Shown here piece after piece: positions 1-33,088 of a DNA stretch of 33,088 nt (the stretch's first letter is position 1; every line of letters starts with the position of its first letter). The DNA lies in the NCBI GenBank assembly GCA_030613505.1, contig JAUWLW010000033.1, positions 1 to 33,088 on the forward strand, written 5' to 3'. The position numbers and the translations under genes were made by a program. The stretch comes from Candidatus Zixiibacteriota bacterium. GTDB taxonomy: Bacteria; RBG-13-66-14; B26-G2; WVWN01. Below the pieces are notes generated by a model. That model saw only the letters and a program-made list of their open reading frames with translations, was not told where the DNA came from and did not search any database.

Positions 1-55
1 CCCCCCCCCCCCCCCCCCCGGCCCGCGCGGGCCCCCGCGGGCCCCCCCCCCCCCG
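1..55. repeat. Low-complexity C-rich tract at the window start
   Basis: The first 55 bases are almost entirely C with short G islands, beginning with a run of 19 C. Nothing comparable occurs elsewhere in the window. It sits beyond the stop codon of the first sulfatase. The abrupt composition suggests a sequencing or assembly artefact at a contig end rather than biology, although this is an inference from appearance only. Confidence 0.7.
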
Positions 56-91
56 CCGGTAACGGCGCTCCTCCGGATTGATAGGGCGCTT

Positions 92-2485
92 TTACTGTTT
101 CGCCATCAAACGTTTGATTTCGGCTTCCTCGTCGTGGATCAGTTCGCCGGAAACATCCAACACCACCTGCTTGAGCTCGCCGGTGAAGGTGAACGGCGCC
201 TCGTAATCCTCCGGCACCACCGCGTCGGTGACGTCGTAGCCGCAACTCAGGCCGATGATACCGAACGCGTTGGGCACCGTGTAGGGGAACTCCGCGTTGG
301 CCACCAGCTCGCCATTGACGTAGAGCTGGCCACGGCCGGGCGAGCCTTTGCCGATCTTGAAATCCGGTTCGCCGGTAGGCTCGAACTCGTAGCGCAAGCT
401 CAACTCGCCGGCCGGGAGTTTGTCGGGCGACGAAACCTTGAACTTCTCCAAGCCACAGTAGTTATGGACGTAGTGCAGCTTCCCGTCTTTCACGTACAGC
501 GAGTAGCCGCCGTGCCGGTTGCCGAGCGCCAAGAGTATCCCCTCCGCGCCGCCCCCGGGGATCACCACCTCCGCCGTTATGCTGTGCGGCCGGTTAAAGA
601 CCCGGGGACAGGCGGCGAAAGGTACGGGAGCCCCGCCGGGATAGTAGACGTACTTGTCGCGGTCCTTGGATATCTTGGGCCGCGGCGTGTTCAAGCGGGC
701 CATATCGGCCGTAGCCAGCGGCAGCGCGCCGTAGCGGCCGGCCTCGGTCCACCACAGCTCGATCAACTCGCGCAACTTATCCGGATTCTCAGCCGCCAGG
801 TTCTTGGTCTCGGCCGGATCTTCCGCCGTGTGATAGAGCTCCCAACTCTCTTTCTCGAGGTCTTCCAGGACCTCGGCCGTAAGCGGCCCGCCGAAGAACC
901 TACCCTTCTCAGCGGCCTCCGCGAAACTCGGCCCCGGGAAGGGGCAAACCGCCCGCCAGCCGTCGTGGTAGATAGCGCGGTGGCCGAACATCTCGAAGTA
1001 CTGGGTAACGTGCTTGGTGGGCGCCCGGGCGTCTTCGAAGGTGTGGGCGAAGCTCGCGCCCTGAATCTCCGACTGCGCCACGCCGCGGATCTCCGCCGGC
1101 GGCTCGAGCCCCAGCGCCTCCAGCACCGTGGGCACCAGGTCTATCGCGTGGCCGAACTGCGAGCGGTTCTCGCTCTGCGCCGTAATCCCCTTTGGCCAGA
1201 AGACGACGCAGGGGTCGGCCGTGCCGCCGCGGAAGGTCTCCCGCTTCCACCGGCGGAACGGCGTGTCGCCGGCCCACGTCCAACCCCACGAATAGTGCGG
1301 GAACGTATCGACGCCGCCCCACTTGTCTAACGCTTTAAGGTTGTCCTCGAGCGTCTCGGGAGCGCTGTTGAAAAAGAGCACCTCGTTAACCGAACCTTCC
1401 GGGCCGCCCTCCGCGCTGGCGCCGTTGTCAGAGAGGACCACGATCAGCGTGTTATCCAGCTCGCCGATCTTCTCCACGAAGTCGAGGATGCGTCCGAAGT
1501 GGTGGTCGGTCTGCGACATAAATCCCGCGAATACCTCCATCTCCCGGGCGAACATCTTCTTCGCCTCCGCCGAGAGCGAATCCCACGCCGGAACGTCGGG
1601 ATCGCGGACGGACAGCTCCGCGTCGGCCGGGACGATTCCCATTTTCTTCTGGCGCGCGAACGTTTCCTCGCGCAACTTGTCCCAGCCCTGGTCGAACTTG
1701 CCCTTGTACTTATCCGCCCACTCCTCTTCCACGTGGTGCGGCGCGTGCGCCGCGCCGGTGGCGTAGTACATAAAGAAGGGCTTCTCGGGCGCGTTCACGT
1801 GGGCGTCCTGGATGAACTCGACGGCCTTGTCCGCCAGGTCGACGTTCAGGTGATAGCCCTCCTCCGGCGTGGCGGGCTGCGGTACGGGGTGGTTGTCGTG
1901 GGTCAGGTCCGGATGCCACTGGTCGGTGTCGCCGCCCAGGAAGCCGTAGTAGCGCTCGAAACCGCGCCCCAGCGGCCACCGGCTGAACGGACCCGCCGGG
2001 GTGGTCTCCTCCGGCGGCGTGAGGTGCCACTTGCCGAGGCAGAACGTATTGTACCCGTGCTCCAACAGCATCTCGGGCAGGAAGCCGTGTTCGAAGCCTA
2101 TCATCCCGTTATGCGCGGGGTACCCCATCGACAGCTCCGTAATGGCCGAGAGTCCCAGCGTGTGGTGGTTGCGTCCCGTTAGCACGCAGCCGCGCGTCGG
2201 CGAACATAGCGCGGTGGTGTGCATGTTGGTGTAGCGCAAGCCCCGCTCCGCCAGGCGGTCGATATTAGGCGTCTCCACCGGCCCGCCGAAAGTCGACAGT
2301 TGGCCGTAGCCGATGTCGTCGATGATGAAGAAGAGGACGTTGGGCGCGCCCTCCTTCGCCCGCGCGGGTGCGGGCCACGCCGGCGACGACTCGTCGATCG
2401 TCCGGCCTATGACCCCCGGGTACGGCGCGCCCGGTTTATATTCGACCAATCCCGGCTCCTTCTTTTTCGATTTCTTCGCTGCCAT
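92..2485 (-). CDS. Long-form arylsulfatase (type I, Cys-type), no signal peptide
   Basis: This 797-aa protein should hydrolyse sulfate esters using a formylglycine made from Cys94 in the motif CSPTR. Metal and active-site signatures are visible: DD at 56-57, the GKWH motif (Lys152, His154) and SDNGAS further on. The last ~200 residues resemble a concanavalin/LamG-like jelly roll, with GGYSLYVKDGKLHYVHN as a hallmark shared with the other long sulfatases here. The length matches the ~787-aa mycobacterial AtsA-type enzymes. The N terminus is Lys-rich and hydrophilic, so a cytoplasmic location is likely. The start at 2485 is supported by AAGGAGA about 10 bases upstream. It is the last gene of the transporter operon, 50 bases after SulP. 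The substrate cannot be told from sequence. Confidence 0.95.
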   Translation of the reverse strand: MAAKKSKKKEPGLVEYKPGAPYPGVIGRTIDESSPAWPAPARAKEGAPNVLFFIIDDIGYGQLSTFGGPVETPNIDRLAERGLRYTNMHTTALCSPTRGCVLTGRNHHTLGLSAITELSMGYPAHNGMIGFEHGFLPEMLLEHGYNTFCLGKWHLTPPEETTPAGPFSRWPLGRGFERYYGFLGGDTDQWHPDLTHDNHPVPQPATPEEGYHLNVDLADKAVEFIQDAHVNAPEKPFFMYYATGAAHAPHHVEEEWADKYKGKFDQGWDKLREETFARQKKMGIVPADAELSVRDPDVPAWDSLSAEAKKMFAREMEVFAGFMSQTDHHFGRILDFVEKIGELDNTLIVVLSDNGASAEGGPEGSVNEVLFFNSAPETLEDNLKALDKWGGVDTFPHYSWGWTWAGDTPFRRWKRETFRGGTADPCVVFWPKGITAQSENRSQFGHAIDLVPTVLEALGLEPPAEIRGVAQSEIQGASFAHTFEDARAPTKHVTQYFEMFGHRAIYHDGWRAVCPFPGPSFAEAAEKGRFFGGPLTAEVLEDLEKESWELYHTAEDPAETKNLAAENPDKLRELIELWWTEAGRYGALPLATADMARLNTPRPKISKDRDKYVYYPGGAPVPFAACPRVFNRPHSITAEVVIPGGGAEGILLALGNRHGGYSLYVKDGKLHYVHNYCGLEKFKVSSPDKLPAGELSLRYEFEPTGEPDFKIGKGSPGRGQLYVNGELVANAEFPYTVPNAFGIIGLSCGYDVTDAVVPEDYEAPFTFTGELKQVVLDVSGELIHDEEAEIKRLMAKQ

Positions 2486-2535
2486 CTTTCCAGTCTCCTT
2501 TTGTTTAGTTATTCTCTATTATTGCTAAATCTCCG

Positions 2536-4185
2536 TTAGCGGAGGTACGCCTCCACCGCCTCCTCCACCGCGGCGAACATGCGCTCGTTCCCCAGGCGCG
2601 CGCCCAGCGGCGAGCGCCGGACGACGTCGAGCGCCCGCGGGTTGAGCGCCGCCAACCACACGGTTACGCCGTGGTCGCGGAGCCGCTCCTCGGCCTCGTC
2701 GAGCCGCTGGAGCGCGGTGTACTCGATATCCGGCACCGCGCTCAAGTCCAGCACGACGACCCGCGGCGAATACTTATTTATTAACGCGTTGAATTTATCG
2801 CGGGTGCGCGGGATGCTGGCGAACGTAAGGCGGCCTTCGGTGCGGACGATAAGCAGGCCCGGGACCGTTTCGTCGTCGGGATGCCGGTCGAGGGGGCGGA
2901 AGACGTTCGTGCCGCGCTTCCGGCCCAGCGCGTACACCGGCGGACGGTTGGCCTGGTAAAAGATGGTCATCACGGACAACGCCACCGCCACCAAAATGCC
3001 CTGCAGCGTACCCAACAGGACGACGCCGACCAGCGTAACTATCGCCCAGATGAACTCCGTCTTTCGGACCCTCAGGATGGCGGCGAAGGCCGCCGGGTTC
3101 ATCATCGGGACCGAGACGACGACGACGATCGCGGCCAGCGCCGCCAGCGGCAGCAGCGCGATGAGCGGCGCGAGAAACAGCATCGTCACGACGGCGACGA
3201 CGGCCGTAACGAGCCCCGCGAGCTGGGTGCGGGCTCCGGCGGCGCTAGTTACCGCCGTCTGGGAGATGCCGCCGCCGGCGGGGAAAGCCTGGAACAACCC
3301 GCCCAGGAGGTTACCCGCGCCCACGGCGAACAGCTCGCGGTTGGCGTCCGGCGTGGGCTCGCCGTGCCGCGTGAACGACTCGCCGGCGGCGATGGATTCG
3401 ACGAACGCCATCAGCGCGATGCCCAGCGCCCCCGGCAACAACAGCTTCACGAGCGAAAAATCCGGTAAAGAGAAGGACGGCAGCCCCGCCGGGACCGCGC
3501 CCACGAGTTCCACTCCCCGGCCCGCCAACCCGAGCCACGCCGAGACGCCGATAGCCGCGGCGACGGCCACCAGCGCCGCCGGCACGCGGGGCAGAAACCG
3601 CTCGAACGCGACGAGCACCGCTACAGCGCCTAACGCCAGGACCAGCGTAGCGACGTGCGTTTCGGGGAGGTGGCGGCCGAGGGATATCAAATCCCGGAAG
3701 AAGCCGGCCTTGTCGATATGGAAGCCAAACAGCTTGGGGAGCTGGTCCACGACGATGACCAAACCCACGCCGGCCTTGAAGCCGGTGAGGACCGGCGCCG
3801 AAATGAAATTGGCGATGAATCCCAGGCGCAGGAACGACGCCGCCACCAGGATCGCGCCCACCAGGCAAGCGAGCGTCGCCGCGGCGACGATCAAATCGCC
3901 GGGGCCCGCGCCCGGCACGACCTGGGATAACTCCGCCAGCGTCAGGAGGGCAAGTATCGTCGTCGTGCTGACGCTGAGCCGGCGCGACGTCCCGAGGACC
4001 GCGTACGCCACCATCGGCACGAAGGCCGTGTACAGGCCGACCTCCACCGGTAGGCCGGCGACGGTGGCCAGCGCCATGGCCTTGGGTATCACGACCGCAC
4101 CGGCGGTCAGACCGGCGACCAGGTCGAACCGGAAAAGCTTCCGGTCGTACTGTAAAAACCAGATATTACGCCACCAGGTTTTCAT
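2536..4185 (-). CDS. SulP-family anion permease with C-terminal STAS domain
   Basis: This is a 549-aa inner-membrane transporter of the SulP/SLC26 family, typically moving sulfate, bicarbonate or other anions. The N terminus has the family signature around FDLVAGLTAGAVVIPKAMA, followed by about ten hydrophobic segments. A cytoplasmic STAS domain ends the protein, including VVVLDLSAVPDIEYTALQRL. The open frame extends to 4434, but the added residues are Arg-rich, overlap DUF202 and look non-coding. I chose Met at 4185 because MKTWWRNIWFLQYDRK is the usual SulP beginning. Neither this nor the alternative Met at 4242 has a good ribosome site, so the start is uncertain. Placement among sulfatases suggests handling of released sulfate. 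Confidence 0.9.
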   Translation of the reverse strand: MKTWWRNIWFLQYDRKLFRFDLVAGLTAGAVVIPKAMALATVAGLPVEVGLYTAFVPMVAYAVLGTSRRLSVSTTTILALLTLAELSQVVPGAGPGDLIVAAATLACLVGAILVAASFLRLGFIANFISAPVLTGFKAGVGLVIVVDQLPKLFGFHIDKAGFFRDLISLGRHLPETHVATLVLALGAVAVLVAFERFLPRVPAALVAVAAAIGVSAWLGLAGRGVELVGAVPAGLPSFSLPDFSLVKLLLPGALGIALMAFVESIAAGESFTRHGEPTPDANRELFAVGAGNLLGGLFQAFPAGGGISQTAVTSAAGARTQLAGLVTAVVAVVTMLFLAPLIALLPLAALAAIVVVVSVPMMNPAAFAAILRVRKTEFIWAIVTLVGVVLLGTLQGILVAVALSVMTIFYQANRPPVYALGRKRGTNVFRPLDRHPDDETVPGLLIVRTEGRLTFASIPRTRDKFNALINKYSPRVVVLDLSAVPDIEYTALQRLDEAEERLRDHGVTVWLAALNPRALDVVRRSPLGARLGNERMFAAVEEAVEAYLR

Positions 4186-4217
4186 AAGCAACAGGCCGCA
4201 GTACTGGGCTAACCTTG

Positions 4218-4700
4218 TTAACCGAGGAATTGTACGAACCATCCCACCAGCGCGAAGACGCCGATGGCGGCGATAACGAGTGCTATGACCACCGCGAACG
4301 GAACGCCCTTCATAAACGCGTATTCCCGCCGCTCGAGATGGCGTACGCGCGACATATACTCGAAGGAGGCGAATAACACGCCGGCGATGCCGAGACATAT
4401 AAACAGTAGGCCAATAGTCTCGGGCCGGCCCCACTCCTTTTCGCCGCCCAAAACGTCCCTTATTTCGGCGAGGCCTACGCCGAAGCCGACCAACGATAGG
4501 CCGGTACGAACCCAGGACATGAGGGTGCGGTCGGCGGCCTTGCGGGTCCGCTCCCGCGCCATGTCGGTGCGGTACTCGGCTTTGGTGGTCCGCTCCTGGG
4601 CTAACTCGGTGCGGTACTCGGCTTTAGCGGTCCGCTCCCGGGCCAGCGTGGTACTGGCGTCCTCTTTCGGCGCGCGGCTTTTTTTCTTCCTTTCGGTCAT
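4218..4700 (-). CDS. DUF202-family membrane protein with heptad RT repeats
   Basis: A 160-aa protein with a hydrophilic N-terminal half and three hydrophobic segments (about residues 64-82, 94-113 and 133-157). The N-terminal half holds seven RT dipeptides spaced exactly seven residues apart, in units such as ARERTAK and AEYRTEL, leading into SWVRTGLSLVGFGVGL. This is the DUF202 (YidH-like) signature, but extended. The function of DUF202 is not known. The ATG overlaps the stop of the DUF1622 gene by four bases (ATGA), and GAGGAGG lies just upstream, so the two are translationally coupled. It precedes SulP by 32 bases. Confidence 0.85.
   Translation of the reverse strand: MTERKKKSRAPKEDASTTLARERTAKAEYRTELAQERTTKAEYRTDMARERTRKAADRTLMSWVRTGLSLVGFGVGLAEIRDVLGGEKEWGRPETIGLLFICLGIAGVLFASFEYMSRVRHLERREYAFMKGVPFAVVIALVIAAIGVFALVGWFVQFLG
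4564..4647 (-). repeat. Two tandem 42-bp copies inside the DUF202 gene
   Basis: Copies at 4564-4605 and 4606-4647 start with the same 20 bases and differ at a handful of positions afterwards. Each encodes two heptads (14 residues) of the RT repeat, so the repeat unit keeps frame and helical phase. This suggests recent in-frame expansion of the N-terminal helix. Confidence 0.85.
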
Positions 4701-5107
4701 TTTCCACTTTCCTCCTCGGCGCCAAATTTGACGCCGGTCGCCTTGGCTTTTATCCGCGCGTCGGTCTCGAGGTCCTTGTTCAGGAAATACGTTAGCACGA
4801 TCCGAATCGCGACTATGATCCCCAGCTTCCCGAGCTGGTGGAACGTCGGCGCGACGATAGTCCCCAGGATATCAGCGGCGATCTGGAACTCGAGCGCGAG
4901 CGCCAGCCAGCTGGAGAACGCCAGCCGCAGCTGCAAAAAAAGTAGGCCCCGGCTTCCGGCGCGCGGCCGGAACAGAACACGGCCTACCGCGACCAGGCCG
5001 GCGAGAATGCATACCACCGAGGCGGCCTCGATCAGGAGGCCGATATACGCCGTGCCGACGGCGAGGTACGTCTCTACAACCTCGAACCCTTCTAACCATC
5101 CGCTCAT
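4697..5107 (-). CDS. DUF1622-family small membrane protein
   Basis: A 136-aa protein with three hydrophobic segments: residues ~17-45, ~57-85 and ~93-110. The pattern RLAFSSWLALALEFQIAADI followed by a hydrophobic stretch and RIVLTYFLNKDLE is typical of the uncharacterised DUF1622 family. The start at 5107 has AAAGGAG upstream. The stop overlaps the DUF202 start as ATGA and the gene begins 14 bases after the BASS transporter, so it is part of one operon. No function is assigned; an accessory membrane role for the neighbouring transporters is only a guess. Confidence 0.85.
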   Translation of the reverse strand: MSGWLEGFEVVETYLAVGTAYIGLLIEAASVVCILAGLVAVGRVLFRPRAGSRGLLFLQLRLAFSSWLALALEFQIAADILGTIVAPTFHQLGKLGIIVAIRIVLTYFLNKDLETDARIKAKATGVKFGAEEESGK

Positions 5108-5121
5108 AACGTCACGCTCCT

Positions 5122-6021
5122 TTAGCTACTCTCGGCCGGCGCCTCGGCGCCCTCGGCCTTCTTCTCGCCGTGTTTCCGCAAGGTCGTATACACCGCCTGG
5201 ACCACCAAACCTACTAAGATGTAACCCACGATGATACCGGCCAAGCCCATTTCCGCGAAGTCCCGCATGGCCAAAAAGAGCGCCAGGCCGGCGTTGCGGA
5301 CGATGGACATCACCGCCAGCGTCGTGCGGTGGCCCTTTTCGGGGCCGCCGAGCAGATGTCCCAACGCCATCGAGACGGCCACGATTACGGCGATGGCCGC
5401 GAACGAGAGCCACCCCATCGCGGCGAAGGCGGCGGCGAACAACCGCCACGCCCCGACGCCTACGACTACCAACAGTACGACGAGCATCACGTTCGAAACC
5501 TTCGTAACAATCTCGCCGAACCGGTGGGAGAACCGGGGCCAGGCCGTGGCCACCAATACCCCTCCCACTAGCGGCAGCAACTGCGCGATCGCGACCTGGC
5601 GCGCGATTACGCCCGGCCTTACGTACGCCTCCGGCTCGAACAGCGTGCTCAGGATGTAGAGGAACAGCGGTATCGTAACGATCGCGAAGAGGTTGACCGT
5701 GACCTGGAGCGAGGCGGCGTATGGAAAGTCGCCCCCCGCGCCCACGATCCTCTTCGTCGCCAGCGGCGCGCCCGGGGCCACCGCCATAAGCATGAGAGCG
5801 ATGTTGACGGCCGGCGGCAAATTGAATATCAGGATAACCGCCAGCGTTACGAGCGGGACCAGGATTACAACAGCGAGGTACGACCGCGCCAGCAGGCCGG
5901 GCTTGCGCCACAGCGCCCACAGCTCGCGGCCGCTGAGGTTAAGGCCGACGGAGAGCATGATGCCCATTATGGCCAACATGGCCAACGGCGGGAGGAGAGT
6001 GGCAATGGTTAGACCTTCCAT
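5122..6021 (-). CDS. BASS-type (bile acid:sodium symporter-like) transporter
   Basis: A 299-aa, largely hydrophobic protein with about nine or ten membrane segments. Features of the bile acid/sodium symporter superfamily are the early MLSVGLNLSGREL stretch, the AVAPGAPLA segment after a core helix and SIVRNAGLALFLA in the C-terminal half. Family members move organic anions such as bile acids and, in some animals, sulfated steroids with sodium. The C terminus is a hydrophilic tail. AGGAGGT lies 10 bases before the ATG. It heads the transporter operon BASS-DUF1622-DUF202-SulP-sulfatase. Import of a sulfated organic anion would fit the context, but the substrate is inference. Confidence 0.8.
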   Translation of the reverse strand: MEGLTIATLLPPLAMLAIMGIMLSVGLNLSGRELWALWRKPGLLARSYLAVVILVPLVTLAVILIFNLPPAVNIALMLMAVAPGAPLATKRIVGAGGDFPYAASLQVTVNLFAIVTIPLFLYILSTLFEPEAYVRPGVIARQVAIAQLLPLVGGVLVATAWPRFSHRFGEIVTKVSNVMLVVLLVVVGVGAWRLFAAAFAAMGWLSFAAIAVIVAVSMALGHLLGGPEKGHRTTLAVMSIVRNAGLALFLAMRDFAEMGLAGIIVGYILVGLVVQAVYTTLRKHGEKKAEGAEAPAESS

Positions 6022-6051
6022 GGTTTGATACCTCCTAAACTTGCGTCGAGG

Positions 6052-6081
6052 GGGAGGAGCGGCGCGAAGGCCGCCCCTCCC
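6052..6081 (-). terminator. Hairpin downstream of the second sulfatase
   Basis: Arms 6052-6063 and 6070-6081 pair over 12 positions with one mismatch around a 6-base loop. It lies 15 bases beyond the stop of the sulfatase ending at 6096 and before the BASS gene. No T-run follows on the minus strand, so it may be an mRNA-stabilising stem or a leaky terminator rather than a canonical intrinsic terminator. Confidence 0.5.
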
Positions 6082-6095
6082 GCCGCATTAACGTG

Positions 6096-8450
6096 TTACT
6101 GACGCGCCATGGCGGCGCGCAACTCAGCCTCGTGGTCCGTGACGTGCTCGCCCGAAACGTCCACCGTTACGCTGTAGATCTTACCGGTGAACGCGAACGG
6201 CGGTTCGTAATCAGGCGTTACCGGCGAACCGGGATTGACGCCGCACGAGATGCCGCCGCCCAGGCTGAAATTGAGCGGTACCGTAACCGGGAGCTCGAGC
6301 TCGCCGACCGGTTTCCCGTCTATATAGAGCCGGCCGCGGCCCGGCGCCCCCTTCCCCTTCAGCGGCTCGGCCTTGCCGGCTACCTCGAATTCGTAGCTCA
6401 GCCGGTGGCGGCCTTCCGGCACCGTCTCGCTCGAGGCGACGTGGAAGAACTCCTTGGCGACGTAGTTATGTACGTAATGGAGCTTGCCGTCTTTTACGTA
6501 CAGCGAGTAGCCGCCTTCGTTGCCGCCGTGGCTGAGGAGCACGCCCTCCGCCCCGCCTTTCGGGATCTCCGCGTCGGCGGTAATGCTGTGCGGGCGGTTG
6601 AGGACCTTGGCGGCCGCGTTTGGCGGAACCGCCTGGGTATCGGGATAGTACGTGTATTTCTCGCGGTCCACCGCGAGGACCGGGCGTTCCTCGGCGAAGC
6701 GTTGCTGGCCGCGGCCGTCCACCGGCATGACGTTATACTTGCCCGCCTCGACGTACCACTGCGCGATCATCTCGATGAGCTTGGCGCGATTATCCGCGGC
6801 CACGTCGTGGTTCTCGGCGACGTCCTCGGTCACGTGGTAGAGCTCCCAGTGCTTGGCGTCGAGTTCGGTGAGGGTATCCGCCGGGATGGGCGCCCCGAAG
6901 CCCTTGCCCGCTTCCGCGAACGACGTCCCGGGCCACGGGCATACCGCCCGCCAACCGTCGTGATAGATCGAGCGGTGGCCCATCATCTCGAAGTACTGGG
7001 TAACGTGTTTGGTGGGCGCCTTGGCGTCGTCGAAGGTGTGGGCGAAGCTCACGCCCTCGATGGGAGACTGCGTAACGCCCTTGACGGACGCCGGCGGCTC
7101 GAGCCCCAGCGCCTCCAATACCGTCGGGACCATATCGATGGCGTGGGCGTAGTGGGTCCGCACTTCCCCCCGGGCCTTAATGCCCTTGGGCCAGTGGACG
7201 ACAAACGGGTCGCTGATGCCGCCCCGATAGGTCTCGCGCTTCCAGCGGCGGAAGGGCGTATTCCCCGCCCAGGTCCAACCCCACGGGTAGTGGTTGAAGT
7301 ACTTGGGCCCGCCGAGGTCGTCGAGCGCCTTCAGGTTGTCTTCCAACGACTCCGGCACGAAGTTGAAGAACAGGTTCTCGTTTACCGAGCCGGAGGGGCC
7401 GCCCTCGGCGCTGGCGCCGTTGTCGGAGATGACCATGATGAGCGTGTTCTCGAACTCGCCGATGGTCTTGAGGAACTCGAGGAGGCGGCCGATGTGGTGG
7501 TCGGTGTGGCTGAGGAAGCCCGCGAAGACCTCCATCATGCGGGCGTAGAGCTTCTTCTCCTCCGCGGAGCAATCTTTCCACGGTTTGACGTCCGGGTCGT
7601 GCCGCGAGAGCTCGGCGTCCTTCGGTATAATACCCAGCTTTTTCTGTTTCTCAAAAACCTTCTCGCGGTAGGCTTCCCAGCCGTCGTCGAACTTACCCTT
7701 GTACTTGTCGGCCCACTCCTTCTGGACGTGATGCGGCGCGTGCATGGCGCCCGTCGCGAAGTACATGAAGAACGGCTTGTTGGGCGCGACCTGTTTGGCG
7801 TCGGCGACGAAGGCGATGGCCTTGTCCGTAAGGTCCTCCGTCAAGTGATACCCTTCCTCAGGCGTTTTCTCCGCCTCGACCTGGTGGTTGTCGAACACCA
7901 GGTCGGGGTAGTATTGGTGGGTGTCGCCGCCCAGGAATCCGTAGTAGCGTTCGAAGCCGCGGCCCAGCGGCCAGCGATCGTACGGCCCCGCCGCCGAGAT
8001 CTGCTCGGCCGGCGTCAGGTGCCACTTGCCGAGGGCGAAGGTGTTGTAGCCGCGCTGTAACAGCATCTCCGGGAGGAAACCGTTCTCGAACGGGATATAC
8101 CCGTTGGCGCCGGGGTAACCCGTCGACGCCTCGGTGATGCACGACATGGCGTTGGAGTGGTGGTTGCGGCCGGTCAGGATGCAGGACCGCGTCGGCGAGC
8201 ACAGCGCCGTCGTGTGCATGTTGTTGTAGAGCAGGCCGCCCGCGGCCAGGCTGTCGATATTCGGCGTCTCGATGGGGCTGCCGTAGCAGCCGAGCTGGCC
8301 GAAGCCGGTATCGTCCAGTACGATGAAGAGCACGTTGGGCGCGCCCTCCTTCGCCCGGAGCGGTTCGGGCCACGCCGGCTCCGACGCGTCGAACGTGCGA
8401 CCGATGGCGCCGGGGAACGTAGTCCCGGGTTTGTATTCTTTTAGTGCCAT
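6096..8450 (-). CDS. Long-form arylsulfatase (type I, Cys-type), no signal peptide
   Basis: A 784-aa sulfatase very close in layout to the one ending at 92. Residues DD 46-47 and formylglycine-precursor Cys84 in CSPTR are intact, as are GKWHLTP and SDNGAS. The C-terminal domain again carries GGYSLYVKDGKLHYVHN and ends FTGKIYSVTVDVSGE. The N terminus (MALKEYKPGTTFPGAIGR) is not a signal peptide. The start has GAAGGAG upstream. It follows the maturase gene by 59 bases, so enzyme and maturase are probably co-transcribed. Together with the protein ending at 92 it looks like a duplicate pair that now brackets the transporter operon. Confidence 0.95.
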   Translation of the reverse strand: MALKEYKPGTTFPGAIGRTFDASEPAWPEPLRAKEGAPNVLFIVLDDTGFGQLGCYGSPIETPNIDSLAAGGLLYNNMHTTALCSPTRSCILTGRNHHSNAMSCITEASTGYPGANGYIPFENGFLPEMLLQRGYNTFALGKWHLTPAEQISAAGPYDRWPLGRGFERYYGFLGGDTHQYYPDLVFDNHQVEAEKTPEEGYHLTEDLTDKAIAFVADAKQVAPNKPFFMYFATGAMHAPHHVQKEWADKYKGKFDDGWEAYREKVFEKQKKLGIIPKDAELSRHDPDVKPWKDCSAEEKKLYARMMEVFAGFLSHTDHHIGRLLEFLKTIGEFENTLIMVISDNGASAEGGPSGSVNENLFFNFVPESLEDNLKALDDLGGPKYFNHYPWGWTWAGNTPFRRWKRETYRGGISDPFVVHWPKGIKARGEVRTHYAHAIDMVPTVLEALGLEPPASVKGVTQSPIEGVSFAHTFDDAKAPTKHVTQYFEMMGHRSIYHDGWRAVCPWPGTSFAEAGKGFGAPIPADTLTELDAKHWELYHVTEDVAENHDVAADNRAKLIEMIAQWYVEAGKYNVMPVDGRGQQRFAEERPVLAVDREKYTYYPDTQAVPPNAAAKVLNRPHSITADAEIPKGGAEGVLLSHGGNEGGYSLYVKDGKLHYVHNYVAKEFFHVASSETVPEGRHRLSYEFEVAGKAEPLKGKGAPGRGRLYIDGKPVGELELPVTVPLNFSLGGGISCGVNPGSPVTPDYEPPFAFTGKIYSVTVDVSGEHVTDHEAELRAAMARQ

Positions 8451-8509
8451 TATCCTTTTCTCCTTCGTTTCGGAAACCCTTGGGTCCCCCCGCTAAAAAG
8501 CAAGCGTTT

Positions 8510-9832
<1,323 letters not shown>

Positions 9833-9836
9833 TGAT

Positions 9837-9956
9837 CTACTCCTCTTCGAACGGGAAAACCCGCTTCCAATCCTCTTTCATGTCGACCACGGTCCAGCGG
9901 CGCTCCTCGGCCTCGTCCAGCGCCCGGTCGTTGCGGCCCGCGGCCGAAGCCGGCCC
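9837..9956 (-). pseudogene. 3' remnant of a HAD-family phosphatase gene
   Basis: Translation of the minus strand gives about 40 residues ending in ALDEAEERRWTVVDMK, then EDWKRVFPFEEE and a stop. This matches the C terminus of the intact HAD protein at 14006-14950 (ALDEAEERGWTVVDMK, RDWRRVFPFETE) nearly residue for residue. An in-frame stop (TAA) lies just upstream and no rest of the gene is present, so this is a fossil tail. Its final codons GAAGAGGAGTAG supply the ribosome binding site of the maturase gene, which may explain why it persists. Confidence 0.9.
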
Positions 9957-9991
9957 GTTTTACGCCTTCTCGGTACTACCCATTCGAAACG

Positions 9992-10021
9992 GGGCGGGAG
10001 CGGTTTGACCCGCTCCCACCC
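9992..10021 (-). terminator. Hairpin downstream of the third sulfatase
   Basis: GGGAGCGG (9996-10003) and CCGCTCCC (10010-10017) form a perfect 8-bp stem with a 6-base loop. The stem extends by three more pairs after one mismatch. It lies 10 bases past the stop of the sulfatase ending at 10031. There is only a weak T-run after it on the minus strand. Confidence 0.6.
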
Positions 10022-10030
10022 GAATTGACC

Positions 10031-12382
10031 TTATTCGCGCTTCATCATCGCCAACGCTTCCATCTCGAGGTCGGCGTACGGTTCGCCGCTGACGTCTATT
10101 ATCACGTGCTTGATGGTCCCCGTAAAAGCGAACGGGCTCGAGCCGGGGTAATCCTCGGTTACCGGCGAGGCAGCGTCCAACCCGACGTTTAAGCCCTCAC
10201 CACCCACCGCGAACTTACCGGGCTGGGTTTTAATTTGGCCTGCGCCGACTTTCTTCTCGTCGATATAGAGATTGAGGGTGCCATGCGCGGTACCTTTGGG
10301 TTCCTCGCGGTCTTTGACGAACTCTGCTCCCAGTATTACCTCGCCGGCGGGTACGTCCACTTCGGATTCAATAATCTGTTCGAGCGAACCGACGAAGTTA
10401 TAGCAATACTTGAGCTTGCCGTCTTTGACGTATAAAGCGTGGCCGCCGAACAGGCTGCCGTGGGAGAAGACAACGCCTTCGGCGCCGCCTTTCGGTATCA
10501 CTACCTCCGCGGCCATCTCGTACGAACGGTTGCGGGTGTTGACCGCGACCGACTCCGGTATCTCCGAGCCGCCGGGATAGTATATATACCTATCCCGCGC
10601 TTTGACCAACTGCGGGCGTTCCGTTCCCAATATCGTTACCGTGCTACGGCTTTCCAGCGGTAAACCGTTATACTTACCGGCCTCGTTGAACCAGAGGTTT
10701 ATTAACTCTTTGAGTTTTTCCGGGTATTTATCGGCCAGGTTATGTATCTCGGAAATATCTTCGTCGACTTTATACAGTTCCCATTCGTCTTCGTTAAAAC
10801 CGCCTTTACCCAGTAACCGGCCGTGACGTGCTACCGCTTTCCATCCTTTATACCAGAGACCTCGCGTACCCAGCATCGAGTAGAACTGTATCTGTTTGAT
10901 GCCGGGGGCTTTGTCGTCGTCAAAGCTGTATTTCATACTCTGTCCCTCGACGGGAATCTGGGGGTAGCCTTTGACCATCTCAGGCATATCGATACCGATG
11001 CACTCGTAGATAGTGGGGGCCACGTCTACACAATGGTGGTACTGGTCCAGCAGCTTGCCTTTATCCTTGATACCGGCCGGCCAGTGTACGATAAACGGGT
11101 CGCAAATACCGCCGTTGAACGAAGCGTGCCCCTTAAACATCTTGAAAGGCGTGTTGAAAGCCATCGCCCAGCCGTTCGGATAGTGGCCGTAGGTCTTCGG
11201 GCCGCCCAGTTCGTCGAGCATCGCCAGGTTCTCCTGAAGGTCGTCCGGGATGCCGTTGCAGAACTTGTTCTCGTTCACCGAGCCGTCGGGGCCGCCCTCG
11301 GGGCTGGCGCCGTTATCGGAAACGACGATGACGATGGTATTGTCGAGTTGGCCCGTTTTTTCAAGGTAGTCGATAAGGCGGCCGACGTGATGGTCGGTAT
11401 GGGCCAGGAACCCGGCGTAAACTTCGGCCATACGGCGGTACAGCTTCTTTTCGTCGTCGCTCAAGCTGTCCCAGGGTTTGGTATAGTCGGACGGCATAAT
11501 CAGACCGTCCTCGTCCGGCGGATAGGTTTTATCGCCCAGCGGGTTTATGGGCGGCATCTCGGTATTCTTGGGGACTATCCCCATCTTCTTCTGCCGTTCC
11601 AGTACCAGCTCCCGGTACTTCTCGTAGCCCATATCGAACTTGCCCCGGTACTTCTCTATCCACTCTTTCGGCGCGTGGTGCGGGGCGTGGGTCGCCCCCG
11701 GGCAGTAATACATAAAGAACGGTTTACCCGGGGCGATGGCCTTGGCGTCGGCGATGAAAGAGATGGCCTTGTCGGTAATGTCGTCGGTGAAATGGTAGCC
11801 TTCTTCGGGGCTTTTCGGCTGCTCTACCGGGTGGTTGTCGTATACCAGATCCGGGGAGAACTGGTGGGTTTCGCCGCCCAAAAAGCCGTAGAACCGCTCG
11901 AAACCGCGCCCCACCGGCCAGTTGCGTTTGGTCGCCGCCAGGTTCATCTCGTCCTCGGGGCAGAGGTGCCATTTACCGAGCATAAAGGTGTTGTAACCGC
12001 GTTCGGATAACACTTCGGCGATGGTAGCGCACTCGAACGGGATATGGCCGTTGGAGTTGGGGAATCCGGTCGTGCATTCCGCAACACAGGCCATACCGTT
12101 GGCGGTGTGGTTGCGCCCGGTTAACAGGCAGGAGCGTGTGGGCGAGCACATCGCGGTCGTATGGAACCGGGTGTAAAGCAGGCCGTTCTTCGCCAGCTTG
12201 TCGATGTTCGGCGTGTCTATCAGGCCGCCGTAGCACGACATCGCCGAAAAGCCCACGTCGTCGAGACATATGTAGAGGACGTTGGGCGCGCCTTCCGGGG
12301 CTTCCGGTTGTTTAAACGGTTCCCAATCCGGGACCGAATCAACGATGTCGAGGTTAATAACCCCTTTGAATGGTTTCGTCAT
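10031..12382 (-). CDS. Long-form arylsulfatase (type I, Cys-type), divergent paralogue
   Basis: A 783-aa sulfatase with DD at 41-42, Cys79 in CSPTR, GKWHLCP and SDNGASPEGG. The jelly-roll tail carries GGHALYVKDGKLKYCYN. Compared with the other long forms it has an insertion of roughly 20 residues (MPPINPLGDKTYPPDEDGLI) before the KPWDSLS motif. The open frame runs to 12472, but I chose Met at 12382 because AAGGAAGAG precedes it and the upstream residues are Arg-rich and unlike any sulfatase N terminus. There is no signal peptide. It lies between the DUF1254 gene and the HAD remnant, and its 134-base leader contains two overlapping hairpins. Confidence 0.93.
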   Translation of the reverse strand: MTKPFKGVINLDIVDSVPDWEPFKQPEAPEGAPNVLYICLDDVGFSAMSCYGGLIDTPNIDKLAKNGLLYTRFHTTAMCSPTRSCLLTGRNHTANGMACVAECTTGFPNSNGHIPFECATIAEVLSERGYNTFMLGKWHLCPEDEMNLAATKRNWPVGRGFERFYGFLGGETHQFSPDLVYDNHPVEQPKSPEEGYHFTDDITDKAISFIADAKAIAPGKPFFMYYCPGATHAPHHAPKEWIEKYRGKFDMGYEKYRELVLERQKKMGIVPKNTEMPPINPLGDKTYPPDEDGLIMPSDYTKPWDSLSDDEKKLYRRMAEVYAGFLAHTDHHVGRLIDYLEKTGQLDNTIVIVVSDNGASPEGGPDGSVNENKFCNGIPDDLQENLAMLDELGGPKTYGHYPNGWAMAFNTPFKMFKGHASFNGGICDPFIVHWPAGIKDKGKLLDQYHHCVDVAPTIYECIGIDMPEMVKGYPQIPVEGQSMKYSFDDDKAPGIKQIQFYSMLGTRGLWYKGWKAVARHGRLLGKGGFNEDEWELYKVDEDISEIHNLADKYPEKLKELINLWFNEAGKYNGLPLESRSTVTILGTERPQLVKARDRYIYYPGGSEIPESVAVNTRNRSYEMAAEVVIPKGGAEGVVFSHGSLFGGHALYVKDGKLKYCYNFVGSLEQIIESEVDVPAGEVILGAEFVKDREEPKGTAHGTLNLYIDEKKVGAGQIKTQPGKFAVGGEGLNVGLDAASPVTEDYPGSSPFAFTGTIKHVIIDVSGEPYADLEMEALAMMKRE

Positions 12383-12440
12383 GGTGCTCTTCCTTTCCCC
12401 GCGGACGCGGGTAATCTGTTCGACGCCGCGGTAATCACGA

Positions 12441-12469
12441 CGGCAATGTCGTTGCCGGCGCAAGCGCCG
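12441..12469 (-). terminator. Two overlapping hairpins between DUF1254 gene and sulfatase
   Basis: CGGCAA/TTGCCG (12441-12457, 5-base loop) and CGGCG/CGCCG (12456-12469, loop CAAG) share two bases, so they could be alternative folds. They lie about 50 bases after the DUF1254 stop and 60 bases before the sulfatase start. They may end the upstream transcript or shape the sulfatase leader. No T-run is present. Confidence 0.4.
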
Positions 12470-12516
12470 CACGGAAGTAAGTTATACGTTCGATTTATTT
12501 TATTGTTCTCTCCGTG

Positions 12517-13983
12517 TTATTTGATCTTCCTAACTTTATTCATCGGCCACGTCTGTTCGTCGTACGGTTTAAGAGGACCATAGAGACGCATATAGAGGAA
12601 GAAGGACTCACCTGGATTTGTTTGCACCCAGTTGCTTTCGTTGCCCTCAGGGGCCGTGGGTCCGAAGTAGAGATCGACTGAGCCGTCCTTATTTGTCCGC
12701 AAACCTTCGGTTCGGGAAGAAATATCGGATTTCCTTATCTCGTTTCGGATGATCAACCGGTTTCGAGCATCATAGACGGTTACGGACCAGAAATTGGCCG
12801 CCGGTGGATCAGGCTCGACTCTGAGCGAGTAATGATTGCCACCCATCAGGGCATCACCATCTGCGTCGTAATAGCTGCCAAGATAAGCTGAGCCTTTACC
12901 CTCAACGAACTTCGTCATCCCTTCCGATGTGGTGGCAGCCTCGTAGGTATAGGACAATCGCTGGTTGAACATCGAATAGTTATCCAGGTCGACTTTGGTG
13001 TCGAGGCCGGCCAGAACCTTGTCCCAACCGGAGTCCTCCCCATAGCGGGCGTCGGGGAAGAAGCTGTCAAACGCAGTCGACTGGGCAATGGCAAAACCGA
13101 CGGGCAGGCTTTCTTCCAGGATCTCTTTCTGGTAGGTTGTTGGCTCAAAGGGTTTACCTTTTTCGATGCCCAAATCCTGAAGCCATGCGTAAAAGAAGCG
13201 ATCGCGATCCGCCAACGGTTCCGCCTGGACGTAATCATTCAATAAATCCCAGAATCTCATGTCTTCGGGCGGGGTGCCAATTATCACTTTATCTCCAGGT
13301 TTCGGATCGTATTTGATGATCTTTGTGGCCGGAGGATTAGCCTGGTCTTTCAACCGGTAGGCCTTAACACCTCTTTTGAGTTTCTCAGCCTCCGGACCGG
13401 TTCCCAGGACTCGGTAGAAATACACCATCTTGTAAGTATTAGATCGGATAACTTCCCCGTCAAAGTCGTCCGGAAAATCCTGCCCGGGGCCGACAAAGAG
13501 TAACGTCTCCGCTTTTCCGGAATTGATTTCCTTGATGGGTTCCTGCCAGGCATTGTTGGCAGCGCCGTAGACGCCCCCGGCCGGAATCTTCACCACGACA
13601 GGGCCTGTTTTGGCCAGGTCCAGGAAGGAAATGGTATATGGGGTGGTCACATTCGCGGTCAACCATACGTAAACGCCGTCGTATCCTGAAAACAGGCCGA
13701 TTACAGGTTCGTCTGGATCGGCTTTGAGATTATCCTGGAAGACATTCACCATCTGGTAAAAACTTACTGCGGGCATTGCCCAGGTGACCAACGCTGAGGC
13801 CCGATGCAATCGTGCCGTGCGGCGCATCTCCTCTGCTGACTCTTTGGTCAAGGTCTGATCCTGAAACTCGATCGGTCCGAAGTAGGTATCGATAGATTTG
13901 GGTTCTTGTGCGAGTGCGGTGGCCGCCGTCGCCAGCAGGGACAACGCCGCACCACAGCAAATGATATGTTTGATCGTTTTCAT
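12517..13983 (-). CDS. Secreted DUF1254/DUF1214-domain protein
   Basis: A 488-aa protein with a clear signal peptide (hydrophobic residues ~8-25, cleavage probably after ALA in TALAQEPK). The N-terminal part after it matches DUF1254, including LHRASALVTWAMPAVSFYQM. The C-terminal ~110 residues match DUF1214, including VTVYDARNRLI, SSRTEGL, KDGSVDLYFGP and ESNWVQTNPGESFFLYMRLY. The family function is not established. It follows the HAD gene by 22 bases, with AAGGAGA before the ATG, so the two form an operon. It is the only clearly exported soluble protein of the island. Base composition is visibly less GC-rich and codon choice differs from the neighbours, which hints at separate acquisition. 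Confidence 0.9.
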   Translation of the reverse strand: MKTIKHIICCGAALSLLATAATALAQEPKSIDTYFGPIEFQDQTLTKESAEEMRRTARLHRASALVTWAMPAVSFYQMVNVFQDNLKADPDEPVIGLFSGYDGVYVWLTANVTTPYTISFLDLAKTGPVVVKIPAGGVYGAANNAWQEPIKEINSGKAETLLFVGPGQDFPDDFDGEVIRSNTYKMVYFYRVLGTGPEAEKLKRGVKAYRLKDQANPPATKIIKYDPKPGDKVIIGTPPEDMRFWDLLNDYVQAEPLADRDRFFYAWLQDLGIEKGKPFEPTTYQKEILEESLPVGFAIAQSTAFDSFFPDARYGEDSGWDKVLAGLDTKVDLDNYSMFNQRLSYTYEAATTSEGMTKFVEGKGSAYLGSYYDADGDALMGGNHYSLRVEPDPPAANFWSVTVYDARNRLIIRNEIRKSDISSRTEGLRTNKDGSVDLYFGPTAPEGNESNWVQTNPGESFFLYMRLYGPLKPYDEQTWPMNKVRKIK

Positions 13984-14005
13984 GTCTCGTCTCCTTTTCG
14001 TCTCG

Positions 14006-14950
14006 TTATTCGGTTTCGAACGGGAAAACCCGCCTCCAGTCCCGCTTCATATCCACTACCGTCCAGCCGCGCTCCTCGGCCTCGTCGAGCGCCTTGTCGA
14101 GGCGGCCTACGGGCGAGGCGCGGTCGTAGGCGAACTCGCGCTCGCCGTCGGTGTGGCGGACGATTGCGCCCAACCGCGCCCCCTCGCCGGCGGTAACCCA
14201 TTGCAGCATCTGGAGGTCGCCGTCCGAGTTGCCGAACGCGGCGATAGGGCGGCGGCCTATGAACTTGTTGATGGCCACCGGCTTGCCGGCCTTGTCGTCG
14301 ACGAAGTCGATTTCCGGCCTCCGCAGCAGAAGCGGCTCCCCCTCGCGCATCTCGAAGGCCGTCACGATGCTGCTGCCCACCACCTGCTCGGGCGGGACAC
14401 CATATATATCTTCCGCCCAGACGCGCAAGAACTCAATGCCGCCGCCGGACACGATGTACGTCTTGAAACCCCGGCCGCGGAGGTAGGCCAGCAGCTCGAG
14501 CATGGGCTGGTATACGCACTCGGTATAGGGGCGGTCGAAGCGCGGGTGCCGGGCCGAGGCGAGCCAGTCGCCGACTATTTGTTTAAACTCCTCCGTGGTC
14601 GTGCCGCCGTGGGAGGCCGCGGCGACGTCGAGGATGTCGCGCTGCGTCAACGTCGCGAGCCGGCCGAGGTCCTTCGACAGGACCGCCCGGAACTTCTCCT
14701 GCTCCTCCCACTCGGGGTGTTCCGGCAAAAGGGCCGCGACCCGGTCGAAGGCGAAGACGTACTGGACGTAGAGGGGCTGCTCGGGCCACAGCGTGCCGTC
14801 GTTGTCGAAGACGGCGACGCGCTCCGCCTCCGCGACGAAGTCCTCGCCGCCCGGCGTCGTTACGCGCGCGACGAAACTTACTATGGCTTGTTTGGCAGGG
14901 CCGTCGTTCCAGGAGGGGAGTAGGTCGTTATCGTTTCCCGCGTATTTCAC
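14006..14950 (-). CDS. HAD-superfamily hydrolase (phosphoserine phosphatase-like)
   Basis: A 314-aa cytoplasmic protein with the HAD motifs in order: VFDNDGTLW (nucleophile Asp49, Asp51), YIVSGGG (motif II), a Lys in the VDDKAGKPVAIN stretch (motif III) and FGNSDGDLQML (motif IV). It therefore probably hydrolyses a phosphate monoester; the substrate is unknown. There is a large cap region of ~120 residues after motif I. The start is GTG (14948-14950), with AAAGGG upstream. It lies between a short-form sulfatase and DUF1254. A decayed copy of its 3' end occurs at 9837-9956, so this gene was once duplicated together with neighbouring sulfatase genes. Confidence 0.88.
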   Translation of the reverse strand: MKYAGNDNDLLPSWNDGPAKQAIVSFVARVTTPGGEDFVAEAERVAVFDNDGTLWPEQPLYVQYVFAFDRVAALLPEHPEWEEQEKFRAVLSKDLGRLATLTQRDILDVAAASHGGTTTEEFKQIVGDWLASARHPRFDRPYTECVYQPMLELLAYLRGRGFKTYIVSGGGIEFLRVWAEDIYGVPPEQVVGSSIVTAFEMREGEPLLLRRPEIDFVDDKAGKPVAINKFIGRRPIAAFGNSDGDLQMLQWVTAGEGARLGAIVRHTDGEREFAYDRASPVGRLDKALDEAEERGWTVVDMKRDWRRVFPFETE

Positions 14951-14975
14951 GGCGCAACCCTTTCAACTTGAGGTC

Positions 14976-15010
14976 GCACTGCGCCCGACGGCAAGCGCCG
15001 GACGCAGTGC
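14976..15010 (-). terminator. Long hairpin downstream of a short-form sulfatase
   Basis: GCACTGCG (14976-14983) pairs perfectly with CGCAGTGC (15003-15010), and inner bases continue the stem with two mismatches to a 5-base loop. It begins 33 bases after the stop of the sulfatase ending at 15043 and precedes the HAD start. There is no T-run on the minus strand. Confidence 0.55.
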
Positions 15011-15042
15011 TATCGTTCGGGGTTTAAGTATCCTGTAGCCTC

Positions 15043-16521
15043 TTAGCGCGAACCGCCGCCCGAGGCATCCTCCAGCGTCTCCATTACGCGGTCCAGGTTG
15101 AACGACGCCGGCTTCTGCCGCGGCGGGAAGTCCTTGAAGGACTGAATTTGCTGCGCCACGTACGCCTGCGCGGGCACGAGAAGGAAGACGTGGTCGAGGA
15201 CCCAATCCCAGTAGGTATTGGAGTTCTCGTCCGCCCGCTCGAACGGGTCGCGCCGGAGGTTGAAGATCTTCGGGACCCGGAGCGTCACGAACGGCTCCGC
15301 CCAGCATTGCATCGTCTTGGCCCGTTGCTCCATGAACACGACCTTCCAGTCGCCGTAGCGTAGACCCACGAGCTCGCCGTCGTCGTTGACGTAGAAGAAA
15401 GCTCCGCGGGGGCTCTCCTTCACCTCGCCGGTTAAGTACGGAAGCATGTTGAATCCGTCGACGTGGACCTTGAAGGTCTTGTCGCCGGCCTTGTAGCCTT
15501 TCAGCAGCTTCTCTTTGACGTCCGGCTCGCCCGCGGCCGCCAGCAGCGTCGGCAGCCAGTCCTGGTGGCAGGCGATGCCGTTCAGGACCGTACCGGCGGG
15601 AATTTTGCCCGGCCAGCGCATGAACGCCGGAACGCGCCAGCCGCCTTCCCAGTTCGTGTTCTTCTCGCTGCGGAAAGGCGTGATGCCGGCATCGGGCCAG
15701 CTGTTGTAGTGGGGGCCGTTGTCGGTGGAGTACATGACGATGGTATTGTCGGCGATGCCGAGGTCGTCGAGCTTCTTGAGCAGGAGGCCGACTCTCTCGT
15801 CGTGGGCCACCATAACGTCGTTGTAGAACCCCTGGCCGCTTTTGCCCTCGTGCTTCTTGGCGCAGTGGGTCCGGAAGTGCATCGCCGTGGAGTTCCACCA
15901 GATGAAGAACGGCTTGCCTTCCTTGTTGGCGTCGTCGATGAACCGGAGCGTATGTTCCGTGGCCTCGTCGTCGATGGTCTCCATCCGCTTCTTGGTGAGC
16001 GGGCCGGTGTCCTCGACGCGGCCGTCGGCGAAGCTGTGAATTACGCCGCGCGGGCCGAACTTCTTGCGGAACTTCGGGTCCTTCGGGTAATCGGGGAGCT
16101 CGGGCTCCTCCTCGGCGTTGAGGTGGTAGAGGTTGCCGAAGAACTCGTCGAAGCCGTGGTTGGAGGGGAGGAACTCGTCCTTGTCGCCGAGGTGGTTCTT
16201 GCCGAACTGGCCGGTGGCGTAGCCCAGCGGCTTGAGGAGCTCGGCGATGGTCGCGTCCTCGGCCTGCAGGCCGAGGTCGGCGCCGGGCATGCCCACCTTG
16301 GTCAGGCCGGTGCGGAGGGGGTTCTGGCCGGTGATGAACGCGGCGCGACCGGCGGTGCAGCTCTGCTGGGCGTAATAATCGGTGAAGGCCACGCCCTCGT
16401 TGCCTATCCGGTCGATATTGGGCGTGCGATAGCCCATCTGGCCGCGGCTGTTGTAACTTATGTTCCACCAGCCGATGTCGTCACCCCAGATGATAAGGAT
16501 GTTGGGCTTGTCCGTTGCCAT
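15043..16521 (-). CDS. Short-form arylsulfatase with CTAGR active-site motif
   Basis: A 492-aa type I sulfatase. Asp residues of GDDIGWWN (DD 14-15) and the later STDNGPHYNSW supply metal ligands, and FGKNHLGD holds the Lys/His pair. The formylglycine site is Cys55 in CTAGR, i.e. C-x-A-x-R, where Ala replaces the usual Pro. Motifs with Ala are accepted by anaerobic maturases. It lacks the jelly-roll domain of the long forms and lacks a signal peptide. AAAGGAGA precedes the ATG. It is highly similar along its whole length to the protein at 19304-20779, with many identical runs, so the two are recent paralogues. They flank an unrelated long-form enzyme. Confidence 0.95.
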   Translation of the reverse strand: MATDKPNILIIWGDDIGWWNISYNSRGQMGYRTPNIDRIGNEGVAFTDYYAQQSCTAGRAAFITGQNPLRTGLTKVGMPGADLGLQAEDATIAELLKPLGYATGQFGKNHLGDKDEFLPSNHGFDEFFGNLYHLNAEEEPELPDYPKDPKFRKKFGPRGVIHSFADGRVEDTGPLTKKRMETIDDEATEHTLRFIDDANKEGKPFFIWWNSTAMHFRTHCAKKHEGKSGQGFYNDVMVAHDERVGLLLKKLDDLGIADNTIVMYSTDNGPHYNSWPDAGITPFRSEKNTNWEGGWRVPAFMRWPGKIPAGTVLNGIACHQDWLPTLLAAAGEPDVKEKLLKGYKAGDKTFKVHVDGFNMLPYLTGEVKESPRGAFFYVNDDGELVGLRYGDWKVVFMEQRAKTMQCWAEPFVTLRVPKIFNLRRDPFERADENSNTYWDWVLDHVFLLVPAQAYVAQQIQSFKDFPPRQKPASFNLDRVMETLEDASGGGSR

Positions 16522-16615
16522 ATGGCAAATCTCCTTTCGGTTTGGTTAATACCTTCTCAATACTGGCTGCTTCTCGGTCGTTACTTTGCAGAGTTTTTCG
16601 TGGCTTATTCCTCCC

Positions 16616-16652
16616 CCGGGACCGGCGGCCCTTCCCGGACCGCCAGTCCCGG
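16616..16652 (-). terminator. 13-bp stem hairpin in the 16522-16691 gap
   Basis: Arms 16616-16628 and 16640-16652 (CGGGAC-rich) pair with one mismatch around an 11-base loop. It is the second of two hairpins downstream of the sulfatase ending at 16692. It could be a terminator or an mRNA 3'-end protector. Confidence 0.5.
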
Positions 16653-16668
16653 CTTACTCATTACTGCC

Positions 16669-16686
16669 GCGCCAATTAATTGGCGC
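16669..16686. promoter_or_regulatory. Perfect 18-bp palindrome
   Basis: GCGCCAATTAATTGGCGC is an exact palindrome located 5 bases after the stop of the sulfatase at 16692-19055. As RNA it can form a short stem; as DNA it has the symmetry of a dimeric regulator site. Being downstream of one gene and about 150 bases upstream of the next sulfatase start, either role is possible. Confidence 0.45.
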
Positions 16687-16691
16687 CCAAT

Positions 16692-19055
16692 CTATTGCCG
16701 CGCTATGATCCGGTGATACTTTTGATCGTCCGGCTCGAGGTGGCTGACGTCGTCCTCTTCCAGGTCAACTCGCACCCAGTGGATCTTCCCGGAGAACTTG
16801 TTACGTTCGCCCTCAGGGTAGTCATCCGTCACAGGCAGGGCCAAGTCTCCACCGACGTCCAACGTCTCGTCGGCCGAAAAGATGAACGGGACCGTGTGGC
16901 TGATCTTGCCTTCGGCCACCTTCTTATCGTTGACGTGGATCGTGCCGGTTCCGCCCGCACCCGGTTTGTCGCCCTCGAAGTTGAAGTGGTAGCGGATATT
17001 GACCTTGCCGGTGGGTAGCTTGGTTTCGCCGCCCACGTAGCTGTATTCCAGATCGAGGAAGTTGTGCACGTACTTGGCGGCCCCATCTTTCACGTACAGG
17101 CTCCAGCCGGCAAAACGGCCGCCCTGGGCGATGATCACGCCGTTGGCGCCCTCTTCCGGGATCTCAACCTCCGCCGTGACGGTGTGCGAACGATTCTTGA
17201 CATTCAGCACCGTGTTCTCCGTCAAGTGCGTCATGCCGGGATAGAACGTCATCGTCGTGCGACCGCGCGCAAGATCGGGCCGGCCGGCGATGGCCGCGTT
17301 GAAGCGCTCCGCCGTGCGGTCGTCGAGCGGGAAGACGTTGTACTTGGAGGCCTCGATCATGAACAGCTCCTGCATTTCGCGCAGCTTGTCGGGCATCTCC
17401 TTGGAGAGGTCGTGGGCCTGGCTCCAGTCCTTGTTCGTGTCGTAGAGCTCCCAAACGTCTTCATGGAACGGTGGCAGCTGGACCTGGCCGAGTTCCCACG
17501 GCGTGCGGTGCTTCGTCACGGCCGTCCAACCCTCGTGATAGATCCCACGATTGCCGAACATCTCGAAGTACTGGGTCACGTGCCGGTCCTCGGCCTTGGC
17601 GTCGTCGAAGGAGTAGACCATGCTGACGCCCTCGATGGGTTTCTGGGCCACGCCGTCGACCATGTAAGGCTGCGGCAAGCCGGCCGCTTCCAAGATCGTG
17701 GGCACGACGTCGATGACGTGGTGGAACTGCTGCCGGATTTCTCCCCGGGCTTTGACGCGCTTCGGCCAACTCACCGCCGTGGCGTTGCGGGTGCCGCCGA
17801 AGTGGGAGGCCACCTGCTTGGTCCACTGGAAGGGCGTGTTCATGGCATGCGCCCAACCGACCGGGTAGTGATTGAAGGCCCTTGGGCCGCCCAGCTCGTC
17901 CAACCGCTTGAGTGTATCCTCCAGCGGCGTATCGACGCCGTTCAGAGAAACCAACTCGTTGAACGTGCCGTCCAGCGTGCCCTCCGCGCTGGCGCCGTTG
18001 TCCCCGGCGATGTAGATGAAGAGCGTGTCCTCAAAGATATCCAGCTCTTTGAGCGTATCGATCAGGCGCATCACCTGAGCGTCGGTGTGCTCGGCGAAAG
18101 CGGCATAGACCTCCATCAGGCGAGCGTAGACCTTTTTCTGGGTATCGTCGAGCTCATCCCAGTTGACGACGCCGTCGGGGTGCGCGGTCAGCACCGTGTC
18201 TTTCGGCACCATACCTTTCTTCTTCATTTTGGCCTGCGTTTCCTCCCGAACCGCGTCCCAGCCTTTATCGAATTTACCTTTGTACTTGTCAATGTACTCC
18301 TGTGGGACGTGGTGCGGGGCGTGCGTGGCGCCAAAGGAACAGTACAGAAAGAAGGGCTTATCCGGGGTCATGACGCGGGTGCCGTTTATCCAGCCGATGG
18401 CCTTGTCGACGATATCCTCGGAAACGTGGTAGCCCTCCTCCGCCGTGCCCCAAGGCTCGACCGGGGAATTGCCCAGGTACAAAGTGGGCGCCCACTGGTT
18501 GGTCTCCCCGCACACAAAACCGAAGAACTTCTCGAAGCCGTCGCCGGTCGGCCAGCGGTCAAACGGCCCTGACATGCTGACCTCCCAACACGGGGTCTGG
18601 TGCATCTTACCGACCGCGCCGGTGCAATAGCCGTTGAGGCGCAGCACCTCGGCGATGGTGGCGACGGAGTTGGGTCGTACGCTGTCGTTGCCCGGCGCGG
18701 CGGTGGCGACTTCGCACACCGAGCCCATGCCGGCCGAGTGGTGATTGCGCCCGGTCAGCAGCGCCTGGCGCGTGGGCGAGCACAGCGCCGTGGTATGGAA
18801 GCGGTTATAGAGCAGCCCGGCGTCGAAGATTTTCTGCATGGCGGGCATGTTGCAAGGACCGCCGGTGACGCTCGGCGCGCCGAAGCCCATGTCGTCGATC
18901 AGCACGACGACCACGTTGGGTGCGCCCTCGGGCGGCCGCAGCGGCTCGATAGCCGAAAACTCGGCCTTGCGGGCGTCCAGCGACATTTTGCCTTTGGAGG
19001 GAGAATCGGGGACCGGCAAAATCTCTCGTCCGGTTTTTTCTGGTTCCTGTGCCAT
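16692..19055 (-). CDS. Long-form arylsulfatase, divergent active-site surroundings
   Basis: A 787-aa sulfatase with DD at 54-55, Cys92 in CSPTR and the C-terminal jelly roll (GWSLYVKDGAAKYVHN). Two active-site neighbours differ from the other long forms: GKMHQTP instead of GKWHLTP, and AGDNGASAEG instead of SDNGASAEG. These differences may mean a different substrate. The N terminus is hydrophilic, so it is probably cytoplasmic. A GAGGAG site precedes the ATG. Its codon choice looks less like the neighbouring genes (more GTG and CTG, fewer TA-containing codons by eye). It sits directly downstream of the decayed outer-membrane gene tail. Confidence 0.94.
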   Translation of the reverse strand: MAQEPEKTGREILPVPDSPSKGKMSLDARKAEFSAIEPLRPPEGAPNVVVVLIDDMGFGAPSVTGGPCNMPAMQKIFDAGLLYNRFHTTALCSPTRQALLTGRNHHSAGMGSVCEVATAAPGNDSVRPNSVATIAEVLRLNGYCTGAVGKMHQTPCWEVSMSGPFDRWPTGDGFEKFFGFVCGETNQWAPTLYLGNSPVEPWGTAEEGYHVSEDIVDKAIGWINGTRVMTPDKPFFLYCSFGATHAPHHVPQEYIDKYKGKFDKGWDAVREETQAKMKKKGMVPKDTVLTAHPDGVVNWDELDDTQKKVYARLMEVYAAFAEHTDAQVMRLIDTLKELDIFEDTLFIYIAGDNGASAEGTLDGTFNELVSLNGVDTPLEDTLKRLDELGGPRAFNHYPVGWAHAMNTPFQWTKQVASHFGGTRNATAVSWPKRVKARGEIRQQFHHVIDVVPTILEAAGLPQPYMVDGVAQKPIEGVSMVYSFDDAKAEDRHVTQYFEMFGNRGIYHEGWTAVTKHRTPWELGQVQLPPFHEDVWELYDTNKDWSQAHDLSKEMPDKLREMQELFMIEASKYNVFPLDDRTAERFNAAIAGRPDLARGRTTMTFYPGMTHLTENTVLNVKNRSHTVTAEVEIPEEGANGVIIAQGGRFAGWSLYVKDGAAKYVHNFLDLEYSYVGGETKLPTGKVNIRYHFNFEGDKPGAGGTGTIHVNDKKVAEGKISHTVPFIFSADETLDVGGDLALPVTDDYPEGERNKFSGKIHWVRVDLEEDDVSHLEPDDQKYHRIIARQ

Positions 19056-19076
19056 TTTTTCTCCTCTTCTACGTAA

Positions 19077-19106
19077 ATTATGATTGATTGCCTATCCTTC
19101 GTTCAA
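19077..19106 (-). promoter_or_regulatory. Possible sigma-70 promoter for the sulfatase at 16692-19055
   Basis: On the minus strand TTGAAC (complement of 19101-19106) is followed after 18 bases by CATAAT (complement of 19077-19082). It lies about 20 bases before the ATG at 19055, giving a very short leader. The match is partial and judged by eye. Confidence 0.35.
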
Positions 19107-19184
19107 TCTCGAACACTTCAACGGGTATCAATGTTATTCGGTCAGGTCCACCTCTTCGGGTTTCACCTAATTAAGCCGGAAATA

Positions 19185-19239
19185 TTACCAGTTGATCATC
19201 AACCCCAGGCTGAAGTTGCCCTGGGTAATGACGCTGCCG
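19185..19239 (-). pseudogene. 3' remnant of the outer-membrane protein gene
   Basis: The minus strand encodes VITQGNFSLGLMINW plus stop, almost the exact C terminus of the intact gene at 20845 (VITQGNISLGLMINW). At DNA level 19170-19239 and 20830-20899 share 67 of 70 bases, including about 15 bases past the stop. Homology ends abruptly on both sides. It is a fossil of a duplicated outer-membrane gene lying between two sulfatases. The 19056-19303 gap holds this, a possible promoter and a hairpin. Confidence 0.92.
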
Positions 19240-19248
19240 GGTCGTTCG

Positions 19249-19272
19249 GGGGCGCGGAGCTGTCCGCGCCCC
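19249..19272 (-). terminator. Perfect 10-bp hairpin downstream of a short-form sulfatase
   Basis: GGGGCGCGGA (19249-19258) and TCCGCGCCCC (19263-19272) pair perfectly around a 4-base loop. It begins 32 bases after the stop of the sulfatase at 19304-20779. It lacks a T-run on the minus strand, as do the other hairpins in this island. Confidence 0.6.
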
Positions 19273-19303
19273 GCTAATCGCTTATTTAAACCTTAACGGC
19301 GTT

Positions 19304-20779
19304 TTATACGTTCCCGCCGCCACCGGCCATTAATTTATCCATCACTTGGCCGATACTGAAACTCGCCGCCTTCTGCCGAGGCGGGAATTTCTTAAAACTC
19401 TCTATGTACTTCGCCACGATCGCCTGCGCCGGGACCATCGCGAACATACGTTCCGCGCGCCACTGCGGGTAATTATTCGCATCGTGGTCGGCACGCTCAA
19501 AGGGGTCGGAGCGTAGATTGAACAGCTTGGGAAATCGCAGGTGAACGAAGGGTTCTTGCCAGACGTCAAAGGCGTGGGCGCGCTGCTCCGCGAACACTAT
19601 CTTCCAGTCATGGAAACGTATGGCAACCAGGTCGCCGTCGTCGCTCCAGTACGCGAACCCGGGGCGCGGCGGTTCCTTGGTCTCGCCCTTCAAGAACGGC
19701 ATCAGGTTGTAGCCGTCGAGGTGAACCTTGAAGGTCTTGTCGCCGACCTTGTAACCCTTCACGAGCTTCTCTTGGACGTCGGGCTCGCCAACCGCCGCCA
19801 TAAAGGTAGCGACCCAGTCCTCATGAGAACCGATGTCGTTGATGATAGTTCCGGGCTTCACCGCGCCGGGCCACCTCAGGAGGCAGGGTACGCGATATCC
19901 GCCCTCCCAGTTGGTGTTCTTTTCGCCGCGGAAAGGCGTCATACCGCCATCCGGCCACAACAAGATCTCGGCGCCGTTATCGGTGGAGTACATGACGATG
20001 GTGTTGTCTGCTATGCCGAGCTCGTCGAGCTTGTCCAGCATTTGGCCGACATGTCCGTCGTGCTCCACCATGCCGTCAGCTTCAATACCCAAGCCCGTCT
20101 TGCCTTCTGATTCCTTTTTTAAGTGCGTAAAGACATGCATACGAGTTGTGTTCCACCACACGAAGAACGGCTTACCGTCCTTGTGGGCGCGGTCAATGAA
20201 GTCGAGGGCTTTTTCGGTTACTTCTTCGTCGATAGTCTCCATCCGCTTCTTGGTAAGCGGGCCGGTGTCCTCGATGCGGCCGTCGGCGAAGCTGTGGATA
20301 ACGCCGCGGGGCCCGAATTTCTTTTTAAACTTCGGGTCTTTCGGATAGTCGGGGTGCTCAGGTTCCTCTTCGGCGTTCAGGTGGTAGAGGTTCCCGAAGA
20401 ACTCGTCGAAGCCGTGGTTGGAGGGGAGGAACTCGTCGCGGTCGCCCAGGTGATTCTTGCCGAATTGGCCGCATACGTAGCCGTGGGGCTTTAACAGTTC
20501 CGCCAACGTGGGGTCTTCAGCCCGAAGGCCGAGGTCTGCACCCGGCAGTCCCACTTTGGTCAAGCCGGTCCGCATGGGACTCTGACCGGTAATAAAAGCC
20601 GCGCGTCCGGCCGTGCAGCTCTGTTGGGCGTAAAAGTCGGTAAACAACGCGCCTTCCTTCGCTACCCGGTCAATGTTGGGCGTGCGGTAGCCCATAATGC
20701 CCATGTTATAGGCACTGATGTTGTACCAGCCGATGTCGTCACCCCAGAGGACGAGGATGTTGGGTTTGTCCTGTGCCAT
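19304..20779 (-). CDS. Short-form arylsulfatase with CTAGR active-site motif
   Basis: A 491-aa paralogue of the enzyme at 15043-16521. DD 14-15 of GDDIGWYN, Cys55 of CTAGR, FGKNHLGD and STDNGAE are present. The active-site stretch around residue 215 reads WWNTTRMHVFTHLKKE where the paralogue has WWNSTAMHFRTHCAKK. This is a local divergence in a region likely to contact substrate. There is no signal peptide and no C-terminal jelly roll. It starts 65 bases after the outer-membrane protein gene, and GGAGAATTG precedes the ATG. The arrangement suggests co-transcription with that porin-like gene. Confidence 0.95.
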   Translation of the reverse strand: MAQDKPNILVLWGDDIGWYNISAYNMGIMGYRTPNIDRVAKEGALFTDFYAQQSCTAGRAAFITGQSPMRTGLTKVGLPGADLGLRAEDPTLAELLKPHGYVCGQFGKNHLGDRDEFLPSNHGFDEFFGNLYHLNAEEEPEHPDYPKDPKFKKKFGPRGVIHSFADGRIEDTGPLTKKRMETIDEEVTEKALDFIDRAHKDGKPFFVWWNTTRMHVFTHLKKESEGKTGLGIEADGMVEHDGHVGQMLDKLDELGIADNTIVMYSTDNGAEILLWPDGGMTPFRGEKNTNWEGGYRVPCLLRWPGAVKPGTIINDIGSHEDWVATFMAAVGEPDVQEKLVKGYKVGDKTFKVHLDGYNLMPFLKGETKEPPRPGFAYWSDDGDLVAIRFHDWKIVFAEQRAHAFDVWQEPFVHLRFPKLFNLRSDPFERADHDANNYPQWRAERMFAMVPAQAIVAKYIESFKKFPPRQKAASFSIGQVMDKLMAGGGGNV

Positions 20780-20844
20780 ACGGCAATTCTCCTTCCTTTA
20801 GGGAAAAATATCCCCTGCGATAAAAACGGATTAAGCCGGAAATA

Positions 20845-21492
20845 TTACCAGTTAATCATCAACCCCAGGCTGATGTTGCCCTGGGTGATGACGCTGCCGA
20901 CGGCCATGCCCAAGTCAAGGCCGCCGGTGCCGACCCACAAACCGGTGCCGGCGTAGTTCATCGGCGCCAGGACGCGGAGGTCGGCGCGCAGGCCGACGTG
21001 TTTGGACAGGTACGCTTTCGCGCCGCCGCCGAAGGTTATGTTGAAGAACCACTCGTCGCTGTAGTCGCCGGTCTTGGGGGCAAAACGCGAGCCGCCCAGC
21101 GTCACCACGCCGAAGGGCCGGACCTTGCCGCGCGGCTTCTCGAAAAGGGCGCCGACGTTGTAGTATTCCACGGTAAGGTCGAAGAGGGGTCTCGTCAAGC
21201 TGCTGGGCGGCCGCGTACGGAGCTCGAATACCGTGTCCTGGCGGCTGTATAGGATCTCGGCCTTTAAGCCGCTCGGATTTATGGGGATGTCGATGAAGAT
21301 GCCGTAATTCTGATTGTCGACGACGTTGAGGTCGCCCTCGTACGACGTAAACTTGCCGCCGAATTGGTAGCCTACGAACGGCGTCGCGTCGAAGCCGCGG
21401 AGCTCCCGGGCGGCGGCGGAGCCGACCCCGGACACGACAGCTACGACCAGGGCCGTAGCCGCTAACCTGCCAACGTTAATACTCACGTTCAT
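20845..21492 (-). CDS. Outer-membrane beta-barrel protein
   Basis: A 215-aa protein with a signal peptide (hydrophobic residues ~8-27, cleavage probably after AAA in GSAAAREL). Alternating hydrophobic/polar strands rich in Gly and aromatic residues follow, e.g. TPFVGYQFGGKF, NYGIFIDIP, LTVEYYNVGALF, RPFGVVTLGG and NITFGGGAKAYL. It ends in NISLGLMINW, whose terminal aromatic residue is typical of barrel proteins recognised for outer-membrane insertion. It resembles small eight-strand OmpA/OmpW-like barrels; no specific family is claimed. The ATG overlaps the preceding small frame by four bases. It shows that the cell has an outer membrane. A decayed tail copy lies at 19185-19239. Confidence 0.85.
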   Translation of the reverse strand: MNVSINVGRLAATALVVAVVSGVGSAAARELRGFDATPFVGYQFGGKFTSYEGDLNVVDNQNYGIFIDIPINPSGLKAEILYSRQDTVFELRTRPPSSLTRPLFDLTVEYYNVGALFEKPRGKVRPFGVVTLGGSRFAPKTGDYSDEWFFNITFGGGAKAYLSKHVGLRADLRVLAPMNYAGTGLWVGTGGLDLGMAVGSVITQGNISLGLMINW

Positions 21493-21674
21493 GACGTCTC
21501 CTCCTTGTCAATCCCCAGGGCTTCGCGAACGGCCCCGAGCAACGTCTCGTCGTTGAGGGGTTTAGTAAAAAAAAGCGCGCCCCCGCTTCCCGGGCTCGCG
21601 CTTAGGCGTTCTACAGCTATCTTTGTAATTCCAATCGGCAAGAAGTTCGTCCAGGGTCCCGTTTCGCTCGCCAA
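21489..21674 (-). pseudogene. Truncated response-regulator receiver domain
   Basis: A 61-aa frame whose second half, GGALFFTKPLNDETLLGAVREALG, is the end of a receiver domain: strand 5, the conserved Lys-Pro pair, and helix 5. The segment FLPIGITK before it resembles strand 4. The first ~60 residues of a normal receiver, including the phosphorylated Asp, are missing, so it cannot act as a normal phospho-acceptor. Its stop overlaps the outer-membrane gene start (ATGA), so translation through it may still couple to that gene. I call it a remnant; a small regulatory leader peptide is the alternative. Confidence 0.65.
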
Positions 21675-21722
21675 CGTTTATAATGTGGACGGATAAGGTA
21701 GTGTTAGCGGGGGAGTATACAA

Positions 21723-21730
21723 TAAATTAT
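21723..21730 (+). repeat. Target-site duplication, left copy (TAAATTAT)
   Basis: These eight bases directly precede the left inverted repeat and recur immediately after the right one. An 8-bp duplication is the usual size for IS1595-family insertion. Confidence 0.93.
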
Positions 21731-21754
21731 GGGAACTATCCCCTTAGCAAAGCA
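21731..21754 (+). repeat. Left terminal inverted repeat
   Basis: Twenty-four bases starting GGGAACTATCCCCTTAGC match the complement of 24878-24901 without mismatch. Similarity stops right after it. Confidence 0.95.
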
Positions 21755-21843
21755 GGCAGTATTTTTTTTCTCCCTCGCTTTTTTGTATATTGTATTTCCT
21801 CCCGGCGAGAGAGGTTACTGAGTTGTCCTAACTATTAAGTTAT

Positions 21844-21963
21844 TTACTTCTGTGGTTTTTTCTCCTCGCCTTCGCCTTCTTTAATTATACTAATAGGCCT
21901 TTCTTCCGGTTCCTTTGGTTGCGGACGTTCCGTCTCTTTCTGACGTTCTTGGTCCTTACTCAT
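21844..21963 (-). CDS. 39-aa charged small protein (transposon passenger)
   Basis: A small frame starting MSKDQERQKETERPQPKEP and ending EGEEKKPQK. It is very rich in Glu, Lys, Gln and Pro and is probably disordered. AAAGGAG precedes the ATG with ideal spacing, which is the main reason to believe it. It is the last gene of the transposase-led minus-strand set. I do not recognise it. Confidence 0.55.
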   Translation of the reverse strand: MSKDQERQKETERPQPKEPEERPISIIKEGEGEEKKPQK

Positions 21964-21985
21964 TAAAATCTCTCCTTTCTCGATA

Positions 21986-22528
21986 TTAACCACTTCCGCT
22001 TGTGAAGTTTTTAATAACGCAGAAAAACGGAAAACTAGTTAGTAGGGCAACAAGTGCGATTATTATCCCGATATTACAACGATGGATAAATTTGTGTTTA
22101 CGATTATTATTTTCCCAATTAACAGCAGACGCATCAACGAATTGGTTAATTAAGCGATTTTGTATCTTTAAATCCGTTTTCTCGTCTATATTATCTTCGC
22201 CACGCTGTTCGAAATATGCGTGATAATCAGATACGTCTTCAGCTATTTTATTGGCCGACGATACGTACCCGTAACCGTAATTGAAATTAGCTCTAATCAA
22301 ACAATAAATAGCCCAGCATATAGCGAAAAACATAACTCCAGTGGTTATTATAAATACCGTGGTGTAGAAGTCGAAACCCACAAACTTAAAGTTACTAATA
22401 TAATACCCTATTATACCGCTCAACACGACAACAATAGTCGTTGGATACATTATCCGAGCATTCGTTCTATCTTTACGCTCCAATTCTCTATAATACATTT
22501 CTTTGAATAATTCGTATAGATATTTCAT
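21986..22528 (-). CDS. Membrane protein with three hydrophobic segments (passenger)
   Basis: A 180-aa protein with hydrophobic segments at residues ~27-45, ~55-80 and ~150-171. An acidic, probably helical cytoplasmic stretch (EDVSDYHAYFEQRGEDNIDE) lies between the second and third. It ends in the short tail VIKNFTSGSG. AAAGGAGGTGAG precedes the ATG and overlaps the end of the 52-aa gene, indicating coupled expression. I do not recognise the family. As transposon cargo it might be an effector, an exclusion protein or an inert passenger; nothing in the sequence decides. Confidence 0.8.
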   Translation of the reverse strand: MKYLYELFKEMYYRELERKDRTNARIMYPTTIVVVLSGIIGYYISNFKFVGFDFYTTVFIITTGVMFFAICWAIYCLIRANFNYGYGYVSSANKIAEDVSDYHAYFEQRGEDNIDEKTDLKIQNRLINQFVDASAVNWENNNRKHKFIHRCNIGIIIALVALLTSFPFFCVIKNFTSGSG

Positions 22529-22537
22529 AATTTATTC

Positions 22538-22696
22538 TCACCTCCTTTTTTTCTCTGTTTTCTTCTTCCTTTTTCTCTTAATCTTCTCCGGGTCCACCTT
22601 CATAAACGCTTCTAACGCTTCCTCTGGCTTTATAGGATAAAGCGATAGGGGTTTGGCGTATTTCTTTTTAGGCTTTTTCTCTAAGTTCTTTTTCAT
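22538..22696 (-). CDS. 52-aa basic small protein (passenger)
   Basis: Starts MKKNLEKKPKKKYAKPLSLY, continues with an acidic helix (PIKPEEALEAFMKVDPEK) and ends in a run of Lys/Arg. The core pattern KPLSLYP then EEALEAFMKVDP is reminiscent, from memory, of a small orphan family found near many mobile elements. I cannot verify that. It lies 6 bases after the winged-helix-like gene without a clear ribosome site of its own, so it would depend on coupling. Its last codons contain the ribosome site of the membrane-protein gene. Confidence 0.6.
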   Translation of the reverse strand: MKKNLEKKPKKKYAKPLSLYPIKPEEALEAFMKVDPEKIKRKRKKKTEKKRR

Positions 22697-22702
22697 ACAG
22701 AT

Positions 22703-22981
22703 TTACTGATTTTTGATTTCACTCACGCCACGTGGAGTTAGCCTACACAAATAAGGACGACCTAATGATTTATCGCCAAGCAGGTTTTTTAGTTCTATTA
22801 AACCTTCTTCTGCTAATTCCTCTAATTTATCAAGGATTACATCCTTCTCAAGCGCAAGTGAGCGTAATTCGTTTATTAAATGGTCGGAACGGAAATCATA
22901 ACCAGAACTCTCTGCCTTATAGACGAGGTTCGACCGCATATCGTAAGCAGCCTGAAGTATTATCCTCTTTAAGTCGTCCAT
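22703..22981 (-). CDS. Small winged-helix-like protein (passenger)
   Basis: A 92-aa protein with helices followed by DKLEELAEEGLIELKNL, then GRPYLCRLTPRGVSEI. This resembles the recognition helix and wing of a winged-helix DNA-binding fold. GGAG lies 8 bases before the ATG. It may regulate the transposon operon, being the first gene after the transposase. The assignment is by pattern only and is moderately uncertain. Confidence 0.7.
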   Translation of the reverse strand: MDDLKRIILQAAYDMRSNLVYKAESSGYDFRSDHLINELRSLALEKDVILDKLEELAEEGLIELKNLLGDKSLGRPYLCRLTPRGVSEIKNQ

Positions 22982-23057
22982 TTCGATTCTCCTTAAACGG
23001 CTACCTGCTGTTTGATAAATAGTTTCGCTAACTGTTGTATCTATTAAGCAGACGTTC

Positions 23058-24011
23058 TTACCCCTTATCCACTACTTTTTTATACGAAATCCGTTTTTCA
23101 AACGATCCCTTCACAGCTTCCTCGGCCCGTTCTCCGTCGGTTACTTTCCTATTAGACCACCGAAAGGAAAACTCGTCGCAATAGCGATGGAGATGTTTTT
23201 TCGATACGTGATGAAATGTACCATGAACACCGCGTTTGAGCAACGCAAAATAAGATTCCGCCGTATTCGTGTGAATATCCCCTTTTACATATTCTCCTTC
23301 GCTGTGCTTTATCGTTTCGTGGCCTCCTTTAAATAACCTTTCTAACCCTCGATAAGACCTAAACTCGTCGGTCATAATGCGACTACTGTTATCCACCGAC
23401 TCCAATACGGCTTCCTTTAATTTATCGGAACTTAACCTTTCCATCGGCTTAGATACGACCTTACCTTTACGTTCCACGATTGCTAGCACCGGCGTCTTTT
23501 TCGTTCCTCTTCCTCTCTTGCTTTTTTCTTCCCCTCTTGGTTTTCCGCCTATGTAAGTTTCATCCACTTCAATTATACCTTTAAGCTTCGAGGCTAAAGG
23601 GTCCTGATTCATAGCTTCGCGGATACGGTGCGCCAAATACCACGCTGACTCGTAAGATTTCAATCCGAGGTTTCTTTGAAGTTGTAGAGCCGACACTCCT
23701 TTTTTGTGAGAACATATCGAATGAAAAGCCTGAACCCACTGTCTCAAGGTAATATGGGAACCGTGCATGACCGTTCCTACCGTAACCGTAAATTGCTTAC
23801 GACACTTCCTACATTGGATAAGGCCGTCCCGCACTTTTTTAGATTTAGCTTTTATTCTTGTGATATCCTTACTACTACAGCGAGGGCATACCGGACCTTT
23901 CGGCCAACGAATACCTTCTAGTATAACCCTTGCTTCATCCTCGGTAAGTCTACCCGCATCGATAGCGGCCATTTCGGAAAGCTTATTAAATTTTGGGGGC
24001 TTGTATCTCAT
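23058..24011 (-). CDS. IS1595-family transposase
   Basis: A 317-aa DDE-type transposase. An N-terminal zinc ribbon has Cys42, Cys45, Cys67 and Cys70. The catalytic core shows VDETYIGG (Asp149), MTDEFRSY (Asp214) and HTNTAESYFALLKRG (Asn248, Glu251), followed by the family hallmark TFHHVSKKHLHRYCDEFSFRW. Length and motif order are normal, with no frameshift, so it is likely active. A near-perfect sigma-70 promoter and AAAGGAGATG precede the ATG. The passenger genes downstream on the same strand are probably read through from this promoter. Confidence 0.97.
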   Translation of the reverse strand: MRYKPPKFNKLSEMAAIDAGRLTEDEARVILEGIRWPKGPVCPRCSSKDITRIKAKSKKVRDGLIQCRKCRKQFTVTVGTVMHGSHITLRQWVQAFHSICSHKKGVSALQLQRNLGLKSYESAWYLAHRIREAMNQDPLASKLKGIIEVDETYIGGKPRGEEKSKRGRGTKKTPVLAIVERKGKVVSKPMERLSSDKLKEAVLESVDNSSRIMTDEFRSYRGLERLFKGGHETIKHSEGEYVKGDIHTNTAESYFALLKRGVHGTFHHVSKKHLHRYCDEFSFRWSNRKVTDGERAEEAVKGSFEKRISYKKVVDKG

Positions 24012-24037
24012 CTCTCTACATCTCCTTTTCTACTTAT

Positions 24038-24066
24038 ATTATAACACATCGGAGACGCTTAGTCAA
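24038..24066 (-). promoter_or_regulatory. Sigma-70 promoter of the transposase gene
   Basis: On the minus strand TTGACT (complement of 24061-24066) and TATAAT (complement of 24038-24043) are separated by exactly 17 bases. The ATG follows about 27 bases after the -10 box. It is the best promoter match in the window together with its divergent partner. Confidence 0.85.
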
Positions 24067-24093
24067 GCAGATAATTTTAGGCATTCTTTTGTA

Positions 24094-24121
24094 TTGACTT
24101 TTTAACGTTTAGTCTTATAAT
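24094..24121 (+). promoter_or_regulatory. Sigma-70 promoter of the GIY-YIG-like gene
   Basis: TTGACT at 24094-24099 and TATAAT at 24116-24121 with a 16-base spacer. It points away from the transposase promoter, whose -35 box is only 27 bases away, and leaves a leader of roughly 55 bases before the ATG at 24186. Confidence 0.8.
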
Positions 24122-24185
24122 ATACTCTCCAATAAACCCACCAAGAGATAGTAAAAGGAGCCGTCGCCGAGAGAGGAGAAGGAAG

Positions 24186-24581
24186 ATGGAAATGTTAGAC
24201 TGGATACAAGCGTTTAGTTTTATTCCTTGGTATCCCTATCTCGATGAATCAGCCAAGATAGTATTAGACACATCTATGGAATCTATCAAAGGAGTCTCCG
24301 GCGTATACTGCATCTTCGACGTATGGAAGCCCGATACCAATCATCGACACCGAGTAAGATATCGTACTATTTACGTGGGGCAAGGTGACATCGTTGGAAG
24401 GCTACAAGACCATGCAAAAGAACCACGGATAAAAAAGTACGCCCCACTACTCGCAACTTGGGCAGAAGCAGACGGTAGAAAACTCGATGGAATTGAACGC
24501 TTTTTAGCAAACGAGTTGGACCCTATTTTCCCCACACATCCTAAAAAGGCTAAACCCATAATGGCGTACCTTCCTTATTAA
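24186..24581 (+). CDS. GIY-YIG-like nuclease-domain protein (passenger)
   Basis: A 131-aa protein with GVY at residues 39-41 and IYVGQGD at 62-68, then GRLQDH with Arg72, and a Glu in DGIERFLANELDPIF (Glu104). This order of a GIY-like strand, a YIG-like strand, a catalytic Arg and a catalytic Glu is that of GIY-YIG endonuclease domains. The second triplet is degenerate (YVG). It has its own promoter and opposite orientation to the rest of the element. A purine-rich AGAGGAGAAGGAAG leader ends at the ATG. Its stop overlaps the stop of the convergent 93-aa gene. It may act in transposition, in defence or as a selfish nuclease. Confidence 0.75.
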   Translation: MEMLDWIQAFSFIPWYPYLDESAKIVLDTSMESIKGVSGVYCIFDVWKPDTNHRHRVRYRTIYVGQGDIVGRLQDHAKEPRIKKYAPLLATWAEADGRKLDGIERFLANELDPIFPTHPKKAKPIMAYLPY

Positions 24582-24859
24582 GACGTAGACGGTATAAAAC
24601 TCTCTAAATGCCTATCAATACTTCCAGCGTCCTGTGATAAATCGGTAGCCAATTCCACTATAGTAAGACTTACTCCAAAAGGTCCGTTAATAATGCTTTC
24701 GGAGAGTGTTATTATATCACTCATGTTTTTTTGAAGTTCTTTTAATTCTTTTTCATACACCTTTTCATATTTCTCATAATAGTAGTCGAGACATTTCTCG
24801 CGTGTCATCTCCCATCTATCTCCGAGTTCTTCGCTCTTTTTCCTTACTTCCTCTGTCAT
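24578..24859 (-). CDS. 93-aa helical (coiled-coil) protein at the transposon end
   Basis: Starting at Met 24859, the protein is a long charged helix (EEVRKKSEELGDRWEM to YEKELKELQKNMSD) followed by a less charged tail. The frame is open upstream to 24943, but that would cross the inverted repeat. AAAGGAGGTGAGAG, abutting the repeat, supports the shorter start. No promoter is visible inside the element, so expression may depend on flanking sequence or an outside promoter. I do not recognise the family. Confidence 0.7.
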   Translation of the reverse strand: MTEEVRKKSEELGDRWEMTREKCLDYYYEKYEKVYEKELKELQKNMSDIITLSESIINGPFGVSLTIVELATDLSQDAGSIDRHLESFIPSTS

Positions 24860-24877
24860 TTTTCCTCTCACCTCCTT

Positions 24878-24901
24878 TGCTTTGCTAAGGGGATAGTTCC
24901 C
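24878..24901 (-). repeat. Right terminal inverted repeat
   Basis: Exact inverted copy of 21731-21754. The ribosome binding site of the 93-aa gene starts immediately inside it. Confidence 0.95.
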
Positions 24902-24909
24902 TAAATTAT
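24902..24909 (+). repeat. Target-site duplication, right copy (TAAATTAT)
   Basis: Identical to 21723-21730 and directly abutting the right inverted repeat. The remaining bases to 25016 are AT-rich and show no gene. Confidence 0.93.
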
Positions 24910-25016
24910 TACTAAAATAAAACATTTTTTCGCTTATCATCATAGTACTTCAATAAAAAGAACAATAAAAATAATAAACGCCTTTGTAGCGCGAATTTAA
25001 CGCGGCCGGAAAAATA

Positions 25017-25045
25017 TTGCGCAGCGGGTTTCTTTCTGCTATAAA
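25017..25045 (+). promoter_or_regulatory. Probable promoter of the TonB/AgmX-domain gene
   Basis: TTGCGC (25017-25022) and TATAAA (25040-25045) with a 17-base spacer, about 50 bases before the ATG at 25095. The -35 box is only a partial match. Confidence 0.55.
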
Positions 25046-25094
25046 TTGGCTGAAAAAAGTCATATATCTTAATTTAGTTCTCGGAGGTGGCAAT

Positions 25095-25955
25095 ATGAAA
25101 AAGGTAAACGTCGGCCGGTGGGCTGTCGTAGTGATGACGCTGCCGTTCGTCGTCGGCGGCGCCGCGCAGGCGCAAAAAATCTACGACGTCGACCCCATCC
25201 CTCATCCTATAACGAGTTGGGGAAAGGCCGGCGGCGAGAGCGCCCAGTGGCGGGGCCGCGAGGCGGAAGCGAAAGCGCTGGTAAAATATTACAAACCGCC
25301 GGTGGGGGAAGGGTCCGTTGCCGACCGCGTTAACGCGTTGGCCTCCCTTACGAAAGGTACGGACTACGAAATCCGCACCATCGTGGACTGGGACGCCGAA
25401 CAACAATACGGCTCTTACTACGTCGTTTTCTACGAGATCAAGACCCAAAAGGGCTGGCACGACTTCCTCTTCCTGGCGGACCTGTCTAAGGGCGCCGTCG
25501 AACCCATAACGCTGCCGGCGCGTATGCTTTGGTACGGTGAAATGCCGGAATCGCTAGCCGCCCAGGCCGGCGTAGTAATCCGGCCGGCCAACGAGGAGAC
25601 CGCGGCCTTGGCGCAAGCTCCCCGCACGATCGCCGACGTTGAGGAAGTGATGGCGAAATACCAGAAAGACATCGTGAAGCTTTATAAAGCCCAATTGAAA
25701 AAGGCGCCGGATATCGCGGGCCGCGTGCTGGCGGCCTTCGTCGTCGCCGCGGACGGGAGCGTCGCCGAGTCGTCTATAATCGAGAGCACCACCGACGACG
25801 ACGCCTTCGACGTGGCGTTGGGCAATCTCCTCGAAACCTTTGAATTCCCGGCCGTTGACGCCGGCGACGTAGAGGTAATCTACCCCTTCGTCTTCTCAAG
25901 CGGAAGAGAACCGAAGAACGTCGAAATCGTACCGCGCCGCATAGGCGAGAAATAA
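25095..25955 (+). CDS. Periplasmic protein with TonB/AgmX-type C-terminal domain
   Basis: A 286-aa protein with a signal peptide (hydrophobic residues ~10-26, cleavage after AQA in GGAAQAQK). A middle region of alternating strands follows (SYYVVFYEIKTQKGWHDFLF), then a C-terminal domain of ~85 residues. The pattern there (VLAAFVVAADGSVAESSIIESTTDDDAFD, then LLETFEFPAV and VIYPFVF) is that of TonB-like/AgmX-PglI domains. These usually transmit energy or organise envelope complexes; this one has no membrane anchor other than the cleaved signal. I moved the start from 25017 to 25095 because GGAGGTGG and the signal peptide fit there. It is the only plus-strand chromosomal gene in the window and is monocistronic. 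Confidence 0.85.
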   Translation: MKKVNVGRWAVVVMTLPFVVGGAAQAQKIYDVDPIPHPITSWGKAGGESAQWRGREAEAKALVKYYKPPVGEGSVADRVNALASLTKGTDYEIRTIVDWDAEQQYGSYYVVFYEIKTQKGWHDFLFLADLSKGAVEPITLPARMLWYGEMPESLAAQAGVVIRPANEETAALAQAPRTIADVEEVMAKYQKDIVKLYKAQLKKAPDIAGRVLAAFVVAADGSVAESSIIESTTDDDAFDVALGNLLETFEFPAVDAGDVEVIYPFVFSSGREPKNVEIVPRRIGEK

Positions 25956-25982
25956 CCGCCGCGCGCGAACCCGACTAAGATG

Positions 25983-26008
25983 AAGACGCCCGACGCCGGG
26001 CGTCTTTT
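25983..26008 (+). terminator. Intrinsic terminator of the TonB/AgmX-domain gene
   Basis: AAGACGCCCG (25983-25992) and CGGGCGTCTT (25997-26006) pair perfectly around a 4-base loop, and further Ts follow. It begins 28 bases after the stop codon. Confidence 0.9.
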
Positions 26009-26049
26009 CGCATGACCCATTTAATATACTCTTCGGTTCGACCTCGTTC

Positions 26050-26200
26050 GCGTGTTAATGTATAGTACACTCGTAAACAGGGGCGCAGTAGGAGTTGACA
26101 GCACGTCTGCTTTGGTAACGGCAAAGCCCCGAAAAACGCCGTCGTAACCGCAACAATAAAAATAAGTTGAGGCGCCCATAAATTTGGGCGCCCTATTTTT
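26050..26200 (+). ncRNA. Candidate structured small RNA
   Basis: The 26009-26223 gap has no gene but ends in a perfect plus-strand terminator, after an earlier terminator has already closed the upstream gene. Upstream lies a possible -10 box (TATAGT near 26061-26066) with a poor -35. Between them GGGGC (near 26080) can pair with GCCCC (near 26127), enclosing a hairpin GCTTTG/CAAAGC with a 7-base loop. No known RNA family is recognised. This is a candidate only. Confidence 0.35.
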
Positions 26201-26201
26201 T
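26171..26201 (+). terminator. Perfect intrinsic terminator, plus strand
   Basis: GGCGCCCA (26171-26178) and TGGGCGCC (26185-26192) form an 8-bp stem, followed by CTATTTTTTG. The T-run is on the plus strand only, so it terminates plus-strand transcription towards the convergent operon. It lies 23 bases from the stop of the minus-strand gene. Confidence 0.88.
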
Positions 26202-26223
26202 GCCTTATTTTTGCGGTTTCAGT

Positions 26224-27807
26224 TTAAGCGTCCAGGATCGCCTCTACTTCTTCCTTATCGACGTCCATGACGTACGGGATCCCGCTGATCGCGGCCGCCT
26301 CCGGCGTAAGCGCGGCCAGGTCGTCGCGCGAGACGTACTCCAGCGCGAACTTCCGGCTGCCGCACATCAGCTGGCGCAAGCCCTGGGCCAGGCGCTCGTA
26401 GTAGGTATACAGGCCGATCGCGCCGGGGGGTAGCTTCTCGAACTCATCGTCGCCCAATTCCTTGCGGAGTTCCGCCGCCGTTACGAAGATCTCATCGAGG
26501 GAGTCGCCGAAGCGCTCGACGTAGACGGGCAACTGGTGCTCGGCAATCGCTCGGCCTATCGTCTTGCCCACCATCGCCGCGGCGATCGGGCCGCGGGCCA
26601 TGCCGACGATTTTGATGAACGGCGCGCCCAACGCGACCGCCTTGAAAATATGGTCTTCGAACGTGAAGCCGCCCGCGGCGACCAGCGGCGCCACGTACTC
26701 GCCCTTATCCGCGAGACGCTTAGTATACTGGTACATCAACGAATGGATTTCGACCGGCGGCACGCCCCACTCGTTCATCATACGCCAGGGACTCATACCG
26801 GTCCCGCCTCCCGCGGCGTCCACCGTCAACAGGTCCAGCTTATATTTGGAGGCGAACTTGACCGCCCGGGCGAGGTCGGCCGGCCGGTACGCGCCGGTCT
26901 TGAGGAAGACGTACTTGGCGCCGGCCTTCCGGATCTCTTCGGCCCGCTGCGCGAACGACTCCTCGGTCACCATACCGACGCGCGAGTGCCGCTCGAACTC
27001 CTTGAACGACCCGCGCTCGAAGGCTTTGATGACGTCCGGGTCCGTCGGGTTGGGCAGGACGACGTAGCCTCGTTCGTACAACAGCTGCGCCTTCTTGAGG
27101 TCGCGGATTTTAACCTCGCCGCCTATGTCCTTGGCGCCCTGGCCCCACTTGAGCTCCACGCACTCCACGCCGAGCTCTTCGATCCCGTACTCCTGGACGC
27201 CGAGTCGCGTATCCTCGACGTTGGCCTGCAGGACGATGGCGCCGTAGCCGTCGCGCTGGTTGTCCTTGAACAGCGCTACGCGGCGTTTTAGGTCCACCGT
27301 ATCCACGACGCGGCCGTTCTTGATTTTGCTCTCCGGGTCCATGCCGACGACGTTCTCGCCGATGGTAAGGCCCGTCCCGGCCAGCGCGGTGCCGATTGCG
27401 AGCCCCTCCCAGTTGTTTTTTGCAATGTTGGTCGAGCCGATGCCGGGGATCATAATCGGCAGGCGGAATTTTATACCGCCGTCGTGACCGAACGTAGTCT
27501 GCAAATTCACGGCGGGGAAAACCGCCTTGTCGCTGTCGGCCTCGATCCCGTGAGCGCCGACGGCGGTTCCCATAATGTTGAAGTGCGAGTAATCGACCGG
27601 GTAAACCTTCTCGGCCGCGGTGGTGATGACGCCGAAGGGTTGGGGATAGATGACCTCGTGGCCTCGGTAGGCCGACTTCCCGATCTCGCACCTGCCGATG
27701 CAGCCGTCCACGCACGTGACGCACATCCCCGAGAGGGGGACGATCGAATCTTCGGTGCGGTTCTTGGTCAGCGTAGCGGCCGAGGCGTTAACCCTGGACA
27801 GTGACAT
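26224..27807 (-). CDS. FMN-binding glutamate-synthase-like protein
   Basis: A 527-aa protein corresponding to the central FMN/Fe-S synthase domain of glutamate synthase large subunits, without the amidotransferase domain. Signatures are IMIPGIGSTNIAKNN, VELKWGQGAKDIGGEV, LLTVDAAGGGTGMSPW and VAAGGFTFEDHIFKAVALGA, typical of an FMN barrel with flavin-phosphate-binding glycines. An N-terminal Cys cluster (GMCVTCVDGCIGRCEIGK) probably binds an iron-sulfur centre. AAAGGAG precedes the start. It is the last gene of the flavoprotein operon, 24 bases after the ferredoxin-like subunit. Lacking the glutaminase domain, it may use ammonia or carry out a different FMN reaction; the true substrate is unknown. 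Confidence 0.9.
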   Translation of the reverse strand: MSLSRVNASAATLTKNRTEDSIVPLSGMCVTCVDGCIGRCEIGKSAYRGHEVIYPQPFGVITTAAEKVYPVDYSHFNIMGTAVGAHGIEADSDKAVFPAVNLQTTFGHDGGIKFRLPIMIPGIGSTNIAKNNWEGLAIGTALAGTGLTIGENVVGMDPESKIKNGRVVDTVDLKRRVALFKDNQRDGYGAIVLQANVEDTRLGVQEYGIEELGVECVELKWGQGAKDIGGEVKIRDLKKAQLLYERGYVVLPNPTDPDVIKAFERGSFKEFERHSRVGMVTEESFAQRAEEIRKAGAKYVFLKTGAYRPADLARAVKFASKYKLDLLTVDAAGGGTGMSPWRMMNEWGVPPVEIHSLMYQYTKRLADKGEYVAPLVAAGGFTFEDHIFKAVALGAPFIKIVGMARGPIAAAMVGKTIGRAIAEHQLPVYVERFGDSLDEIFVTAAELRKELGDDEFEKLPPGAIGLYTYYERLAQGLRQLMCGSRKFALEYVSRDDLAALTPEAAAISGIPYVMDVDKEEVEAILDA

Positions 27808-27831
27808 CTTGGTACGACTCCTTTCCGATCG

Positions 27832-28509
27832 TTACTTCTTTTCGATCTCGCAAGCGACGCAAGGGTCCATATAACACATCATGTCGTCGAACTGTTCCTT
27901 CTCAACACACGGCGGCGCGAGGTTGGCGCACGCGCCGCAGATCGCCTTCTCGGGCTCGGTGTACGTGCAACGGAGCTGGCAGGCCGGACATATATAAATG
28001 CAACCCCCGCAGAGCCGGCATTCCTCGGATTTGATGTCGAACGGCGTGCCGATGCTGCGGCGTTCACCCCGGTTGCGGAAGCCGATGGCCTTGGCCATCA
28101 TCTGTTCCTCGCATATCCGAACGCACAGGCCGCACATAATACAGTCCTCGTACTCCTGTTTGAAGCGCTGGCGGCGGATGTCGTGGGCGGAGGCGAGGTC
28201 CTGGATTACTTTCGATTGCGGGCACGAGGCCAACAAAAGCTCCAGGACCATCTTGCGCGCCCGGAGGACGCGCGTCGAGGCTGTCCGCACTTTTAGGCCT
28301 TCCTCCGCCGGATAGGTACAAGAGGAGACCAGCTTGGCCCGCGGCCCCTCGCCGATCTCGACGACGCACAGGCGGCAGGCGCCGTAGGGCGACAGGCCCT
28401 CGTGGTAGCAGAGCGTCGGGACCGGGAAACCATAAAATTTTGCGGCTTCGAGCAGCGTGGTACCTTCTTCTACCTGGACGTTAAGGCCGTTGAGCGTAAA
28501 ATTAGTCAT
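27832..28509 (-). CDS. NuoG/HoxU-like ferredoxin subunit
   Basis: A 225-aa electron-transfer protein. The N-terminal domain is a plant-type 2Fe-2S ferredoxin (LCYHEGLSPYGACRLCVVEI and SSCTYP). A helical linker follows, then two 4Fe-4S motifs, CIMCGLCVRIC and CRLCGGCIYIC. A Cys-rich tail (CGACANLAPPC and MCYMDPCVACE) may bind a further centre. The order matches HoxU/N-terminal NuoG subunits that carry electrons from an NADH-oxidising flavoprotein. Its ATG overlaps the stop of the NuoF-GltD fusion (ATGA), so the two are translationally coupled. Confidence 0.92.
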   Translation of the reverse strand: MTNFTLNGLNVQVEEGTTLLEAAKFYGFPVPTLCYHEGLSPYGACRLCVVEIGEGPRAKLVSSCTYPAEEGLKVRTASTRVLRARKMVLELLLASCPQSKVIQDLASAHDIRRQRFKQEYEDCIMCGLCVRICEEQMMAKAIGFRNRGERRSIGTPFDIKSEECRLCGGCIYICPACQLRCTYTEPEKAICGACANLAPPCVEKEQFDDMMCYMDPCVACEIEKK

Positions 28510-31500
28510 TCCTGTTTGTCTCCTACCGCTACGACTTCTTCAGGTTCCGCTTCGGTTTGCGTAAACTCGAGGTCGCATCGGAGGCACCGTCGTGCCTCTT
28601 GTCGAGCTACCCCTTCTGTCAAACACTGGTCCACTTCGGCGAAGTTTTTAACCCTCGCCTCGACGCCGAGGTGGAGGACCGCGGCCCGGCCGGCCCCGGC
28701 CTCCTCCTCCTCCGCAACCTCCGCGGGCGCGACGAAGACCTCCGGCAATCGGACCTCGGGCGGTATCGTTAATTCGTAGCCGCGGAGGTAGCGGTCGATG
28801 ACGGCCGCCGCGTTTTTACCGTCCGCGAGCGCCTCGACGACGGTGTCCGGGCCGCGAACGACGTCGCCTCCCGCGAAGACGCCGGGCCGGCCGGTTTCGA
28901 ACGTCTTCGGATCAGTCCGCAACGTTCCCCATTTCGTCACGTCGAGGCCTGCCGCCGCGATACCCTCCGTCTCCGGTTCCTCGCTGATCGCGACTATCAA
29001 CGTATCTAACGGCGCGACGTATTCGCTGCCGGCCACGGCGACCGGCCTACGCCGCCCGGAGGCGTCGCGCGCGCCGAGCTCGTTCTTTATAAATTTCACG
29101 CCGGCCAGGCGACCCTCGGCCTGCTCGACCTCGACGGGCGAAACGAGCGTAACGAGCTCGACGCCCTCGTCCAGCACGGCCTCTATTTCCTCGTCGTACG
29201 CCGGCATCTCTTCCCGCGTCCGGCGATAGTAAATCGTCACGCTCTCGACGCCCTCTTGCCGCACGGCCACCCGGGCCGCATCCACGGCCGAGTTCCCGCC
29301 GCCGACGACGCCTACGCGGCCGCGCGCCAGGCTCTCGCCGTGTAGGTTAAACGCCTTCAGGAAACGCATGGAGGGATATACCCCCTCCGCCTCTTCGCCC
29401 GGCACGCCCAGCTTTCGGCTCCGGTGCGCTCCCAAGGCCAAGAAGACGGCCGCGTAGCCGTCATCGAGGAGGCCGTCGATCGTTACATCTCGGCCGAGCG
29501 CGGTGTTCAGCTCGAGGGTTACGTTATCGTCCAACAGGGCTGCGATCTCCCGCTCCAACACGTCACGCGGGAGGCGATAGGCCGGGATGCCAGCGATCAG
29601 CATGCCTCCCGGTTTATCCTCCGCCTCGAAAACCGTAACTTCATGGCCGGCGAGCGAGAGGTAATGGGCCGCGGCCAGGCCGGCGGGGCCGGCGCCCACG
29701 ACCGCTACCTTCTTCCCGTAAGCGTCGGCCGCCCGCGGCGGCGCATAGGCCGCCGGGTCGGCGCGGTCCGTCACGAAACGCTTTAGCGCCCGAATACCCA
29801 CCGGCGCCTCCCCGGTCGTACCGAGGCGGCACTTCTCCTCGCACGGATGGTTGCATACGCGCGCGCATACGGAGGGGAGCGGGTTGGGTTCGCGAATAAC
29901 GCGATACGCGCCTTCGTAATCGCCCTTCTCCAACAGCGCGACGTACCGCCACGCCTCGGTTCCCAGCGGGCATGCCGCCTGACAGGGCGCCCCGACCAGG
30001 TCCTTACATACAAACGCGTCGCACTTTTTATCGTAAATATGCCGCTCGTACTCGTGGCGATAATACCGGAGCGTGGTCAACACCGGGTTGGGCGCGGACT
30101 GGCCCAGGCCGCACATCGTCGTGTCCTTGACCGCCAGCGCGAGTTCCTCCAGCAACTCGAGATGTTCGGGCGTCCCCCGCCCCTTCGTGATGTCGTCGAG
30201 GAGCTCGTACATCCGCTGCGTTCCCTTGCGGCAGGTGAAGCATTTTCCGCAGGACTCGTCCTTTAAAAAGTTCATAAAGTACCGGGCGATGTCCACCATA
30301 CAGGTGGTCTCGTCCATGACGATCATCCCGCCCGAGCCCATAATCGACCCGACTTTGGCCAGGCTGTCGTAGTCGACCGCAAGGTCGAACATGGAAGCCG
30401 GGATGCAACCGCCGGAGGGGCCGCCGGTCTGCACGGCTTTTATTTTCGCCCGGCCGGAGGGGCCGCCGCCGATATCGTATACTATTTCGTCGATCGTAAT
30501 CCCCATCGGGACTTCGACCAATCCGGTATTCTTTATCTTACCGACCAGCGAGAATATCTTCGTCCCGGTACTGCCGGGGACGCCCACCCGGGCGTACTCC
30601 TCGGCGCCGCGGTTGATTATCACCGGGACGTTGGCCCACGTCTCCACGTTGTTAATACACGTGGGGTGGCCCCAAATCCCCTTCTCGATGGGGTACGGAG
30701 GCCGCTGCCGCGGCTCTCCTGCTTCGCCCTCGATGGACTTTATCAACGCCGTCTCTTCGCCGCAGACGAACGCGCCCGCGCCGCGGACAATCTCGACGTC
30801 GAACAATAAATCCGTGCCCAAGATATTATCGCCCAACAGGCCCAATTCGCGCGCTTGCCGCAGCGCGATGACGAGATGCTTTATAGCCAGCGGGTATTCG
30901 CTTCTCACGTAGACGAAGCCTTTGGTGGCGCCTACGGCAATGCCGCCGATTATCATACCCTCGATTATCAGGTGGGGATTGCCCTCGAGGAGGCTACGGT
31001 CCATATAGGCGCCCGGGTCGCCCTCGTCGGCGTTGCACACAACGTATTTCTGCTCGCCCGGCTTACCGGAGGCTCGGCCCATCTCCCACTTTTTACCGGT
31101 CGGGAAGCCGGCGCCGCCGCGGCCGCGAAGGCCGGAAGCCTTGACTTCATTTATAACCCTTTCGGGATCCGCGTTTAACAAAACCTTTTCCAGCGCGCCG
31201 TATCCGCCGCGCTCGACGTAGTCGAAAATCCTTATCGGGTCCAGCGTCTGGTTGTTGCCGAGGATCGTCCGGGTCTGTTTCTGAAAAAACGGAATATCGG
31301 CCTGGGAGTGGTAGGTTCGCCGTTCGCCGGGCTCGTGGTAGATAAGGTCTTCCTCCACGTACCCGCCCAGGGCGGCCTCGATTACAGGGGGGACGTCTTC
31401 CATCTTCAACTGCGGATACAGGTGCTGCCCCGGCTCCACCACGATAAAGGGGTCCATCTCGCAGAACCCTTGACACCCGGTGATACGCAGTTTGATTTTT

Positions 31501-31682
31501 TCGTGCAGGCCGTGGTCCAGGATGTAACGCTTAATGACGCGTATGACGTCGTTGGAGCCGCTGGCTTGGCCGCCCGTGCCGGCACAGACGACCAACGTCA
31601 GCCCCTCCGTTTCATCCTCGGCTTTTTTTAATACCCGGCGACGAAAATCCACGAACTCGTCTACGGATAACAGCTTTTCCAT
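28506..31682 (-). CDS. NuoF-GltD fusion: NADH-oxidising and FAD/NAD(P) flavoprotein
   Basis: A 1058-aa fusion. Residues ~25-110 form a thioredoxin-like 2Fe-2S domain (Cys33, Cys70, Cys74). Residues ~150-545 are NuoF-like: GLRGRGGAGFPTGKKW for FMN/NADH, CNADEGDPGAYMDRS, an SLBB region, and 4Fe-4S ligands Cys478, 481, 484 and 524. From ~550 a GltD-type unit begins, with Cys pairs at 567/571 and 606/610/614/618. It has an FAD motif (VGAGPAG, 662-668), a second dinucleotide motif (GVVGGGNSA, ~791-799) and GVFAGGDVVRGPDTVVEA near the end. It should pass electrons between NADH, Fe-S centres and a second NAD(P)H/FAD site. AAGGAGA precedes the ATG. The second Cys of the N-terminal cluster is Gly38. 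Confidence 0.93.
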   Translation of the reverse strand: MEKLLSVDEFVDFRRRVLKKAEDETEGLTLVVCAGTGGQASGSNDVIRVIKRYILDHGLHEKIKLRITGCQGFCEMDPFIVVEPGQHLYPQLKMEDVPPVIEAALGGYVEEDLIYHEPGERRTYHSQADIPFFQKQTRTILGNNQTLDPIRIFDYVERGGYGALEKVLLNADPERVINEVKASGLRGRGGAGFPTGKKWEMGRASGKPGEQKYVVCNADEGDPGAYMDRSLLEGNPHLIIEGMIIGGIAVGATKGFVYVRSEYPLAIKHLVIALRQARELGLLGDNILGTDLLFDVEIVRGAGAFVCGEETALIKSIEGEAGEPRQRPPYPIEKGIWGHPTCINNVETWANVPVIINRGAEEYARVGVPGSTGTKIFSLVGKIKNTGLVEVPMGITIDEIVYDIGGGPSGRAKIKAVQTGGPSGGCIPASMFDLAVDYDSLAKVGSIMGSGGMIVMDETTCMVDIARYFMNFLKDESCGKCFTCRKGTQRMYELLDDITKGRGTPEHLELLEELALAVKDTTMCGLGQSAPNPVLTTLRYYRHEYERHIYDKKCDAFVCKDLVGAPCQAACPLGTEAWRYVALLEKGDYEGAYRVIREPNPLPSVCARVCNHPCEEKCRLGTTGEAPVGIRALKRFVTDRADPAAYAPPRAADAYGKKVAVVGAGPAGLAAAHYLSLAGHEVTVFEAEDKPGGMLIAGIPAYRLPRDVLEREIAALLDDNVTLELNTALGRDVTIDGLLDDGYAAVFLALGAHRSRKLGVPGEEAEGVYPSMRFLKAFNLHGESLARGRVGVVGGGNSAVDAARVAVRQEGVESVTIYYRRTREEMPAYDEEIEAVLDEGVELVTLVSPVEVEQAEGRLAGVKFIKNELGARDASGRRRPVAVAGSEYVAPLDTLIVAISEEPETEGIAAAGLDVTKWGTLRTDPKTFETGRPGVFAGGDVVRGPDTVVEALADGKNAAAVIDRYLRGYELTIPPEVRLPEVFVAPAEVAEEEEAGAGRAAVLHLGVEARVKNFAEVDQCLTEGVARQEARRCLRCDLEFTQTEAEPEEVVAVGDKQE

Positions 31683-31719
31683 CAGGTAACGTCTCCTTAT
31701 AACGCCGGGGCCCCAGCCG

Positions 31720-32745
31720 TTATGCTACCGCCGTACCGCTCACGTCCAGCATGTGGCCTTTACAACCGCGCCGCGAACAAATCTGTACGACGCCGCCACC
31801 GCGTACGACCATCGGCACCATCGGCGCGCCGCACTCCGGGCAGGCCGCGGCGCCCCGCAACTCGGCGTGACAGTGCGGGCAAAAGAAGTTAACTACGGCA
31901 TCTTTCGGGGCCTCGTGTTCGGCCTCGACGTTGTAACTGCCGTAGAGACTCGATAATTTTAACCAACCGTGGGTGTGGCCGTGCGATACCGTGACGCGGA
32001 TAGCGGGGTAGCCGTCGATGAGATGCGAAGGGTCCATTAAGCTGTGGTTACACCGCGGGCAATTAACTTCGATCGGGAAGATACGCCGGTCCCCTTCCAC
32101 CTCTACTTTATCGAGGCCGGTAAGCGTATGCGCGAGGATATCTTCCACGTCCTTTATGCCGACGTGGGGGAAATAGTGGCCGTCGACGACCACGACCGGC
32201 CCGAGCGCGCACGCGCCGAGGCAATTTACGGTATCCAAAGTAAATTCACGGTCGTCCGTCGTCTCGCCAGCCGGGATGCCAAGGTGGCGTTCGAACTCTT
32301 TCGCGACGCCGGGGCCGCCGCGAACGTGGCAGGCCGTTCCCAAACAAACGGACACGAGGTGCCTTCCCCGCGGTTTCAAACTGAAGGCCCTATAGAAGGT
32401 GGCGACGGCGTAGACGTCCACCATCGAAGCCCCCGTATTTTCAGCCACTACTTGCAACGCGTGCGTAGGAAGGTAACCGTACTTCGCCTGTATTTCCTCG
32501 AGCATAGCTATGACTGCGCCGCGTTTGCGTCCGTGCCTCTCAACGATCTCGAGAAGGCTCGGCGTCTCGTAGCTCTCAAAAAGGTCGCACTCCCAGATGG
32601 CGACCTCCGTGCTCTTCAATCGGTACGCGCACGTCGGCGCGTGGATACAAGTCGAACAGATCCCGCGATACGTCCCGAGCGCCGCGGGAGCCTCCGCCGC
32701 CCTGGGCGCCCCCGACCTCCCTCCGCGCGTCTTCGTGGGTTGCAT
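31720..32745 (-). CDS. NuoE-like 2Fe-2S subunit with extra N- and C-terminal Cys domains
   Basis: A 341-aa protein. Residues ~65-215 are a NuoE/HoxE-type thioredoxin-like 2Fe-2S domain: YGYLPTHALQVVAENTG, VSVCLGTACHVRG and VNCLGACALGP provide four Cys ligands. The N terminus adds a small Cys4 module (Cys30, Cys33, Cys39, Cys53, ending IWECD), shared with the next gene upstream. The C terminus adds ~110 residues with CPRC, CPHC, CPEC and CSRRGC pairs, resembling zinc ribbons. Normal NuoE proteins are about half this length. AGGAGG precedes the ATG. It probably joins the NuoF part of the downstream fusion. Confidence 0.9.
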   Translation of the reverse strand: MQPTKTRGGRSGAPRAAEAPAALGTYRGICSTCIHAPTCAYRLKSTEVAIWECDLFESYETPSLLEIVERHGRKRGAVIAMLEEIQAKYGYLPTHALQVVAENTGASMVDVYAVATFYRAFSLKPRGRHLVSVCLGTACHVRGGPGVAKEFERHLGIPAGETTDDREFTLDTVNCLGACALGPVVVVDGHYFPHVGIKDVEDILAHTLTGLDKVEVEGDRRIFPIEVNCPRCNHSLMDPSHLIDGYPAIRVTVSHGHTHGWLKLSSLYGSYNVEAEHEAPKDAVVNFFCPHCHAELRGAAACPECGAPMVPMVVRGGGVVQICSRRGCKGHMLDVSGTAVA

Positions 32746-32814
32746 CCCGCCTCCTAACTTAGCGTCGGCGATGGGTTTCTCCAGGAGGTTCGTTCGCGCT
32801 AAAGGCCGTTACGG

Positions 32815-33088
32815 CTACTGGTATTCCTCGCAGTGCCACACGCCTCCGGCCGGCCGCGGAAAAGTGCATTCGTCGCGTGTTTCGCAGTTTTTACACAGGC
32901 CCTGGTACTCGACGGCGTCGAATTCCGCCCGGCGGGACTTGGCCGGTGCGGGAACGACTTCGGAAAGGCCGCCGTTCACCGACGTCCCGCTGAAGTGCAC
33001 GTAATCGTCGTAGTCCTCGCACTCCCAGATCGCGAGGTCCGGGTTCCGGAGGCGGTGGGCGCAATCCGGGGCATAATTACAGGTGGAG
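32815..33088 (-). CDS. Cys-rich protein with repeated Cys4 module (5' end outside window)
   Basis: The reading frame is open from the window edge to a TAG at 32815, giving at least 90 residues. A GTG at 33000 could be read as a start, but the codons before it are clearly coding: STCNYAPDC and LAIWECEDYD match the N-terminal module of the NuoE-like neighbour. A second module, GLCKNCETRDEC then VWHCEEYQ, ends the protein. The pattern is C-x2-C-x5-C-x11-13-C, finishing in W-x-C-E/D. It is probably a metal-binding, cytoplasmic protein. It lies 69 bases before the NuoE-like gene. I do not recognise the family. Confidence 0.75.
   Translation of the reverse strand, partial: STCNYAPDCAHRLRNPDLAIWECEDYDDYVHFSGTSVNGGLSEVVPAPAKSRRAEFDAVEYQGLCKNCETRDECTFPRPAGGVWHCEEYQ

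Follow-up and report, generated by a model that had tools for sequence, protein, structure and literature searches.

A conserved four-gene operon joining a Bfu-like core to a GltB-like subunit: a candidate redox complex of glutamate/ammonium metabolism

We propose, with moderate confidence, that a four-gene operon of a Candidatus Zixiibacteriota bacterium encodes an apparently undescribed variant of the Bfu family, i.e., a four-subunit complex whose third-substrate module would belong to glutamate/ammonium metabolism. The operon lies in the window (the whole stretch of 33,088 nucleotides analyzed, contig JAUWLW010000033.1) and comprises, all on the minus strand, genes for a NuoE/BfuC-like protein, a NuoF/BfuB-GltD fusion, a HoxU/BfuA-like protein, and a GltB-like FMN protein (Table 1), with intergenic distances of 37 bp (NuoE/NuoF), -4 bp (NuoF-GltD/HoxU), and 24 bp (HoxU/GltB-like). 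The preliminary description had located these genes correctly and had counted five of them; four are complete, and the fifth is an ORF truncated by the end of the contig, for which searches of Pfam and NCBIfam gave no family. Homologues of this 90-aa ORF were found ahead of the operon in about 34/80 loci.

Table 1. Features of the operon and its flank (positions in the window)
Feature	Position	Strand	Length	Remarks
5'-incomplete ORF	32815..33087	-	90 aa	Cys motif ...GLCxxCxxRxxCxFPRPxGGVWHCEEY
NuoE/BfuC-like subunit (gene 32745-31720)	31720..32745	-	341 aa	Thioredoxin-like [2Fe-2S] domain (C1); PF01257, 2e-46
NuoE-like N-terminal Cys motif	32569..32670	-		Resembles the upstream small protein; tblastn cross-matches
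NuoE-like C-terminal zinc-ribbon-like domain	31741..32082	-		In about 80% of homologues
NuoF-GltD fusion gene	31682-28506	-	1058 aa	
NuoF/BfuB half of fusion	30015..31682	-		FMN + NAD(H) site; PF01512+PF10589
B2 [2Fe-2S] ligand set, Bfu-specific	30006..30302	-		C461, T499, H548, C554, C559
DPD_II 2[4Fe-4S] + GltD-like FAD/NADP(H) half	28509..30014	-		PF14691+PF07992
HoxU/BfuA-like subunit (gene 28509-27832)	27832..28509	-	225 aa	PF13510+Fer4; A1 [2Fe-2S]
GltB-like FMN TIM-barrel subunit (gene 27807-26224)	26224..27807	-	527 aa	PF01645, 9.2e-13; proposed third-substrate module
SGxCx2Cx3CxGxC motif, GltB-like N-terminus	27688..27723	-		Putative Fe-S ligands; 84/85 homologues

The operon is widespread and has a domain-swap history of its own. 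When it was compared across other organisms, as the preliminary description had proposed, NuoE, NuoF (with or without GltD), and HoxU preceded the GltB-like gene in identical order in nearly all of the best 80 loci taken from named genomes, the GltB-like gene being present in all 80 and the majority of the deviating loci being explained by contig ends. Since this order recurs over many bacterial phyla and one archaeon, the operon represents a conserved unit rather than a chance arrangement. No publication describing it was found in our literature search. The authors of a study on Dehalobacteriia mentioned a NuoE/NuoF/NuoG-like cluster without characterized homologues, which may differ from the present operon.

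In the NuoE-like subunit, the C1 [2Fe-2S] cysteines of BfuC are conserved (C134, C139, C175, and C179; motifs in 61-63 of 64 homologues). A free-standing copy of its zinc-ribbon-like domain occurs at one further locus (L035). Judging from domains and ligands, the NuoF half is a Bfu (HydB-type) core: Pfam and motif searches recovered both the Bfu-type Nuo51 FMN domain and the NADH_4Fe-4S domain with the B1 [4Fe-4S] ligands C478, C481, C484, and C524, and its closest solved relatives are Bfu/HydB (661 bits against Bfu HydB 7t2r), NfnB, and Stn subunits. Moreover, B2, a site that has been described as confined to bifurcating members, is complete: its five ligands (in the order Cys, Cys/Thr, His, Cys, Cys, with T499 taken directly from the window sequence) all match at the published spacing, with a constant offset of +23 from C438, C476/Thr, H525, C531, and C536 of the A. 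mobile enzyme (positions from PMC9304861). Its H-x5-C-x4-C motif was found in 77/77 homologues. The B5-like N-terminal domain has three cysteines (C33, C70, and C74) and a Gly at the fourth position, and varies among homologues.

Domain searches show that the BfuB of the window lacks the B3/B4 domain (IPR017896) with which ordinary BfuB binds ferredoxin and has DPD_II plus a GltD half in its place. The closest solved relatives of this half are the GltD domains of StnC/NfnA, and the FAD motif and the NADP motif YRRxxxEMPA are kept in 49/49 fusion homologues. In sister operons, BfuB ends in either a ferredoxin-type 2[4Fe-4S] domain, retained in 26-28 of them, or the DPD_II+GltD NADP(H) domain, and one form has replaced the other repeatedly: starred branches of the tree require at least 6 such events, and parsimony counts 15-18. 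Several exchanges seen on two trees led us to reject a single origin of the GltD form. A genome of the same genus as the window (G001) carries a ferredoxin-type operon; the whole of its NuoE and NuoF has diverged further (69-74%) than HoxU and GltB (89-92%), so that a cassette was probably replaced there, and a move of the C-terminal domain alone is doubtful.

The HoxU-like subunit retains the A1 cysteines in 85/85 homologues, two four-cysteine [4Fe-4S] motifs (C123-C133 and C164-C174), and a conserved Cys-rich tail (C177...C220), its predicted structure being of low confidence from residue 119 onward. Pfam detected no H-cluster or hydrogenase domain in this protein. The His-Cys3 A2 motif, reported by Schut et al. 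in all BfuA (PMC9304861), is also absent from it, C96 being the sole remnant, which makes the electron path uncertain. The preliminary description had seen a candidate bifurcating oxidoreductase. The relatives of the core and the complete B2 site sustain this view; however, bifurcation cannot be asserted, because B3/B4 is replaced by GltD/NADP(H), A2 is missing, and B5 has three cysteines. The same three features, together with the report that HydB without B3/B4 does not bifurcate (PMC11406978) and with the nitrogen genes of the neighborhood described below, would fit a single complex that does not bifurcate but works as a simple glutamate synthase or dehydrogenase that uses ammonia and depends on NAD(P)H, the Bfu core being a mere diaphorase. 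We regard this reading as possible, if on the unlikely side, since B2 is strictly kept, the ferredoxin arm persists in 26-28 sister operons, and a simple diaphorase needs no two separate pyridine-nucleotide sites.

The fourth subunit would provide the link to glutamate. The PF01645 match of the GltB-like protein is weak (48.5 bits over one partial stretch); hhalign against glutamate synthase FMN subunits gave 97.8%, and the predicted model (pLDDT 84) returned FMN TIM-barrel folds in structure searches. This model resembles the whole FMN TIM-barrel superfamily rather than glutamate synthase (GltS) alone, and the fold does not indicate the substrate. A phmmer search against the PDB gave no match, and a profile search yielded only matches to designed TIM barrels, which were discarded as spurious. 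E151, K220, Q223, K226, and R246 align with E903, K966, Q969, K972, and R992 of Fd-GltS (1llw), which we take to be its 2-oxoglutarate site residues. As the preliminary description had noted, a glutaminase (GATase_2) domain is lacking; domain searches of the window operon found no GXGXG domain either, phmmer over the ORFs of the 80 named loci recovered neither domain, and no Cys of the GltB-like protein aligns with the [3Fe-4S] cysteines C417/C423/C428 of canonical GltS.

The preliminary description had added that the reaction might not be glutamate synthesis; the gene neighborhoods point to glutamate/ammonium metabolism. Relatives of the GltB-like gene adjoin genes for glutamate dehydrogenase, glutamine synthetase, NrpR, ANTAR regulators, or glutamate synthase. 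A glutamate dehydrogenase gene lies beside 9/80 named loci, and GlnA, NrpR, ANTAR-GAF, GltS, or CarAB genes lie near 14/32 loci without an adjacent operon versus 0/20 control stretches; among Bfu-linked loci, only 14/98 have a nitrogen gene nearby. The genome itself encodes a complete separate glutamate synthase (on C6), so that plain glutamate synthesis by the complex would be redundant. This, the distance of the GltB-like protein from GltS, its superfamily-wide fold matches, and a locus (L179) with a GltB-like gene within a GATase-GltB2-GXGXG operon, sister to the Bfu-linked clade, could suggest another substrate (a different keto/imino acid or FMN-barrel reaction) or a regulatory role in sensing ammonium or 2-oxoglutarate; we consider this unlikely, given the retention of the residues aligned with the presumed 2-oxoglutarate site and the recurrence of glutamate/glutamine genes as neighbors. 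It is quite improbable that shared regulation is all that joins the products of the operon, with NuoE, NuoF-GltD, and HoxU making up a transhydrogenase of Stn/Bfu-like type and the GltB-like protein being an independent enzyme. About 30 of the sampled loci have a GltB-like gene but no Bfu genes, so that the protein is able to function alone; however, those GltB-like proteins that are linked to Bfu fall essentially into a single clade, adjacency is near-constant, their HoxU-like partner bears the conserved Cys-rich tail, and, as HoxU lacks a catalytic domain, the ferredoxin-type Bfu part would have no third-substrate module. One locus where NuoEF adjoins a GltB-like gene (L161) was read as a Stn/Nfn-type cluster beside a standalone GltB-like gene.

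We return to the model of a soluble four-subunit redox complex on a Bfu (HydBC-type) core, of which we infer the assembly, electron path, substrate, and coupling. Electrons would move between NAD(H) and the FMN bound by the NuoF half and would pass from the core via B1 and the clusters and Cys-rich tail of the HoxU-like subunit to the FMN of the GltB-like subunit, the handler of the third substrate. The arm beyond B2 would act as an exchangeable carrier port, for ferredoxin in some relatives and for NADP(H) here. Most likely, the GltB-like site would reduce 2-iminoglutarate, so that 2-oxoglutarate and ammonia give glutamate, or would run this reaction backward. NADH and NADPH would be the partners coupled in it, ferredoxin taking the place of NADPH in the other form. 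The potential of 2-oxoglutarate amination, about -0.12 V, is far above that of NADH, and a confurcating role would therefore gain little. A bolder version, which we hold to be rather improbable, is a bifurcating complex with NADH as the mid-potential donor, in which the downhill amination of 2-oxoglutarate at the GltB-like subunit would push electrons uphill to ferredoxin in Fd-type operons or to NADP+ in GltD-type ones. Nitrogen assimilation would in this way generate low-potential reductant, the low-potential carrier being set by the exchangeable BfuB C-terminal domain.

Known systems share parts of this architecture. The HydABC-like Bfu family (PMC9304861) has the same BfuB FMN/NADH domain, B1, B2, C1, and A1 sites and a third-substrate module fed via BfuA, and differs by its A2 motif and by B3/B4 in place of GltD; a GltB-like subunit is absent from the third-substrate modules of that study, whose main text does not contain "glutamate," "GltB," or "GltD." The BfuB of the Hydrogenedentota sub-type I [FeFe]-hydrogenase (PMC11406978) likewise bears DPD_II and a C-terminal FAD/NAD(P) domain instead of B3/B4, but its BfuA has an H-cluster, whereas the present operon has a GltB-like subunit and a short HoxU-like one. 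StnABC/Nfn-Bfu transhydrogenase (PMC10482914) combines a HydBC-like core with a GltD-like NADPH domain and the [4Fe-4S] "EAxRCLxC" motif C-terminal to it; however, GltD is there on the BfuA-type StnC, not on BfuB, and no GltB-like subunit exists. Glutamate synthase (GltBD and the archaeal-type split GltS) shares the GltB FMN-domain homology, the GltD-type NADPH domain, and the aligned residues of the presumed 2-oxoglutarate site, but has the glutaminase, GXGXG, and [3Fe-4S] cysteines, and its GltD is not fused to an NADH-binding BfuB. The F420-dependent GltS of ANME was rejected as a counterpart because it is different.

If our reading is true, a conserved and apparently undescribed redox complex ties the electron-bifurcating Bfu core to glutamate/ammonium metabolism, thus linking energy-saving electron chemistry to nitrogen metabolism in carriers from many phyla, mostly uncultured. 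It would also aid the annotation of proteins currently labeled "glutamate synthase-related." Moreover, as the bifurcation mechanism of the Bfu family is debated, one complex with a ferredoxin or NADP(H) port swapped many times constitutes a natural experiment in which the part of the B3/B4 arm in bifurcation becomes testable.

The 26224-33088 part of the window holds, on the minus strand, a truncated gene followed by four complete ones; its contig (C50) belongs to a 2.86-Mb assembly. The NuoE / NuoF-GltD / HoxU / GltB-like gene set of the preliminary description was upheld by Pfam and NCBIfam domains, and the spacing of the complete genes (37, -4, and 24 bp) is as expected for an operon. The truncated gene encodes a small protein with the motif GLCxxCxxRxxCxFPRPxGGVWHCEEY, for which the Pfam and NCBIfam searches gave no match, and which lies upstream of the operon in ~34 of the 80 named loci. 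A motif resembling this protein also forms the N terminus of the NuoE-like protein (32569-32670), whose zinc-ribbon-like C-terminal domain exists as a free 134-aa protein in a Candidatus Coatesbacteria locus (L035:4236-4640).

Features of the window operon and of two related loci
Feature	Position	Strand	Remark
5'-open ORF, 90 aa	33087-32815	minus	first in reading order
NuoE-like	32745-31720	minus	Pfam, NCBIfam
NuoF-GltD fusion	31682-28506	minus	Pfam, NCBIfam
HoxU-like	28509-27832	minus	Pfam, NCBIfam
GltB-like	27807-26224	minus	Pfam, NCBIfam
Second NuoF-GltD fusion, window genome (L221)	G000:C7:24291-27383		54% identity to window fusion
GATase, canonical GltB2, GltB-like, GXGXG genes in one operon	L179:6864-11936		two FMN proteins side by side

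Scanning genome contigs with the GltB-like family yielded at least 579 confirmed stretches, and in almost all of the best 80, taken as loci, NuoE-NuoF(+/-GltD)-HoxU-GltB-like is a conserved unit in the same order on one strand, missing members being mostly due to contig ends (the L104 contig begins at GltB-like). According to record titles, the carriers are Planctomycetota, Zixibacteria, Acidobacteriota, Bacteroidota, "Deltaproteobacteria," Spirochaetes, Aminicenantes, Bacillota, and one Methanophagales archaeon. Of 386 genomes with some degree of relationship to that of the window, 62 encode a GltB-like protein. The operon is a real and widespread variant of the electron-bifurcating Bfu family, apparently undescribed so far.

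Judged by its cluster ligands, the core of the complex is of the Bfu type. The B2 [2Fe-2S] site of A. mobile BfuB consists of C438, C476, H525, C531, and C536 (Schut et al., PMC9304861), the C476 position being Thr in two thirds of BfuBs (PMC9304861). The window counterparts (C461, T499, H548, C554, and C559) lie at a constant offset of 23, with H-x5-C-x4-C kept in 77/77 homologues, and the B1 and C1 ligands are also retained. Among solved proteins, the NuoF half is closest to subunits of bifurcating hydrogenases, to NfnB, and to Stn. The window proteins depart from the Bfu pattern in the B5-like domain, with its three cysteines, and in the HoxU-like subunit, where A1 and two 4-Cys clusters are retained, the His-Cys3 A2 motif is gone, and the Cys-rich tail (C177-C220) is conserved. 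Since the strict criteria of Schut et al. include the ferredoxin-type domain and A2, both missing here, the window copy falls short of full Bfu membership. The label "bifurcating" is plausible for what is a candidate complex.

Downstream of B2, BfuB bears either a two-[4Fe-4S] ferredoxin-like domain (28/77 aligned, or 26 once two incomplete GltD-type records are set aside) or a DPD_II plus GltD domain, with an FAD motif and the NADPH-type YRRxxxEMPA in 49/49. The arm differs even within one genus, being DPD_II+GltD in the window and ferredoxin-like in a congeneric genome (G001). On two trees, one built from HoxU+GltB and one from the NuoF core, the arm has to change 15 to 18 times, with at least 6 changes forced by well-supported branches, the exact number being soft because these quick trees have many weak forks. 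The entire NuoE/NuoF pair of G001 diverges more than HoxU and GltB, suggesting cassette replacement. A like substitution of DPD_II+FAD for B3/B4 has been reported in the BfuB of one Hydrogenedentota [FeFe]-hydrogenase type (PMC11406978) and is also seen in a second, Hdr-linked operon of the window genome.

In this second operon (L221), another NuoF-GltD fusion stands with NuoE, a NuoG-like subunit, and genes resembling HdrC, HdrB, and HdrA. Its equivalent in G001 (C11, L222) has a BfuB of the short ferredoxin type, followed by a PF01058 gene (NiFe-hydrogenase small subunit/20-kDa). Among the genomes compared (loci L221, L222, L225, and L227), both operons tend to share the C-terminal type.

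The GltB-like subunit is distantly related to the FMN domain of glutamate synthase (PF01645, 48.5 bits; hhalign probability, 97.8%), and its AlphaFold2 model (pLDDT 84) predicts an FMN-type TIM barrel with many structure matches, glutamate synthase among them. Nearly all homologues conserve its E151, K220, Q223, K226, and R246; these align with E903, K966, Q969, K972, and R992 of Synechocystis Fd-GltS, residues that, going by crystal structures, probably bind 2-oxoglutarate. As previously noted, it has no glutaminase domain; the GXGXG domain and [3Fe-4S] cysteines are also missing, and in their stead it carries an N-terminal Cx2Cx3Cx3C motif, shared by 84/85 homologues. Because the Bfu-linked proteins form essentially one clade, whose sister (L179) sits inside a GATase-GltB2-GXGXG operon, a nitrogen-metabolism FMN protein was probably recruited once to the Bfu core. 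A third GltB-family protein of the window genome (C30; L002:1414-2853), with an N-terminal rubredoxin-like Cys region, stands outside any GltS cluster within the stretch seen.

Among 32 sampled GltB-like loci without an adjacent operon (including L161, L155, and L157, borderline or incompletely classed), 14 lie within ~8 kb of genes for NrpR, ANTAR-GAF, glutamine synthetase, glutamate dehydrogenase (GDH), GltS, or carbamoyl-phosphate synthase, versus 0/20 random control stretches, partly from the same genomes. This contrast is indicative: the control is small and covers fewer genomes, and some of the loci had been seen before the genes to be counted were selected. In L141, L142, and L144, a standalone GltB-like gene precedes a small Pol-beta-type nucleotidyltransferase gene and carAB, with ANTAR-GAF in two of them. 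GDH genes lie near 9/80 named operon loci, across several phyla, and in some cases follow the operon immediately (L110, with a 4-bp overlap, and L035), and a GAF histidine kinase with a sigma-54 response regulator lies upstream in ~37/80.

Beyond the observed genes, domains, ligands, arm exchange, and gene context, we infer a mechanism in which NADH would reduce the FMN of the NuoF half, B1 and HoxU would carry electrons on to the GltB-like FMN, and the B2 arm would join NADP(H) in the window form and ferredoxin in the other, the third substrate probably being 2-iminoglutarate/glutamate. The 2-oxoglutarate+NH4+/glutamate potential is approximately -0.12 V; thus, NADH could be the mid-potential donor, and a less likely reading would have 2-oxoglutarate amination drive ferredoxin or NADP+ reduction. 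The window genome also encodes a separate complete GltS, which argues that the complex serves more than the making of glutamate.
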